From: Chthonomonadia bacterium
GTDB taxonomy: Bacteria; Armatimonadota; HRBIN16
Direction of reading: 5' to 3'
DNA length: 64,000 nucleotides
Assembly (NCBI GenBank): GCA_013314755.1
Contig: JABUFA010000003.1
Coordinates: 1 to 64,000, forward strand
Position 1 is the stretch's first letter; every line of letters starts with the position of its first letter. Position numbers and translations under genes: made by a program. Shown here piece by piece: positions 1-64,000 of this stretch. The notes under the pieces are model-generated. The model was not told the origin of the DNA. It ran no database searches and saw nothing but the letters and a program-made list of their open reading frames with translations.

Positions 1-279
1 CCCGCACAGCCAATTGGGGAGCGGAGAGGACTGGTGCAGCGATTTGCACCGTGAGGCTCAGGATGCATACCGTTGCGAGTGTACGCACAAACGGAAAGCG
101 TCTCAGCATCTTAAAGCACCCTCCTTTGTGTTTTATTGAGAAAGTGTCTTGGCTCTCCCAAACCCACTGCGGGAGCTGTGCTACATGTTTCGGATATAGT
201 ATAGCAGGTATGTTTATCAGAGCCAATAGATTTTGGGGTGTTTTGGAGAAATTTTTCGAAAAATCTTCCGTTCAGGGGA

Positions 280-505
280 GGTTGACGGCTCACCGGGAGG
301 CTCGCCCTCCAGTATGAGGATCGCCGCCTCTCCCCGCGTCGGGGAGAGGTTGGGAGAGGGGTATCATCCATGGAGGGCGAGGCTCCTGCCGAGCCGGTTG
401 TTGACCTAACCCCCGGCACCTTCCCTGCGAGGGAAGGGGAGACTCGCCTCTCCCCACGTCGGGGTGAGGGCTGGCTCACCGGGAGATTCACCATCCAGCT
501 GGACT
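280..505. repeat. Composite intergenic repeat, locus 1 (hairpins such as cctctccccgcgtcggggagagg, plus ggagggcgaggctcctgccgagcc)
   Basis: Same motifs recur at about 44.26-44.48 kb and 62.41-62.67 kb; palindromic cores; no convincing CDS here. Confidence 0.8.
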
Positions 506-580
506 CGACAGCACTGCAGGACAGAACCTCCCCCTCTGCGAATCCAGCGTACACATTAAGTCACTGGAGGCGCGTGGAGG

Positions 581-2443
581 ATGTTTATCCTGACCCTTTT
601 GCTGACGACTGTCCAGCCCGGTGTGGGGTGGTGGTGCACGCACGCCCTGCACAATGTGTTCCGCGACACGCCGCCGCCCGTTAGTGTTCAGCGTGAGGTG
701 CGGGTGTCCGCGGCACGCAATCAGTGGGTGGGAGCGCAGATTGTGCTGCGCCCAGCGGTGGATGAGCGAGTGGAGGGCGTGGAGTGCTCGCCCCTGCAGA
801 GGCAGGGAGGAAGAGGCACTATCCCAGCGTCCGCGTTCTGGTATGCGTTCGTGGAGTACCATCGCGTGGGGAAAAACTCAACGGCGACGCCCGAAGAGGA
901 ACTGGTGCGCAAAGCGCCTGCCGACTTCCCCGACGGTCTGCTGGAGCAGGAGGCGATAGACCTTCAGCCCGACCAGAACCAGCCGATATACGTGCAGTGG
1001 CGGATTCCCGACCGCACGCCTGCAGGAGAGTACCGCGGAACGGTCACCGTTCGCCTGCGAGGGGGCGCGATACAGGTTCCTGTGCGTCTTACCGTGTACG
1101 ACTTTGCCTTCCCTCAGCGACCGCGCCTGAAGGTCACCATCTGGATGAACGACGGTGCGCTGGCGAGGCATCACGGGGTGGAATATCTCTCGGAAGGGTT
1201 CTGGCAGGTGCTTCAGCGCACCGCTCGCCTGATGCGCCAGTATCACCAGAACACGATATGGACGCCGTGGTCGCTCACGCGGGCTACTCGCGGAGCGGAC
1301 GGCAAAGTGCGTTACGATTTCAGCCAGTTTGACCGCTGGGTGGAAACCTTCCTGCGGGAGGGCTTTGAAGTCATTGAACTGCACCACGTGGGCGGACGCG
1401 AGCATGGACAGTGGGAGGACAAAAACTTTGTGGCGTGGTCGCTGAGGTGCCGCAACGAGAGCTCGGGGCAGGATGAGTGGCTGCCTGTGGAAGAGTGGCT
1501 TCCTGCGCTTCAGGAGCACCTGCGCAAAAAGGGGTGGCTCAGTCGCACACTTCTGCATGTAGCGGACGAACCTATCGAGGTGAATGTGGATTCATGGAAA
1601 CAGCTTTCCGAGCGAGTGCATCGCCTTGCGCCCGACCTGCGCCGCATTGATGCCATCCACGTGCCCAATCTGGAAGGCTACTTAGAGGTGTGGGTGCCGC
1701 AACTGAACTTTTTAGCGCAGTGGTATGACCAGTTTCGGCGGGTGCAGGCACGCGGAGCGGAACTGTGGTTCTACGTGGCGTGGGTGCCGCAGGGGCAGTA
1801 CCCGAACCGCCTGATTGACTATCCGCTCATTAAAACGCGCATCATGCACTGGCTGAACCACCTGACCGAAACCACCGGCTTCCTGCACTGGGGATACAAT
1901 TTCTGGGATGCGCCGTTTGACCAGCAGCTGGCTCCGGGCGATAACTGGATTGTGTATGCTGGCAAAGAGGCGCCGCGAAGCAGTTTGCGTTACGAGGCGA
2001 TGCGCGAGGGCATTGAGGATTACGAGTACCTCTGCCTGCTGGAAGATTCCGCCCGACAGGTTGCGAAGAGGCTGAACCTGACGGACTTCGACGCGAAGGC
2101 TTGGGCGAAGGGCTATACCCGATTGGTCGCGCCCGGATACACCGATTACACCCGCGACCCCGGCAGGCTCTACGCGGTGAGGGACGCGGTTGCCCGTGCG
2201 ATAGAGTCTCTGCGACAGAGTGCGTTGCCCGTGCTGGCATGGCAAAAGGAGCGGGCGGGTGAAAATGTGACCATTGAGGGCGTTACTCTGCCCGGTGCGA
2301 AGGTCTCTGCAGGCAGTACCAGCGTCACGGCGGACGGAAAGGGCAGGTTCACGCTGAGAGTATCTGGCGTAAAGGGCAATTTGATTACGGTAGAGGCACA
2401 GCGACTCAGAACGCGAAACCGCCTGCCGGTTGCCGTGCCATAG
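581..2443 (+). CDS. DUF4091 domain-containing protein (glycoside-hydrolase-like)
   Basis: 620 aa ORF with N-terminal hydrophobic segment; C-terminal EAMREGIEDYEYLCLLED motif and W-rich barrel-like region typical of DUF4091; paralogous to 30863..33874. Confidence 0.85.
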   Translation: MFILTLLLTTVQPGVGWWCTHALHNVFRDTPPPVSVQREVRVSAARNQWVGAQIVLRPAVDERVEGVECSPLQRQGGRGTIPASAFWYAFVEYHRVGKNSTATPEEELVRKAPADFPDGLLEQEAIDLQPDQNQPIYVQWRIPDRTPAGEYRGTVTVRLRGGAIQVPVRLTVYDFAFPQRPRLKVTIWMNDGALARHHGVEYLSEGFWQVLQRTARLMRQYHQNTIWTPWSLTRATRGADGKVRYDFSQFDRWVETFLREGFEVIELHHVGGREHGQWEDKNFVAWSLRCRNESSGQDEWLPVEEWLPALQEHLRKKGWLSRTLLHVADEPIEVNVDSWKQLSERVHRLAPDLRRIDAIHVPNLEGYLEVWVPQLNFLAQWYDQFRRVQARGAELWFYVAWVPQGQYPNRLIDYPLIKTRIMHWLNHLTETTGFLHWGYNFWDAPFDQQLAPGDNWIVYAGKEAPRSSLRYEAMREGIEDYEYLCLLEDSARQVAKRLNLTDFDAKAWAKGYTRLVAPGYTDYTRDPGRLYAVRDAVARAIESLRQSALPVLAWQKERAGENVTIEGVTLPGAKVSAGSTSVTADGKGRFTLRVSGVKGNLITVEAQRLRTRNRLPVAVP

Positions 2444-2448
2444 CCGGC

Positions 2449-4164
2449 TTACGCCGCTTCCAGCGCGTCCAGAAGCGGTGCGTTCGAGGAGATAAACGCC
2501 TTGGCAGTGACCTCTTCCAGGGTGGTAATGCCCTGTATCGCTTTCTCAATGCCGTCCTGTGACATGGGCACCATGCCCTTGCGCAGGGCGGCATCCATTA
2601 TCTGGGTGCTGGGGACACGCTGAACGGTCAGCGTGCGGATTTCATCGTCCACGACAAGGATTTCATGCACGCTGATGCGCCCCATGTAACCACGCCCGCC
2701 ACATGCAGGACAGCCCGCGCCTCGGTACAGCTTCTCCACGGGGCGCCCGATAACCCGGATTTCCGCCATAGAGGGTTCATACTCCTGTTTGCAGTGTGGG
2801 CAGATGACGCGTACCAGCCGCTGCGCCACCACTCCTATCAGCGACGAGCTGATGAGGAACGGCTCCACGCCCATATCCATCAGGCGCGGAATTGCGCTCA
2901 CCGCGTCGTTGGTGTGGAGGGTAGAGAGCACCAGGTGTCCGGTCATTGCCGCGCGACAGGCGATTTCGGCGGTTTCCTGGTCGCGGATTTCGCCGACCAG
3001 CACCACGTCGGGGTCCTGGCGCAGGATAGCACGCAACTGCGCCGCGAAAGTCAGCCCCGCTTTCTCATTCACATTGGACTGGTTGATGCCTTCCAGCTCG
3101 TACTCCACCGGATCCTCGCAGGTGATGATGTTCCGGGTTTCAGATTGAATCTCGCGCAGGGCGGCATACAGTGTGGTGGTCTTGCCGGAGCCTGTGGGAC
3201 CGGTGACCAGAATGATGCCGTTCGGTTGCTGGAGCAGCCAGCGGAAGGTTGCGAGGTTGCGCGGCGAGAAGCCCAGTTCGTCCAGCCGGCGGATGTTACG
3301 GTCGCGGTCCAGCACGCGCATCACCACCCGCTCGCCGTACTGGATGGGCAGAGTGGAAACGCGCAGGTCTATCTGTCTGCCCTCCACTTTGATGGTGATG
3401 CGTCCGTCCTGCGGGATGCGCCGTTCTGCGATGTCCATATCCGCCATGACCTTGATACGCGAGATGCACGCAGCCATCAGCTGGCGGGGAATATTGCGCA
3501 CGCGCTGCAGTTCGCCGTCGACGCGATAGCGCACCTCCATATGCGTCCTGCGGGGTTCCAGGTGCACATCGCTGGCACGTCCGTTGACCGCCTCCAGCAG
3601 TAACAGGTTCACCAGCCGTACCACCGGAGCGTCTTCTACGGCTCGGCGGAGGTCTTCCAGGTTCTCTTGCTCGCCTTCGTCGCTTGCTTCTGCACCCGAA
3701 ATCACGTCATCCAGTGATTCGGAGGCGGCGACTGTTGCGTTGTAGTGGAAATCAAGGGCTTTCAGCAGGTCTTCAGGGTTGGTATACACCACTTTGATAT
3801 ACATTCCTGTGTGGCGTTGCAGGACGTCAACGGCGTCCACGTCCAGCGGGTTCATCATCGCCACAATCAGCCGATTGTCTTCGGTACGCAGGGGCAGCGC
3901 TCTGAGCGTTTTCGCCATGTTGGCAGGTACTCGGACAATGGCTTCGGGGTCGATGTCCTCGATAGAGATTTTCTCATAGTCCACGTCGTATTGTTCTGCC
4001 TGCGCTTCGGCAAGCTGGTCGGCGTTGATGTAGCCGAGGCGTATCAGTACCTCGCCCAGCAAGCCACCGTTCTGCTGTTGCTCCCGCAGGGCTTCCTCCA
4101 GCTGCGCCAGGTCGATATATCCGAGGTCTACCAGTATCTCGCCAAGTTTGCGCCTGCCATACAT
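2449..4164 (-). CDS. pilB: Type II secretion/type IV pilus assembly ATPase (GspE/PilB family)
   Basis: Walker A GPTGSGKTTT, GEIRDQETAEIACRAAMTGHLVLSTLHTNDA, CPHC...CPAC zinc motif, N-terminal MshEN-like repeats. Confidence 0.93.
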   Translation of the reverse strand: MYGRRKLGEILVDLGYIDLAQLEEALREQQQNGGLLGEVLIRLGYINADQLAEAQAEQYDVDYEKISIEDIDPEAIVRVPANMAKTLRALPLRTEDNRLIVAMMNPLDVDAVDVLQRHTGMYIKVVYTNPEDLLKALDFHYNATVAASESLDDVISGAEASDEGEQENLEDLRRAVEDAPVVRLVNLLLLEAVNGRASDVHLEPRRTHMEVRYRVDGELQRVRNIPRQLMAACISRIKVMADMDIAERRIPQDGRITIKVEGRQIDLRVSTLPIQYGERVVMRVLDRDRNIRRLDELGFSPRNLATFRWLLQQPNGIILVTGPTGSGKTTTLYAALREIQSETRNIITCEDPVEYELEGINQSNVNEKAGLTFAAQLRAILRQDPDVVLVGEIRDQETAEIACRAAMTGHLVLSTLHTNDAVSAIPRLMDMGVEPFLISSSLIGVVAQRLVRVICPHCKQEYEPSMAEIRVIGRPVEKLYRGAGCPACGGRGYMGRISVHEILVVDDEIRTLTVQRVPSTQIMDAALRKGMVPMSQDGIEKAIQGITTLEEVTAKAFISSNAPLLDALEAA

Positions 4165-4190
4165 ATTGACTGCCTCTCAACGCGCGTTCC

Positions 4191-4260
4191 TGTCATCTTG
4201 AGAGGTGTAAAGAAGGGCAGGAATTCTTCGCTTCGCCCAGAATGACAATCAGAATGACAG
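4191..4260. repeat. Imperfect inverted repeat of the 'tgtcattctgagcgaagcgaagaat' type
   Basis: tgtcatcttgagaggtgtaaag... and ...attcttcgcttcgcccagaatgaca; reverse frame gives CHSGRSEEF. Confidence 0.65.
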
Positions 4261-4375
4261 TACCGCCTGCTATACCGCGTCACAGCGGGCAACCGCGGCG
4301 GGCTGCCCGTGCCGCGTTGCCTTCCGTACAATTATCGGCACAGAGGAACGTTACACTATAGAGGAGGAGCAGGGG

Positions 4376-4972
4376 CTACAGTTCCCGCCGCCATTCGAGG
4401 GCAGAAATGAGTGTTGCCTGGTCGGCATAGTCCAGGTCGCCGCCGACGGGCATTCCGTGTGCTAGCTGCGTGACGCGGATTCCGAGCGGCTTGATCAGGC
4501 GCGAGAGGTACAGCGCGGTGGCGTCTCCTTCAATGGTGGGGTTCATCGCGATGATGACCTCTTTGACGTGCCCCGATTGCAATCGCTGAAGCAGTTCCCG
4601 CACACGCAGTTGCTCGGCGCCCACGCCATCCATCGGCGAGATGACGCCCTGCAGGACGTGGTACAGCCCGCGATACTCCTGGGTGCGCTCAATCGCCATC
4701 AGGTCGCGCACATCTGCCACCACACACAGCACCGAGGCATCGCGCGAGGGGTTGCGACAGATGGGGCATACTTCCTCGTCGGTGAAGTTGAAGCACTGTT
4801 TGCACGTCGTGATGCGCTCTTTCACCTCCAGTATCGCTTCCGCCAGCGTGCGCGCCTCCTCTTCGGGCATGCGCAGGATATGAAATGCCATGCGCTGGGC
4901 GGACTTGGGTCCCACGCCGGGCATCTTTTCCAGTTCGCGAATCAGTTTTGCTAAGGGTCTGGCGTACTCCAT
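4376..4972 (-). CDS. recR: Recombination mediator protein RecR
   Basis: MPGVGPKSAQRMAFHIL, CxxC zinc finger (CKQCFNFTDEEVCPIC), Toprim region; dnaX-ybaB-recR synteny. Confidence 0.97.
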   Translation of the reverse strand: MEYARPLAKLIRELEKMPGVGPKSAQRMAFHILRMPEEEARTLAEAILEVKERITTCKQCFNFTDEEVCPICRNPSRDASVLCVVADVRDLMAIERTQEYRGLYHVLQGVISPMDGVGAEQLRVRELLQRLQSGHVKEVIIAMNPTIEGDATALYLSRLIKPLGIRVTQLAHGMPVGGDLDYADQATLISALEWRREL

Positions 4973-4977
4973 CGCGC

Positions 4978-5310
4978 TCAGAACAGGTTCCCCAGGTCAA
5001 GATTTGGCATTCCCGGAAGCGATGCCATGCGTTTGGCGGCTTCCGCCACTGCCTGCTCGCGGGCTTCATTCACAGCAGAGACAATCAGGTCCTGAAGCAT
5101 CTCCACGTCATTCGGGTCCACCACTATCGGGTTAATCTGGATGGAGATGAGTTCGCCTGTGCCGTCCACCACCGCTTTGACCACGCCGCCGCCCACAGAG
5201 GATTCCACTCGCAGGTTTTTCAGCTCTTCCTGCGCCTTTTGCATCTCCTGCATAGTCTGTTCCAGCATTCGCTGGAGGTCGCGCGGGTTCGCGCCAAAAG
5301 GATTACGCAT
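4978..5310 (-). CDS. YbaB/EbfC family nucleoid-associated protein
   Basis: 110 aa, QMQKAQEELKNLRVESSVGGGVVKAVVDGTGELISIQINP; between dnaX and recR. Confidence 0.95.
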   Translation of the reverse strand: MRNPFGANPRDLQRMLEQTMQEMQKAQEELKNLRVESSVGGGVVKAVVDGTGELISIQINPIVVDPNDVEMLQDLIVSAVNEAREQAVAEAAKRMASLPGMPNLDLGNLF

Positions 5311-5312
5311 TG

Positions 5313-6995
5313 CTAACCTCCTTCGATTTCAATATAGCCGTTGAAAGTCTGTGCCACTTCCTGCGCGTATTGTTCACCATCAATCGGTTCATTATCCTGT
5401 GTGTTTTTGTTCCCCGTCTGCGAGGCGTTCGCGCGATGCAGTTCACAGCGCAGGCTGACCGACCTGCCTCCCAGCACGCGCGAGATGGTCTGTTCCACAA
5501 ACTGGCGCCGTTTCTCTGACTGCATCTGCGAATAGGGGAACTCGTTCTGGAATCGCAGAACAATCACGTTCTCCCCCTCTATGCGCACTGGCGTTGCATC
5601 GCGCAAAACCTCTGCGCCGCCTCGGCTGCGTTCGGCTACCCGGGCGATAATCTGGTCCCATCGCCCCTGAACCAGCTTCAACAGGGCGAGGGCGTCCGCA
5701 TCCGTTTGCGTTGCGGTGGTGGAATCGGCGGGCATGGGGGCAGGCTCGCTCTCCGCCGGCTGGGTTGACGCTCCTGGCGCGGGAGACGGCGCCGGCTCCG
5801 GTTTTTTCACTTCCACGGGGGTGGGTTCCGACGGTGGAATACTCGCGGTCGGTTGTGTCTTTCGCGCTGGCTCGCTTTCCGCCTTCTCGTTCTTCGCGCT
5901 CGCTATCTGCACCATCGCCATGTCCAGCAGGATGCGCTGTTGCGGCACGTTGCGCAGTTGCGCTTGCGCGCGTACCAGAATGTCCAGCATCCTGCTTAGT
6001 GTGTCCGGGGTGAAGTGCTGCGCCTGTGCCCTCAGCGCGGCGAGGTCTGCTGTGGGCAGGCTTTCGTCCAGTGCCCCCACGCGCGCGTACAGCAGGTCGC
6101 GTACCCGCTGGGCGATGGCTTCCAGAATGGTGCGTACACTGCTTCCCCGGCGAATCATCTCGTCGGCTGCGCTCAGCGCTTTTGCCACGTCGCCCCGTGC
6201 GGCGGCATTAATTACGGCGCCAACCGCCTCCTCGTCTACGATGCCCAGCACCGAGCGCACGGTCTCGTAGTCCACGTGTCCATCCGCATAAGCCAGCACC
6301 TGCTCCAGCAGGCTCAGCGCATCGCGGAACGAACCATCTGCCGCGCGGGCGATTGCCTGAACGGCTTCTGGCTCGGCGGTCAAGCCCTCTCGTTCCAGCA
6401 CGGTGTTGATGCGCAGGATGAGGTCCTGCAGGGTGGCGCGGCGGAAGTCGAAGCGGATGCATCGCGAGCGGATAGTAATCGGCACGCGCTGAACCTCGGT
6501 GGTTGCCAGCACGAACACCACATGGGGCGGTGGCTCCTCCAGCGTTTTCAGCAGGGCGTCGAAGGCTTTGGTGGACAGGTCGTGCACCTCGTCGATAATG
6601 TACACCTTGTAGCGGGCTTGCTGGGGCATGTACTGCGCGTTCTCGATGATGGTTTCACGCACGTCATCGATGCCCGTCTCGGAGGCGGCATCCATCTCTA
6701 TCACGTCCACCGCCCTGCCTTCGCGGATAGCCACGCACATCGCACACCGGTTGCATGGGGTAGGGGTTGGACCTTGCTCGCAGTTCAGCGCCTTTGCCAG
6801 CAGGCGGGCGGTGGTGGTCTTGCCCGTGCCGCGCGGACCGCAGAACAGGTAAGCGTGGGCGACCTTCCCAGATCGGACGGCGTTCTGCAGGGTCTGCGTG
6901 ACGTGCAGCTGTCCGATGACGTCCTCAAACGTCTGCGAGCGGTATTTTCTATAGAGTGCGATGTGTGCCATCGTTACAGGTTGGCAGAGAGCCAC
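5313..6995 (-). CDS. dnaX: DNA polymerase III subunit gamma/tau
   Basis: ALYRKYRSQTFEDVIGQ, GPRGTGKTTTARLLAKALNC, Cys zinc cluster, DEVHDLSTKAFDALLKTLEEPP. Confidence 0.97.
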   Translation of the reverse strand: MALCQPVTMAHIALYRKYRSQTFEDVIGQLHVTQTLQNAVRSGKVAHAYLFCGPRGTGKTTTARLLAKALNCEQGPTPTPCNRCAMCVAIREGRAVDVIEMDAASETGIDDVRETIIENAQYMPQQARYKVYIIDEVHDLSTKAFDALLKTLEEPPPHVVFVLATTEVQRVPITIRSRCIRFDFRRATLQDLILRINTVLEREGLTAEPEAVQAIARAADGSFRDALSLLEQVLAYADGHVDYETVRSVLGIVDEEAVGAVINAAARGDVAKALSAADEMIRRGSSVRTILEAIAQRVRDLLYARVGALDESLPTADLAALRAQAQHFTPDTLSRMLDILVRAQAQLRNVPQQRILLDMAMVQIASAKNEKAESEPARKTQPTASIPPSEPTPVEVKKPEPAPSPAPGASTQPAESEPAPMPADSTTATQTDADALALLKLVQGRWDQIIARVAERSRGGAEVLRDATPVRIEGENVIVLRFQNEFPYSQMQSEKRRQFVEQTISRVLGGRSVSLRCELHRANASQTGNKNTQDNEPIDGEQYAQEVAQTFNGYIEIEGG

Positions 6996-7993
6996 TCCTT
7001 CAGCGCGTCTATCAATCCGGGCGCGAGAGGAACCTGTGGATTCGTCAGGATGTCCTGGGTGTCGCCTGTCGGCGCCACCTTGAACGCATGAGCCGTGCCC
7101 GGGATTATTTTCAATGCCACTTTACTGTTTCCTGCGCTACGTGCTTGCTGGAACAGCAGTTCGCCGTCCTGTTTGGGCGACACCCGCCTGTCCATCTCGC
7201 CGTAAAGCAAGAGCACGGGGACCTTCACCGCCTTCAGCCGTGCTACCGGGTTTTCGAAGTAGAACTCCTGCAGGTAAGGGCGGTCGGGCATCATGAAATA
7301 GGGCGCGACGTCCTCGTGCAGAGGAGGCAGAGGCAAACGATAATACAGGGCGGCGATGCCGGCGTCAAAGTCTCCAAGCCGTTTCTGAATCTTGTCCGGC
7401 GAGAGTCCCTCACTGCGCCATCGCTGCTGGAGGTTCTCGCGCAGAATGATGGCAGGCGTGCGTCCGGGCGGGGCAAGGCATACCAGCACCTTTGGGGGGT
7501 TCGGCAGTTCGCCCGCCAGAGCCATACCAATCAAAGCGCCGTCCTCATAGCCCAGCACGCCCACCCGCTGGGGGTCAATCCCAGCCTGCTGGCGCAGGAA
7601 GTTATATGCGGCCACGGCGTCCAGCGCCATCTGCGTCAGAGAGGTGTTGTTCTGTTCCTCTTGGGGGAGCTGGCTGCCGCCGATGCCGCGCTTATCGTAG
7701 CGCAGGGTGGCGTAGCCCATCTGTGCCAGCCGTTGAGCCAGCTGGCGGTAGAGGTCGGTTTTCAGTCCGTCGCCGTTGCCGTTGCGATCCACCGAGCCGC
7801 TGCCCGGAATCATCAGCAGGGCAGGCGCCTGCGAAACGCCATCGGGTATGGTCAGTGTGCCTGCCAGCAGAACTTTTCCACTTAGGATACGTACCTCGCG
7901 CTCTTCCGCCCGGGCGAGCCATGCCGGCAGGAAGGCAAAGCACAGGCAAAAGAGCAGAAGCCGGTAACGTTTTATCGTACTTGTTCTGGACAT
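6974..7993 (-). CDS. Alpha/beta hydrolase (dienelactone hydrolase-like), secreted
   Basis: Signal peptide; LMIPGSGSVDRNGNGD, GYATLRYDKRGIGGS, C-terminal GTAHAF catalytic His context. Confidence 0.88.
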   Translation of the reverse strand: MSRTSTIKRYRLLLFCLCFAFLPAWLARAEEREVRILSGKVLLAGTLTIPDGVSQAPALLMIPGSGSVDRNGNGDGLKTDLYRQLAQRLAQMGYATLRYDKRGIGGSQLPQEEQNNTSLTQMALDAVAAYNFLRQQAGIDPQRVGVLGYEDGALIGMALAGELPNPPKVLVCLAPPGRTPAIILRENLQQRWRSEGLSPDKIQKRLGDFDAGIAALYYRLPLPPLHEDVAPYFMMPDRPYLQEFYFENPVARLKAVKVPVLLLYGEMDRRVSPKQDGELLFQQARSAGNSKVALKIIPGTAHAFKVAPTGDTQDILTNPQVPLAPGLIDALKEWLSANL

Positions 7994-8022
7994 GTTCGGG
8001 GAAACCAGTCACCACGTCAGTA

Positions 8023-8305
8023 ATAGAGTAGCCGTGCACCTGCCGTTGATGGACGCCTTCCGGGTGTCGACCTGCGCAGTTAACTCCGGCTGGGTAGGTC
8101 TGCGGCACACGGGGAACGTGCGGACCGTTGCTTCCTTCCGGACCTGGCGGGGTTGGCACGCCACCCGTTGCGCAGCGCCCAACCATCAACGCCACTTACG
8201 CAGGCACTGCCCACAAGACGCCACCGCGGGCAGGAGTTCACCCCCGCTATAGCGGATTGCGGGTACAGGGCACCGCTAGCTCCCCGGCTAGCACGGCTAC
8301 TCTAT
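8023..8305 (-). ncRNA. ffs: Signal recognition particle RNA (large, Alu-domain-containing bacterial type)
   Basis: Minus strand reads GCCGTGCTAGCCGGGGAGCTAGCGGTGCCCTGTACCCGCAATCCGCT (Bacillus-type Alu domain) and CCAGGTCCGGAAGGAAGCAAC (S domain); ends pair as atagagtagccgtgc/gcacggctactctat. Confidence 0.95.
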
Positions 8306-8327
8306 CACTATTTTAACACATGCAGGT

Positions 8328-9683
8328 CTATTCCTGCACCGGGTAGTCGGTGGCTTCGCCCTTGCCGCTGAGTAGCTGTTCGCGCGTCAACAGCAGGTGC
8401 TTGCGCACGCGGCGCACGGGCACGGTGTACCGCTTGCCGTCTTTATCCACAGTGGTTACTTCGTCCACGCGCAGGTATCGCTTGTCCGTCAACCCTTCGC
8501 CACGCCAGCCGATGCGGTCCTGCGTTTGCGGCGGCGCATACAGCGGGTTGAACCGTACCGTGACCACATAGCGCGGAGCCTTGAAGCTGTACATCATTGG
8601 GTCTTTGCTCATGTCGATCTTGCGCTTGAACTTGCCCTTGATGATGGCTATCTGCTCCTGCATGATGGTCACGTCGGGCACTTCGAAGGTGAACACTTTC
8701 TGCCGCCAGACCTCTCCTGCCTCCTTCTCGTCGGTAGGCAGGATGGAGGACTTATAGCCCTCATCGCGCAGGACGACGTCCACACGCCCCGGACGGAAGT
8801 CCATCTTCTGCATCTGCTGGTCAAAGTAGTTGCCCAGGTCCACCGTGCCGGAGACCTCGATAATCTTGGGCTCCACCACGCGCACCTTCACGTCGAACTT
8901 GACGTCGATGGGCGGCTGGGTGTCCGGCGGCTGTTTGAGATAACGGTTGTAGTTGCGCAGTTCGGTGAGAGAGTAATTGTGCTTGGCGACGTCCACGTTC
9001 ACCTTCGCCATGAACTCTTTCGGATGCGCCTTCGCGTACTGCTCGTGCCTCTGCAGGATGTCCTGCCAGGTGAGCAGTGCCTGGTCGATCAGCCCGGCTT
9101 TCTCCCATGCGTGAGCCAGCATGTGCCTTCGAGCGGGCGGGATACCCGGTGAGTACTCGTCGGGGCGGTCGGGGAACTCGTATGCCTTCTGGAACCACTG
9201 CACCGAGTTGTGCGCCTGCTTGATTTTGTCGTACCACATCCAGCCCATCTCGAAGTAGATGTCGTACACATCCGGGTTGTTCTCCACGCCCTCTTCCAGC
9301 AGTTTCAGCGCGGCGGAGAGGTAGCGTCGGTCGGAGCGCTGTTCGGTATCGGTGAAGTTATAGCCGATGTGCCACGCGCCGGTGCTGTATACGTCCAGAT
9401 TATGCGGGTCCAGCCACGTCACCAGTCGGATGATGGGCAGGATGGCGTCGTAGTTGCCCTCGTGGAAGAAGGAGTCGGCGCGTATCCACAGCGCACCTGC
9501 CACCACCTCGCGGAAGCCCAGCATCGTGCCGAAGATGTACTCGGTGGGCAGTCCGGTCATCTTACCGAACAGTCCCTGCACCTTCGGCTCGAACTGCTTG
9601 CGGTGGGGGTCAATCGCGGTTTGCAGTGCCGCGCTCAGCGCCCACAGTACGATAACGACAAGTAGAAGCTGCGTGCGTCGCAT
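8328..9683 (-). CDS. TPR-like hypothetical protein, membrane-anchored
   Basis: N-terminal hydrophobic segment, helical repeats, overlaps the ABC operon context. Confidence 0.75.
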   Translation of the reverse strand: MRRTQLLLVVIVLWALSAALQTAIDPHRKQFEPKVQGLFGKMTGLPTEYIFGTMLGFREVVAGALWIRADSFFHEGNYDAILPIIRLVTWLDPHNLDVYSTGAWHIGYNFTDTEQRSDRRYLSAALKLLEEGVENNPDVYDIYFEMGWMWYDKIKQAHNSVQWFQKAYEFPDRPDEYSPGIPPARRHMLAHAWEKAGLIDQALLTWQDILQRHEQYAKAHPKEFMAKVNVDVAKHNYSLTELRNYNRYLKQPPDTQPPIDVKFDVKVRVVEPKIIEVSGTVDLGNYFDQQMQKMDFRPGRVDVVLRDEGYKSSILPTDEKEAGEVWRQKVFTFEVPDVTIMQEQIAIIKGKFKRKIDMSKDPMMYSFKAPRYVVTVRFNPLYAPPQTQDRIGWRGEGLTDKRYLRVDEVTTVDKDGKRYTVPVRRVRKHLLLTREQLLSGKGEATDYPVQE

Positions 9684-9686
9684 GGC

Positions 9687-10466
9687 TTACACCTCGCGCC
9701 GGTCAAAGATGATGACCGCGATAATCAGCAGAACCGCGATATACAGGATGGCATAGCCGATGTTCTGGATGTAGTACACCCCTTCGTTGATGATGCGCGT
9801 CTCCGGGTGGATAATCTTGTTCTGGATGTTGAAGTTGCCGAAGTTAGGCAGAAGGTAGTGGAGCACAGCACCGATGCCCTTCTGGATGATGGTGCGGTTC
9901 TCGCCCTTCATCAGCGACTCGGTGACGCTGGAAAGCGTACCGATGATGTACACCCCCAGGGACATGAAGAAGTTCACGAAGGGGGTCAGGAACACCGAGA
10001 AGAAAATCGCCAGCGATACCAGGATGCTCATCTGGAAGAAAATCATCAGAAACCCCTTCCAGAGGTCCAGAGCCTGTTTGGGCGTGCCTCGCCATGCCAC
10101 CACCACGAAGAAGACAATGCCCATGAACAGGATGTTGAACAGCATGGTGAGGATACCACCCAGAAACTTGCCCAGCACGAACTCGTATCGCTGAACCGGC
10201 TTGGAAAGCACGGTATAGATGGTGCGGCGTTCTATCTCGGCGGGTATCAGCGAGATGCCCATCACGATGCAGATGAACATAGATGCGAGCTGGATAACGC
10301 CCAGCCCCAGGCTTTTAAGCAGGGTCAGCTCCTCGCGCGGGGAGAGGAAGCTGAACAGGGGCGACAGAACAATCAGTACCAGTGCCCCAAATAGAAACAG
10401 CAACACCACACGCCGGCTCAACGCCTCACGCACGGTGTTGTAAGCGATAGCAAGTACTGCCGTCAT
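9687..10466 (-). CDS. ABC-2 type transporter permease
   Basis: 6-TM profile, IPAEIERRTIYTVLSKPVQRYEFVLGKFLG motif; adjacent ATPase. Confidence 0.92.
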   Translation of the reverse strand: MTAVLAIAYNTVREALSRRVVLLFLFGALVLIVLSPLFSFLSPREELTLLKSLGLGVIQLASMFICIVMGISLIPAEIERRTIYTVLSKPVQRYEFVLGKFLGGILTMLFNILFMGIVFFVVVAWRGTPKQALDLWKGFLMIFFQMSILVSLAIFFSVFLTPFVNFFMSLGVYIIGTLSSVTESLMKGENRTIIQKGIGAVLHYLLPNFGNFNIQNKIIHPETRIINEGVYYIQNIGYAILYIAVLLIIAVIIFDRREV

Positions 10467-11392
10467 TTCTTTTCGACCTCCTCAATCGTGGAAACGAAGA
10501 GCTCTTCCAGAGTGCGACGCTGTGGGATTAGCGAGCGGATGACGCCGTTGGCGCCTCGGATGATGTCCACCACCCTGTTAACAGAGGCGTCGTCTGGCTG
10601 GTGTACAATCACGCGCCCGTCCTGGCGCTGAACCTGTCCGCCCAGCGCGCGAATCTTCTCGGCGACGCCATCATCCACGTTCTCGGCAACGATTTCCACC
10701 CGTCCACTGGGTAGAAGTTCATCCAGCTTACCCGCCTTCAACAGCTTGCCGCGGTTGAGAATGGACACGCGGTCGCAGATGAGCTCCACTTCCAGCAGCT
10801 GGTGCGAGCTGAGGAACACCGTCTTGCCCTGCTGTTTCAGGCGGATAATCAGGTCACGGATTTCGATACGCGCCATCGGGTCCAGCCCGGAGGTCGGCTC
10901 ATCCAGGAAAAGCAGTTCGGGGTCGTTGATAAGCGCCTGCGCGACGCCAATGCGCTGCAACATTCCCTTCGAGTAGTTGCGCAGGGTTTTGTCCCCGTCG
11001 CGCGACAGCCCCACCATCTCCAACAGGGCATCTACTTTCTTCTTGCGCTCGCTGGCAGGGATGCCGAACAGGCGCGCGTAGAAATCGAGCACCTGTCGAC
11101 CGGTGAGGTACTCGTAGAAGTAGGGGCTTTCCGGCAGGTAGGCGATAATCTTTTTGACTCCCACATCGCCGATGGGCTTACCGAAAATCCAGGCATCGCC
11201 CTGGGTCGGGAAGATAAGCCCGAGCAGCATTTTAATGGTTGTGGTTTTGCCCGCGCCGTTGGGTCCTAAGAATCCGAAGATTTCTCCCTTATATACTTCC
11301 AGATGCAGGTCGTCCACAGCGCGGACCATTTTGCCTGTTGTTTTGTTCAGGTACTCCTTGGTGAGACCTTCGATTTTGATGGCTGACTCCAT
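10463..11392 (-). CDS. ABC transporter ATP-binding protein
   Basis: Walker A GPNGAGKTTT, signature YSKGMLQRIGVAQAL, Walker B LLFLDEPTSGLDP. Confidence 0.97.
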   Translation of the reverse strand: MESAIKIEGLTKEYLNKTTGKMVRAVDDLHLEVYKGEIFGFLGPNGAGKTTTIKMLLGLIFPTQGDAWIFGKPIGDVGVKKIIAYLPESPYFYEYLTGRQVLDFYARLFGIPASERKKKVDALLEMVGLSRDGDKTLRNYSKGMLQRIGVAQALINDPELLFLDEPTSGLDPMARIEIRDLIIRLKQQGKTVFLSSHQLLEVELICDRVSILNRGKLLKAGKLDELLPSGRVEIVAENVDDGVAEKIRALGGQVQRQDGRVIVHQPDDASVNRVVDIIRGANGVIRSLIPQRRTLEELFVSTIEEVEKK

Positions 11393-11649
11393 CGGTTATA
11401 CCTTGCCTCCTTTTGGTTGGCGCCCGTGATATGGGTTTTGTGGCAAAAACCACCGTGCGATAGTATACCGAAAGCCCTGCGCGGTGTCAAACGGTGCCGT
11501 TCCTGCAGCAGGGCTCATACAGTATATACGGAAAGGAAGGCAAAAAGGTGCCCTCTGTGCCCGAAGGTTTCACGGTTTTTGGGAAAAACCGGTGGGTTTA
11601 CGGATAGGGGCGGGGTTGGAAGATTTTCCGCGTATCCTCGCAAAAAGGC

Positions 11650-11678
11650 TTGCAGTGTTACAAATCTTGTGTTATAAT
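11650..11678 (+). promoter_or_regulatory. Sigma70-like promoter TTGCAG-N17-TATAAT
   Basis: Near-consensus boxes with 17 bp spacer, 30 bp upstream of ATG 11708. Confidence 0.75.
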
Positions 11679-11707
11679 AGAACAAACCGTATCGTGGGAG
11701 AGTGAGC

Positions 11708-12768
11708 ATGAAAGCATCAATTGCCATAGCAATCGTGTTCATGTGCTTCTCCAGTCTCCCAGCAACGGGGGGGGTACAGCTCCCTTCGCCGGGCCGTACA
11801 CCTTCGTTAGCCTAAATCTCCAGCAAGATACCGCCACGGACCCCGACAGCTTGCTCCGACAGGCGTACGCCATCAAAAGCGAGGGCAAACGGGAAGAAGC
11901 GCGTTCACTGTTTGAGAAGTTGATGCAGGACTACCCACGCACCGCTGCGGGGGTGGAGGCGCGCTGGATGGTCGCCTACTATCGCCTCAACGACAGGCAG
12001 TTCGACGAGGCGCAGAGGCTGTTCCAGCAGGTGGCAGATGACCCACTGGCAAAACCCGACATCGCAGCGGAGGCGTTGCTGCAAACGGGCTTTGTGTATC
12101 TCTCCCGTTTTTGGGCAGAGCCGCCCGTGTCTGGGGAGGAGCGATACAAGCTTCTGGAGGCGGCAAAGACGCGGCTGCTGCAGATTGCCAAGTACCTTTC
12201 CGCACGCACAGACGAGGTGGCGCGTACCGCGGCAGCCTACGCTTGGCTGGGAGTGGGAGAAGCGTTTTTGTATCAAGGCGACCCGCAAGGGGCAGAACCC
12301 CACTATCGGACGATTGTGGCGATGAAGGAGGGGGTCTCTCCGGTAGTTTTAGCGCAAGCGTGGTATGCGCTGGGCGTCAGCCTGTATCGGCAGCGTCGGT
12401 ATGGCGAGGCGCTGCAGGCGTTCGAGGCGGTGAAGCAATTCGGCGAGTCGGGCGAGGGGATAGTGCTTCGCTCGTTGGCGCTGGGGAACGCGTTGCCGGA
12501 ACGGGCGTGGCTGTGGCAAGGAGCGATTTGGGCACGATTGGGCAATGTGCCACGTTCGGTCGCTGCACTGGAACAGGGATTAGGGCGTCCGGAACGTCTG
12601 GCGGATGCGGGCAATGCAGCGTTATTGGCGCAGGCGCAGCGTTCGCTGACGGCGATGCGTCAGGCATTAGTTCGCCAACAGGAGCGCCAGCAGAGGCTGG
12701 CGGAGTTGCAACGACTGGCACAGCAGTTAGAGCGCAGTAGTGTGTCGGCGGTGCGCACGGTTCGTTAA
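11708..12768 (+). CDS. Secreted TPR-repeat protein; signal peptide and body in different frames across G8 (apparent frameshift)
   Basis: ATG 11708 with upstream GGAGAG reads MKASIAIAIVFMCFSSLPATGG then stops after 35 codons; the body ORF (…GGGTAPFAGPYTFVSLNLQQDTATDPDSLLRQAYAIKSEGK) is in the frame reached by -1 slippage at 11767-11774. Confidence 0.75.
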
Positions 12769-12783
12769 GAGGGAGGGCCACAG

Positions 12784-15700
12784 ATGCGACGTTCAGGTAT
12801 TGTTCTAATACTGACAGGGCTGCTGTTTGGCTTTTGCGCGTTCAGTTGGGGCAAGGCGAACAAGGCGGGCGACCCGCCTCCGGGCGTGGAACCACCACCG
12901 CCGCCGTGGACAGGTTGTTGCCCCTTTGACCCGCCGGGTTGTCCCGTGCCGGATCCTGGGGAGGGAGGCGAACCTCCGGGCGGTGGCGGTACGTGCGCAC
13001 CGGTGGGAGCATATCCGATGTATGCGCCCAGTGCAGGCGACCCTGTGAATCTGGCAGCCGGGGTGGAGGCGTACCGCCCGACAGACGACCTGTTGGTGTA
13101 CAATCCGTATGGTCCGCGTGTGGTATGGCGACGGCATTACTATGGCGGTCTGGCGGCAGGCGACGGTTATAGTTCGCCCGGTTTGCCTGTCGGCTGGGTG
13201 CACTCCTATGACATTACCTTGCAAAACACGGGTGAAAGTTGGGATGTGACGCTGGTCTACCCGTATGGCGCGGCGGAGCCTCTGCAGGCGGAATTGAACG
13301 CGCAAGGGCAACCGACAGGAGTCTTGACCCCTCCGAGTGGTAGCCCCTACCTCGTGCACGGAGTACCATCGCCAACACCGTATGTGTGGCAGTCGGTGAC
13401 CATCACCTGGCGCGATCAGACGCAGTGGACGTTCGTGCCTCTCAACGGCAATGTATATGTTTTGAGTGCGATTACCAACCGCGTCGGACGTTCAGTTACC
13501 CTCACATGGGATGCAGGGCGTCGGCTGCTACGGGTGACGGAGGCGGGAAGCGGCATGGTGTTGTTAAGCCTGACCTACAATGCCCAGAACCTGGTGGCTT
13601 CGGTTACCGATGCGTATGGTCGTCAGGTGTCTTACCAGTATTCAGTTCCCGCCAATCTATCGGTGCTGTGCCTGACGTGGGTGTCACAGGTGGTGCCAGC
13701 AGGTACTCCGAACCCACCAATGCGCTATTCTTATGGATATGTGGCGTATGGTACGGATAAGCCACTGCTTTCCAGCATTACCGTGCCCAGTCCTACCGGT
13801 ATGGGAAGCGCGACCTCCACGTTGCAATACAGCAACGGACGCGTAGTGGCGCGGGTAGACGCCAGCGGCAATCGCACAGAGTACCAATATGACCTTACGG
13901 GACAAGCAACGACGGTGACGGTCAAAGACCCAGCGGGTAACTTGGTATACCGGTGGATACAGAAGTATACCGGCTCCCGCTGCAACGCGGGCACCGTAGA
14001 CGCACTGGGCAACCAGAGCACCGTCGAGTATAACGACCCCGCGAACCCGTATCGGCCCACGCGCATTGTGGACCGGGATGGTAAGCAGACCACCTACACC
14101 TACGATGCGTACGGCAACGTACTGACGGTGACCAACCCGCGGGGCGTCACGACCACCTACACCTACGACTACTCGGCCTTCCCACTCGGACGTCTGGTAC
14201 AGGTGCAGGAGGGTAGCAAGCCGCCCACCACCTATACCTACTACGAGCCATCGGGTTTGGTGCAGAGCGTGACCTCGCCCAAGCCGGGTTCAGTGAACGG
14301 GGAGACGGTGACTACCAGCTACACGTATGATGCACTGGGCAATGTGTTAACGGTGACGGCGCCGGGCAACAACGCGACGCCGCTGATGGTGACCACCTAC
14401 AACTACACGCAGGACGGCAGTTACACACAGCCTGCCAAAGTAGGGCAGCCCCTGACGGTGACGGACAATCTGGGCAATGTCACGCACTACCGGTACGATG
14501 CGCGGGGCAACCGCACGGTGGTGATAGACGCCAACGGCAACCGCACGGACTTTGCCTACAACATCGCCGACCAGCTGGCGGAGGTGCAGTATCCGGCGAC
14601 CGGTCAGCAAGGCAGCGGGCGGGCGCGCACGCAAAACGTGTATCTGTATGCGGGTGGGCCGCTGCGACAGGTGCTGGAGTTTGACGAGAGCGGCACCCAA
14701 ATCCGGCAGGTGACTTACACCTACGGGGCAGAGGGGCAGTTGCTACAGCGCACGGGCAGCACGGAGGTGGTCAGTTACGTCTATGATGCCGCTTATCGGG
14801 TGGTCCAGGTGCGCGATGGGAAGGGCAATGCCACGTCGTTCGCGTACAACCTGCGCGGCGATTTGTTGCAAATCACCTATCCGGGTGGGGATAGCGTGCA
14901 GTTTGCGTATGACGCCGCCGGGCGCGTGGTGCAACGGAGGGATGGACGAGGTATCTTGACCAACTATGTGTATAACGACCCCGAAGGGCTGTTGACCGGC
15001 ATCGAGTATCCGGCTTACCCTGCGCTGAACGTGAGTTTCACGTATGACTCCGATGGTCGACGAGCGAGCATGACCGACGCTACAGGGATAACCACCTACA
15101 GTTACGACCATGTGGGCAACCTGTTGAGCGTAAGCGTGACCTATGCGGGCTTGCCGACGCGGGTCATCACCTACAGTTACTATCCGGATGGCAGTCGGGC
15201 AACCATGAGTACTCCAGCGGGCACGTATACCCACAGTTATGACGCCGCTGGTCGCCTCGTGGGGCTAAGCGCACTGGGTTGGAGCGCGAGCTGGACCTAC
15301 GCGCCCAACGGCTGGCTGTTGACTCAGACGCTGAACGGGGCAAGTACGACATACGAGTATAATGCGCGCGGCTTCTTAACCCGCTTGACCAACCGCGACG
15401 CCAGGGGCAATGTACTGTCGGACTTCCAGAACCTGCGTTACGACGGGGTGGGCAACCGCACGCAGATGACGGTGTCGTTCCCCGCCATGCCCAGTTTGGG
15501 AGGGGTGACCAACTACAGTTACGACACCAAGAACCAGTTACTGCAGGAGCAGTCCACACGGGTGGGAGGCTACACCTTCACCTTCGTTTACGACCCTGCA
15601 CAAAACCCGACGCAGTTCAAGGGGCAGTCTCGCACTTACAACGCGAACAACCAGCTCATCGGTGCGGGCTTTGCGTATGACGGCAACGGCAACCCGGTGC

Positions 15701-16638
15701 TGTATAAGGGCGTGAACCTGTCGTTTGACGCCGAGAACCGGATGACCGCTTATGGGAACATCCTCACTGCCGGTTACAACGGGGACGGCTTGCGCGCATG
15801 GAAACAGACGGCGTCGGGCAGGAGGTATTATCTGTATGACGGCGAAGAGTTAGTGTGTGAGCTGGACGCGGCGGGCAACCCCGTGGCAGGGGTAGTGTTT
15901 GGGGCGAACGGCTTGCTGGTGTATGGCGCCACCGGCTACCAGTTTGACCCGCAGGGCAACGCCACGCACCTGATGGACGATGACGGTTTGGTGGTAGCGC
16001 ACCTTGCCTACGATGCGTGGGGTCAGCGCATGTCTGGTAATAACCCGACACCATACGGCTACAAAGGACAGTGGGGCTACTACACGGACGGAGAGACAGG
16101 TCTACTGCTTCTAACGCACCGTTACCTTGACCCCGCGACAGGGCGGTTTTTGACCCGAGACCCGATTGGGGTGGAGGGTGGGATTAATCTGTATGCGTAT
16201 GTGGGCAATGGGGTGGTTATCGGAAGCGACCGTTCGGGCTTGAAATTAGAGTTTTGCACGCGACCGGTAGGGCCTTGCGATCAGCACAACGCCAAGTTTT
16301 GTCATTGGTTCTTTGCCAGCACCGAATGTGGGTGTGTTGGATATGGTCCACAAGGGCCACATGATGACTGTTCGGAACACTTTGGCAAAAAAGAGCACTG
16401 GTGTAAGCGAGTTAACACCACCCCGTCTCAAGAGCGGTGCATCTGCGAGAATTTCAGGAACGCCCAGAAAGGATGGAAAATGTGTGGTGAACAGTGGCTC
16501 CCTAAAGGCGGCAAGGAAGGTGCTTATAATTGGCTCGACCATAACTGTCAGCACTTTATCATCTGCTTAGCTAGAAAGTGCGGAGTAAAGTATCCATTTC
16601 CGCCCTCGTTAACACCTTATCATCCAAAGGTATATTGA
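12784..16638 (+). CDS. Secreted RHS/YD-repeat protein with RHS core and Cys-rich variable C-terminal domain
   Basis: Signal peptide; many YD repeats (YDAAGRVV, YDALGNVLTV); RHS core YGYKGQWGYYTDGETGLLLLTHRYLDPATGRFLTRDPIG; unique approx. 140 aa C-terminus with 13 Cys and NCQHF. Confidence 0.93.
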   Translation: MRRSGIVLILTGLLFGFCAFSWGKANKAGDPPPGVEPPPPPWTGCCPFDPPGCPVPDPGEGGEPPGGGGTCAPVGAYPMYAPSAGDPVNLAAGVEAYRPTDDLLVYNPYGPRVVWRRHYYGGLAAGDGYSSPGLPVGWVHSYDITLQNTGESWDVTLVYPYGAAEPLQAELNAQGQPTGVLTPPSGSPYLVHGVPSPTPYVWQSVTITWRDQTQWTFVPLNGNVYVLSAITNRVGRSVTLTWDAGRRLLRVTEAGSGMVLLSLTYNAQNLVASVTDAYGRQVSYQYSVPANLSVLCLTWVSQVVPAGTPNPPMRYSYGYVAYGTDKPLLSSITVPSPTGMGSATSTLQYSNGRVVARVDASGNRTEYQYDLTGQATTVTVKDPAGNLVYRWIQKYTGSRCNAGTVDALGNQSTVEYNDPANPYRPTRIVDRDGKQTTYTYDAYGNVLTVTNPRGVTTTYTYDYSAFPLGRLVQVQEGSKPPTTYTYYEPSGLVQSVTSPKPGSVNGETVTTSYTYDALGNVLTVTAPGNNATPLMVTTYNYTQDGSYTQPAKVGQPLTVTDNLGNVTHYRYDARGNRTVVIDANGNRTDFAYNIADQLAEVQYPATGQQGSGRARTQNVYLYAGGPLRQVLEFDESGTQIRQVTYTYGAEGQLLQRTGSTEVVSYVYDAAYRVVQVRDGKGNATSFAYNLRGDLLQITYPGGDSVQFAYDAAGRVVQRRDGRGILTNYVYNDPEGLLTGIEYPAYPALNVSFTYDSDGRRASMTDATGITTYSYDHVGNLLSVSVTYAGLPTRVITYSYYPDGSRATMSTPAGTYTHSYDAAGRLVGLSALGWSASWTYAPNGWLLTQTLNGASTTYEYNARGFLTRLTNRDARGNVLSDFQNLRYDGVGNRTQMTVSFPAMPSLGGVTNYSYDTKNQLLQEQSTRVGGYTFTFVYDPAQNPTQFKGQSRTYNANNQLIGAGFAYDGNGNPVLYKGVNLSFDAENRMTAYGNILTAGYNGDGLRAWKQTASGRRYYLYDGEELVCELDAAGNPVAGVVFGANGLLVYGATGYQFDPQGNATHLMDDDGLVVAHLAYDAWGQRMSGNNPTPYGYKGQWGYYTDGETGLLLLTHRYLDPATGRFLTRDPIGVEGGINLYAYVGNGVVIGSDRSGLKLEFCTRPVGPCDQHNAKFCHWFFASTECGCVGYGPQGPHDDCSEHFGKKEHWCKRVNTTPSQERCICENFRNAQKGWKMCGEQWLPKGGKEGAYNWLDHNCQHFIICLARKCGVKYPFPPSLTPYHPKVY

Positions 16639-16649
16639 GGTGTGAAAGC

Positions 16650-17585
16650 GTGCGAACTGAAACTGAGACGAATGTCCTTTGCCGTTGGGTCATTGTCGTC
16701 TTCGCGGTTGGGAGTGTTGGGTATTGGCTTTCGTTCGTGGGCGTAACCTTATTGTGGTTTTCTGTCGACCCACCCCCCGAGTTCACCTGGCCAGACTTGC
16801 CATTGTATGAAAAGGTCCACCTGCTGTTCTTGTTAAGCGCCGCGTGGTACAACGTCTACTTTGCCTTTCTATTCCAGACTGCTCTTAGCGCCACCATCCT
16901 CTTTTACTGGGTAGAGCTAGATAGTGCATATCGACCTCGTCCTGTGAATCTTTCTGCTGCTGCAGCGCTGTTGATTGTCGGCAGTCTGTTCTTGTTCGCG
17001 ATACAGAAGAGAGGGCAAATTGACTGGGACTGGCTTCAATACGTGTATTTGCCAACTATAATCTGCACCTTTGTAGTGGGAATGTTCTTCGTGCCCTGGT
17101 TAGCCTCAAGATGGCGTATTCGCCAAACAGACATCAGTATTCGGGTGCTCCTGCACAGGGTGGTTTCATGGTACTCTTGCGTTTTTGTAGGGGCTGCCGT
17201 TTTATGGGGGGCGAGCCGTTTTCTTCCTCCGAACGAGTTTGGCTCGCTCGCGGAGCCAGTCAGTTTATTGACCTATGCCCTCAGATTATCTCCCACGCCA
17301 TGGTGGATAATACTTCCTGCTATTGTTGCCGTAGTGCTACCTGCTTGCTTAATCAGCTTACTGTATCCCTGGTCTGCGGTTTCGGAGTTACGGTGTGTAT
17401 CGGTGTTAGCCAGTTCAATGTTAGCTGGCGTGCTACTGTTTGACGTCCTTACCAGCGCTCAGCAGCAATCGTTGCCGTGGCCGACTGTAGTGTTGGTGAC
17501 GTTGATAGCAGCGGCGGTACTACTCGGCGATCGGCTTTGCAAGAGCTTGGTAAGTGTACGCCGTCGCTACCATCTAGGCGGTTAG
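16650..17585 (+). CDS. Polytopic membrane protein, candidate immunity protein for the upstream Rhs C-terminal domain
   Basis: About 8 hydrophobic segments; starts (GTG 16650) 12 bp after the Rhs stop; lies between the Rhs gene and the orphan Rhs tip. Confidence 0.6.
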   Translation: MRTETETNVLCRWVIVVFAVGSVGYWLSFVGVTLLWFSVDPPPEFTWPDLPLYEKVHLLFLLSAAWYNVYFAFLFQTALSATILFYWVELDSAYRPRPVNLSAAAALLIVGSLFLFAIQKRGQIDWDWLQYVYLPTIICTFVVGMFFVPWLASRWRIRQTDISIRVLLHRVVSWYSCVFVGAAVLWGASRFLPPNEFGSLAEPVSLLTYALRLSPTPWWIILPAIVAVVLPACLISLLYPWSAVSELRCVSVLASSMLAGVLLFDVLTSAQQQSLPWPTVVLVTLIAAAVLLGDRLCKSLVSVRRRYHLGG

Positions 17586-17645
17586 GAATGTGATAAGCAA
17601 AAGCATCTGTCAGGCAGTAGCACCCGGAATTAGCGCATATGCGGC

Positions 17646-18305
17646 ATGAACAACACGCGATACGGCTACAAAGGGCAGTGGGGTTACTACACCGACGGGG
17701 AGACAGGACTGCTGTTACTGACGCACCGTTACTTAGACCCCGCGACAGGAAGGTTTTTGACCCGAGACCCGGTGGGGTTTGACGGGGGAATCAATCTGTA
17801 TGCGTATGTGAGGAATGGGGTGGTGATGGGAAGCGACCCGGCTGGCTTGCACAATAAAGACAAGTGTTTCGAAGCCATCCGAGAGGCGCGCGAACTGGCA
17901 GATAAAATTGAGGAACACTTACAGAAAATAAGAGATAACCTGCCATCCATGGCTGGACTGTGTATTCCCAACGAGCTTTGTGCTGCTCTTCCCCGAAGAC
18001 CTGCCGATAAGACGCTGTTTGAAAAATGGGAAGAGTATCGGGGGCATGTGCGGGACGTAGAGGGCTTGAAACGTACACTAGAAGAGGAACCAAGAAAGAT
18101 AGACAATAACTGTAACAATCATTGGAAAAACTACTTCGGGGCGGAAATCAAGTATTTCCAAAGTGTCCTGATTGCACCCGTCCCTGAAGGGTCTGGCGGC
18201 GTATTCCCTTGCATTCCACTACCGGACATGAGAGTGCCTCGTGTGCCCCTGCCACGTCCGGTGCCAATCCGCCCACCGATGATTGTGCCAGTCTCGTTGC
18301 GCTGA
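17646..18305 (+). CDS. Orphan RHS core tip with alternative C-terminal domain (Rhs-CT cassette)
   Basis: Begins MNNTRYGYKGQWGYYTDGETGLLLLTHRYLDPATGRFLTRDPVGFDGGINLYAYVRNGVVMGSDPAGL, near-identical to 16.05-16.24 kb, then unrelated helical/Pro-rich C-terminus. Confidence 0.85.
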   Translation: MNNTRYGYKGQWGYYTDGETGLLLLTHRYLDPATGRFLTRDPVGFDGGINLYAYVRNGVVMGSDPAGLHNKDKCFEAIREARELADKIEEHLQKIRDNLPSMAGLCIPNELCAALPRRPADKTLFEKWEEYRGHVRDVEGLKRTLEEEPRKIDNNCNNHWKNYFGAEIKYFQSVLIAPVPEGSGGVFPCIPLPDMRVPRVPLPRPVPIRPPMIVPVSLR

Positions 18306-19093
18306 TGACGCACTCCTGCCGCCATATTCGTTACTGGCTCAAGCGATGGGCGCATGGCAAGCGAGACGAAAGCCTCAGACGCTTCAGACAACGGCTGGGC
18401 ATCCTCCCTTTGAAAGAGGCGTACTTGCAGGTGCTCGCCTGCGTCAAGAATAGTGATGACCCAGACATCATTGAGACAACCCCGCTGCTCTTGCGGGAAG
18501 TACGCAATTGGCACAGGAAGGTTCCCAACCGAACGCACCAGCAGGTGTGGTACTCCCTGAGGCATTTCATCTCTCGACGCCTCAGACAACGTCGCGTCAA
18601 AGTGCTTGAGGCTGCCTTACACGCCGTCGACAACGCTTTTTGCTACAGTACTGCCGACAAGCGGCGGCTATTCCTGCAAAGCATTCTGCATCCGCAGCCA
18701 CAGGTTTGGCTGACGATTGTTGACTGGGCGGAGTATGTGCTGTGGCGTGACCTGGTTTCTTTGCTTTTGCGGGAAACAGCATGGCGGAGCGGAACCGCGT
18801 GGAACGTGCTATTTGCTCTAGACATCGCCGTGATAGACCGCATGGACGAGGAGCAAAGAGAGGGACTTTTAGGCGCTCTAAAAGAGGTACTGTTTTACGT
18901 AGACCAGTTGTGTGTGAGGCGAGAGGTAGAAGAGATGGCACTGTGGAAGATTTGCGAGACGATAGGGTTCCACATTCGGGGGGATGCCGCTAAAACCATC
19001 TTGGAACAGGTGGCAAAGGAGTGCCGCAGCTGGGCTGTTCGAGCCCAATGCCTTAGCGCTATCCGTGACTACTGGGAAGCAGACGCATGGTAG
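18305..19093 (+). CDS. Alpha-helical (HEAT-like) protein, candidate immunity for the orphan Rhs tip
   Basis: ATG 18305 overlaps the TGA of the preceding cassette (TGATG); helical, Leu/Trp-rich. Confidence 0.65.
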   Translation: MTHSCRHIRYWLKRWAHGKRDESLRRFRQRLGILPLKEAYLQVLACVKNSDDPDIIETTPLLLREVRNWHRKVPNRTHQQVWYSLRHFISRRLRQRRVKVLEAALHAVDNAFCYSTADKRRLFLQSILHPQPQVWLTIVDWAEYVLWRDLVSLLLRETAWRSGTAWNVLFALDIAVIDRMDEEQREGLLGALKEVLFYVDQLCVRREVEEMALWKICETIGFHIRGDAAKTILEQVAKECRSWAVRAQCLSAIRDYWEADAW

Positions 19094-19135
19094 GGTATCA
19101 TATATCCAGCAGAGGCGGTTGTGCATTCGGAGGGA

Positions 19136-19378
19136 ATGATGAGCACTTCTACTTGGCAGGAGCGCATCGTGATTGACCCCAGCATCTGTCACGGCAAGCC
19201 GGTCATTCGCGGGTTGCGTTATCCCGTGGAGACCATTCTGGAACTGATGGCTTCGGGGATGACCTTTGAGCAGATACTGGAGGACTATCCCGACCTCGAG
19301 CGTGAGGACCTGGTGGCGTGCCTGCAGTATGCGGTGAAGATGGTGCGCACGGAGCAGTTACAGGAACTGGTGCGATGA
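19136..19378 (+). CDS. DUF433 domain antitoxin-like protein
   Basis: IVIDPSICHGKPVIRGLRYPVETILELMASGMTFEQILEDYPDLEREDLVACLQYA. Confidence 0.92.
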   Translation: MMSTSTWQERIVIDPSICHGKPVIRGLRYPVETILELMASGMTFEQILEDYPDLEREDLVACLQYAVKMVRTEQLQELVR

Positions 19379-19728
19379 GGTTTCTGGTCGACGCGCAGCT
19401 ACCCCGAAGGTTGGCGTCCTTCTTGCAGCAGGCGGGGCACGAGGCAATACACACTCTGGATTTGCCCGAGGGGAACCGCACCCCAGATGAGGAGATAGAG
19501 GCTACCTCACGGGAGCAACACGCTGTGCTGGTCACCAAAGACAGAGGCTTCATCCACCATCTTGCGCTCGGAACAGGGGCGTACAAACTGCTGTTGATAA
19601 GCACTCGTAATATCAGTAACGATGAATTACTGTCTCTGTTTGTTGGACATCTTGCCGATGTGGAGATGGCATTGCAGGGGCATGCATTTGTGGAATTGAC
19701 GCGCGAGCGGTTGATTGTTCATTGGTAA
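19375..19728 (+). CDS. DUF5615 PIN-like toxin-family protein
   Basis: MRFLVDAQLPRRLASFLQQAGHEAIHTLDLPEGNRTPDEEI...VLVTKDRGF; ATGA overlap with DUF433 gene. Confidence 0.92.
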   Translation: MRFLVDAQLPRRLASFLQQAGHEAIHTLDLPEGNRTPDEEIEATSREQHAVLVTKDRGFIHHLALGTGAYKLLLISTRNISNDELLSLFVGHLADVEMALQGHAFVELTRERLIVHW

Positions 19729-19908
19729 ACACGAGAACTCTGTTGCGGCTACCTGACCTTCGCAGACGACGGCTACAAGGGTCAGTGGGGCTACTACACC
19801 GACGGGGAGACGAGGCTGCTGTTGCTCACTTACCGCTTCTTTGACCACGCGACGGGAAGGTTCTTGACCCGATACCGCGCCTATTGCCCCCTTGACGAAA
19901 ATCGATAA
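19729..19908 (+). pseudogene. Decayed RHS core tip fragment
   Basis: DGYKGQWGYYTDGETRLLLLTYRFFDHATGRFLTRYRAYCPLDENR*; no start codon, RDP motif lost. Confidence 0.85.
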
Positions 19909-20021
19909 ACGTGCTAATCTTTCCCCGAAAAGCGATACGGCGAGCAACAACTGCCGGTAGGTCTTCTAGAAGAACACGCTCGCTATTTGTCCTCATCTAG
20001 GTGAAGAAAGGAGTGATTGCC

Positions 20022-21356
20022 ATGCGTTCACGAACGGCACTTTTGGCTTTTGCACTGCTGCTCGCGTGTGCCCTCGTATCGGCACAACGCAAGTACGACT
20101 TCGTGATGTCCCCAGCCGATTCCAACCTGAACGTGCGCGTATCGGTGCAAGCGTTGACGTCCGGCACGTTGGTGGGCAACTACGACCCCAACACCAACCC
20201 CACCGGCACGCGTACCAAGCCGGGCATCTTCGGTAGCTTTGGTCCCACCGAGAACGTGCCCGTGCCGGTCGAAGTCAACCCGTCTGTGGAGGGGAATGTG
20301 GCTTCAAAACCGGCAGGCTCCTTCAGCATGGTGTTGAACCCGGAAGCGGGCACGGTGGTGCTGATGGACTACTTCTCTGACCTGCTTCATTCGGGTGCAG
20401 TCAGCCTGCCCGCCAGCGCGGAGTTCGCCACCGACGGCTTTCGTACGCGCGACCCGACCTCTACCTATCCAGCCGGACGGTTCACGGTACCGCTGGGCGA
20501 TGTGCTGGTCTCCGCGCTGACCATCACGCAAACGGGCGACCCCGTCGTGGGAACGCTGGCACCGCTGGGGGGCAACCGCTACGCCTTTGCCGTCGCGCCG
20601 ACGGTGGTGCTGTTTATCCACGCTGAAATGCAGGGCTACGTGCTGGAGACCACCTCCAACCCCAACCCGCTACCCCTTGTCGGAGAGGTGCAGATCGACG
20701 GTGACACCGCGACCATCCTCTCGGTGAACACCATCGACTGGTCGGACGTGGATACTCCGAATCAGCCCATCCCGCAATTCGCAATGGACTTACCGACCGT
20801 GTTCCCGCCGGGTGATGTGGCGCACCTGCTGTTTGACCTCACGCTGAATGAGGTGCGCACGCGCGTGAGCGGCACCTACACCATCGCCGCCAGCGGAGCG
20901 GCGGTCTATCGGACGGTCAGTGGTGTCGTCGCGCTCGGCGATTACGCCGCGCCGACCGGCGGGATGAACATACCCATCGAGGTGCGCGCCCCCGGTGATG
21001 TCACGCCGCTGGAAACACATCTGGTTGCGCTCAACGATGCAGGCGAGTATCAGTTCCAGACGGCATTGTGGGGCAGCTTTGACCTTTCCGCAAAGGGTTC
21101 GCACTGGCTGAGGCAGACAGCAGGAGGAATCTCCTTAGAGAAGAACGTACAGGTAGACTTTGTGCTGACCAACGGCGATATCGACGGCGATAACGAGGTC
21201 ACCCTGTTTGACTTCGGACAGCTGGTGTCTGCGTTCGGTACGATGCCGGGCGACATCGGATGGAACCCCAATGCCGACCTGGACGGGGACGAGGAGGTAA
21301 CGCTGTTTGATTTCGGCGTGCTGGTCAGGAACTTTGGAGCGATAGGAGATGAGTAA
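20022..21356 (+). CDS. Secreted protein with C-terminal dockerin-like repeats
   Basis: Signal peptide MRSRTALLAFALLLACALVSA; duplicated DIDGDNEVTLFDFGQLVSAFG / DLDGDEEVTLFDFGVLVRNFG. Confidence 0.85.
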   Translation: MRSRTALLAFALLLACALVSAQRKYDFVMSPADSNLNVRVSVQALTSGTLVGNYDPNTNPTGTRTKPGIFGSFGPTENVPVPVEVNPSVEGNVASKPAGSFSMVLNPEAGTVVLMDYFSDLLHSGAVSLPASAEFATDGFRTRDPTSTYPAGRFTVPLGDVLVSALTITQTGDPVVGTLAPLGGNRYAFAVAPTVVLFIHAEMQGYVLETTSNPNPLPLVGEVQIDGDTATILSVNTIDWSDVDTPNQPIPQFAMDLPTVFPPGDVAHLLFDLTLNEVRTRVSGTYTIAASGAAVYRTVSGVVALGDYAAPTGGMNIPIEVRAPGDVTPLETHLVALNDAGEYQFQTALWGSFDLSAKGSHWLRQTAGGISLEKNVQVDFVLTNGDIDGDNEVTLFDFGQLVSAFGTMPGDIGWNPNADLDGDEEVTLFDFGVLVRNFGAIGDE

Positions 21357-21648
21357 ATCCGGCTTTACCCGTCGCCAGTTTACCCTGATGCTGGTGGCGT
21401 CCACAGCGGGCTGGGCATCGCAGGGCGAGCCTCAACAGCCCGCCCCTCAGCCTGCGGAGGCGCCTCCAGCGTCGGACATCAATACCTGGCTTCCCCAGCC
21501 GATGCCTGCAGAACAGGCGCAGAAGGTTGCGGAGGCGATTAAATCTCTGCAAAAGACGCAGGAGAGGTTGAGGGCGTACCCGCTGGCGGAAGGCTCGGAG
21601 CCTGCGTTTACCTTTCACCCTGCACCCTTGCGCGAGGCGAAGCGATGA
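21349..21648 (+). CDS. Small protein with twin-arginine signal
   Basis: SGFTRRQFTLMLVAS Tat-type motif; overlaps neighbours on both sides. Confidence 0.7.
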   Translation: MSKSGFTRRQFTLMLVASTAGWASQGEPQQPAPQPAEAPPASDINTWLPQPMPAEQAQKVAEAIKSLQKTQERLRAYPLAEGSEPAFTFHPAPLREAKR

Positions 21649-23042
21649 ACGATGACCTGCTCTTTCTCACTGTCACCGAACAGGCGAAACTGCTGAAATC
21701 CCGCAAAGTGTCCTCGGTGGAGCTGACGCAGGCGTACCTGTCTGCGCTGGAAGAGCGGGCGAAGCCCCTTAACGCCGTCGCCGAGATAACCGCTGATCTG
21801 GCGATGGAGCAGGCACAGCAGGCGGACAGGGAGATTGCCGCGGGCAGGTATCGCGGCGTTCTGCACGGTATTCCCTACGGCGCGAAAGACCTGTTCGCCA
21901 CACAGGGCATCCCGACGCGCTGGGGGTCGCCCGCGCACCAGAAGCAGGTTTTTGACTACGATGCCACCGTCATCCAACGCCTGCGCCGGGCGGGGGCAGT
22001 GCTGGTTGCCAAGCTGGCGATGATAGAGCTGGCGGGCGCGGGCGGCTACGAATACGCCCATGCTTCCGCTACAGGAGCCTGTTTGAACCCCTGGAACAGG
22101 ACGCGCTGGGCGGGAGGCTCTTCCAGCGGGTCGGGGGCGGCGGTGGCGGCGGGCGCGGTCGGCTTTGCGCTGGGCACGGAGACATGGGGATCCATCACCG
22201 TTCCAGCGGCGTTTTGCGGGATAACAGGTTTGCGCCCCACCTATGGCAGGGTCAGTCGTTATGGAGCGATGGCGCTCTCATGGACGATGGACAAGGTGGG
22301 ACCGATGGCACGCAGTGCCGAAGATTGTGCCCACATCCTGCAGGCGATTGCGGGCTACGACCCGCGCGACCCGTCCAGCGCCAGCCAGTCTTTCCAGTAT
22401 CGCTTCGCGCGATGGAGGGGGCATCGCTTTCGCATCGGGCTTCTGCCAGTGGACTTCGCGCAGAACAGGGCGCCCGACGCCGAACGCTGTTTCAACGCGG
22501 TGCTGGAGGTATTCAAAAAGCGCAGAATGGAGTTCACCGAGGTGAAACTGCCCGACCTGCCGTATAACGAGGCGGCTGAGATTATCATCATGGCGGAAGG
22601 CTCCTCGGCGTTCGAAAACCTCATCCGAAGCGGCAGGGTGAACGAGCTGGCGGACGGGTCGCAGGTGGTAGGCTTGTTATCGGGGCTGTCCATTCCTGCG
22701 GTGGACTATCTGCGAGCCATGCGCGTGCGGGCGGAGGCGATGCGGGCGGTGGCGAAAGTGTTCGAAGCCTGCGACGTGTTGATGGCGCCGACGCTCCTGC
22801 AGGGCGCACCGCCCGTGGACCGAAGCCTGAATGAAACCTGGGTGAACATGGGCGGCAACGGCGGCTTCGCCAACCTGACGGGACTGCCCTCCATCTCCGT
22901 GCCGATGGGCTTCGCCGCCGATGGCTTGCCGCTTGGGCTGGAGATTATCGGTGCGCCCTACGAAGAGGCGAAAGTGATTGCGCTGGCGCAGATATTCCAG
23001 CAGGAAACCGACTGGCACCGTCGGCGGGCGCCTATGCCGTAA
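21645..23042 (+). CDS. Amidase (amidase signature family)
   Basis: GIPYGAKDLF, RWAGGSSSGSGAAVAAGAV, GSITVPAAFCGITGLRPTYGRVS. Confidence 0.95.
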   Translation: MNDDLLFLTVTEQAKLLKSRKVSSVELTQAYLSALEERAKPLNAVAEITADLAMEQAQQADREIAAGRYRGVLHGIPYGAKDLFATQGIPTRWGSPAHQKQVFDYDATVIQRLRRAGAVLVAKLAMIELAGAGGYEYAHASATGACLNPWNRTRWAGGSSSGSGAAVAAGAVGFALGTETWGSITVPAAFCGITGLRPTYGRVSRYGAMALSWTMDKVGPMARSAEDCAHILQAIAGYDPRDPSSASQSFQYRFARWRGHRFRIGLLPVDFAQNRAPDAERCFNAVLEVFKKRRMEFTEVKLPDLPYNEAAEIIIMAEGSSAFENLIRSGRVNELADGSQVVGLLSGLSIPAVDYLRAMRVRAEAMRAVAKVFEACDVLMAPTLLQGAPPVDRSLNETWVNMGGNGGFANLTGLPSISVPMGFAADGLPLGLEIIGAPYEEAKVIALAQIFQQETDWHRRRAPMP

Positions 23043-24027
23043 TCTCCAGTCCCTCCTCGGGTATCCACTGGCGCAGGTACTCGGCGTTGCGCTTAAGTTC
23101 GTTCAGCAGGATGTCCTCGCGCTTGGTGGACCCCGGGATAATCTCACAAATCAGGTAGATATTCTGGGGCAGGGGAAGCCACTCCGCCCAGGGCTGATTC
23201 TGACGGTTGTGCAGGCTCTCGGCGATGGCGTCCAGTATTCTGGGAATCTCGATATGCCCCTTTGCGTTGTATTCGGGGGTGAAGGGCCAGTGTGCGCTGG
23301 CGTCGGGCGGGGTCTGCTGGAGGTGGATGACCTCTGCCGCCGTGCCGAACCGCCGTACCCACTCGGTGTAGTCCAGGTCGGGACCGGTCAGTCCGTAGTG
23401 CATGCCCGCGCAGTGTCCCACGTCCAGCGTCAGGTAGACGGGTATGCCTTTGCGCTCGCGGTTGACCTCCACCAGAAACTCTTCTGCCTCTGCCAGCGTC
23501 CATGGCGCCTCGCTGGGGATGTACATCTGCTCCTGATACAGCGCACGGATTCCCTTTTGCGCGAGGGCTTCGGAAAGCTCGCGGAAGATGGCGTGCTGGC
23601 GCTTGAGAGCCTGCCGATGCCGTTCGGGGTCGGAAAGCACCTCCACCGAGAAGGCGTCCCAGTGCCCACCGATGGCATCCACGCCCATGGCGTTTGCGAT
23701 GTCGGCGCAGTCCAGGATCCACTCCTTCATGCGCTGGCGTACGCGCGGGTCGGAATGGCTCAATCCATGAAAGCGATGGGTCGCCATGCCGGTGTAGATG
23801 TCATTGATGAACACGCCGTATTTGTGCCCTGCCTCGCGGGTGGCGCGGGCGGTCTCTATCTGATATTCTCTATCCCCTGAGAAGAAGGGGTCCAACACAT
23901 CCGCGCAGAACGAATGTACCCGGTATCCACACTCGCGGGTAAGGCGCATCCAGTTTTCAGGTTCTTCCCATCGTCGCGTGATGAACGCGCCGTTAATGCC
24001 CAGCCACAGACGCACGCTCTTGCTCAT
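23032..24027 (-). CDS. TIM-barrel sugar isomerase/epimerase-like protein
   Basis: Barrel-like organisation, GVDAIGGHWDAF, YLTLDVGHCAGMHYG, ICEIIPGST. Confidence 0.8.
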   Translation of the reverse strand: MSKSVRLWLGINGAFITRRWEEPENWMRLTRECGYRVHSFCADVLDPFFSGDREYQIETARATREAGHKYGVFINDIYTGMATHRFHGLSHSDPRVRQRMKEWILDCADIANAMGVDAIGGHWDAFSVEVLSDPERHRQALKRQHAIFRELSEALAQKGIRALYQEQMYIPSEAPWTLAEAEEFLVEVNRERKGIPVYLTLDVGHCAGMHYGLTGPDLDYTEWVRRFGTAAEVIHLQQTPPDASAHWPFTPEYNAKGHIEIPRILDAIAESLHNRQNQPWAEWLPLPQNIYLICEIIPGSTKREDILLNELKRNAEYLRQWIPEEGLEITA

Positions 24028-24365
24028 ATCTCCTCCTCATCAGGTTGCCAGCGGCAGATGTCCATATTCACCCGTCCGTCCTCGTGGAAGATTACCCCTT
24101 CCTGTGCCAGCAGATGACGTTGCAGGCGTGCCATCTGCGGGTCGCGTTTGAGGATTAGCAGGTCGCCGTCCTTGCCTACCACGCGCCACCAGGGAACGTC
24201 ATCGGAGGCGTGGTACATGATTCTGCCCACCACACGCGCGGAAAGGGGCGGAATCACGGTGTCGCCTACCTGCCCGTAAGACATCACCCTGCCGGCAGGG
24301 ATTTGCCGAACAAGGTCGTAGACTCTTTGCAGAATCGAGTTCTGATTGACTTCTCGGCGTAACAT
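24024..24365 (-). CDS. Alkyltransferase-like protein (ATL, MGMT family lacking active-site Cys)
   Basis: QIPAGRVMSYGQVG and PWWRVVGKDG replacing the PCHRV motif. Confidence 0.9.
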   Translation of the reverse strand: MLRREVNQNSILQRVYDLVRQIPAGRVMSYGQVGDTVIPPLSARVVGRIMYHASDDVPWWRVVGKDGDLLILKRDPQMARLQRHLLAQEGVIFHEDGRVNMDICRWQPDEEEI

Positions 24366-24470
24366 TTGCTCCGCAGTTGCAGTCTGTATGTTGAACGGAC
24401 AGCAGGAAATTTCGCTGTGAAGGCGGGTTCATCCTGCCATAATGGTATGGGAAAGGTGCAGGGCAGACAG

Positions 24471-25382
24471 ATGAGGTTTAAAGGGCTGGGGATAGCCATT
24501 GTTCTACTGCTGGCTCTGTGGGTCGGCACATCGGCGCAACAGGCTCCGGCGGAGCAGTTTCGCTACCGCTTCGAGCCAAACAACCAGAGCAGATACCACG
24601 TCAGCGCACAGATGTCTGGCACGCTGCCTCTGTTCGGTGGTTTGCCGGTGCAAAAGGTGCTGGTGGAGATGACGATGGTGCTGAAGGTACGTCAGGTGCG
24701 CCCCGACGGTAATGCGGAGCTGGGCATGGATATCGAAGCGTTCAAGGCAGAAATGGATGGGCAGGCTCTGCCTCTGCCGCTGGAGCGGCTGCGTGCCAGC
24801 GTGCGCGACCTGCTTTATGTGGTCAACCCGCAGGGCGAGGTTGTCGAGCGCAAAGGAGCGGGCGTGTTGCCGTTCAATCTGCCGGTGCCCGGCGTGGAGG
24901 TCAGCCAGCTTCCTCTGCTGGTGCTCCAGCTGGTTTTTCCGAAAGAGCCAATATCGTCCGACAGGGAGTGGGTCTACTCCCGCGTGATGACCAGCGTTCC
25001 CAACGACACCCCCGCCCAGTTCACCGCACGCTGGCTGAAGGATGAGCCCCTGAACGGTCTGTCCGCTTCGCTGTTCAGTCAGAAGATGCGCTGGAGCCGC
25101 TCGTTCAAAGCGGACATTTTCGACCAGCCTACAGCCGACGAGAGCTTGATGGTCAAGCAGATTGAGCAGTCGGTGACGGGAGAGGCGCAGATATGGTTCA
25201 ACCGGCAGGAGGGCAAACTGTTGAAGGCAACCCTGAATGCCCAGTACGTCCAGCAAACCCGGCAGCTGAACCCATCCGAATCTTCCGCCGAGCCGACGTC
25301 TGTGCAGCTCACAGCAAAAGTGCAGATTACACGCGAGGACCTGGGGCCTCGCGAAACCGAAACCAAACAAACCGGAACGTAG
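24471..25382 (+). CDS. Secreted hypothetical protein (DUF6263-like)
   Basis: Signal peptide MRFKGLGIAIVLLLALWVGTSAQQ; similar architecture to downstream gene. Confidence 0.65.
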   Translation: MRFKGLGIAIVLLLALWVGTSAQQAPAEQFRYRFEPNNQSRYHVSAQMSGTLPLFGGLPVQKVLVEMTMVLKVRQVRPDGNAELGMDIEAFKAEMDGQALPLPLERLRASVRDLLYVVNPQGEVVERKGAGVLPFNLPVPGVEVSQLPLLVLQLVFPKEPISSDREWVYSRVMTSVPNDTPAQFTARWLKDEPLNGLSASLFSQKMRWSRSFKADIFDQPTADESLMVKQIEQSVTGEAQIWFNRQEGKLLKATLNAQYVQQTRQLNPSESSAEPTSVQLTAKVQITREDLGPRETETKQTGT

Positions 25383-25397
25383 AAAGGGGTTACGAAC

Positions 25398-26273
25398 ATG
25401 CGACTGATGACACGAGTATTGACCGCGCTGGCATTGCTGGCGTTTGTGGGAGCGGCGGTGTTGCCGGTGGTGGCACAGCCCGCGACCGGCTATAAACTGC
25501 GCCGCGCCTTCAAGGTCAACGACATCCGCTACTACAAGCTGGTCATGGATATGAACGGCGAGATGCAGATGGGCGAGAACTCCATGCCACTGAACATGCA
25601 GATGGTGATGGAGTTCCGCGAGAAAGTAGCGGGTATCAAGGACGGCAAGGCGACCATCCACACCAGCTTCGAAGGCATGAAGATGTACATGAACGGGCAG
25701 GAGTTTGTCCCGCCCATGCCGCCTGATACTGACCTGAGCAAGATAATCATCACCACAGTAGTTGACGAGCGCAACAAGGTGCACGAAATCCGGGGTCTGG
25801 AACGCATGGCGATGGGCACTCCGGGAATGAGCAATATGAACCTTGGTACAGGGTTCGGTTCGCCTGCCGCCTTTCCTGAAGAGGAGGTTAAAGTAGGGGA
25901 CACGTGGGAGACCGAAATCCCCATCCCGGGTGCTCAGGACATGAAGATCACCACGAAGCAGACCTTCGTGAGCGTGGAGAAGGTCGGTGGTGTGGATGCG
26001 GCCCGCATCAAGACCGAGTTCGAAGTGCCCTTCGAGAAGTTGATGTCCGCCATGGCGGGGCAGATGCCTGCCGGAACGCCGGCGATGACCGGAACCATGA
26101 AGATGGTGGCGTACACCTATTTTGACCTCGCTACGGGCAACGTCCTGAAGATGGACGGCGATATGGTCATGAGCGTGCAGATGAGCGGCGGGCAGAACCC
26201 GCAGATGCCCCAGAACATGCAGATGAACATGACCGCCAAGATGGCTCTGACCCAGGTCAAGAAGACAAAGTAG
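25398..26273 (+). CDS. Secreted Met-rich hypothetical protein (DUF6263-like)
   Basis: Signal peptide; FPEEEVKVGDTWE and other motifs of the same family. Confidence 0.65.
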   Translation: MRLMTRVLTALALLAFVGAAVLPVVAQPATGYKLRRAFKVNDIRYYKLVMDMNGEMQMGENSMPLNMQMVMEFREKVAGIKDGKATIHTSFEGMKMYMNGQEFVPPMPPDTDLSKIIITTVVDERNKVHEIRGLERMAMGTPGMSNMNLGTGFGSPAAFPEEEVKVGDTWETEIPIPGAQDMKITTKQTFVSVEKVGGVDAARIKTEFEVPFEKLMSAMAGQMPAGTPAMTGTMKMVAYTYFDLATGNVLKMDGDMVMSVQMSGGQNPQMPQNMQMNMTAKMALTQVKKTK

Positions 26274-26293
26274 TCGTCATCTCTGAGAACCTG

Positions 26294-26342
26294 TCACGCC
26301 CGCCTTCTTCTTGGCGGAGAGGTGGGCGTGATGTTCCTTTTT
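26294..26342 (+). terminator. Putative intrinsic terminator
   Basis: tcacgccc...gggcgtga hairpin followed by ttccttttt. Confidence 0.5.
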
Positions 26343-26347
26343 GTTCC

Positions 26348-27265
26348 ATGAGCGGACTGATTCGCCTGAGCACATACACCATGGGCTGCGATTTTGAGGT
26401 GTTCGCCTTCGGTGAGGAGAGGACGCACGTTCGCGCCGCCGCCGAAGCCGCCATTGAGGAGATCGAGCGCATTGAGCACCTGCTGAGCCATTACCTGCCC
26501 GACAGTGAAATCTCCTACATCAACGCCCACGCGGCAAACGAACCTGTGCATGTGCATCCCGAGGTGTTCGACCTGATTGCCCGGGCACTTCGCCTGTCCG
26601 AGCAGACGGAAGGGGCTTTCGATATCACGGTGATGCCTCTGATCCGCTGCTGGGGATTTTTTGAGGGTGAAGGTCGCGTTCCCGACCGACGAACGCTGGC
26701 TGAGGCGATGGAGCGCGTGGGCTTTACCCACCTGCATCTGGACCATGAAGAGAACTCTATCGCTTTCGACACGGAGGGCGTGGAGATTCATCTGGGAGCC
26801 ATCGGCAAGGGTTATGCGGTGGACAGAGCCATCGAGGTATTGCGCGAAGCAGGCGTGCCGGCGGCGATGGTGCATGGCGGACACAGCAGCGTGTGTGCCT
26901 ACGGTGGCATGCCGGGAATGCGCGGCTGGCAAGTCAACCTGCCTCATCCGCTGGAACCAGAGCGCAGTATGGCGTATCTGCTTCTGTGTGACCGGGCAAT
27001 CTCCACATCGGCATCTACCGAGCAGTTTTTCGAGCGGGGGGGACGGCGATACGGACACATTCTGGACCCGCGCTCGGGTCTGCCCGTGCAGAGCAATCTG
27101 CTATCCGTCAGCGTGCTTGCCGACGAGGCGACGGTTGCGGATGCGCTTTCCACCGCCTTTTTCGTGCTGGGCGAAGAGGGTATCCGCCGGTATGTACAGA
27201 GGTACCCGGGCGTGCAGGTCGCCATCCTGCGCCGGGAAGACGAGGGGCTGGAGTGGATACAGTGA
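26348..27265 (+). CDS. apbE: FAD:protein FMN transferase
   Basis: GAIGKGYAVDRA, GGHSSVCAYG, YGHILDPRSGLPV. Confidence 0.95.
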   Translation: MSGLIRLSTYTMGCDFEVFAFGEERTHVRAAAEAAIEEIERIEHLLSHYLPDSEISYINAHAANEPVHVHPEVFDLIARALRLSEQTEGAFDITVMPLIRCWGFFEGEGRVPDRRTLAEAMERVGFTHLHLDHEENSIAFDTEGVEIHLGAIGKGYAVDRAIEVLREAGVPAAMVHGGHSSVCAYGGMPGMRGWQVNLPHPLEPERSMAYLLLCDRAISTSASTEQFFERGGRRYGHILDPRSGLPVQSNLLSVSVLADEATVADALSTAFFVLGEEGIRRYVQRYPGVQVAILRREDEGLEWIQ

Positions 27266-27368
27266 GCCTGCACAGGAGAAGTCTCATCACTCGGTGAAGT
27301 ATAATAAGTATAGTGAAGATACTCGCTGTGGATACAGCTTCCAGAGCAGTTGAAGGAGGTCGGCTTCC

Positions 27369-28730
27369 ATGTCTGAGGACAAGAACATCCGCGTATCGCG
27401 GCGTGAGTTTCTGCGCGATTCGGCGTGGGCTGCTGCCGCTGCTGCTTTTGCTTCTGCCCTGCAGGAGAGGTTAGAGGCACAGCAGAAGAAGACCCAGCCA
27501 GCAAAGCCCCAGCCCGCCAGACCGACAACCCAGCAAAGACCAGCAACGACGGCACAGCCTGCTCGCAACCTGCCTCCGGTGAACATCGGCTTTATCGGAA
27601 CGGGCACGCAGGGACAGACTCTGCTCCAGCGTCTGGTGCGCATTCCGGGCGTGCGCGTGCTGGCAGTCTGCGATATCTATCCGTCGCATCTGGCGCGTGG
27701 ACTGCGCATGGCAGGACCGCAGGCGAAAGGCTACGAGGATTACCGGCAGGTTCTGGACCGCAAGGATATTGACGCTGTCATCATCGCCACTCCTTTGCAC
27801 CTGCATGCCCCAATGACCATCGATGCTCTGCAGGCGGGCAAGCACGTGTTCTGTGAGAAGACGATGGCTTACTCGGTGGAGGATGCTCGTCGGATGGTGC
27901 AGGTGTCGCGCGAAACGGGCAAGCACCTGCAAATCGGGCATCAGCGGCACTACAGCCCCATCTACGCACACGCGCGTGAGATGATGGTGGAGCAGGAGGT
28001 CATCGGCAAGCTGGTGCACGTGCGCGCGTGGTGGCACCGCAACAACTCGTGGAGACGCCCCGTGCCCGATAAGAAGTACGAGGAGCTGCTGAACTGGCGC
28101 CTGTACCGCAAGTACTCCCAGGGACTGATGGCAGAACTTGCCAGCCACCAGATCGACGTGGTGAACTGGTTCATGGATGCGACACCCATCTCGGTGATGG
28201 GCATGGGCGGTATTGATTACTGGAAGGACGGGCGCGAAGTATGGGATAACGTGGAGGTCATCTACGAATATCCCAACGGCGTGAAGGTGGTATACACCTC
28301 CATCCTCTCCAACCAGTATGATGGCTACGCCGAGCAGTTCATGGGCGATAAGGGCACGCTGTTGCTCACCAACGAGAAGGATGGCTTCCTGTTCAAGGAG
28401 CCAACCGCCGAGGAGCTCGGCTGGGAAGAGCACGCCAAGAAGACCACCGGCAAAGGCGGAACCACCGGGCTGGTGCTGGATGTGACCGCCACCAAGAAGA
28501 AAGGCACCGGCGCGGTTATCGGTGGGCAGAAGATGGCAGCCGGCTACGAGCTGAAAGATGCCTACGTGCTGGAGCTGGAGAGCTTCGTGAACGATGTGGT
28601 TCGCAACGGACAGAAGCCTCTCTGCGATGCGGAAGTAGGCTTCAAGACGGCGGTTGCCGTGTTGATGGCGAATCAAGCCATCGAGCAGGGCATCAAGATT
28701 AACTTCACACCAGAGATGTTCCAGGTGTAG
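27369..28730 (+). CDS. Gfo/Idh/MocA family oxidoreductase with Tat signal
   Basis: SRREFLRDSAW; GFIGTGTQGQTLL Rossmann motif; DAVIIATPLHLHAPMTIDALQAGKHVFCEKTMA. Confidence 0.95.
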   Translation: MSEDKNIRVSRREFLRDSAWAAAAAAFASALQERLEAQQKKTQPAKPQPARPTTQQRPATTAQPARNLPPVNIGFIGTGTQGQTLLQRLVRIPGVRVLAVCDIYPSHLARGLRMAGPQAKGYEDYRQVLDRKDIDAVIIATPLHLHAPMTIDALQAGKHVFCEKTMAYSVEDARRMVQVSRETGKHLQIGHQRHYSPIYAHAREMMVEQEVIGKLVHVRAWWHRNNSWRRPVPDKKYEELLNWRLYRKYSQGLMAELASHQIDVVNWFMDATPISVMGMGGIDYWKDGREVWDNVEVIYEYPNGVKVVYTSILSNQYDGYAEQFMGDKGTLLLTNEKDGFLFKEPTAEELGWEEHAKKTTGKGGTTGLVLDVTATKKKGTGAVIGGQKMAAGYELKDAYVLELESFVNDVVRNGQKPLCDAEVGFKTAVAVLMANQAIEQGIKINFTPEMFQV

Positions 28731-28731
28731 C

Positions 28732-28761
28732 AAAAAAGGCGGCGCAGAGATTGCGCCGCCT
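28732..28761 (-). terminator. Rho-independent terminator for the minus-strand gene 28778..29491
   Basis: Minus strand ggcggcgcaatctctgcgccgcc followed by T6. Confidence 0.85.
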
Positions 28762-28777
28762 GCCCCTGCATGACTGG

Positions 28778-29491
28778 TTAGAAATTGTACGAATAGTAAA
28801 CCGCAATGCTCCTTCTGCGGGCATACTCTTCTACGTCCCAGCTGGTAATCATATGCATTACCAGCACCGGGAAGAGATCAGGGTAAACACCCTGCAACCG
28901 GCTCAGCTTACGCCGAATGAAATTGTCCACCTCGTTTTTGGAGAGCTGGGACTTGCTTTCCCCAATGATGGTGACTGTTTGTCCGTTACGCCTTGCCTGT
29001 CCGAAGATATTGACTTCGATATACTGTCCCTGCTTGTCCTGGATGAATCTCCTCTTGAGCCGTTCTTCTATCATCAAGCCGTAATCGCGTGCCAGCAGGG
29101 CAGGGAGTGCCTGATACGCACGATTTTCGAGGCTGTAGCCGACTGTCGTCGCGAGACCACCCAGCTGCTTGCGAGTCTCCCGCATCTCCTCCGTGAGCCG
29201 ACGTATCTCCAGCTCATTGCGCCGTTGCGCTTCCGCGACCTCAGCGAGAGTGGCTTCGATACGTGCGAAGCGGGCTTCGGAGGCTGTCTGCGCAGATGCC
29301 TGTTGCTCTGCTATAGCCTGGAGAGTCTGGTGAATAGAGGCTATCTGGCTGTCCAGTTTCTGAAACCATTTTTCTGCCGAAGACTCCTGCAGGTGCGTAA
29401 ATGCCTCGCTGATAACCTCTGCAATAGTCTCCGCAGCGTCTGGTTCCAGCGCTTGTTTCAGCTTTTCGTAGATTTTAAGAGTGTTCAGCAT
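28778..29491 (-). CDS. Coiled-coil protein with C-terminal PD-(D/E)XK nuclease-like domain (DUF3782-like)
   Basis: Coiled-coil N-terminus; EVNIFGQARRNGQTVTIIGESKSQLSKNEVDNF resembles nuclease-like E...ExK. Confidence 0.7.
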   Translation of the reverse strand: MLNTLKIYEKLKQALEPDAAETIAEVISEAFTHLQESSAEKWFQKLDSQIASIHQTLQAIAEQQASAQTASEARFARIEATLAEVAEAQRRNELEIRRLTEEMRETRKQLGGLATTVGYSLENRAYQALPALLARDYGLMIEERLKRRFIQDKQGQYIEVNIFGQARRNGQTVTIIGESKSQLSKNEVDNFIRRKLSRLQGVYPDLFPVLVMHMITSWDVEEYARRRSIAVYYSYNF

Positions 29492-29525
29492 CTCGCATTC
29501 CCTGCCCACTGTCGATTATACCCTT

Positions 29526-30863
29526 TCAGCTCGCCTCCGTCGAATATGGTGTCCAGTCTGGCTCCTCTATGTCCAGCAGGTCGTATACCTCCTCGCGGAT
29601 GAGCCGTTCGCAGTCGGCAGTGACCATCAGCGTGCCATAGTAGCGATATGCCATGTCCACCTCGTAGCCGCCGATGGCGTAATCCGCCGCGGTGGGAATG
29701 TAGCCCCAGCACCCGTTGCTGTAGCCCAGAACGATGGTGGGCTGATGGGGCGACTGGCGTTCAATGTCCAGCGCATACTGCACGAACATCTCCGCCGGGA
29801 ATGCCACGAAACGAGCATCGCCAATGCGAAGCAGATGGATTTCGAAGGGCATCGTTTTCGGTTCGCCTTGCTCGACAGCAAGCAGGAGGTCCTGTGCCCA
29901 GCGTACCATGTCGCGCTTCCACATCAGCATCCCCAGCGGTGCGCCTTCTTCTTCCGCGCGTTTCCACTCCTCTTCCGCCTGGCTCAGGTACTGCTGTGCC
30001 TGCTCGCGGGAGGGGAACTGATAAGGCAGGTGCACGGTGCGAAGTGTGCCATCAATCGGCACGCCCTCTATCGGTTCGGACAGATGCGAGCCGGCAACCG
30101 TCGCCGCGCCCAGTACCTCGCCCAGTTTGCGCACATGTGTGAAGGTTGCGCCAGTGTGGATGGGGTTGATATTGCCCGCACAGCCCTGCAGGAACATCGG
30201 CATGTGGAAACCCGCACGTTTGAGGAACTCACACGCCGCGCCCGGATAGTCCGCGCTGACCCACAGGTTCTGCCCGCCCAGTACCACCGGATGCGTAGCG
30301 TAAGCCAGCATCACCGCCAGCGGAGTCTGGTCCTCGCGGTCCACGCGCAGGACGTGCACGTAAGGCTGAACGTGTCCGCCCGGGTTCTGCCCGATAACGG
30401 TCTGTCTATCGCGTCGTTCCCTGCGATTGATGCCAATCTGCACGGGCGCGCGTCCCCAGCGCAGGCTGACCGGCTCCACCATGTCCGCTGCCTGCTGTAC
30501 TGCGCCCACCACCTTGCGTGCCATCACGTTGCAGTAGTGCTCATCGCGCTCGCCCATGGTGCGGAAGGTGCGCGTGCCTGGACCGGCGTGTGTGTGCGAG
30601 CAGTTCAGCAGGATTCGCTCGTAAGGGATGCCCGTTTTGCGGTTGATACCATCCCGTATCGATTCCACCAGGTCAAAGTCCAGCGCAATTAGGTCCATGC
30701 TGACAATGCACGCCAGGCTCAGCCCATCGTCCAGCACCAGTGCGCGCGCGTAGAGCTCGTCGTGCACGCCGATGCATCCGGTGGAACGCCCGGCGTATCC
30801 GGCAAGCCACACGCCAAGGGGCGGGGTGATGTTGGTCTCACAGACGCCTGCCTTCAGTGCCAT
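29526..30863 (-). CDS. Neutral/alkaline non-lysosomal ceramidase-like protein
   Basis: AGVCETNITPPLGVWLAGYAGRSTG, LNCSHTHAGPGT, CAGNINP. Confidence 0.9.
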   Translation of the reverse strand: MALKAGVCETNITPPLGVWLAGYAGRSTGCIGVHDELYARALVLDDGLSLACIVSMDLIALDFDLVESIRDGINRKTGIPYERILLNCSHTHAGPGTRTFRTMGERDEHYCNVMARKVVGAVQQAADMVEPVSLRWGRAPVQIGINRRERRDRQTVIGQNPGGHVQPYVHVLRVDREDQTPLAVMLAYATHPVVLGGQNLWVSADYPGAACEFLKRAGFHMPMFLQGCAGNINPIHTGATFTHVRKLGEVLGAATVAGSHLSEPIEGVPIDGTLRTVHLPYQFPSREQAQQYLSQAEEEWKRAEEEGAPLGMLMWKRDMVRWAQDLLLAVEQGEPKTMPFEIHLLRIGDARFVAFPAEMFVQYALDIERQSPHQPTIVLGYSNGCWGYIPTAADYAIGGYEVDMAYRYYGTLMVTADCERLIREEVYDLLDIEEPDWTPYSTEAS

Positions 30864-33800
30864 TACCGTTCCTCCTGAGCATAGTTTGCACGCCCGCCAG
30901 CCAGCTTCTGCAGGCGTTCGATCATTCTGGCGACTTTCCGCCGATGCTCCAGCAGGGGGCGCGGGTCGGTGGTGAAGTTTGTCAGGTCTTTGGAGATGTG
31001 TTCGGGCACTTCCAACAGCTTTTGTGCCTCGGCAAGCAGGCTGGCGGGGGCTGTGCCCTGCAACCGCTCAACCAGCGCCTGCAGAATCGCGAAGTACTCG
31101 TAATCTTCCACGCCGTCGCGCAGGTTTTCCCAGCGGATGGAGGAGATGGGCGGCTGGATGGCGGGCGGATGTTGCTGATTGGGGTCGCGACGAGGCGGAT
31201 ACAGGAAGCGTCCGTCCCCGTTGCCCCAGAACTGCTTGGTGCCGACGGGAGTGCCGTATCCGGTGACGTAACTCATCGGGTCTTCCCACGGGTTCTGCAG
31301 GCTGTTGGGAAAAGCAGTGTTACTGGTCCAGTAGTTGGTCTGCCAGATAAGAATGCCCTGGATGCCGTACTGCCACGATTGCCACGCCCACAGGCGCATC
31401 TCCACCGCCGGGTGCTCGATAAACAGCCCAATGTAGGGCGCGCGCGGTCCGGTGCAGATATACCACCACACCTCTTCGCCCGCTTTGCGCCGCTCGGCGA
31501 CGCGCTCCTTCGTCCATTCCGGCGTCAGCCCGCACCATATCTCCACATGCCCATACAGCAGCGGTTCGGGCTGTTCGGTGAGCAGGCGACGGATGCCGGG
31601 CGCATGTCGGCGGATTCTCTGCATCCCCTCGATGACGAACTCATAGTCGCGCGGCTCCGGCTCGTCGAACCAGTAGACGTACGCCTTCTCCAGCCAGCCC
31701 TTTTCGCGCAGGTGGGATTCTATCTGGTGCAGGTAGTCACCAAAAAGTCGCTCATATTCCGGCGTGCCTGCTTTGAACCCGCCGAACTCGCCCTCGTAGC
31801 GCTCGTAGAAGGTGCCGCCGCCCAGCCCCTGAATGGGCAGGAGGAAGGCATTGAACTTCATCTCGTTCAGGTAGCGCTCCGCCGCGCGGTCGAACTCGGT
31901 AAAGTCCACGATAACCTTTTTCGCCTCGCCCTCGCCCTCAAATCGTACATGGATGGGTGCATAGGCGTAGAACGAGTAGGGGGCGATTCGGTGCTCCGCG
32001 AACGAGCGCATGTACAGGTCCCACACGGTGCGCTTCTGCTCGTCGGTCTGCAGATGGTGGTAGCGCTCGATCTCCCACGCACCCAGACCGAAGCCGCTGC
32101 GCAGGGTGGTCTCTTTGGGCAGGGAGAAGTCGAACACCTGAACCCTCAGCGGCACGCTCAGCCTGCCCCGATTGGTCTGGAAGGTAATGGTTCCGTTGTA
32201 GGTGCCAGCGGGTGCGCTCTCGGGGACGTGAACCAGTATCCAGATTGCCTGATTGCGCTCGTGGGGCAGGGTGAACGGCGTCTGCAGGGGTGGAAGCGGG
32301 TCGGGGTACTCGCCAGCCGTGCCGAGATTGTCGCTGGGGTGCTCGACCTGCACGGTAGCCACTTCGAACAGCTTCACCTGCGAAGCAGGGATAGTGGTTC
32401 TGGTGCTTTTCAGGTCCGAGACCGTCACTCCTTGCAGGACGGTGTTCGGATGCTTGGCACGAAGAACCACCTGCGCCGGCTCGAACTCCCCTCGCGCCGC
32501 CTCGATAAGAACAGCTGCAGAGGGCTTCCCAATGGGAGACGGGCGGTTTCGTCCCACCTTCCACGCCCCCTCGCACCACCACACCTCGCCGAAGTCGGGC
32601 GATGCCTGCAGGGGGTAGCCATAATGCGATTCATCCAGTACCATGCGTGTCACCTCAAATTGTGCTGAGTAAAGCGATGTTCTGCCCGTTGTCGCTCGTA
32701 TCTGCACGACCTGCTTTCCAGCAGGCAGTCCGGGTAGCGCGAGCGGCTGGTCCTTGGTCGCGCCGGCAGGCAGGGTGAGTTTACCGATGGGGGTCCAGCG
32801 TCCGTTAATGCCTATCGCCACCTCCACAGGAAGCGAGCGGGTGTTTCTGTTCGTCCAGCGTAATTTCCAGTCGGTATCCTGTGCCTGCCACTGCACCTTC
32901 AGCGACGGCGAGGTCTGACGCTCTTCCACGATAAGGGTGTTTCCCGTCCGTTCCGCGCCGCGGTAGTCTGTTTTCGCCTGCAGGCGCACGTAGTCCACCT
33001 GCGCATAGGCGTTGTTTCCCTCTACCTGAATGCGCACGAACAGCTGCTTTGTGGGGAACAGGGTTTCGGGTAAGGGAGCTTCTATCAGTTCCACACGGGA
33101 GCCGCGGGCAAAGCTCTGCCAGTTTTCGCCGTCTGTGCTGGCGCTCAGCACTACCGTTCCGCTTGTGTAGTAGTTGATGTTGGCGCGAATCACCGCCGAG
33201 CGCATCGGGAACGGCAGGGTATAGCGGTACACCACCTCATCGCCGGGGGACAGCACCCACCGATTGGTGTTCAGGTAGGCGCGCTGGCGCCACAGCGTTC
33301 GGTGGATATTGGAGCCGTACCAGCCGGGCTGATGGGTGTCCACATACTCGCCAGTGCGAAGCCGTTCGCCTTCGCCCAGCTCCAGCTCCCCCCAGCGGCG
33401 ATGCACCACCTGCGCAGGATACATCTCCACGCGGTCAAAGTAAACGGTTCCCTTCACGTGCCAGTGCCCCACCCGCGCAAAAAGCGGGGTGGCTTCAGGA
33501 ACACGGAAGGCAAAGCTGTATTCCTGCCACTTTGAAGATGGTCCGAAGTCACGGTTAACCAGGTTGGAACCGCTGATGATGGTGCCGCTGCCATCTGCGC
33601 GGGCGCGAAATCGGAAGACGTATGCGCTTCCCGGCGGAAGGACAAGGTCGGGTGTGCGCCAGAATGCGCTGTCTTCGCCCGTTCCATGCACTGCCAGCAC
33701 AGGCTTGCCGTCTATCGTTGTGCGCGAAACAGCGGCTTTCACATTCCAGTCGGCAGGCACGCCGCCGTCCTGACCTGCCTGCCATGCTGACAGGGGAGGC

Positions 33801-33874
33801 AACAGGTTTTGCGCCTGTGCTATGCCAGCCATGACCCCGAAAGTCACCAGTAACACGATGCCATGCGCTTTCAT
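30863..33874 (-). CDS. DUF4091 domain-containing protein (large, secreted)
   Basis: 1003 aa; ENLRDGVEDYEYFAILQALVERL motif; signal peptide. Confidence 0.85.
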   Translation of the reverse strand: MKAHGIVLLVTFGVMAGIAQAQNLLPPLSAWQAGQDGGVPADWNVKAAVSRTTIDGKPVLAVHGTGEDSAFWRTPDLVLPPGSAYVFRFRARADGSGTIISGSNLVNRDFGPSSKWQEYSFAFRVPEATPLFARVGHWHVKGTVYFDRVEMYPAQVVHRRWGELELGEGERLRTGEYVDTHQPGWYGSNIHRTLWRQRAYLNTNRWVLSPGDEVVYRYTLPFPMRSAVIRANINYYTSGTVVLSASTDGENWQSFARGSRVELIEAPLPETLFPTKQLFVRIQVEGNNAYAQVDYVRLQAKTDYRGAERTGNTLIVEERQTSPSLKVQWQAQDTDWKLRWTNRNTRSLPVEVAIGINGRWTPIGKLTLPAGATKDQPLALPGLPAGKQVVQIRATTGRTSLYSAQFEVTRMVLDESHYGYPLQASPDFGEVWWCEGAWKVGRNRPSPIGKPSAAVLIEAARGEFEPAQVVLRAKHPNTVLQGVTVSDLKSTRTTIPASQVKLFEVATVQVEHPSDNLGTAGEYPDPLPPLQTPFTLPHERNQAIWILVHVPESAPAGTYNGTITFQTNRGRLSVPLRVQVFDFSLPKETTLRSGFGLGAWEIERYHHLQTDEQKRTVWDLYMRSFAEHRIAPYSFYAYAPIHVRFEGEGEAKKVIVDFTEFDRAAERYLNEMKFNAFLLPIQGLGGGTFYERYEGEFGGFKAGTPEYERLFGDYLHQIESHLREKGWLEKAYVYWFDEPEPRDYEFVIEGMQRIRRHAPGIRRLLTEQPEPLLYGHVEIWCGLTPEWTKERVAERRKAGEEVWWYICTGPRAPYIGLFIEHPAVEMRLWAWQSWQYGIQGILIWQTNYWTSNTAFPNSLQNPWEDPMSYVTGYGTPVGTKQFWGNGDGRFLYPPRRDPNQQHPPAIQPPISSIRWENLRDGVEDYEYFAILQALVERLQGTAPASLLAEAQKLLEVPEHISKDLTNFTTDPRPLLEHRRKVARMIERLQKLAGGRANYAQEER

Positions 33875-34134
33875 CTGTGCATAGCTCCTGTTCTTCGGAA
33901 GGTTTGCTTGGTGCGGTACTTGGCGGTGGGGAAGCAGGTTTCCTGCAGAACGAATTGCTCAAACTGAACATATCGCCTCACAGGGGCGCACTTGCACCGG
34001 CTCAGCTCCCCATAAAGGGATCTCAGATGACACCCGGCAAGGGGGCGACGTTAGCAAGTGCAGGGGCACGTGCTTGCGCGTGCCCTGATCGTTTAATCTC
34101 AAGAAAATATCTTCGAAAATATTCCCCAAACTAC

Positions 34135-34163
34135 TTGACAAGTGTGGCGCAGGTTGGTATGCT
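34135..34163 (+). promoter_or_regulatory. Sigma70-like promoter TTGACA-N17-TATGCT
   Basis: Perfect -35, 17 bp spacer, about 130 bp upstream of prepilin ATG. Confidence 0.7.
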
Positions 34164-34170
34164 TAAGGTG

Positions 34171-34290
34171 TGAATACGTATTCTCAAGCGATGTTGGTTG
34201 CTTATTCCTGAGAGTACGGCGACAACGAAGTCGGCTAAGACAGATTGGGTACCATTGCCCAATCGTTAGCATATCACGTCAAAGGGGGTA
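34171..34290 (+). promoter_or_regulatory. Structured 5' leader (three potential hairpins) of prepilin gene
   Basis: gtattctca/tgagagtac (34178-34186 with 34209-34217), cgac-aacgaa-gtcg, gattggg/cccaatc. Confidence 0.45.
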
Positions 34291-34296
34291 TTTCAC

Positions 34297-35166
34297 ATGC
34301 TCAAGCGTCACGCATTTACCTTGATCGAGCTGCTGGTTGTCATCGCGATTATCGCGATACTGGCAGCTATCCTGTTCCCGGTGTTCTCCCAGGCTCGTGA
34401 CAAGGCGCGGCAGACGTCTGACCTGAGCAACCTGAAGCAGATGGGGCTTGCTGTGCAGATGTACGCTCAGGACTATGACGAAACGATGGCTCCTGCCGAG
34501 GGCTGGCGACCAGACCTCGCTGCGGACCCGGGACAGTTCGTCACGTGGATGGCGCTGGTTCTGCCATACACCAAGAACTCTCAGATTTTCCGGTCTCCGA
34601 AGTATGCTTTACTCTATCCCGAGAACATTGCCAACTGGCTGAACTACGGCTTGCACGGCAACATTGTGCAGGGCACTGCTCCCAACCGCATGTTGCCCGT
34701 CTCCTACGCCGCGGTCAACCTGCGCTGGTCCACCTGGCCCCATCAGACGACAGTCAGCTCCAATAGCGGCTACGGTGGCAAAGGTGGTATGTATGCCTCC
34801 TATCCGCAGTGGACCTCGGGCGACACGCCGGTCAGCCTGGCGGCAATCGAGGAGGTCGCTGCGACCCGTATTATCGTGAACGGCATCAACTACCATCTGA
34901 TCAGCGGGTGCGACCTAGACGTGCTGGACGACAGCGGCAACCTGCCCTGTGGGTACACCGCGGTGACCTATATGAACACGGGTGGTCAGCCGCCCTGGGC
35001 AATCAACATGAACCCGCCAAACCGAAGCACGCTGGCGCCTTTTGCGGGCAATATGAACGTGGTCTTCGCCGATGGGCACGCCAAGGCAGTGCCGTGGGGA
35101 ACCGGCTGTCCGCATGAGTACACCGTGGAGGCGGACCGCTCGGTAGTGCCCTCGCGCTGTCGGTAA
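34297..35166 (+). CDS. Type II secretion/pilus pseudopilin-like protein (DUF1559/H-X9-DG family)
   Basis: [38 protein letters not shown]-terminal [10 protein letters not shown]. Confidence 0.95.
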
Positions 35167-35177
35167 GGAGGAGCGAG

Positions 35178-35354
35178 ATGGCACGCCGTGAAATCCCTGT
35201 GCCGGTGGCAATCGGCATCATCGTGGCGATTATCCTCGTGGCAGTAGCCATCATGTGGAAGCAGACCTCTCAGCCCAAGGAGCAGGTGCTCAAGCAGTGG
35301 GCGCCGTACCCGCAGATTCCCGTGCAGGGACCTGGAGCACAAGCCTCGCGTTAG
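35178..35354 (+). CDS. 58-aa single-TM hypothetical protein
   Basis: MARREIPVPVAIGIIVAIILVAVAIMWKQTSQPKEQVLKQWAPYPQIPVQGPGAQASR*; GGAGGAG RBS; followed by terminator; absent from ORF track. Confidence 0.8.
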   Translation: MARREIPVPVAIGIIVAIILVAVAIMWKQTSQPKEQVLKQWAPYPQIPVQGPGAQASR

Positions 35355-35373
35355 AAAGGCTTCCCTGATACTT

Positions 35374-35400
35374 GCCCCTCCTGAACGGGAGGGGCTTTTT
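35374..35400 (+). terminator. Rho-independent terminator
   Basis: gcccctcc-tgaac-ggaggggc followed by ttttt. Confidence 0.9.
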
Positions 35401-35494
35401 CTTTTGCGTTGGCTGTGGAGGGAAAGACTATTCGCCGATAATGTACTGATAACCTGTTCCGCTTTGCGCAAAACGGGATAAGGGGGGAAGCGCC

Positions 35495-35698
35495 ATGAAC
35501 CCCGACGAGATGACCGTTCGCCCTGTGGTGTACGGCACGTCCGTTCGTCCGGTGCACCGCGAGTCGCCGCCGCGCGACTCCACGTCGCGCCAGCCTTCGC
35601 ACAGGCAGGAGAATACCCAGCCTGAAGAGCCGAACGAACCGCCGGAAGAGGTGCCGCAGGATGGCGGGCAGACACACCTGATAGACCTGCGCGTGTAG
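35495..35698 (+). CDS. Small Pro/Glu-rich hypothetical protein
   Basis: 67 aa ORF, first gene of a tight operon; disordered composition. Confidence 0.5.
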   Translation: MNPDEMTVRPVVYGTSVRPVHRESPPRDSTSRQPSHRQENTQPEEPNEPPEEVPQDGGQTHLIDLRV

Positions 35699-35708
35699 AG
35701 GAGGAAGG

Positions 35709-36251
35709 ATGGGTTACATCGGATACCTGAGCGCCGGAGAGGTAGAGCCTTCTTTGTTCATCGGTGCGGCGATGTGCACAGACGGGTTCGGCTTGCCTGT
35801 GGAGTTCCGCTACACCGAGCCGGTGCGCGCTACGCCGCTACAGCGCATCCTGTACGGAGGCGCTCTTCACCGCTACCTGTGCCGGGAGGTAATAGCCTCC
35901 ACCCTGTTACAGGCGATGGAGACGGTTCCCGACGTGTGGATTGTGCGGGACGAGATGCTGTTGGAGCCGCTGGAGGGGATGCGTGCACCGGTGGTGATGC
36001 TGTTCCCAACCGACATGGCACCGATGAGCGACCTGGGGGCGACCATGCCCGCGGGGGACGGCGAGATGCTGGTTCAGCTCTCACTGGCAGGCGCGCCCCT
36101 GCGTGTGCGTTTTGGCAGTCAGGACACCGCTCAACACCGCCAGGCGATTCAGGCGTTGACCGAAGTGGCGCACACAATGGATGTGCTGGAGCCATTAACC
36201 CGCCTTCAGCAGGCAATCCGGGCGGTGCAGGAGGGACTGGAAGCGGCTTGA
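35709..36251 (+). CDS. Hypothetical protein
   Basis: 180 aa, GGAAGG-type RBS, coding-like composition, TTGA overlap with next gene. Confidence 0.75.
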   Translation: MGYIGYLSAGEVEPSLFIGAAMCTDGFGLPVEFRYTEPVRATPLQRILYGGALHRYLCREVIASTLLQAMETVPDVWIVRDEMLLEPLEGMRAPVVMLFPTDMAPMSDLGATMPAGDGEMLVQLSLAGAPLRVRFGSQDTAQHRQAIQALTEVAHTMDVLEPLTRLQQAIRAVQEGLEAA

Positions 36252-37057
36252 ACGCATCCTGGTGGGGACGTCTCTGGCTTCGAGCGTTGACGTGGGCGTT
36301 CTATTCTGAGCCACCTCAGGTGCACGGTGGGAATCTGGCAATCCTGCCCCCACGGGCGGTTGCGTTCCCGCTGAGGCAGGAAGTACCGATTGTTCGTCGC
36401 CCGCGTCCTGTATGCTGTCGGGTGCGGGGCGTGTCGGCAGAGGCGAACCGCTGTGCGATGCGGGTTATCGCTCGTCCCAAAACACGGGTTCGCACGGTAT
36501 GTGCTCCCTCTACGGCTGTTCGGCAACACAGGATTTCTCTGGCGATTGGCGCACGCCCCCACAAACTCGTACCTATACGTGCAACCTTAGCCGCTTCCCA
36601 TCGCGTATTAATAAGCAGCACTCAGCCTGCTGTGCACGCCCGGGTACGCCTGCTGCCCAATCGGGTTGGGACGTGCGCCGTGCAGTTACGCTGGCGTTGC
36701 CTGGCACAGCCCTTAGCGGTCGAGCGGTTTCGTTGTGGAAATGTCTCTTCCTCGCTGGTATGGCGGTTGCCCCTGTCCCGGCGTGCGGTGTCTTTCAGGC
36801 AGCTGAATGCGGAGTGGCGCCGTCGTTGCGTGGAGGCGCTGGAGAGGGCAGCGAAAGGATATGCGCGTGTTCAAAGCGTATACTACCCTGTGCCGGCGCA
36901 CACTGTGATGAGGCTTGAGATAGACGAGACGCTCGGCGTGCTGTATGTGTATCCCCGCAGGGGGCGCAACGATATGCCTCCCGGTTGTCTGTGGGTTGTG
37001 TGTGGGACGCGAGTGATGGACGGTCAACCGGTGCGCGCGGTGCTGAGGGTGAGTTAA
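36248..37057 (+). CDS. Arg-rich hypothetical protein (TTG start)
   Basis: TTG 36248 overlaps upstream TGA; end TAATG overlaps next ATG; C-terminus looks globular. Confidence 0.55.
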   Translation: MNASWWGRLWLRALTWAFYSEPPQVHGGNLAILPPRAVAFPLRQEVPIVRRPRPVCCRVRGVSAEANRCAMRVIARPKTRVRTVCAPSTAVRQHRISLAIGARPHKLVPIRATLAASHRVLISSTQPAVHARVRLLPNRVGTCAVQLRWRCLAQPLAVERFRCGNVSSSLVWRLPLSRRAVSFRQLNAEWRRRCVEALERAAKGYARVQSVYYPVPAHTVMRLEIDETLGVLYVYPRRGRNDMPPGCLWVVCGTRVMDGQPVRAVLRVS

Positions 37058-37533
37058 TGGACGTGCTTTTTTTGGTAGCGCAAGCGGCTCTGCTGATTCT
37101 AGCGGGCGTGATGGTTCTGCGCGTGCGTGAGGAGCTGCAGTTACTGGTGCGTCAGGCGACCTCCTCACAGCAGAGCGAGCAAATAAAGCACTTGCAGGAG
37201 GAGCTTCAGCAGACCCTGCGCGAGGTGCGTGTGACCCTGAGCGAGGGCATTGCAAAGCTGGAGGAGCGCATCGCCCGGGCGGAACAGGTTCTGCACGCGC
37301 TGGAGGTACACGCCCCAAACGCACCGCAGGAGGTTGCGGCTGAGCCGGGGGTTCGGGTGCCGGTGGAGCGTATTCTGGCGCTGGCGGACTCGGGCTGCGA
37401 TGTGAAGGAGATTGCGCGGTTGACCGGCATTGCAGAGGGTGAGGTGCAGCTGGTTTTGCAGATTCGGGCACAGCGCTCGGAGAAGGAGTCTTCAGGCAAC
37501 TCTGTCCAGAGGAACGAGAGGACGGAAGAATGA
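37057..37533 (+). CDS. DUF6115/DUF2802-like membrane-anchored coiled-coil protein with C-terminal HTH-like motif
   Basis: N-terminal TM, coiled coil, ILALADSGCDVKEIARLTGIAEGEVQLVLQI. Confidence 0.75.
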   Translation: MDVLFLVAQAALLILAGVMVLRVREELQLLVRQATSSQQSEQIKHLQEELQQTLREVRVTLSEGIAKLEERIARAEQVLHALEVHAPNAPQEVAAEPGVRVPVERILALADSGCDVKEIARLTGIAEGEVQLVLQIRAQRSEKESSGNSVQRNERTEE

Positions 37534-38618
37534 GAGGAGAAAGAAACACGATGCACAGATGGCTACCGCTGATGATTGCTACGTCGGTAGCGATGTTACT
37601 GGTAACCGCTGGTTGTGGCAGGAAGACGGTTGGCAAGGTCAACGACAAGCCGATTAGCCAGGCGGAATACTACAAACTGTTAGAGCGGATGGCGGTACCG
37701 CTCACCCAGGGGGAGAACCCGATACGAGACCCTGCCACCGGTCGCCTTGTTCGCGAGCAGGCGGGGTATCTCGCACTGCGGATGCTGGTAGACCGCCAGA
37801 TTATTCTGGAGATGGCGGAGAAAGAGAAAGTCATGCCCACCGAAGAGGAAATTAAAAAGGAGCTGGAGCGTCAGAAGAAGCTGCCCGACTTTAACGAGCG
37901 ATTGAAGACGCTCGGCTATACGCAGGACGACCTGAAAGAGGACATCAAGGTGGAGCTGGCGGCGTTTAAACTGCTGACCAAAGGCATTACCGTCAGCGAT
38001 GACGAGGTAAAGAAGGCGTACCAGCAGAATATCCAGCAGTTCACCATTCCTGCGCAGGTGCAGGTGGCGCTGATTCTGGTCAACAACCGCAAGACGCTGA
38101 ACGAAGTGCAGGATATGCTGAAAAAGGGCAACGACTTTCACGTGGTCGCGATGCAGAAGTCCCTCAAACTACCCAACATGCCGCAGGGGTTAGGTGGGGT
38201 GTGGCTGCGTGAGAACGACCAGACGTTCAAACAGTTTCCGCAGTGGTGGCAGCTACTTCAGAAGACACCCGTCGGCGGCGTGACGCAACCGGTTGTTGCC
38301 AAACTGCCCACACCGCAGGGTGGGGAAGAGAACGGCTGGATTATCTTCAAGGTACTGGACAAGAAGCCTCGCCAGGTGCGACCACTGGATGAGGTCAAGG
38401 AGGACCTGCGGCGATTGCTGATGCAGGCGAAGAGCAAGCGCAACCTGGGTCGTGAACTAATGCAGATGCGCGCTCAGGCGAAGGTGTCCTTCGAGATACC
38501 GCGCTTCAATCGCCGCTGGCAGCAGGACATCAAGCAACTGCAGGAACAGCTCAGCCAGGCTCAGGTGCCGGCGTCGTCTGCCGTGCCAGCCCCTGCCGCG
38601 ACGGGCACTTCGCCGTAG
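37530..38618 (+). CDS. SurA/PrsA-like peptidylprolyl isomerase lipoprotein
   Basis: Lipobox LVTAGC, VGKVNDKPISQAEYYKLLE, SurA_N and parvulin-like region; ATGA overlap. Confidence 0.85.
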   Translation: MRGERNTMHRWLPLMIATSVAMLLVTAGCGRKTVGKVNDKPISQAEYYKLLERMAVPLTQGENPIRDPATGRLVREQAGYLALRMLVDRQIILEMAEKEKVMPTEEEIKKELERQKKLPDFNERLKTLGYTQDDLKEDIKVELAAFKLLTKGITVSDDEVKKAYQQNIQQFTIPAQVQVALILVNNRKTLNEVQDMLKKGNDFHVVAMQKSLKLPNMPQGLGGVWLRENDQTFKQFPQWWQLLQKTPVGGVTQPVVAKLPTPQGGEENGWIIFKVLDKKPRQVRPLDEVKEDLRRLLMQAKSKRNLGRELMQMRAQAKVSFEIPRFNRRWQQDIKQLQEQLSQAQVPASSAVPAPAATGTSP

Positions 38619-38648
38619 GCTGGTCGGCATCTGTTGCGGAAATAGGAC

Positions 38649-38682
38649 GGGGCAGCCGAGACGGTTGCCCCGGTTCTGTTTT
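38649..38682 (+). terminator. Putative intrinsic terminator
   Basis: ggggcagccgagacggttgcccc followed by ggttctgtttt. Confidence 0.6.
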
Positions 38683-38695
38683 GTGCAGGGCGTTA

Positions 38696-39736
38696 TCAGG
38701 AACCTGCCTTATCAATGCCAAGCTGGCGTGCCTGCTCTCGCAGATACTGCGCGGTCTCCTCGGAGATGGCAGTGGTGATGTAGATACCGCTTCCCAGTTC
38801 GAAGCCAGCGGGCGTGGTCAGGCGTGGCACAATCTCCAGGTGCCAGTGGTAGTAGTCCATACAGCTGTCGCGCAGGGGGGCGGTGTGTAGCACGGCGTTA
38901 TAGTCGGGATTGTTAGCGGCGCGATACAGCAGAAGCAGGGTGCGACGCAGGATGTCAGCCAGCGGTCCGATATCCTCGTACTTGGCGTCAAAGACAAACG
39001 ACGGGCTGTGGGAGCGCGGCAGTATCATCAGCTCGAAGGGAAAGCGTGACGCGAATGGTGCCAGCACCACATAGCGCTCGCTCTGCAGCACGATGCGCTC
39101 GCCCGCCTCCAGCTCTTTCTCCAGCAGGTAGCAGTACACGCAGGTGACGCGGTCGTCGTAGAAGCGTCGCGCCTCCTCGATCTCCTCACGGATGTTGGTG
39201 GGCACAATCGGGGTGGCAATCAGCTGAGAGTGGGGATGTACTAATGATGTTCCCGCCGCCGCTCCGTGATTGCGGAACACCTGCACAAAGGCGATACGAT
39301 TCTCCTGTGCCAGCGTGCGCATCCGTCGGAGTACCACCTGCAGTACGCCCTCCACCTGTTCCTGGGGAAGCGTTGCCAGCGTTTGATTGTGCTGGGGCGT
39401 TTCAATGATGACCTCGTGTGCGCCGTAGCCGCTGATGGTGGTGAAGATTTCGGGATGCTGGACACCTTCCCACTTTGTGGACAGCGATAGCGCGGCAAAC
39501 TTGTTCGGCACCACGCGCACCTTCCAGCCGGGCTGGTTGGGCTCGCTGCCGTTGCGCAGGGCGTACACTTCGGGCGGGGTTTGCGCCTCATTGCCCTCGC
39601 AGAACGGGCAGTCATCGCGAGGGTCGGGCTCCTCCTGAACGGTTACCTGCTTCAGGAACTGGTGCGGGCGTTTGGCTCGCTCCTTCGAGACGATTACCCA
39701 TCGCTTGGTAGCGATGTCCTGACGCAATTCAGACAT
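38696..39736 (-). CDS. galT: Galactose-1-phosphate uridylyltransferase
   Basis: SELRQDIATKRWVIVSKERAKRPHQF, CPFCEGNE, VHPHSQLIATP, YHWHLEIVPR. Confidence 0.97.
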   Translation of the reverse strand: MSELRQDIATKRWVIVSKERAKRPHQFLKQVTVQEEPDPRDDCPFCEGNEAQTPPEVYALRNGSEPNQPGWKVRVVPNKFAALSLSTKWEGVQHPEIFTTISGYGAHEVIIETPQHNQTLATLPQEQVEGVLQVVLRRMRTLAQENRIAFVQVFRNHGAAAGTSLVHPHSQLIATPIVPTNIREEIEEARRFYDDRVTCVYCYLLEKELEAGERIVLQSERYVVLAPFASRFPFELMILPRSHSPSFVFDAKYEDIGPLADILRRTLLLLYRAANNPDYNAVLHTAPLRDSCMDYYHWHLEIVPRLTTPAGFELGSGIYITTAISEETAQYLREQARQLGIDKAGS

Positions 39737-40283
39737 TATTGTCGCCTCCTTCTGGTCCATCCGTCCTGTCCTCTATGTCGGCCTGAAACTGCTGTATCAG
39801 CTCCTGCGGTGAGACGGCGTCGGGGTCATGAATCATCATCTGCAGGATTTGCGCGGTGCGCTCTTTGCCAATGGAGACGTATTTGCCGGTAGCGCGGACG
39901 TACACCGTGCCCTTCTCGTCCACGATTTCGCCGTGTGTATACCATACCCTGCCTCGCCGCTGGGTCATTTGCGCCCTGGCGGTCAGCGGTGTGTGCAGAG
40001 GTACAGGTTTCAGGAAACGTGTGTTGATTTCGGCGGAAACGCTGAACTCGCCCGTCTGCATCGTCGCCGCCCAGCCCATCAGCTCGTCCAGTATGCTCAT
40101 CAGCACGCCGCCGTGTGCGATGCCCGGATAGCCCATCTGTTCCTCGCGCAGAAGCAAAGGCACATATGCGCTGTGGTCATCCGCGAAAAAACGCACGTTC
40201 AACCCCTTCGGGTTACTCTCTCCACAGACAAAACAGGTATGAGAATGTGGTAACTTGCGCGGCATACTCTCCAGAACCTCCAT
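39729..40283 (-). CDS. PaaI-like hotdog thioesterase
   Basis: CFVCGESNPKGLNVRF, GYPGIAHGGVLMSILDELMGWA; 8 nt overlap with galT. Confidence 0.92.
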   Translation of the reverse strand: MEVLESMPRKLPHSHTCFVCGESNPKGLNVRFFADDHSAYVPLLLREEQMGYPGIAHGGVLMSILDELMGWAATMQTGEFSVSAEINTRFLKPVPLHTPLTARAQMTQRRGRVWYTHGEIVDEKGTVYVRATGKYVSIGKERTAQILQMMIHDPDAVSPQELIQQFQADIEDRTDGPEGGDNNV

Positions 40284-40422
40284 CTTCCAGATGCCAGCAC
40301 CATACAATTACCCGACAGATTGGCAAGAATCCTGTGAGGTAGCAGGAATGGTGGACCTTCAGCGAATTACAATGGTATACAGGGCGGCGCTGATGAGCCG
40401 TCGCACAGTGGGGAGTACAGGG

Positions 40423-43400
40423 ATGCGAAAGGTTGTTTTGCTCATCGTGGTGGGAATAATAAGCATCACAGCAGGGAGGGCGGATACCGTGTCCAAAAAG
40501 ACTCTGGCTCTTTTCAGCACCGAACAGGTGCAGCGTGCCCGGCATCGACTGGCAAAAGAGGAATCGGCTCGCCAGGCGGTGCAGGACATCCTGCAGATGG
40601 CACAGCAGTGGGCGCAGTTCAGCGATGAGTATCTTCGCGAAACTATCCCACCGCCCCAGGTGCCTCGCGCCTTCAATATCAGCTTCTCAGGATGCCCGGT
40701 GTGCGGCAGGGAGACCTTCAAATACGGGAACTATGGCTTCGAAACGCCGCTGGAGAGACCCTGGAAGGTCATCTGCCCGAACTGCAAGAGCGAGTTCCCC
40801 TCCAACGACTTCGGCGCGTTCCTGAAGAGCGGGATGAAGGATCGCTCTCTGCTCACGGGCGATTACCCCGATGACGGCTGGGGCTGGAGGAAGCCCGGCG
40901 AAGAGAAGAAATACTGGTTTGTCGCCTACTATTGCCACTGGCACTGGCTTCGCCATATCATTCCTGCAGTGCACAACCTGTCGCGGACATATCTGCTGAC
41001 GGGCGACCGCCGCTATGCCCACAAGGCGCTGGTGATGCTGTGTCGGATTGCCGACTACTATCCCGATATGGACCACAACAAACAGTCGCGCTACGCCACC
41101 GAATTTGTGCCTTCATACACCGGCAAAATCGTGAACGCCATCTGGGAGACCGGCGTCGCTACCAACCTGGCGGAGGCGGTAGATTTCGTGTGGGACGCCA
41201 TTGAGGAGGACACGGCTCTTCAGCAGGCGCTGGGCATGGACGCCGACGCCATCAAAGGGCACCTCTACCGCAACCTGCTGATGGAGTTTGTGAAGGCGAT
41301 TCGGGAGTATCGTATCTCCGGAAATTACGGAATGCACCAGAAGACGCTTCTGACCACCGCCATTGTCTCGCAGGATCCCGAGCTGTTGAAGTGGTCGCTG
41401 GATTATTTGTTAAATAATACGGGCGATAGATATACACATGAGGGGCTTCACTTTGCGCTGACCAACCTCTTCTTCCGCGAGGGGATGGGACACGAGTCTG
41501 CTCCCGGTTACCATTTTATCTGGAATCAGGAGGTGGCGCGCATCTGCGACTATCTGCTGAAAGCGGGAGTTAACCTGTTTGAGCATCCCATCGTCAAACG
41601 CCTGTTCTACTATCCGTTCGAGTTGAGCGTAGCAGGCAGGTTCACGCCCACCATCGGCGATTCGGGAAGCGTGGATACCTCGCGCATTGACCTGCCCGTG
41701 TGGATGGCGGAGATTGCCTACCGTCAGTACGGTGACCCGCTGTTCTATCCCCTCCTGCCCAAACCGCAGGGCGGCGCTGAGCGCGCCTACGCCCAGTTCA
41801 TCGATTTGTTCCTGCCTCCTCTGCCAGAGCCTCCCTCTACCAGAGCAGATTTGACGCCCTACGAGCGGTCGCGCAATCTGGGAGATTATGGACTGGCAAT
41901 CCTGCGCAGTGGGCAGGGCGATGATCGGCGTGCACTGACGCTTTACTATGGCTGGGCGGGAGGCGGACATGGACATTACGACCGCCTGAATATCGAACTG
42001 TTCGGATTTGGCAGGAAGTTACTGCCCGACCTGGGCTATCCGCAGTTCGCCGCCGATGACCCGGAGCCGCCGGGCTGGACCCAGCATACCGTCAGCCACT
42101 GCACGGTGATGATTGATGCTCAGCGTCAGTATAACTTTGATAGAGGTTCCTTGCACCGATTTGCGCATACCGACTGGGTGCAGTTCGCCGACGCCTCTGC
42201 CGAAAGTGTCTACCCCGATAAGGCGTCCCTCTATCGCCGGCAAACGGCGCTGATAGACCTGCCCGGTGGCGAGTCGTTCTACGTGCTGGATGTGTTCCAT
42301 GTTCAGGGCGGCAAACGGCACGATTACTCGCTCCATCTGCCCGGCGCAGAGGTTGTCTATCTGGGGATTGATTTTCCGGAGCCTCGTGCGGGCACGCTGG
42401 CAGGCGAGGATGTACCGTTCAGCAGGATGTACGATGACCCTCAGCGGGCGAACGCCTCTTCAGGCTTTCACGGATATATGGGCAGCGGCTTCGCGTTCCT
42501 GACCCATCCCCAGGAGACCTCCACCGACCGCCCCTGGCTGGCAAGCTGGCGTCAGGGCGACCTTCGTCTGCGCATTCACTGGCTGCCCACGCGCCCCATG
42601 CGCTTCATCGCCTGCAACGGCTACCCGAAGGGCAACCTCACAAACCCACCATTGAAATACCTGATAGCCAGCACGCAGGCGGAAGATGCCCAACCTCTGC
42701 GCAGTGCTTTCGTGACGGTGATTGAGGCATCACGAGCCACGCCCTTGATTCGCAGTGTGCGGTTGCTGTCTCCATCGCCTGCCGACCCCGACGTCGTGGC
42801 GGTGGAGGTCTCGCATCGCGACGGACGCGATGTGCTCTGGCTTTCGCTCAGCCCGGAACGACGCGCCTCTCTGCCCGACGGTATTGCCTGCCAGGCGGCG
42901 CTGGCGGTGATGCGTTTTGACCGTGCTGGCGTGCTCCAGCGGGCTTTCGTGAGCGGTGGAGAGACGTCGGTGGATGGGCAGAGACTTCATGCTCCTGACA
43001 TCAGCGGCACCGTGCAGAAGGTGATCCCCGAAAAGCATGAGGTCGTCGTGCGCCTGCAGGGTAACGTCAATGAGCAGGCACTGCGCCATCGTTCCGTTCG
43101 GTTTCGCGCCGGAGCGCATCAGGCAGATTATGAAATCTTCGGCGCCCGGCGTGAGGGCGGGGAGTGGCATCTGTGGCTGGGCGATTACGAGTTCCTGCGA
43201 GGCAGGGCACGGGTCGGCGAGGTGGACGAATCGCAGAAAGTGGTGCGCACTCCCACGGTACTGGCGCTGGAGGCGGTGGCGCCGGTAGAGGGCATGTCGG
43301 TCAGTGATGAGGCACGCCGGGTGTGGTGGAGGCTGAAATCTGCCCGACGAAGTGAGCTGACCCTTCACGGAGAGGAGCCGCTTGCTCCCCTCCGACAGGA

Positions 43401-43494
43401 CGCCGACGGAGATGGTCGCCCCATAGTGCTGATATGGGACTTCGGCGTAGGCGACGGGGTGCTCATCCCCGGTCAGGCAGAGTACCGGCGTTAA
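40423..43494 (+). CDS. Heparinase II/III family polysaccharide lyase-like protein, secreted
   Basis: Signal peptide MRKVVLLIVVGIISITAGRA; CPVCG...CPNCK; GHESAPGYHFIW; AGGGHGHYDRLNIELFGFGRKLLPDLGYP. Confidence 0.9.
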   Translation: MRKVVLLIVVGIISITAGRADTVSKKTLALFSTEQVQRARHRLAKEESARQAVQDILQMAQQWAQFSDEYLRETIPPPQVPRAFNISFSGCPVCGRETFKYGNYGFETPLERPWKVICPNCKSEFPSNDFGAFLKSGMKDRSLLTGDYPDDGWGWRKPGEEKKYWFVAYYCHWHWLRHIIPAVHNLSRTYLLTGDRRYAHKALVMLCRIADYYPDMDHNKQSRYATEFVPSYTGKIVNAIWETGVATNLAEAVDFVWDAIEEDTALQQALGMDADAIKGHLYRNLLMEFVKAIREYRISGNYGMHQKTLLTTAIVSQDPELLKWSLDYLLNNTGDRYTHEGLHFALTNLFFREGMGHESAPGYHFIWNQEVARICDYLLKAGVNLFEHPIVKRLFYYPFELSVAGRFTPTIGDSGSVDTSRIDLPVWMAEIAYRQYGDPLFYPLLPKPQGGAERAYAQFIDLFLPPLPEPPSTRADLTPYERSRNLGDYGLAILRSGQGDDRRALTLYYGWAGGGHGHYDRLNIELFGFGRKLLPDLGYPQFAADDPEPPGWTQHTVSHCTVMIDAQRQYNFDRGSLHRFAHTDWVQFADASAESVYPDKASLYRRQTALIDLPGGESFYVLDVFHVQGGKRHDYSLHLPGAEVVYLGIDFPEPRAGTLAGEDVPFSRMYDDPQRANASSGFHGYMGSGFAFLTHPQETSTDRPWLASWRQGDLRLRIHWLPTRPMRFIACNGYPKGNLTNPPLKYLIASTQAEDAQPLRSAFVTVIEASRATPLIRSVRLLSPSPADPDVVAVEVSHRDGRDVLWLSLSPERRASLPDGIACQAALAVMRFDRAGVLQRAFVSGGETSVDGQRLHAPDISGTVQKVIPEKHEVVVRLQGNVNEQALRHRSVRFRAGAHQADYEIFGARREGGEWHLWLGDYEFLRGRARVGEVDESQKVVRTPTVLALEAVAPVEGMSVSDEARRVWWRLKSARRSELTLHGEEPLAPLRQDADGDGRPIVLIWDFGVGDGVLIPGQAEYRR

Positions 43495-44117
43495 GGAAAC
43501 ATCCCCTGCAGGGCGTTACCCAGCGCCTGGGGTTTCATGCCCAGCGTGACGGCGATGGCGGGCCAGCTCTGGCGCATCTGGCGCATCTCGAAGACCCGTT
43601 CCGGGGTGGAGCTGGTCGCCTTGGCGATGCCATACCCGAGGATGATGGAACTCAGGGTATAGCCCTTCTCGCGATAGCGCTGGACGTCGGATTGAGACGC
43701 CTTAAAGAAATCCACGATACGCTGAACAATCCACTGTTCCTGTCCCTGACGCACCACCGACTTTTCCGCTATCGCCAGCATGGTCTGGGCAATCGCCACC
43801 TCGGCGTCTATCGCGATGCGCTCCGTCAGCACCTTTCCCCGCTGTTCGAGTTCAGGGTACTGCTGACCGACCTCCACCTCGCGCACCACGCGCTTCATCA
43901 ACTCGGTTAAAGCAGCCACATCGGTGCGTGCCTGCCTGCCTGTTTCGTCCACCTCGCGTACCAGCTTCTCTACCAGCGCATCCGAGGCGGGCTGAGTAGC
44001 TGGTGGTTGTGTGGTGGTCTGTGAGCGCAACGGCTGGATACTGCTGCCAAGCAAGAAACCGACCAGCAGAGCTATCACAATACCGCCAGTCGTTTTGAGA
44101 GAAGGCGTGAACCTCAT
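43491..44117 (-). CDS. Membrane-anchored hypothetical protein
   Basis: N-terminal TM, helical C-terminal region. Confidence 0.7.
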   Translation of the reverse strand: MRFTPSLKTTGGIVIALLVGFLLGSSIQPLRSQTTTQPPATQPASDALVEKLVREVDETGRQARTDVAALTELMKRVVREVEVGQQYPELEQRGKVLTERIAIDAEVAIAQTMLAIAEKSVVRQGQEQWIVQRIVDFFKASQSDVQRYREKGYTLSSIILGYGIAKATSSTPERVFEMRQMRQSWPAIAVTLGMKPQALGNALQGMFP

Positions 44118-44254
44118 GGTGCTTTATTCCTCCCGCTGGCAAAGGTTTTCAATATACAGACGTTCTGGAAGGGAAAAAGTTGCTAAGAACAGGAACCGTG
44201 CCTGCAAGATTCCTCCCTGCCTGCGGGGGGGTTAGGAGGGGCTGTCTGAAAACC

Positions 44255-44475
44255 ACCTAATCCCCAGCCCCTTCCCTGCGAGGGAAGGGGAGAATCGCCT
44301 CTCCCCGCGTCGGGGAGAGGCTGGGAGAGGGGTTGGCTCACCAGGAGGTTCACCCTCCAATTTGGGCGGACGCGCTATCCCTGGAGGGCGAGGCTCCTGC
44401 CGAGCCGTTTGCCCCCTTTCCTCGTGGACAGGTCAGTGGACAACCACAGAGGGTTGCTCCTCCAATTTGGGCATA
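44255..44475. repeat. Composite intergenic repeat, locus 2
   Basis: cccttccctgcgagggaagggg, cctctccccgcgtcggggagagg, ggagggcgaggctcctgccgagcc shared with loci 1 and 3. Confidence 0.85.
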
Positions 44476-44565
44476 TTCGGCAGGAATAGACCGCCATGCG
44501 GGCGAAACCTAATGCGTACTTTATCATTAAGGTTTTAACTTTGTCGGAGGTGAGCAGAGGCGTCC

Positions 44566-47500
44566 ATGTTGAAACATCCTGAATTGACTCTGGCGCGAGT
44601 GGAGCGTTTCATCCGCAACGAACTGCTGCCGCGCCTCTGGGAACAGCAGATACCCATGCAGGCGGCGGTATATCGTCCAGAGGGGAAGTTCCCACCGGAA
44701 GAGGCTCCGCAAAAGCCGTACGTTCCCATACAGCCCGGTTATCAGTGGGGACCCGTGTGGAGCGATGCCTGGTTCCGTTTTGTGGGGGTGGTGCCCCCGG
44801 AGTGGCGTGGCAAAACGGTGTGCGCGCTGATAGATTGCGGTGCGGAAGCCGTGGTGTGGGTGGGCAACGACCCCCGACAGGGCATTGACGAAAACCACCG
44901 CGAGTATCTGGTCATCGAGTCCGCGCAGGGTGGTGAAGAGGTCACTCTGTACGTGCAGGCGACGGGCATGAATCCGCACGTCAGCGTGGACGCCAGACCC
45001 ATCGAGCCGCCTCCGACGCCTTTTACCTTCCGCTATGCGAACCTGGCGGTGTGGGACAGGGAGATGACCGCGCTCTGTTTTGACATGCAGGTCGCTCTGG
45101 AGGTTCTGAAAGAGTTACCGCCCAATGAACCCCGTCGGATGCAGTTGCTCTACGCGCTGAACGAAGCGGTCAATGCATTTAACCCCGACGACCGCAAGAC
45201 CATCACATTATGTCAAAAGATAGTTGCCAAAACCTACAACAAATCTGCTTGTCCTTCGGCGCATCAGATTAGCGCGATAGGGCACGCCCATATCGATACG
45301 GCGTGGCTGTGGCCTCTGGAGCGCACCCAGCAGAAGTGCATCCACACTTTCGCCACCGCCCTGCGCCTGATGGATATGTATCCCGAGTACAAGTTCATCT
45401 GCTCGCAGGCGCAGCAGTATGCATGGGTCAAGGAGCTGGCTCCCCGCCTTTACGAACGCATCAAGCAGAAGGTGCGCGAAGGGCAATGGGAGATAGCAGG
45501 TTCCATGTGGGTAGAGGCGGACTGCAACATCACCGGCGGCGAGTCGCTGGTGCGCCAGATCCTGTACGGCAAACGCTTCTGGATGCAGGAGTTTGGCGTG
45601 GAGACGGTAGACCTGTGGCTGCCCGATGTGTTCGGTTATGCAGCGTGCCTGCCCCAGATACTTCAGAAGGCGGGCATCCGCTACTTTATGACCCAGAAAA
45701 TCAGCTGGAATCAGGTTAACAGGTTCCCGCACCATACCTTCCTGTGGCAGGGCATTGACGGCACGCGCATCTTCACGCACTTCCCGCCCGCCGACACCTA
45801 CAACGGCAAGATGACCCCGCGCGAGCTGATGTACCACGTACACAACTTCCGCGAGCACGACCGCGCCAACCGTGCCCTGTACATCTACGGCTATGGCGAC
45901 GGCGGCGGCGGTCCCACCATGGCGATGCTGGAATACGCCCGGCGTTTGCGGGACGTGGAAGGGATGCCCCGGGTAACGCTGGAGTTTGCCCGCGACTTCT
46001 TTGCCAAGGCGGAGGCGGAAGCGAAAGACCTGCCTGTATGGGTGGGCGAGCTGTATCTGGAGCTCCATCGGGGCACTTACACCACCCAGGCTCGCAACAA
46101 GCGTCACAACCGCCAGTGCGAGTTCCTGTTGCGCGATGCCGAGTTTCTGGCTTGTGTGCGACCGGATGGGCTGAAAAACTATCCCGCGCAGGAGCTGGAA
46201 CGCGCCTGGAAGCTGGTACTGCTGAACCAGTTCCACGACATCATCCCGGGCTCATCGGTGAATGAGGTGTACCGCGACTCCGAGCGCGACTACGCGGAGG
46301 TGCGCGAGATTGCCGAGCGGATTATTCAGGAAAGCCTGCAGGCGATTGGCGAGCGGGTACCGACCGCAGGGATGAAGATGCCCGTTCTGGTCGTTCGTAC
46401 CACGCCCGGCACCTCCACGCCGCCTCTGGTTGCTGTGCCTCTGCCCGAAGGGTTTACTCCGGGCTGTGTCGTGCTGGAGGACGAGATTGCCCCGGTGCAG
46501 ATTGTTGAAGAAAAAGGGCAGCGGTACGCGTTGATAGAGGACGTCAAGGGCTACGAATCCTATTCGTACACCGTGTATGACCTGCGCGAAAAGCCTCGCG
46601 CGGAGGACGAGGAGAACGGCTTTAAGGTATCGCCTCGCCTGCTGGACAACGGTGTCCTGCGGGTGGAGTTCGACAAGAACGGACTGATCAGCCGCATCTA
46701 TGACCACTCTGCCATGCGTGAGGTGCTTATTCCCGGCGAGAAGGGCAACCAGCTGCAGTTGTTTGAGGACAAGCCGCTCTACTGGGATGCCTGGGACATT
46801 GACATCTTCTACCAGGAGAAGGGGCGGGTCATCACCGAGCTGGACAGCGTGGAGGTTGTGGAGCAGGGACCCCTGCGCGCAGCAATCCGTTTCACCCGCA
46901 CCTTCGGCAACTCGCGCATCGTGCAGACGGTGCGCCTGGCGAGGGAAAGCCGGCGGCTGGATTTCGTCACCGAGGTGGACTGGCACGAGGAGTATAAGCT
47001 GCTGAAGGTAGCGTTCCCGGTGGCAATTAACAGCCAGCGAGCGACCTATGAGATTCAGTATGGGCACGTGGAGCGCCCAACACACTACAACACCAGCTGG
47101 GACATGGCACGTTTCGAGGTCGCTGCGCAGAAGTGGGTGGACATCAGCGAACACGGCTACGGCGTCGCCCTGCTGAACGATTGCAAGTACGGACACGATG
47201 TGTTCGGCAGCACCTTGCGACTGACCCTTCTGCGTGCGCCCAAAGCACCCGACCCCGAAGCGGATATGGGACACCACGAGTTCACCTACTCGCTGTTCCC
47301 GCACACGGGCAGTTTCCAGGAGGCAGGCGTCATCGAGGAGGCATATGCGCTCAACTCGCCACCCCGGGCGATACTGCTGAAGCCCGGCAGGCGCGGCAGG
47401 CTGGATGAAGACGAAAGATGGTTCTTCATAGTGCATCGCGAGGGAGTCATTATCGAGTCTGTCAAGAAAGCGGAAGATGAGCCTGCCATTATCCTTCGCC

Positions 47501-47688
47501 TATACGAGGCGTACAACTCGGGAGTACCAGCCAGGATTTCCACTACCCTGCCGGTACGTGAGGTGATGCTGTGTGACCTGCTGGAGCGGGACATCCAGCC
47601 CCTGCGTATGGACCGAGAGGGCGATGTGGTTGTCCCGTTCCGACCGTTCGAGATAGTGACGTTAAAGCTGCGGTTACAGGGGCGGTAG
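44566..47688 (+). CDS. Alpha-mannosidase (GH38)
   Basis: GHAHIDTAWLWPLERT, WVEADCNITGGESLVRQILYGKRF, WLPDVFGYAACLPQIL. Confidence 0.96.
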   Translation: MLKHPELTLARVERFIRNELLPRLWEQQIPMQAAVYRPEGKFPPEEAPQKPYVPIQPGYQWGPVWSDAWFRFVGVVPPEWRGKTVCALIDCGAEAVVWVGNDPRQGIDENHREYLVIESAQGGEEVTLYVQATGMNPHVSVDARPIEPPPTPFTFRYANLAVWDREMTALCFDMQVALEVLKELPPNEPRRMQLLYALNEAVNAFNPDDRKTITLCQKIVAKTYNKSACPSAHQISAIGHAHIDTAWLWPLERTQQKCIHTFATALRLMDMYPEYKFICSQAQQYAWVKELAPRLYERIKQKVREGQWEIAGSMWVEADCNITGGESLVRQILYGKRFWMQEFGVETVDLWLPDVFGYAACLPQILQKAGIRYFMTQKISWNQVNRFPHHTFLWQGIDGTRIFTHFPPADTYNGKMTPRELMYHVHNFREHDRANRALYIYGYGDGGGGPTMAMLEYARRLRDVEGMPRVTLEFARDFFAKAEAEAKDLPVWVGELYLELHRGTYTTQARNKRHNRQCEFLLRDAEFLACVRPDGLKNYPAQELERAWKLVLLNQFHDIIPGSSVNEVYRDSERDYAEVREIAERIIQESLQAIGERVPTAGMKMPVLVVRTTPGTSTPPLVAVPLPEGFTPGCVVLEDEIAPVQIVEEKGQRYALIEDVKGYESYSYTVYDLREKPRAEDEENGFKVSPRLLDNGVLRVEFDKNGLISRIYDHSAMREVLIPGEKGNQLQLFEDKPLYWDAWDIDIFYQEKGRVITELDSVEVVEQGPLRAAIRFTRTFGNSRIVQTVRLARESRRLDFVTEVDWHEEYKLLKVAFPVAINSQRATYEIQYGHVERPTHYNTSWDMARFEVAAQKWVDISEHGYGVALLNDCKYGHDVFGSTLRLTLLRAPKAPDPEADMGHHEFTYSLFPHTGSFQEAGVIEEAYALNSPPRAILLKPGRRGRLDEDERWFFIVHREGVIIESVKKAEDEPAIILRLYEAYNSGVPARISTTLPVREVMLCDLLERDIQPLRMDREGDVVVPFRPFEIVTLKLRLQGR

Positions 47689-47715
47689 GGTAGTTCCGAA
47701 ATCTAAGCAAGTATG

Positions 47716-48127
47716 GACTGCTGAAGCCATGCTTCAGCCCTGCCCTTGCGATTAGAAATCGCAGGCTACACCTGGCAAAACCTGCTGACGCAGGTTAATG
47801 TGGAGTGCTGAAGCCATGCTTCAGCAGTGATGAGTAGCCCGCAACTTCCAGCTGCAGGGTTGTTTTCACGGCAACCTTGCGATTGGAAATCACAGGCAAC
47901 ACAGAACGAAACCTGCTGAAACAGGTTAGGGGTTGCTGAAGCAAGCTTCAGCACTCCAAAGAGGTTAGCCTCCTGCGGAGGCTTCGTCAAGGGTAGCCCG
48001 CAACTTCCAGTTGCAGGGTTGTCCTCTCCTATTTCTCTATCCCTTGCGATTAGAAATCGCAGGATACACTTGGCAAAACCTGCTGACGCAGGTTAATGTG
48101 GAGTGCTGAAGCCATGCTTCAGCAGTG
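47716..48127. repeat. Mosaic array of hairpin repeats with an 87-bp direct duplication (47743-47829 and 48041-48127)
   Basis: Units gctgaagccatgcttcagc, cctgctgacgcagg, ttgcgattagaaatcgcag, gtagcccgcaacttccagYtgcagggttgt; the two 87-bp copies differ at 2 positions. Confidence 0.92.
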
Positions 48128-48216
48128 CAGGGATGCCTCCTGTCCTGTTCGGCTTGTGGCTCGTTTCGCATTTGGGGTATACTGCGGTAAAGCAACGACG
48201 CGAGGAGGTATCGAGG

Positions 48217-49362
48217 ATGAGAAAGATAGCACTCATCGGCTGTGTGGCGTTTGCCGTTGGGCTTGCCAGCACCGTGTTTGCTCAGGGGTTGACGCCCAAA
48301 AAGGTGATGCAGGACATTCGCCAGGCTTACGGTAAAGTGCAGAGCCTGAAGGGCACGGTTCAGGTAAAGACCAGCGGGCAGACGTTCGTGTCCACCGTGC
48401 AGTTTCAGCGTCCCGGTCGGTTTGTGGTAGAGGTCAAGCAGGACGGGAATCTGATGCAGTCCTACACCAGCGACGGCAAGACCTACACCACCTACAACGC
48501 GACGGACAAAAGCTACCTCCAGCAAGAGGTTCGCGCGGATACCCCGTTAATCGGCGGGCACCTTACCTTCGCCGGTTTCACAGGGTTGGCGATGGAGCCC
48601 CGGTTTGGCGAGATGCTGGAAGGTTACATCCAGCAGAACTTCCAGAAGGCGCAGGCAAAAGGCACACAGAAGGTGGGAACCGTTCCGTGTCGGGTGGTGG
48701 AGCTGACCGGCAACGAGGGCACGATGACCCTCTTCCTGGGCAATACGGATGGGCTGGTGTATCGGATGGTGTACAAGATGTCTGGCGGCGGCACCTACGA
48801 GGAGATGGTTACCAGCCTGCAGGTGAACCCCCGTATCCCGCAGACCGCCTTTGCCTTTAAGCCGCCTGCCGACGCGAAGAAGCTGGAGCCAAAACAAATG
48901 GCAGAGGAGCAATCCCAGGATACCAGTGCCCTGCAGGGACAGGACGCTCCAAGCTTTACCCTGACCGACATGGAAGGCAACACCGTTTCACTGGGCGACC
49001 TGAAGGGCAAGGTGGTGTTTCTGGATTTCTGGGCGACGTGGTGCCCGCCCTGCCGCGAGTCCCTGCCGCATACGCAGTCGCTCAGCCAGCACGAGAAGGC
49101 AAAGTCGGGCGACCTGGTGGTGCTTGCGGTCAACGCCCGCGAAGAGGTGGACAAAGTGAAGCAGTTCATGCAGGAGAAGGGCTTCACCTTCCGTGTGCTG
49201 ATGGACAAGGACGGCGCGGTACTGAATGCGTATAAGGTTCAGGGTATTCCCACCTTTGTGCTGATTGACCGCCAGGGCAAGGTAGCATGGGTGCAGGTCG
49301 GCTTCGGTCCCGGCACCGAAAAGCAGATGGAAGAAGCGGTCAATAAACTGCTGGCTCAGTGA
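48217..49362 (+). CDS. LolA-like lipoprotein-carrier domain fused to TlpA/thioredoxin domain, secreted
   Basis: Signal peptide; VMQDIRQAYGKVQSLKGTVQVKT...; FTLTDMEGNTVSLGDLKGKVVFLDFWATWCPPCRESLP. Confidence 0.9.
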   Translation: MRKIALIGCVAFAVGLASTVFAQGLTPKKVMQDIRQAYGKVQSLKGTVQVKTSGQTFVSTVQFQRPGRFVVEVKQDGNLMQSYTSDGKTYTTYNATDKSYLQQEVRADTPLIGGHLTFAGFTGLAMEPRFGEMLEGYIQQNFQKAQAKGTQKVGTVPCRVVELTGNEGTMTLFLGNTDGLVYRMVYKMSGGGTYEEMVTSLQVNPRIPQTAFAFKPPADAKKLEPKQMAEEQSQDTSALQGQDAPSFTLTDMEGNTVSLGDLKGKVVFLDFWATWCPPCRESLPHTQSLSQHEKAKSGDLVVLAVNAREEVDKVKQFMQEKGFTFRVLMDKDGAVLNAYKVQGIPTFVLIDRQGKVAWVQVGFGPGTEKQMEEAVNKLLAQ

Positions 49363-49586
49363 CCTTTCGGAGCGTTGAGGGGCACGGGCGCGGCGGCTTG
49401 AGGTTCCAGCAAAACCTCCACCCGGCTCGTGCCCAGCAACTGCAGTATCAAACTTCCCGATGGCAGGTACTGGTGCGGTGAGGTGACTCTAACTGGCACG
49501 TCATAAACCCTCGCGTGCACCCGGGCGGCGCCATAAGCCGAAGTAGTAAGCCACATCCGCACGAACAGGGCAGACCGTGCGAGCAC
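49356..49586 (-). CDS. Short hypothetical protein downstream of HerA-like gene
   Basis: ORF with plausible beta-rich composition; not otherwise supported. Confidence 0.3.
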   Translation of the reverse strand: MLARSALFVRMWLTTSAYGAARVHARVYDVPVRVTSPHQYLPSGSLILQLLGTSRVEVLLEPQAAAPVPLNAPKGH

Positions 49587-49610
49587 AATACAAGCCTCCC
49601 TACCAATCCC

Positions 49611-51596
49611 CTAAAAATTAAACGGGTCGTCGGGATCGAATTCCTCATCGCGGGCAGGGTTGAAGGCTGGCCCCGTCAGCCCCGTGGGTGAGGTCAGCAC
49701 CGAGCTGCTAACTTGCTTCGGCAGGTGGGCGCGGAACCGCTCCAGCACGCGCGAGGGGTCCGGTCGCTCCTGCAGGACGCGGTGCATGGCTTCGCTGATG
49801 CGATCCTCGTCGATGCCGTTGCTGTGGGCGGCGACGTCGTCGATGACGGCTTTCACCTGAGCATACTCCAGGGCAGGGTTTAACTTCTGCAGGGTCTCCC
49901 AGACCGCCACGTCAAACGGCTTCTCCTCGGGCGGGTACTTGCGGATGCCATCGGAGCCGCGCAGGAAGCAGGGACGCGGGAAGCGCACAAACACCGGCTG
50001 GGTAAAATGGGGATGGCGGATCAGTACCTCGCCCGGCTCGCACGATGCCAGCTTCTCCTTCACCGCCTGACCGAACACGCTGTAGCCCGGCTGTGCCAGC
50101 TCCTCCATCTCGATGCGCCCGTAGAAGCTGGTAGCACAGTTGCCCGCCACGCGCCGCTCGACCTGCGAGTGAAACTGCTGTGCCCCAAACAGCACCAGCC
50201 CCAGATAACGCCCGCGCTCGGTGATGTCCAGCAGGGTGCGAAGCATGTAGGTCTCCCTGCCGAAGGAGGGCGCGTATTTATTCAGCTCGTCCACCACCAC
50301 AATCAGGTGGTCCACGCCCAGCTTGTGGCTCTCCATCCGCTTGCGCAGTTCGGCAATCACGCGGGTGATGATGAGGTCCTGCTCCTCCTGTTCCAGCTGC
50401 GACACGTCGATAACGTATACCGTGCGGTCTTCAAAGCGATCGGGCAGGTCGGAGATGTAGCCGCTCTCGCCAATCAGCCCGCGATAGCGTGTGGTGAGGT
50501 TGCTAAGGCGGTTGTATACTTTGCGGATGGTGGGGTAGGCGTGCGAACGCCATGCCTCGCGCCCGCGCGATTCGGCAACCTTGAGAACCGTGTCCAGCCA
50601 CGCGGTCAGCTCCGCGAAATTGGTCACGGGCATAGAGGCAGGCGCGCCTGCCTGCTGTTCCTCCTGGTCAAACTCGAACTTACCGGGGTCTACCGCCCGC
50701 TGTTTGATGAACTGCAGGAAGGCGTCGGCTTTCACGTCGATGTCGTCGCGGTTAAGCATCACCTCGGTGTAGTCCAGTACCTCTTTCAGCCCCCAGTGCA
50801 GGGGCAGGACGTTATGGCGCAGGGCAGGGTTCGAACGCAGGGTGTTCAGGTTCACGCGGTCGGGCTTGAAAGGTGCGTAGTACTTCACCTGTTCGAAGGG
50901 TTTCGGAACAACTCCCAGTGCGTCGTACATCCGCAGGTCTTCGTCGGTAAGAAAGCCCGGCTCAGGCGGCAGGTCGATAAACAGCAGGTCGCCGCCCTTC
51001 ACGTTGAACAACAGCGCCGCGACGCTTTCATCCTGCGGCAGTTTCTGAAAGATAGCCTGCAGGAGGAACATAATCGCGCTGGTCTTGGCAGCCAGTCCCG
51101 AAGTACCCGTGACGTTCAGGTGTCCTGCCTCGGGACCGAGCAGAAACCGACTGTCCAGCAGGATGGGCGAGAGGTTTTCGCCGTTGCGGTACACGCCTGC
51201 CGGGATGGCACGTTCCGCGAAGTTCTCCATGCGCAACGCCATGCGCACCTCCGCCTCGTCCGCCAGGTACACGGGAGCGATGGGAGCAGGCTGGACAGGC
51301 TCTTCCGGTTGCTGGCGGAGCACGGAGGCAACATACAGCCGCATTTCGGGGCGCAGGGTGGGCGATTCGGCTTCCGCCACTCCATCCGAGCCAATATAGT
51401 CGTACATGGGAGCTTCCAGGTCGTTATAGCCGAAGCCTTCGGTGACCACTCCCCACACAGTGCGCCCTTTGCCCCGCACCACCACGATGGTTCCGATGCC
51501 TACCGGCGCGTCGGGCGTGCACCAGAAGTTGAAAGTAAAGGCGGTGTTCGGCTTCTTCTCCGTGCCGACAACCTTACCGATTGCTGACGTTGCCAT
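49611..51596 (-). CDS. herA: HerA-like ATPase (HAS-barrel, DUF87)
   Basis: N-terminal HAS-barrel-like region; LNVTGTSGLAAKTSAIMFLLQ P-loop position; LIVVVDELNKYAP Walker B; adjacent NurA-like gene. Confidence 0.85.
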   Translation of the reverse strand: MATSAIGKVVGTEKKPNTAFTFNFWCTPDAPVGIGTIVVVRGKGRTVWGVVTEGFGYNDLEAPMYDYIGSDGVAEAESPTLRPEMRLYVASVLRQQPEEPVQPAPIAPVYLADEAEVRMALRMENFAERAIPAGVYRNGENLSPILLDSRFLLGPEAGHLNVTGTSGLAAKTSAIMFLLQAIFQKLPQDESVAALLFNVKGGDLLFIDLPPEPGFLTDEDLRMYDALGVVPKPFEQVKYYAPFKPDRVNLNTLRSNPALRHNVLPLHWGLKEVLDYTEVMLNRDDIDVKADAFLQFIKQRAVDPGKFEFDQEEQQAGAPASMPVTNFAELTAWLDTVLKVAESRGREAWRSHAYPTIRKVYNRLSNLTTRYRGLIGESGYISDLPDRFEDRTVYVIDVSQLEQEEQDLIITRVIAELRKRMESHKLGVDHLIVVVDELNKYAPSFGRETYMLRTLLDITERGRYLGLVLFGAQQFHSQVERRVAGNCATSFYGRIEMEELAQPGYSVFGQAVKEKLASCEPGEVLIRHPHFTQPVFVRFPRPCFLRGSDGIRKYPPEEKPFDVAVWETLQKLNPALEYAQVKAVIDDVAAHSNGIDEDRISEAMHRVLQERPDPSRVLERFRAHLPKQVSSSVLTSPTGLTGPAFNPARDEEFDPDDPFNF

Positions 51597-51644
51597 TGGA
51601 GCACCTCGCTTTGCCGTAATCGTATTCCAGTAGAAATTTCTCTA

Positions 51645-52712
51645 TTAAAACGCGGTTTCCTGCATCGGCGTGGAAGGTACCATCTGCACCAGTGCTTCCA
51701 GCTGGGCGGTGCTGGGAGCGATAGCCCGCAGGTACTGCTCGCAATCACGCATGGGATAGAGCAGGCGGTCGTAGCGCGGGTCGGGCACACTGAGAGGAAC
51801 CCTGTCCTGCAATAACCACGAGGAGAGCTGGTCTACATGTTTGAGCAAATCATGCACCGCTGGCATCTCCACTCGCAGTAGTCCGAAAAGCAGGCTGCCC
51901 TTTTGCGGGTCATGCAGGCGCACAAACCACGAATAGGTCGCGGGCTGTCCCGGTCGGGAGATGGCGAACACGCTGGTACGCTCGCCCTTTGCCAGTCCGT
52001 ACACCACGCGCATCTGTTCGGGGGTCAGGCTTCGCTCCACGCCTGTGCTCGTTTTCGCCAGCCCAATCAGCCGCGTTTCTGGCTTCGCGGCGGAGATTTC
52101 GCCGATACCGCCGTCCACCACGAGCCAGTCTTCTGAACCGCTCTCCTGCAGGTGCTGGAGCCAGCGTTGCGCCAGTTCGCGTTCCAGCAGTTCGCGGTCG
52201 TTGGAGATTCGGTTGGCGGACTGCTGGACCAGCGTGGGGTGCGGAGGAAGGGGTGTCCCTGCCTCCGTATCGCGCACGGGGATGCCGTGCTGACGTAATC
52301 CTTCTGCATCCACGTAACGCAGGGGAGCATACAGCCCATCCCGCTGGAGCAGGGCAGGGGTGTGCTGGAGTTGCAGACAGCACATTCGCCCGTCCACGCG
52401 CGAGCGTACCACCGCGGACAGATAGGCGTAGAACACCGGCACCACGCCTTCATAGTAGAGAATGCGCTGGCGCTGGATGCCATCCAGAAAATGGCGCAAG
52501 GCGTTCGGCTGGTCGGCGGGCGGGACCGCGGTTGCCCTCATCGTGTCGTGTTCAATTACCTGCAAGCTGGCGATAGATTCTTCCGGGGAAGGCTGTTGAG
52601 CTTGAGCCAGCATCTCCATCTGTTCTTCGGGGGTAGGGGCAGCTCGCAGGCGGCTGCGGTTCTGGCGCAGATAGCTGCGCACGCGCTCTAAGGTTGTTGC
52701 TCCCTGCACCAT
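51645..52712 (-). CDS. nurA: NurA domain nuclease-like protein
   Basis: DWLVVDGGI...RLIGLAKTSTGV motif of NurA; immediately upstream of HerA-like gene. Confidence 0.8.
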   Translation of the reverse strand: MVQGATTLERVRSYLRQNRSRLRAAPTPEEQMEMLAQAQQPSPEESIASLQVIEHDTMRATAVPPADQPNALRHFLDGIQRQRILYYEGVVPVFYAYLSAVVRSRVDGRMCCLQLQHTPALLQRDGLYAPLRYVDAEGLRQHGIPVRDTEAGTPLPPHPTLVQQSANRISNDRELLERELAQRWLQHLQESGSEDWLVVDGGIGEISAAKPETRLIGLAKTSTGVERSLTPEQMRVVYGLAKGERTSVFAISRPGQPATYSWFVRLHDPQKGSLLFGLLRVEMPAVHDLLKHVDQLSSWLLQDRVPLSVPDPRYDRLLYPMRDCEQYLRAIAPSTAQLEALVQMVPSTPMQETAF

Positions 52713-53167
52713 CGTTGTCTCCTCGCCATCACATCATTGTAGCCTATCGCGAGGCAGGGGGGCAAGGGGTCTGCCAGCGTCAGGGCGTATTCCAGCCACC
52801 ACCCGGGCTTGCTTCGGCGCACCGCGAAGCCGGCAAGCAGATGCGTCGTCCTCCGCTCGCAGACAGAGGAAGCGACAGAGAAGCATGATGAATTCCTCAC
52901 GGGGTGACTGACGGCATATCCCCCTGCGGATGCCATCCTTCGCGGGTGGCTCCCTGCTGCCCCCTCTGCGTATATAGACGCAGAATAAGATGGAATGTTT
53001 CATTTCTTAGCATAGAACGTCAAAAATCGTCTTTCGTAGGCAACAGAAGCTGCGCAGTCGCCACCAAACAGTGTTGTCATCTGAAACAGCGTGAAGGGTT
53101 TTATAAAGGAGCCTTTGCCCCCTCCGTAGAAAGAGCAGTTGATACCGATACGCATGGAGGCAAAACG

Positions 53168-53911
53168 ATGGCACAGCTTGGCTACGATGATACCCCGTTC
53201 CTGCCCGGTGGAAAGTGGCGTGTACACGACGGCAACCGCCCACAGCCGCCCGTTGTCACGCCCGGCACGTTCAGCACGCAGGAGACGCCCGGCGAGCCGC
53301 CCTCGGACGCAGTGGTGCTGTTTGACGGAACCGACCTGTCGCAGTGGGAATCGGTCAGCGGCGGACCGGCGCAGTGGAAGGTTGAAAACGGCTATATGGA
53401 GGTCGTGCCCGGTACAGGCGACATCCAGACCAGGGTGCATTTCGGCGACTGTCAGCTGCATCTGGAGTGGGCTGCGCCTGCGGTGGTGAAGGGCGAGGGA
53501 CAGGGACGTGGCAACAGCGGCGTGTTCCTGATGGGCAGATATGAAATCCAGGTGCTGGATTGCTACCAGAACCTGACCTATCCAGACGGCACCACGGCGG
53601 CTATCTACGGACAGTACCCTCCGCTCGTAAACGCCTGCCGTAAGCCGGGCGAGTGGCAGACCTATGACATCATCTGGCTGGCGCCGCGCTTTGAGGGCGA
53701 CCGGCTGGTGCGCCCTGCTATAGTGACCGTCCTGCACAACGGCATTGTCGTGCACCACGCTACCGAGCTGATGGGTCCGACGGGACACCGCGTCGTGCCC
53801 CAGTACGAGCCTCATCCGCCGGTCGGTCCTCTGCGCCTGCAGGACCATGGTGACCTGGTGCGTTACCGCAACATCTGGTATCGCCCGCTCAAAGGTTACG
53901 ACGAAGGGTAG
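53168..53911 (+). CDS. 3-keto-disaccharide hydrolase / DUF1080 family protein
   Basis: [75 protein letters not shown]. Confidence 0.95.
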
Positions 53912-53926
53912 ACGGCTCAGAGCATA

Positions 53927-53951
53927 GCCGGAGGCGGGCGACGCCTCCGGC
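53927..53951. terminator. Strong hairpin between convergent genes (possible bidirectional terminator)
   Basis: gccggaggcg-ggcga-cgcctccggc 10-bp perfect stem; no clear T-tract. Confidence 0.5.
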
Positions 53952-53954
53952 AGG

Positions 53955-56090
53955 TTAACGCATCTCCTCCGGGATCCACACCGGGAGATGGGCTACCCGG
54001 GCGCGGGCAGAGGACGATATCGGCACGCCCCACAGGTCAAAGAACGGCGCCAGGTTCCTGCCCACCGCGTGCGATAATCGCACCATCCACTCATCGCGTT
54101 TCTGGTCGTCGTTGCGGGGGCGTTGATGGTCGGGTAGCCTGCGGTACTCGGCTATCACCTGTTTAATAGGCTCCCAGCCGAACTGCTCGATGACCTGAAT
54201 GTACATGGTGAGCGCAAGGAAGGGGTCGCTCTGCCATTCCGCGAAGCGTGCACCACGCGCAAGATACTGCTTCACTCGTTCCAGCCGCTTCTGGCGGTCG
54301 CGAATGGCAGGGTGTCCCTGGTCAAACGGCTGACGCAGGACGCGGTGATAGATATACATGGAGAAGAGGTTGACGGTTACCTCGCCTGTGCCCTCAAACG
54401 TCCAGTCGGGGCTTTGGTGGTTGTGTCCCATCTCGTGGAAGTGTCCCCACGAGCCTTCCGTGCGCAGGCGCGAAACGTCTACCACCAGCGGCGCCACGTC
54501 CATCCAGGTCATAATCGGATAGCCGGAGTGCATATAGCCAGCGGATATTTGCTGGTCGCAGACGTAACGCTCGGGATAGGGGCGGTCGAGCGGTTGTGCG
54601 GCGAGCTCGGCGCAGGCATCAACCACCTCATCCCAGAACGCCAGCACGCTCTCGGGGTCATCCAGCTGCCGAACTACCTGAGAAGGCACACTGAGGATAA
54701 CTCTTTTGCCCTGAAGCTCCGCCCATGGCGCTGGCGCGTAGCGGATGCGTCTCCTCCATTCGCCGGGGTCGGTTTCACTGCGCACGTAGTACGGAGCTTC
54801 TACCGCGCCCTCAATGGTCACGGGCACTGTGCCTGCCGTGCAGTTATCGGGAACCTCTATCAGCACCGCTCCACCGAAAGCGTTCCCAGCGTAGGTGACA
54901 GGCGAGCGCATGGGGAAGCGGAAGCTGATTTCCGGGGCGCGTTCCCACTTATCCAGATGCCATAAGGTATCGGTGTGCACGCCAATGCGCACTCCCAGCC
55001 CTTTGTTTACTGCGGAGGCGGGTATACGCACGGTAATCGTCTCGCCGGGGGCGGCGTATAGCCCCGTGCTGTGCCAGCGCGGGATGCGCGTGTCTATCGC
55101 TACCGTGCGGCGCACGCGGGGAGCCTCACGAGGCACCGCTCCCGGAAACCGCTGTGCGGATGGGTGTGCCCGTATCCGCCGGGGGTCCGTGCGCCTGAGC
55201 TGCTCAATCTCCACCGCCATTGCCAGACGCGCCAGTGGTTCCTTCTGCGTGATGGGCTGAAGCAGGGCGCGGTACTCAGGCGTCACGGTGGCACACACCT
55301 TCTGAAGGGTGGGTATGAACTGTTTGTCTGAGGCGGGCAGGGTGCGAACCGCCTGCACCAGCGTCTGCTCCATCTGCGCTGTGATAGGCTTTCCTGCCCG
55401 AAGCGCGCGCAGTGCCGTCAGCGCATGGCATTCCTCTGGCGGTGCGATATCCGTGCGATATCCGTGAGGCGAAGTTCGGGACAGGTATCCATCAGCCCAA
55501 AACACTCCAAAGGGCGCCGTCAACAGGTTGCCGTGATGCTGTTGAATGGTTTTATCGGGGTTCAGCTGGAGCCAGCCCCAGCCCAAATCCGCCAGCAGTA
55601 AGCCCACTCCCCGGCGCATGGCGTCTTGCACTTCTCTAATCTGGGTGCTGTTCAGCGAAGCAGGCGAACAACAGAACACCTGCACCGCACGGAGCTGTTC
55701 TCGCCATCGGTCGGAGGTAATCTCTATAACCTGCAGGCGGTGTTGACGCAGGAAGTCGGCAAGCGCAGGCTGCCCGTAAACACCAACCGCTGGCGACGCT
55801 GTCTCTTTACTCAGCCACCGCACCGCGTTAAGCAACAGCCTGCCTGTGTCGGCGGTGGCGATTGCCTCCGCGCCAAAGTAGCCCGGATGCCCCAGCGCCA
55901 CAGCACGCGCCTGCTTCTCCTCAACGACAGCAACAACAGGCTCATACACGTTCCGGGCAGATTGAGCACATGCTACCACACTGGCATTAGGTGAGACAAC
56001 TACCAGAGGTCCGGGGATTCCCGGCGCGGCGATTTCGCGTACCTCTTCAAGCAGACGCCGGCGTGCCTGTTCAACCGTTTGCATTCTCAC
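53955..56090 (-). CDS. M60/enhancin-like metallopeptidase domain protein
   Basis: HFHEMGHNHQSPDWTFEGTGEVTVNLFSMYI (HExxH with downstream E). Confidence 0.85.
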   Translation of the reverse strand: MRMQTVEQARRRLLEEVREIAAPGIPGPLVVVSPNASVVACAQSARNVYEPVVAVVEEKQARAVALGHPGYFGAEAIATADTGRLLLNAVRWLSKETASPAVGVYGQPALADFLRQHRLQVIEITSDRWREQLRAVQVFCCSPASLNSTQIREVQDAMRRGVGLLLADLGWGWLQLNPDKTIQQHHGNLLTAPFGVFWADGYLSRTSPHGYRTDIAPPEECHALTALRALRAGKPITAQMEQTLVQAVRTLPASDKQFIPTLQKVCATVTPEYRALLQPITQKEPLARLAMAVEIEQLRRTDPRRIRAHPSAQRFPGAVPREAPRVRRTVAIDTRIPRWHSTGLYAAPGETITVRIPASAVNKGLGVRIGVHTDTLWHLDKWERAPEISFRFPMRSPVTYAGNAFGGAVLIEVPDNCTAGTVPVTIEGAVEAPYYVRSETDPGEWRRRIRYAPAPWAELQGKRVILSVPSQVVRQLDDPESVLAFWDEVVDACAELAAQPLDRPYPERYVCDQQISAGYMHSGYPIMTWMDVAPLVVDVSRLRTEGSWGHFHEMGHNHQSPDWTFEGTGEVTVNLFSMYIYHRVLRQPFDQGHPAIRDRQKRLERVKQYLARGARFAEWQSDPFLALTMYIQVIEQFGWEPIKQVIAEYRRLPDHQRPRNDDQKRDEWMVRLSHAVGRNLAPFFDLWGVPISSSARARVAHLPVWIPEEMR

Positions 56091-56141
56091 CTCCAGAAGC
56101 GTTCATGTTCTGTGTGCGGATGCTTGATCTGTGCCAGATCC

Positions 56142-57677
56142 TTAGTCCGCGGACGTGTCTTTGTTAGCTTTGCTTCGAGGTTTTTCCTTATCTGGCGCTG
56201 ATGAAGCCGGGCGGGCGCGGTCAGATGCCCAAATCCTGAGCGCAGAGATATGCTCACGCATGGTGCGAGACAGAGGCACGGTATGCTTGATCTCCCTCAG
56301 GATGGCTTCGTCGTCCAGGTCTGTACCGCGATGGAAGGCGTCAAAGAGCGCAGAGATGATCACCTGCTCGATCTCGGCGCCACTGAAGCCCTCCGCTGCC
56401 TGTGCCAGTTTGGGGATATTGAACTTCTGGGGGTCACGTCCACGCTTGCGCAGGTGGATGGTGAAAATCTCCTCGCGCTCCTTCTGGGTGGGCAGGTCGA
56501 TGAAGAAGATTTCGTCGAACCGCCCCTTGCGCAGAAGCTCGGGGGGCAGGGCGCTGACATCGTTGGCGGTGGCGACCACGAACACCGGCGATTGCTTTTC
56601 CTGCAGCCAAGTCAGGAACGAGGCGAACACCCGCGCGGTAGTACCTCCATCCGAAAAGCCTGACGACTGTGAGCCAGCGAAGCCTTTCTCCAGTTCGTCA
56701 ATCCACAGCACCGCAGGCGCGACCGACTCCGCCGTGCGAATCGCCCGACGCATGTTCTCTTCGGATGCGCCGACCAGCCCGGCGAAGATACGCCCCACGT
56801 CCATCCTCAGCACGGGCAGTTTCCACAACGAGCCGATAGACCGCGCGGCGAGGCTTTTGCCACATCCCTGCACGCCAATCAACAGCACTCCCTTTGGCGC
56901 AGGCAGTCCGAAACTCTGCGCTTCATCGGTGAAGGCGCGGGTGCGCTTGCGTATCCAGTCCTTCAGCAGGTCCAGCCCGCCCACGTTCTCGAAGGCTTCG
57001 GTCGCGCGATAGTACTCCAGGATGCCCGACTTGCGGATAATCTGCTCCTTCTCCCACAGTACCACTTCCACGTCCAGCCTCCGTTTCTGCACCAGCGAGC
57101 GGGCAAACACGTTCTCTGCCTCCATCAGCGTCAGCCCTGTCGACGCCTTCAACAGCATCTCGCGCTCCTGCGGGGTCAGCGAAACATCCACGTTAGGGTT
57201 ATCTTTGACCGACTCGATGACCCTGTCCAGCAGTTCGCCAAGCTCTTCCACCGTCGGCAGGGGCACGTCAATCACCGCTATCTCTTTCTCCAGCTCAGGG
57301 GGCAGAACCAGCACAGGCGCAAGGATGAAAAGCGAGATATAGGTACGGCGCAGAGACTCGCTCAGATCACGCAGCCGCCGCTTGACCACGTTATCGGTCA
57401 GCGCGATGTGGAAATCTTTGAGCAGGACCACCGAGTTCTGGGGAAGCTTCTCCACGCTCAACAATGCCTCGATGGGGCGCAGGGTGGAGCTGTTTACCTG
57501 GTCGGGTCGGTCGGTGAGACCTCGGGTGATGCTCCAGGTGTACAGTCGCTTGTTCATCCGGGCGGCAACCTCGCGCAGCTCTTCCTCTACGCGCTGTTCC
57601 TCGGAGGAAAGGAGGTACACAATTGGGTAGCGTGCCCGAATCAGCGTCTCGAGTTCTCCGCGAAAGGTGCTGGTCAT
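56142..57677 (-). CDS. AAA family ATPase, Ycf46-like
   Basis: LIRARYPIVYLLSSEEQRVEEEL N-terminus; GVQGCGKSLAARS; LWIDELEKGF; VATANDVSALPPELLRKGRFDEIFFIDLP. Confidence 0.93.
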   Translation of the reverse strand: MTSTFRGELETLIRARYPIVYLLSSEEQRVEEELREVAARMNKRLYTWSITRGLTDRPDQVNSSTLRPIEALLSVEKLPQNSVVLLKDFHIALTDNVVKRRLRDLSESLRRTYISLFILAPVLVLPPELEKEIAVIDVPLPTVEELGELLDRVIESVKDNPNVDVSLTPQEREMLLKASTGLTLMEAENVFARSLVQKRRLDVEVVLWEKEQIIRKSGILEYYRATEAFENVGGLDLLKDWIRKRTRAFTDEAQSFGLPAPKGVLLIGVQGCGKSLAARSIGSLWKLPVLRMDVGRIFAGLVGASEENMRRAIRTAESVAPAVLWIDELEKGFAGSQSSGFSDGGTTARVFASFLTWLQEKQSPVFVVATANDVSALPPELLRKGRFDEIFFIDLPTQKEREEIFTIHLRKRGRDPQKFNIPKLAQAAEGFSGAEIEQVIISALFDAFHRGTDLDDEAILREIKHTVPLSRTMREHISALRIWASDRARPASSAPDKEKPRSKANKDTSAD

Positions 57678-58900
57678 ACCTGTCCTCCTGTTTTGGCTTC
57701 GGGAAGGGTGATTCTCAGCCGCGCCTCAGCCGGGGCGGTATGGCGAGCCAGCGTAAAGAACACTGCCGAGCCCACCAGCGACAGCGCAAACAGTGAGCCG
57801 TACAGCGCGGGCAGTCCCCACACGTCGGCAACAGCCCCGGCAACGAATGGCATTGTCGCCGAGGCGAGGGAGGTGGTTGCCATCAAAAGCCCCTGTCCGC
57901 TGGCACGCAGGCGTGGCTCCACCCGGTCGGCAATGAACGCCATCGACACAGCGGTGATAATACTGAACGTCAATCCGTGCATGGTCTGGGTAAGCAGTAC
58001 GGGCACAGGCGCACGGAACAGGGTTAACAGCAGTAGCCGAATAGGAAGCGCGATAAAGGCAACCGCCAGCACGTAGGTGCGCCCAACGCGGTCGGAAAGT
58101 TTGCCCATCAGTATCATAAAAGGCATTTCGAAGAGCGCGCTGGTCATATAGGCGAGGCTGATAAAGGGTTTGGACGCCTCCATCCACTGCAGGTAGAGGC
58201 TCAGATTTGCCGTGGCGGTCATCAGTGCACCCACGAAACAGAAGTGTGCGACCACATAGAGGGCAATCTCGCGTCGGTGCAGAAGGTGAACCACCTCCTG
58301 CGGAGAGAGGCGTGCGGATTCCTCCGCCTGTTCCGGGTTTTCGGGGGCTAATAGAGCCGCCAGCGCGGACAGTGCCAGAAGAAGGGCGACGCTGGTGAAC
58401 ATTTTATCGGGAGCCAGCAGGGGCGAGTTCTGCCACAGCACCAGCGTCAGCAGCACCAGCAGGTAGCCGATGGTGCCGAACACGCGCAGCTGTCCGAAGG
58501 AGCCTGCTGTGCCCTGGTGGCGGAACAGGTCGACAACCAGTGCCATCATCACTGCCTGACTGGACATGACACAGCCGCCGATGACCGCGCCCAGCAGAAG
58601 AGCCGGCGCGAACGAATGGACGAACGGGAAGAGCAGATAGCCTCCCGCTCCTATCAACATACTGCCGACAATATATCGCCTGCGCTGACGCCGCTGGTCC
58701 GAACGCCAGCCAATCAGGATGCTTGTCACCGCGCCTGCCAGAGAAAACGCCGACAGCACAGCACCCACCTGCACATACGAGAAGCCTCGCTCGCGCAGGA
58801 ACACCGGAAAGAAGGGGTGCGTAAATGCTACCGCAGCAAACAGCAAAAAGTAATAACTGGCTATACTGAACTTTGCCCGAAACAACCTTGCCTCCTTCAA
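57674..58900 (-). CDS. MFS transporter
   Basis: 12 hydrophobic segments; GWRSDQRRQRR and GKLSDRVGRTY loops. Confidence 0.93.
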   Translation of the reverse strand: MKEARLFRAKFSIASYYFLLFAAVAFTHPFFPVFLRERGFSYVQVGAVLSAFSLAGAVTSILIGWRSDQRRQRRRYIVGSMLIGAGGYLLFPFVHSFAPALLLGAVIGGCVMSSQAVMMALVVDLFRHQGTAGSFGQLRVFGTIGYLLVLLTLVLWQNSPLLAPDKMFTSVALLLALSALAALLAPENPEQAEESARLSPQEVVHLLHRREIALYVVAHFCFVGALMTATANLSLYLQWMEASKPFISLAYMTSALFEMPFMILMGKLSDRVGRTYVLAVAFIALPIRLLLLTLFRAPVPVLLTQTMHGLTFSIITAVSMAFIADRVEPRLRASGQGLLMATTSLASATMPFVAGAVADVWGLPALYGSLFALSLVGSAVFFTLARHTAPAEARLRITLPEAKTGGQV

Positions 58901-59004
58901 TAAGTATTCGCTTCATAAGCATACCACTATTCAACCTCTTTGGGCAAATACCTGTCGCCTTGAGCGTACCGTGGACTGAAGAATCTGACAGTACAAGATG
59001 CCCC

Positions 59005-59033
59005 TACACAAAACCTTGTGAACCTCCTATAAT
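59005..59033 (+). promoter_or_regulatory. Putative promoter TACACA-N17-TATAAT
   Basis: Perfect -10, 4/6 -35, 17 bp spacer upstream of lipoprotein gene. Confidence 0.5.
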
Positions 59034-59096
59034 AGGATTGTAACCTGCATCGCCTTCCCCATAAGGAAAGCGTGTAACAATCAAGGAGGTGCAAAC

Positions 59097-61247
59097 ATGA
59101 AAGGTGTGCTCCGATTGCGCACAGGAGCTCTCGCCGGGTTCCTTGTGCTGTTCGCGATGACGTTGCTCGTTGGTTGTGGTGGAGGGGGTGGCGGTGGTGG
59201 CGTCGATACCTTTACCCTCAGCGGCGATGTGTACGTCCCCAGCGGAACCCGACAGGTCGGCGGCGATACCCCGCTGGCTGATGCAACAGTGAAAGCCTAC
59301 CTCTGGCCCGACCTCAATGAGCCGATTGCCCAGGGCACTACCGACGCCAACGGTCACTATCTGCTGGTGTTGCCTTCTTCTGCGGCAGGCAAGGACGTGG
59401 TGGTGATTGCCACCAAGCAGATTGGGGGCAAGACCGTGCGTGTGGCAACGGTCAGCGCTGACGTGCCGGCAGAGGGGCGTTCCGGCGTCAACCTGGATGC
59501 CATCACCACCTTTGCCCTCGAGGAGATGGCGCGCATCCGCGAGCAAGAGGGTCTCAGCGACCTGTCACCGGGTGGTGTCTCCACGGTGATAGCGCGCATC
59601 CGCGAACAGCTGGGCGGCTGGAATGACGACCTCTCGAGTGTCCTGCCCCCTCAAATCGGTGGAGGTTTGCAGGATAACAGCCTTCAGCAGACCGTGCAGA
59701 ATGTGGTGAACCAGCATAAAGGCGCGCTCAAAGGCTCCACTGGTAATCCTGATGTGGACACAGGGCGCAGGATGATGCAGACCATGCGCGATATGCTGGG
59801 AACCATCGCGGGGAACAGCAAGGATGAAGGAACAGCCGTTGACGCCGCGCTGAACATGACAGAGAGCGCGCTGGATGCACAGCTGGCAACGGCTGATGCT
59901 TTCGGAAAGCGGTTCGACGTGATGATGAACATGCTGGACCGGCTTGGCGAGCAGTTGCCGGGAGAGTATCGGCTCGTCCAAAACCAGTGGGGCGATTTCC
60001 AGCTCCAGCGTGTTGGCGACATCGCCGGTGGTAAGACGTGGAAAGTCACCTCGCAGGTAGAAGGCGAATCGAACGGCATGGTGCTCACCGTTACGGTGGA
60101 GAACCCCATAGAAAGGTTCTACTTCGACCCGGCTGCCGGCAAGTACACCATCAGTGTGACCAAATCCGGGGTGAACTACACTGCCACGCTGACGCCTGCT
60201 ATTAACCAGGCCAACCGTACCATAACGTTCACCGCTTCTATCAACCTGCAGGACAGCGCACTCAGCCGCGCGATAACCTTCAACGGCACGCTGGTTGCTA
60301 CTTTAGCACAGATGCCTTCTGAAGACGCGCCGCCCCAGATTACCAGTGCCACTTTCAACGGCACGCTTGACTCGCAGTTCGGCAGCGCGCAGGTGAGCAA
60401 TCTGCGGGTGGAGTTCGACCCCGACTCCTCTGCGGAAGACTCGCTGAAGCGCATTTCGCTGGACAGCCTACAGGCGCAAATCACTGCCCGCCCGTTCTCC
60501 ATCACTCTGCGAGGAGTCAATATCCCCTTCATGAAACTGAACGGCGGCGGTCAGGCTCCCACGCAGGTTAGCATTAACACCCTGCAGGTCACCGGGCGTG
60601 ACAGGAACGATAAGCAGATGAGCCTCACTATCTCTGAGGTGAACGCCACGTTTATCGAGTATCGCGACCCGGTCAACGGCGTGGGCAGTGGCGTTATCAA
60701 GACCCTGCAGGGCAAGCTGACCTTCGCTTCCGACAGGCTGTCGTTGAGCGGTGAGGTGAACGGCACGTGGAACAACCCGGTGCCCTTCGGGCAGATTTCC
60801 TCGGTTGGACATCGGCTATCTACCTTCCCGGACGGCACCATCCGCATCAAAGGCAACATGACGCCGGCAATTGGCAAGCCCGCGGCGGTGGACATTACTT
60901 TCACCTCGTCGCCAAGGGCAACAACGCCTAAAGCCACGGCAAGCGCCACCTTCTCGTACGGCAACGAGAGCATGACGGCGAGTTTCGAAGCGAGACTGGT
61001 AGAGGACAGCGAGGGAGTGCATCCTTCAACGGGCACATTGACCATGACTCACTCGCCGTCGGGGATGAAGGTGGAAATCACAGCCCGGTGGGACGAGCCT
61101 CCGACCGGTACCATCAAGAAAGCGGATGGCACCAAGATAGCCGACATCGGCGAAGCGCAGGCACTGGGCATCGCGGAACTGGGACGCACCGGCATTGTGA
61201 AGTACGTGGACGGCACGTTTGAGACGCTGGAGTCTCTCCTGCCGTAG
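59097..61247 (+). CDS. Secreted lipoprotein, hypothetical, with poly-Gly tether and carboxypeptidase-regulatory-like N-terminus
   Basis: Lipobox LLVGC followed by G9; FTLSGDVYVPSGTR... TTDANGHYLLVLP. Confidence 0.85.
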   Translation: MKGVLRLRTGALAGFLVLFAMTLLVGCGGGGGGGGVDTFTLSGDVYVPSGTRQVGGDTPLADATVKAYLWPDLNEPIAQGTTDANGHYLLVLPSSAAGKDVVVIATKQIGGKTVRVATVSADVPAEGRSGVNLDAITTFALEEMARIREQEGLSDLSPGGVSTVIARIREQLGGWNDDLSSVLPPQIGGGLQDNSLQQTVQNVVNQHKGALKGSTGNPDVDTGRRMMQTMRDMLGTIAGNSKDEGTAVDAALNMTESALDAQLATADAFGKRFDVMMNMLDRLGEQLPGEYRLVQNQWGDFQLQRVGDIAGGKTWKVTSQVEGESNGMVLTVTVENPIERFYFDPAAGKYTISVTKSGVNYTATLTPAINQANRTITFTASINLQDSALSRAITFNGTLVATLAQMPSEDAPPQITSATFNGTLDSQFGSAQVSNLRVEFDPDSSAEDSLKRISLDSLQAQITARPFSITLRGVNIPFMKLNGGGQAPTQVSINTLQVTGRDRNDKQMSLTISEVNATFIEYRDPVNGVGSGVIKTLQGKLTFASDRLSLSGEVNGTWNNPVPFGQISSVGHRLSTFPDGTIRIKGNMTPAIGKPAAVDITFTSSPRATTPKATASATFSYGNESMTASFEARLVEDSEGVHPSTGTLTMTHSPSGMKVEITARWDEPPTGTIKKADGTKIADIGEAQALGIAELGRTGIVKYVDGTFETLESLLP

Positions 61248-61298
61248 GTGCGCCACCAGCAGGTAAAAGGCAGAGTACGAGCGAACCAGAAAACCGTG

Positions 61299-62408
61299 AT
61301 GAAGCAACCTGTTCGCTGGCTTCGCACGGGCGGTTCGCTCGTGCTCCTTTTTCTGATAGCCCTTGCCGCCGCTGCCGAGCCGGTGGTGCTTCCGCCCGTC
61401 TGGACTGAGGCTCAGCTGGTTCAACATCTGACCGCTTCTCCTTTTGACGGGCGAGCACAGGTGGAGGGGAACCACTCTCTGAAGGCGCAGACGAACGTGA
61501 AGCCTCTCTTGCAGGACGAGGGCGGGTTCACCGGAGAGTACGGCTACTATCGCTTCTCCTCGCTGAGCGAACTGCGGATAAACCTCGCCCGCTGGCGGCT
61601 GAGCTACGCCTTCGGAATGGCAGACCGATTTGAAGGCGACGAAGGTGGAGCGCAGCTTTACCTGTACGGGGTGAACCTCGCTCAAATCCCTTCCGGCACG
61701 CTGAGCATCAGAGCGAAGCTCAACCGCTCGGCGGTCAATCGCTGGACCCTGGAACACCTTGTGTCCGTGCCGAGGGGATGGGTTTTGCTTGCGGGCAGCC
61801 TGTATCTGTCGCGGCGAGTCCAGCAGGGCACTCTGGCAGGTGCGTGGCAGGGCGGAGAGTTCGACGGGCAGATGGTGCTGGATTCCACGCGCGGGCTGGA
61901 TCCTGTTGAAACCCGAAGCGTGGGGTTGGGGGCACACCTGGCAGTTTCCCTGTCGCTTTCAGAGCGATGGCGGTTCGGCTTTTGGGGCGAAAACCTGCTG
62001 GGACACCTCTGGCAGCGCAAGGTGCGGCGAGTTACGGCTCATGTGCAGGCAAATACCATCGTGCCCGATGCGGACGGCTTCCTCCATGCAGCGCCTTTCC
62101 TGTCGGGGCGCGTGGACGACCTGTCGCGCGACCTCTCCCTCCAGAGGCAGGTTACCCTGGGGCTGGCATATCGCGGGCGCGGAGGTGCATGGCTCTTGTT
62201 CGCCTCGCATCGGGATGGCTGGGACTGGGCGCTGGGACACGCCCTGCGACACCGATGGCTTTTGTGCCATCTTCCCGATGGGCAGGTACAGGCTGGCTGG
62301 AAAGCAGGACAGTGGCAGGTGGTGTTGGGCTTATCGCACCTGAACCCTCTTCAGGCGAAACATGCCACGCTGGAGGTGCAGTGGGCGGTTCCACTGGGCG
62401 ATAAGTGA
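61299..62408 (+). CDS. Secreted hypothetical protein (possible outer-membrane beta-barrel)
   Basis: Signal peptide; alternating aromatic/basic strands. Confidence 0.65.
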   Translation: MKQPVRWLRTGGSLVLLFLIALAAAAEPVVLPPVWTEAQLVQHLTASPFDGRAQVEGNHSLKAQTNVKPLLQDEGGFTGEYGYYRFSSLSELRINLARWRLSYAFGMADRFEGDEGGAQLYLYGVNLAQIPSGTLSIRAKLNRSAVNRWTLEHLVSVPRGWVLLAGSLYLSRRVQQGTLAGAWQGGEFDGQMVLDSTRGLDPVETRSVGLGAHLAVSLSLSERWRFGFWGENLLGHLWQRKVRRVTAHVQANTIVPDADGFLHAAPFLSGRVDDLSRDLSLQRQVTLGLAYRGRGGAWLLFASHRDGWDWALGHALRHRWLLCHLPDGQVQAGWKAGQWQVVLGLSHLNPLQAKHATLEVQWAVPLGDK

Positions 62409-62414
62409 TACGGC

Positions 62415-62672
62415 GAGTTCTCTGGAGGACGAGGCTCACACGGAGGTGTTGTCCACCTGCGGGTGGGCAACCACAAGGGGTTGCCCCTACAGACGGCTCA
62501 CCCGGAGGTTCGCCCTCCAATTGGGCGGGCAGGTCATTGTCTGGAGGGCGAGGCTCCCGCCGAGCCGATGCGCATCTAACCCTCACGAGGGAAGGGGAGA
62601 TTCTCCTCTCCCCGCGTCGGGGAGAGGAGGGGAGAGGGGTTTCAACCCTGGAAGGCGAGTCTCCCGCCGATC
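62415..62672. repeat. Composite intergenic repeat, locus 3
   Basis: gggcaaccacaaggggttgcccctac, ggagggcgaggctcccgccgagcc, cctctccccgcgtcggggagagg. Confidence 0.85.
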
Positions 62673-62684
62673 TATCATCGCTCT

Positions 62685-62713
62685 TTGAGCGAAGCGTGCG
62701 TAACGTGTATAAT
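62685..62713 (+). promoter_or_regulatory. Promoter TTGAGC-N17-TATAAT upstream of mazG
   Basis: Perfect -10, good -35, 17 bp spacer. Confidence 0.65.
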
Positions 62714-62778
62714 GATAACACTTGAGCAGGAAACCCTCTACCTCGGAGAACGATTTGCACACAGGCAGGAAGCACAGG

Positions 62779-64000
62779 ATGATCACCGTTGTCGGTCTGG
62801 GAGCAGGTTCGTCGTCCGCACTGTCGGCGCAGGCGTGGGAAGCGTTGCGTTCGGGGAAGCCGGTGTGGCTCCGCACGGCGATTCACCCCACGGTGACAGC
62901 CCTTCAGCAGGCGGGCATCCCTTTTCAATCCTTTGATTCGCTCTACGAGCAGGCAGAAGATTTCGACTCGCTGTATGCCCGGATTGTCGAGCAGGTCCTC
63001 GCGATGGCGCAGGAAGGGGACATCATCTATGCAGTGCCCGGTCACCCCTTAGTGGGCGAAGAGACGGTGCGCCTTCTGCTGGAGCGGGCGAAAGAGCAGG
63101 GCATCGCCGTGCATATCGTGGGCAGTAGCAGTTTCCTGGAGCCGACGCTGGAGGCTCTGGGGCTGTGTATTACCGATGGCGTGCAGGTAATTGATGCCCT
63201 CAGTGCCTCGCGGTATCCGCCCGACCAGTACATGCATGTGCTCTACTACCAGGTGTATGACCGTCTCGTGGCGTCTGAACTGAAGCTTCTTCTCCTGCGC
63301 TACTATCCTGAAGGGCATACCGTGCATGTGGTGCGGGCGGCGGGCGTGCCCACCGAGCAGAGTGTGCAGGCTGTGCCCCTGTACCAGCTGGACCGCGTGC
63401 AGGTGGACCATCTGACCAGCGTGCACGTTCCCCCTCTGCCTGCGGACGACCGGCGTGACTTTGCCGGACTGGTGCATATTGTGGCACGCCTTCGTGGACC
63501 CGGAGGGTGTCCCTGGGACAGGGAGCAGACGCACGAAACCCTGCGCACCTACCTGCTGGAGGAGACCTACGAGGTGCTGGATGCTATCAACGCGCATGAC
63601 GACGTGAAACTCTGCGAGGAGCTGGGCGATGTGCTGTTGCAGGTGGTGCTTCATGCGCAGCTGGCGAGCGAGGAAGGGCGTTTCGACATTCAGGACGTGG
63701 TGTACGAGCAGTGTGAGAAACTGGTGCGCCGGCATCCGCATGTGTTTGGCGATGTACAGGTGAAGGACAGCGCGGAGGTTCTGCGCAACTGGGAGCGCAT
63801 CAAGGCGGAAGAGAACAATCACGCTCCGCGACAGTCGGTGATGGACGGGGTGATACCCTCGCTACCTGCCCTGATGTTTGCGCTGGAGGTATCCAAGCGG
63901 GCGGTGAAGGTTGGCTTCGAGTGGCCCGACCTGCAGGGCGTGTTGGACAAGTTCCGCGAAGAGCAGGAGGAGCTGGCGGAAGCCATTGCGCAGGGCGACC
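62779..64000 (+). CDS. mazG: Nucleoside triphosphate pyrophosphohydrolase MazG with N-terminal tetrapyrrole-methylase-like domain (truncated by window end)
   Basis: MITVVGLGAGSSSALSAQAWEAL...; GGCPWDREQTHETLRTYLLEETYEVLDAI; CEELGDVLLQVVLHAQLA; no stop before 64000. Confidence 0.96.
   Translation, partial: MITVVGLGAGSSSALSAQAWEALRSGKPVWLRTAIHPTVTALQQAGIPFQSFDSLYEQAEDFDSLYARIVEQVLAMAQEGDIIYAVPGHPLVGEETVRLLLERAKEQGIAVHIVGSSSFLEPTLEALGLCITDGVQVIDALSASRYPPDQYMHVLYYQVYDRLVASELKLLLLRYYPEGHTVHVVRAAGVPTEQSVQAVPLYQLDRVQVDHLTSVHVPPLPADDRRDFAGLVHIVARLRGPGGCPWDREQTHETLRTYLLEETYEVLDAINAHDDVKLCEELGDVLLQVVLHAQLASEEGRFDIQDVVYEQCEKLVRRHPHVFGDVQVKDSAEVLRNWERIKAEENNHAPRQSVMDGVIPSLPALMFALEVSKRAVKVGFEWPDLQGVLDKFREEQEELAEAIAQGD

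What the first reader, a model, noticed from the sequence alone, without database searches (positions are those of the whole stretch)
11650..11830. Signal peptide and mature TPR protein are in different frames across a G8 tract
A near-consensus promoter (TTGCAG-N17-TATAAT, 11650-11678) and RBS point to ATG 11708, which encodes MKASIAIAIVFMCFSSLPATGG and then stops after 35 codons. The long TPR ORF is open in the frame reached by a -1 shift at G8 (11767-11774). The ORF-track start at 11650 lies inside the -35 box and has no signal peptide. One extra G would give a clean secreted TPR protein immediately upstream of the Rhs gene. Explanations are phase variation by G-tract slippage, programmed frameshifting, or an assembly error.
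Basis: partly seen in the sequence, partly recalled or inferred. Interest (0 to 1): 0.7.

Follow-up and report, generated by a model that had tools for sequence, protein, structure and literature searches.

The report
Poly-G switch ahead of Rhs gene
A run of eight Gs puts the export signal and body of a secreted repeat protein out of frame, and the same run recurs with other lengths at the same spot in related genes, so this hot-spring bacterium most likely turns many of its secreted proteins on and off by copying slips at G runs.

Summary
In detail: ATG 11708 opens a 35-codon signal-peptide frame, and the 330-residue TPR frame continues in another phase across G8 (11767-11774). It is not a lone frameshift. 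All nine copies of this TPR gene in five related genomes (Armatimonadota, class HRBIN16, hot springs) carry a pure G run at exactly this point, with 6, 8, 9 or 10 Gs. Six are in phase; three (the window's G8 and two G10) are not. Out-of-phase copies are still under purifying selection (dN/dS about 0.07-0.13), and the G run is the only indel in the gene against the closest copy in another genome. Every copy heads an operon with a full-length Rhs gene. In this genome and four relatives, runs of 8 or more Gs sit far more often than shorter runs either at signal peptides (several Rhs families, dockerin-like proteins, small secreted proteins) or between -35 and -10 of promoters (spacer 15-18), with length differences at matching sites. 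Best explanation: slipped-strand phase variation, with the window's assembly showing an OFF phase. The mechanism is known from Neisseria and Bifidobacterium; the lineage and the Rhs targets appear new. Read-level polymorphism could not be tested.

The parts
11650..11678 (+). Promoter: TTGCAG-17 nt-TATAAT
   Evidence: Sequence; the aligned position in L006/L007 is TTGACA-17-TATAAT and in L004 TTGCAA-17-TATAAT. The -35 matches consensus at 3 of 6 only.
11696..11702 (+). Ribosome-binding site GGGAGAG
   Evidence: Sequence, 5 nt upstream of ATG 11708; inference.
11708..11815 (+). Signal-peptide frame, 35 codons, ends at TAA 11813-11815 in the assembled (out-of-phase) state
   Evidence: Translation; homologous signal peptides in all nine copies.
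11767..11774 (+). G8 tract, the proposed slippage switch
   Evidence: Only G8 in the window; same-site tract in homologues: G6, G9 (five copies), G10 (two copies).
11776..12768 (+). Mature TPR protein, 330 residues after the tract, stop 12766-12768
   Evidence: Pfam TPR_2, TPR_6, TPR_16; weak partial similarity to YbgF and BamD; dN/dS about 0.07-0.13 across homologues.
12784..16638 (+). Full-length Rhs (YD-repeat) gene, 1284 aa, own signal peptide, directly downstream
   Evidence: RHS_repeat 8.8e-65, Rhs_assc_core 3.9e-18; an Rhs gene follows the TPR gene in all nine copies.
16240..16635 (+). Variable C-terminal tail of the Rhs protein after the core domain
   Evidence: Gap-rich alignment to the G001 copy from 16240 on; core domain ends at residue 1153, about nt 16242.
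17646..18305 (+). Orphan Rhs C-terminal cassette (YGYKGQWGYYTDGETGLLLLTHRYLDPATGRFLTRDPVG... plus a different tail)
   Evidence: Translation; similar cassettes follow other copies.

Best explanation
The G8 tract is a contingency (phase-variation) switch. The poly-G run lies at the junction of signal peptide and mature protein of the first gene of a TPR-Rhs operon. Slipped-strand mispairing during replication adds or removes Gs. Lengths that keep the signal peptide in phase give an exported TPR protein (ON); other lengths stop translation after about 35 codons (OFF) and may also lower expression of the downstream Rhs gene through polarity. The window's assembly shows an OFF phase. The same device recurs across this lineage at other secreted-protein genes, as poly-G or poly-C in or next to signal peptides and as poly-G spacers between promoter -35 and -10 boxes. 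Shown: tract, phases, conservation of place but not length, selection on the mature frame, operon structure, enrichment of long G runs at switch-like positions. Inferred: slippage in living populations, effect on expression, polarity on Rhs, role in varying secreted or surface proteins.
For: (1) Nine homologues in five genomes all have a pure G run at the same point, of length 6, 8, 9 or 10; six in phase, three out. The two copies in this genome (67% identical) are G8 and G10. (2) The mature frame is open and under purifying selection in all copies, including out-of-phase ones (dN/dS 0.13 for L006 G10 against L007 G9; 0.12 for the window G8 against L004 G6). (3) The tract is the only indel in the TPR gene up to its last few codons between window and L004 at dS 0.92, and the only frame-changing indel in the coding part of the 4-kb L006/L007 comparison. 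(4) Runs of G>=8 meet a signal-peptide or promoter-spacer rule in 12 of 21 cases in this genome and 36 of 62 in four relatives, against 9/417 (G5), 8/120 (G6), 3/36 (G7). (5) Same-site length differences in other families: Rhs family G8/9/10/13, second Rhs family G9/10/18, dockerin-Rhs family C9/10/11, promoter spacer G9/10/11. (6) GGG is not a preferred Gly codon (43 of 145 in this family) and some tracts are non-coding, so amino-acid needs do not explain them.
Against: No read-level or within-population polymorphism could be examined; each genome gives one consensus length. G8 is at the low end for slippage (a Neisseria survey used G>=9, PMC5953494). MutS is present, so slippage is not raised by loss of mismatch repair. 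The switch rule was written after seeing examples, and family members are not independent, so the p-values are too small. More distant genus members show little enrichment (3 of 19). No expression data.
Confidence: 0.82

Rival explanations
1. Assembly or sequencing error: the true tract here is in phase and the window's G8 is a miscount.
For: Homopolymer lengths are error-prone; for a bifidobacterial G-tract the deposited length differed from the commonest length in culture (PMC9187656). All signal-peptide-type poly-G copies of families F1, F2 and F4 seen in this genome are out of phase.
Against: The same assembly contains G9 and G10 tracts elsewhere, so it does not simply collapse long runs. 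Length differences recur in five separate assemblies and at many families. An error explains neither the conserved place of the tract nor promoter-spacer tracts.
Confidence: 0.1
2. Programmed ribosomal frameshifting or RNA-polymerase slippage on the G run makes the fusion protein constitutively from out-of-phase templates.
For: A G run is slippery, and the downstream frame is kept open and under selection although out of phase.
Against: The phase is not conserved: copies need no shift (G6, G9), or a shift one way (G8) or the other (G10). Downstream RNA is no more structured than shuffled sequence (z 0.46, 0.12, -0.51). Promoter-spacer tracts have no frame to shift. Low-level transcript slippage on top of phase variation is not excluded.
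Confidence: 0.06
3. Decaying gene: a fixed frameshift in a pseudogene.
For: One or two bases out of phase at a homopolymer is a common way to lose a gene.
Against: 330 codons stay open with dN/dS about 0.1, no other frameshift, intact promoter and downstream Rhs; out-of-phase copies occur in more than one genome, one of them next to a near-identical in-phase copy in another genome.
Confidence: 0.03
4. The real start lies downstream of the tract, giving a cytoplasmic TPR protein; the upstream frame is not used.
For: ATG 11923 and 11968, GTG 11953 and TTG 11851 lie in the TPR frame.
Against: None has a good ribosome-binding site; all lie inside or after conserved residues; every homologue keeps the signal peptide, and where the tract is in phase it is fused.
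Confidence: 0.03

Closest known systems
Bifidobacterium breve sortase-pilus operons with an intragenic G-tract (PMC9187656)
   Same: G10-G11 tract in the first gene of an operon for a surface structure; length sets whether two frames fuse; G9 allows fusion at one locus; polarity on downstream genes is expected.
   Different: Slippage there was measured by deep sequencing; targets are pili in a gut actinobacterium, not TPR-Rhs operons in a hot-spring armatimonadote.
Neisseria phasome: poly-G/C translational and promoter switches (PMC5953494)
   Same: Many poly-G tracts per genome (about 15-19), modal length 9-10, both within reading frames and in promoter regions, acting on surface proteins.
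   Different: Different phylum and lifestyle; Neisseria also uses longer repeat units; here several Rhs families are among the targets.
5' homopolymeric tracts as a general gene-inactivation device (PMC2831843)
   Same: Homopolymers near gene starts that allow reversible inactivation.
   Different: That survey found mostly poly-A/T; poly-C/G was generally under-represented, with few exceptions.
Rhs / polymorphic toxin loci with orphan C-terminal cassettes
   Same: YD repeats, Rhs core domain, variable C-terminus, downstream orphan cassettes.
   Different: A TPR gene with a poly-G switch precedes the Rhs gene; other Rhs families here carry the tract in their own signal-peptide region.

Membership tests
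Simple-sequence-repeat phase variation (contingency locus) | Homopolymer at a position where length gates translation or transcription | tested here: met
   Signal-peptide junction in F1; promoter spacers in F5 and F6.
Simple-sequence-repeat phase variation (contingency locus) | Tract length differs between close relatives at the same site | tested here: met
   G6/8/9/10 in F1; other families likewise.
Simple-sequence-repeat phase variation (contingency locus) | Gene kept functional by selection although out of phase in some genomes | tested here: met
   dN/dS about 0.07-0.13, open frame.
Simple-sequence-repeat phase variation (contingency locus) | Reversible, high-frequency length change within a clonal population | not testable with these tools
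   No reads; one consensus per species.
Simple-sequence-repeat phase variation (contingency locus) | Expression of the gene follows tract length | not testable with these tools
   Needs reporter, RNA or proteomics.
Programmed ribosomal frameshifting | Conserved phase between upstream and downstream frames | tested here: not met
   Phases 0, -1 and +1 all occur among homologues.
Programmed ribosomal frameshifting | Stimulatory RNA structure just downstream | tested here: not met
   z-scores 0.46, 0.12, -0.51; pseudoknots were not modelled.
Rhs polymorphic toxin operon | RHS/YD repeats and Rhs-associated core domain | tested here: met
Rhs polymorphic toxin operon | Variable C-terminal tail after a conserved core, with orphan cassettes | tested here: met
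Rhs polymorphic toxin operon | C-terminal toxicity and cognate immunity protein | not tested
   No family match for the next gene.

The most novel reading that the evidence does not exclude
A whole phasome in an uncultured hot-spring lineage: a group within Armatimonadota class HRBIN16 uses poly-G/poly-C slippage in two forms, signal-peptide frame switches and promoter-spacer switches, to vary a repertoire of secreted Rhs, TPR, dockerin-like and small cysteine-rich proteins cell by cell, probably for interactions within dense mats.
Probability: 0.6. Interest if true: 0.7.

Novelty: new member of a known kind. Interest (0 to 1): 0.58.

Why it matters
Phase variation by G-tract slippage is known mainly from host-adapted bacteria, where it is usually tied to host interaction. 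A comparable set of switches in free-living hot-spring bacteria, several of them on Rhs operons, points to other pressures such as competition, phage or kin discrimination in mats, and makes that question testable from existing metagenome reads. It also warns that consensus assemblies will annotate these genes as broken or with wrong starts.

Tried and rejected
The genome-contig scan found the TPR family only in Bacterium HR16 (the same record as G002) and one distant TPR hit. A first alignment mixed strands and was redone. Count statistics alone were rejected as evidence, since shuffles predict more G8 runs than seen. RNA folding gave no frameshift signal. Loss of MutS was considered and rejected. 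Papers combining phase variation with Armatimonadota or Armatimonadetes: none in the held library. A MafB paper and a Burkholderia paper were checked for phase-variable Rhs or polymorphic toxins; no such case was found in the passages read.

Full report
The observation. The window carries TTGCAG-N17-TATAAT at 11650-11678, GGGAGAG at 11696-11702, ATG 11708, and a pure G8 at 11767-11774. The ATG frame encodes MKASIAIAIVFMCFSSLPATGG and stops at 11813 after 35 codons. The TPR frame runs in the phase reached by a -1 shift, is open from 11608, and ends at 12768. The ORF-track start TTG 11650 is the -35 hexamer. The -35 matches consensus at only 3 of 6 positions, but homologues have TTGACA-17-TATAAT at the aligned place. 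A G8 as such is not rarer than chance: shuffles predict about four in the window.

Where it comes from. The window lies in a 3.95-Mb, 88-contig genome. A relative in the same genus, G002, matches the public record Bacterium HR16 (HRbin16), contig BEHS01000021.1. HRBIN16 is reported as an Armatimonadota class found in hot springs (PMC11071339, PMC11788075).

The homologues. Strong homologues exist in five of ten genus genomes: two in this genome, one in G001, one in G002, four in G003, one in G005. All nine have a signal peptide followed at the same point by a G run and then TACA. Lengths are G8 and G10 (this genome), G6 (G001), G9 (four in G003, one in G005) and G10 (G002). G6 and G9 are in phase; G8 and G10 are not. 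Two of the G003 copies and the G005 copy are identical in the mature coding region, so the number of independent observations is smaller than nine. The public HR16 record shows the same G10. Three out-of-phase states, in two directions, alongside in-phase copies, fit a switch and do not fit a programmed frameshift, which would conserve the phase. Predicted downstream RNA structure is no stronger than in shuffles.

Selection and indels. dN/dS is about 0.07-0.13 for all pairs where dS is not saturated, including out-of-phase copies. Between the window and the G001 copy (dS 0.92) the only indel in the TPR gene, up to its last few codons, is the two-base difference in the G run. Between G002 (G10) and G005 (G9) the only frame-changing indel in the coding part of about 4 kb is again the tract. 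The gene is therefore not decaying.

The operon. In every copy a full-length Rhs gene follows directly, then variable cassettes, several with Rhs-like C-termini. In the window the Rhs protein has RHS repeats and the Rhs-associated core, and its tail after the core aligns poorly to the G001 copy, as expected of polymorphic Rhs loci. Premature termination in the first gene may reduce Rhs expression by polarity; this is inference.

A wider set. G000 has 67 runs of exactly G7 but only 21 of G8 or more, 9 of them G9 or more and 4 G10. I retrieved all 21, and the regions of most long runs in the other genus genomes. Besides the TPR family (F1), recurring families are: F2, Rhs genes with signal peptide MLRRFP..., tract G8 (three copies), G9, G10 (several), G13; F3, Rhs genes, G9, G10, G18; F4, small secreted cysteine-rich proteins, G9 and G10; F8, dockerin-like proteins with poly-C in the n-region, C7 to C10; F9, dockerin-like plus weak Rhs matches, C9, C10, C11; F5 and F6, poly-G inside the spacer of TTGAC(A/G)/TAGAAT-type promoters, G8 to G11, giving spacers of 15-18 nt, ahead of secreted proteins. 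A rule for signal-peptide switch or promoter spacer is met by 12 of 21 tracts here and 36 of 62 in G001, G002, G003 and G005, against 9 of 417 G5, 8 of 120 G6 and 3 of 36 G7 runs. Caveats: the rule was made after seeing examples, some hits are doubtful (L077 lies in an ordinary coding region), and members of a family are not independent. Collapsed to families, this genome still has six different switch-like families among its 21 tracts. More distant genus members show little of it (3 of 19).

Mechanism. Best reading: replication slippage at the tract toggles export of the TPR protein, as shown for G-tracts in Bifidobacterium breve pilus operons (PMC9187656) and surveyed in Neisseria (PMC5953494). 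MutS is present. What is shown is the anatomy, the cross-genome length variation and the selection; switching within a population and its effect on expression are inferred. The window's G8 is read as an OFF state, with the caution that a consensus assembly can miscount a homopolymer. The same assembly does contain G9 and G10 tracts, so it does not collapse all long runs.

Novelty. The mechanism is known. No paper in the held library joins phase variation with Armatimonadota or Armatimonadetes; that library lacks most subscription papers, so this is weak evidence of novelty. The combination of both switch types with several Rhs families in a hot-spring lineage looks new.

Noticed in passing
L066, L068, L078, L094, L095, L098, L099, L113, L123, L125, L136, L137: A repeated cassette: a LuxR-type HTH coding end (GerE match in L078) running into a promoter whose -35/-10 spacer is a G9-G11 run, followed by different small secreted proteins; looks like a transcriptional phase-variable family.
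   Followed up: partly
L072, L092, L093, L119, L133: G9 runs at the 3' end of sigma-factor genes; in L072 the sigma-factor frame reads through the run into a downstream region with a membrane-protein-like start. Possible switch of the sigma factor C-terminus or of coupling.
   Followed up: partly
L122 (G003:C3 about 903867-903884): An 18-G run at the signal peptide of an Rhs family gene, the longest tract seen; the frame directly after it is short in this copy.
   Followed up: no
L084, L085, L087: The TPR-Rhs region of G003:C1 and G005:C3 differs by 1 substitution over about 4 kb (98.9% over 11.6 kb), although other copies diverge more; suggests recent transfer or close strains. G003:C9 is a near-identical duplicate of part of C1.
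   Followed up: partly
G000:C50 end, G000:C65 start, G001:C27 end, G001:C62 start: Contigs end within 6-13 bases of a long G run of families F2 or F10, perhaps because repeat copies or tract-length polymorphism broke the assembly.
   Followed up: no
window 19121-19728: DUF433 gene followed by a DUF5615 PIN-like gene, a typical toxin-antitoxin-like pair.
   Followed up: partly
window 20001-21356: Secreted protein with a C-terminal dockerin-like repeat (weak Pfam match), resembling the N-terminal repeats of the poly-C-switched F8 and F9 proteins.
   Followed up: partly
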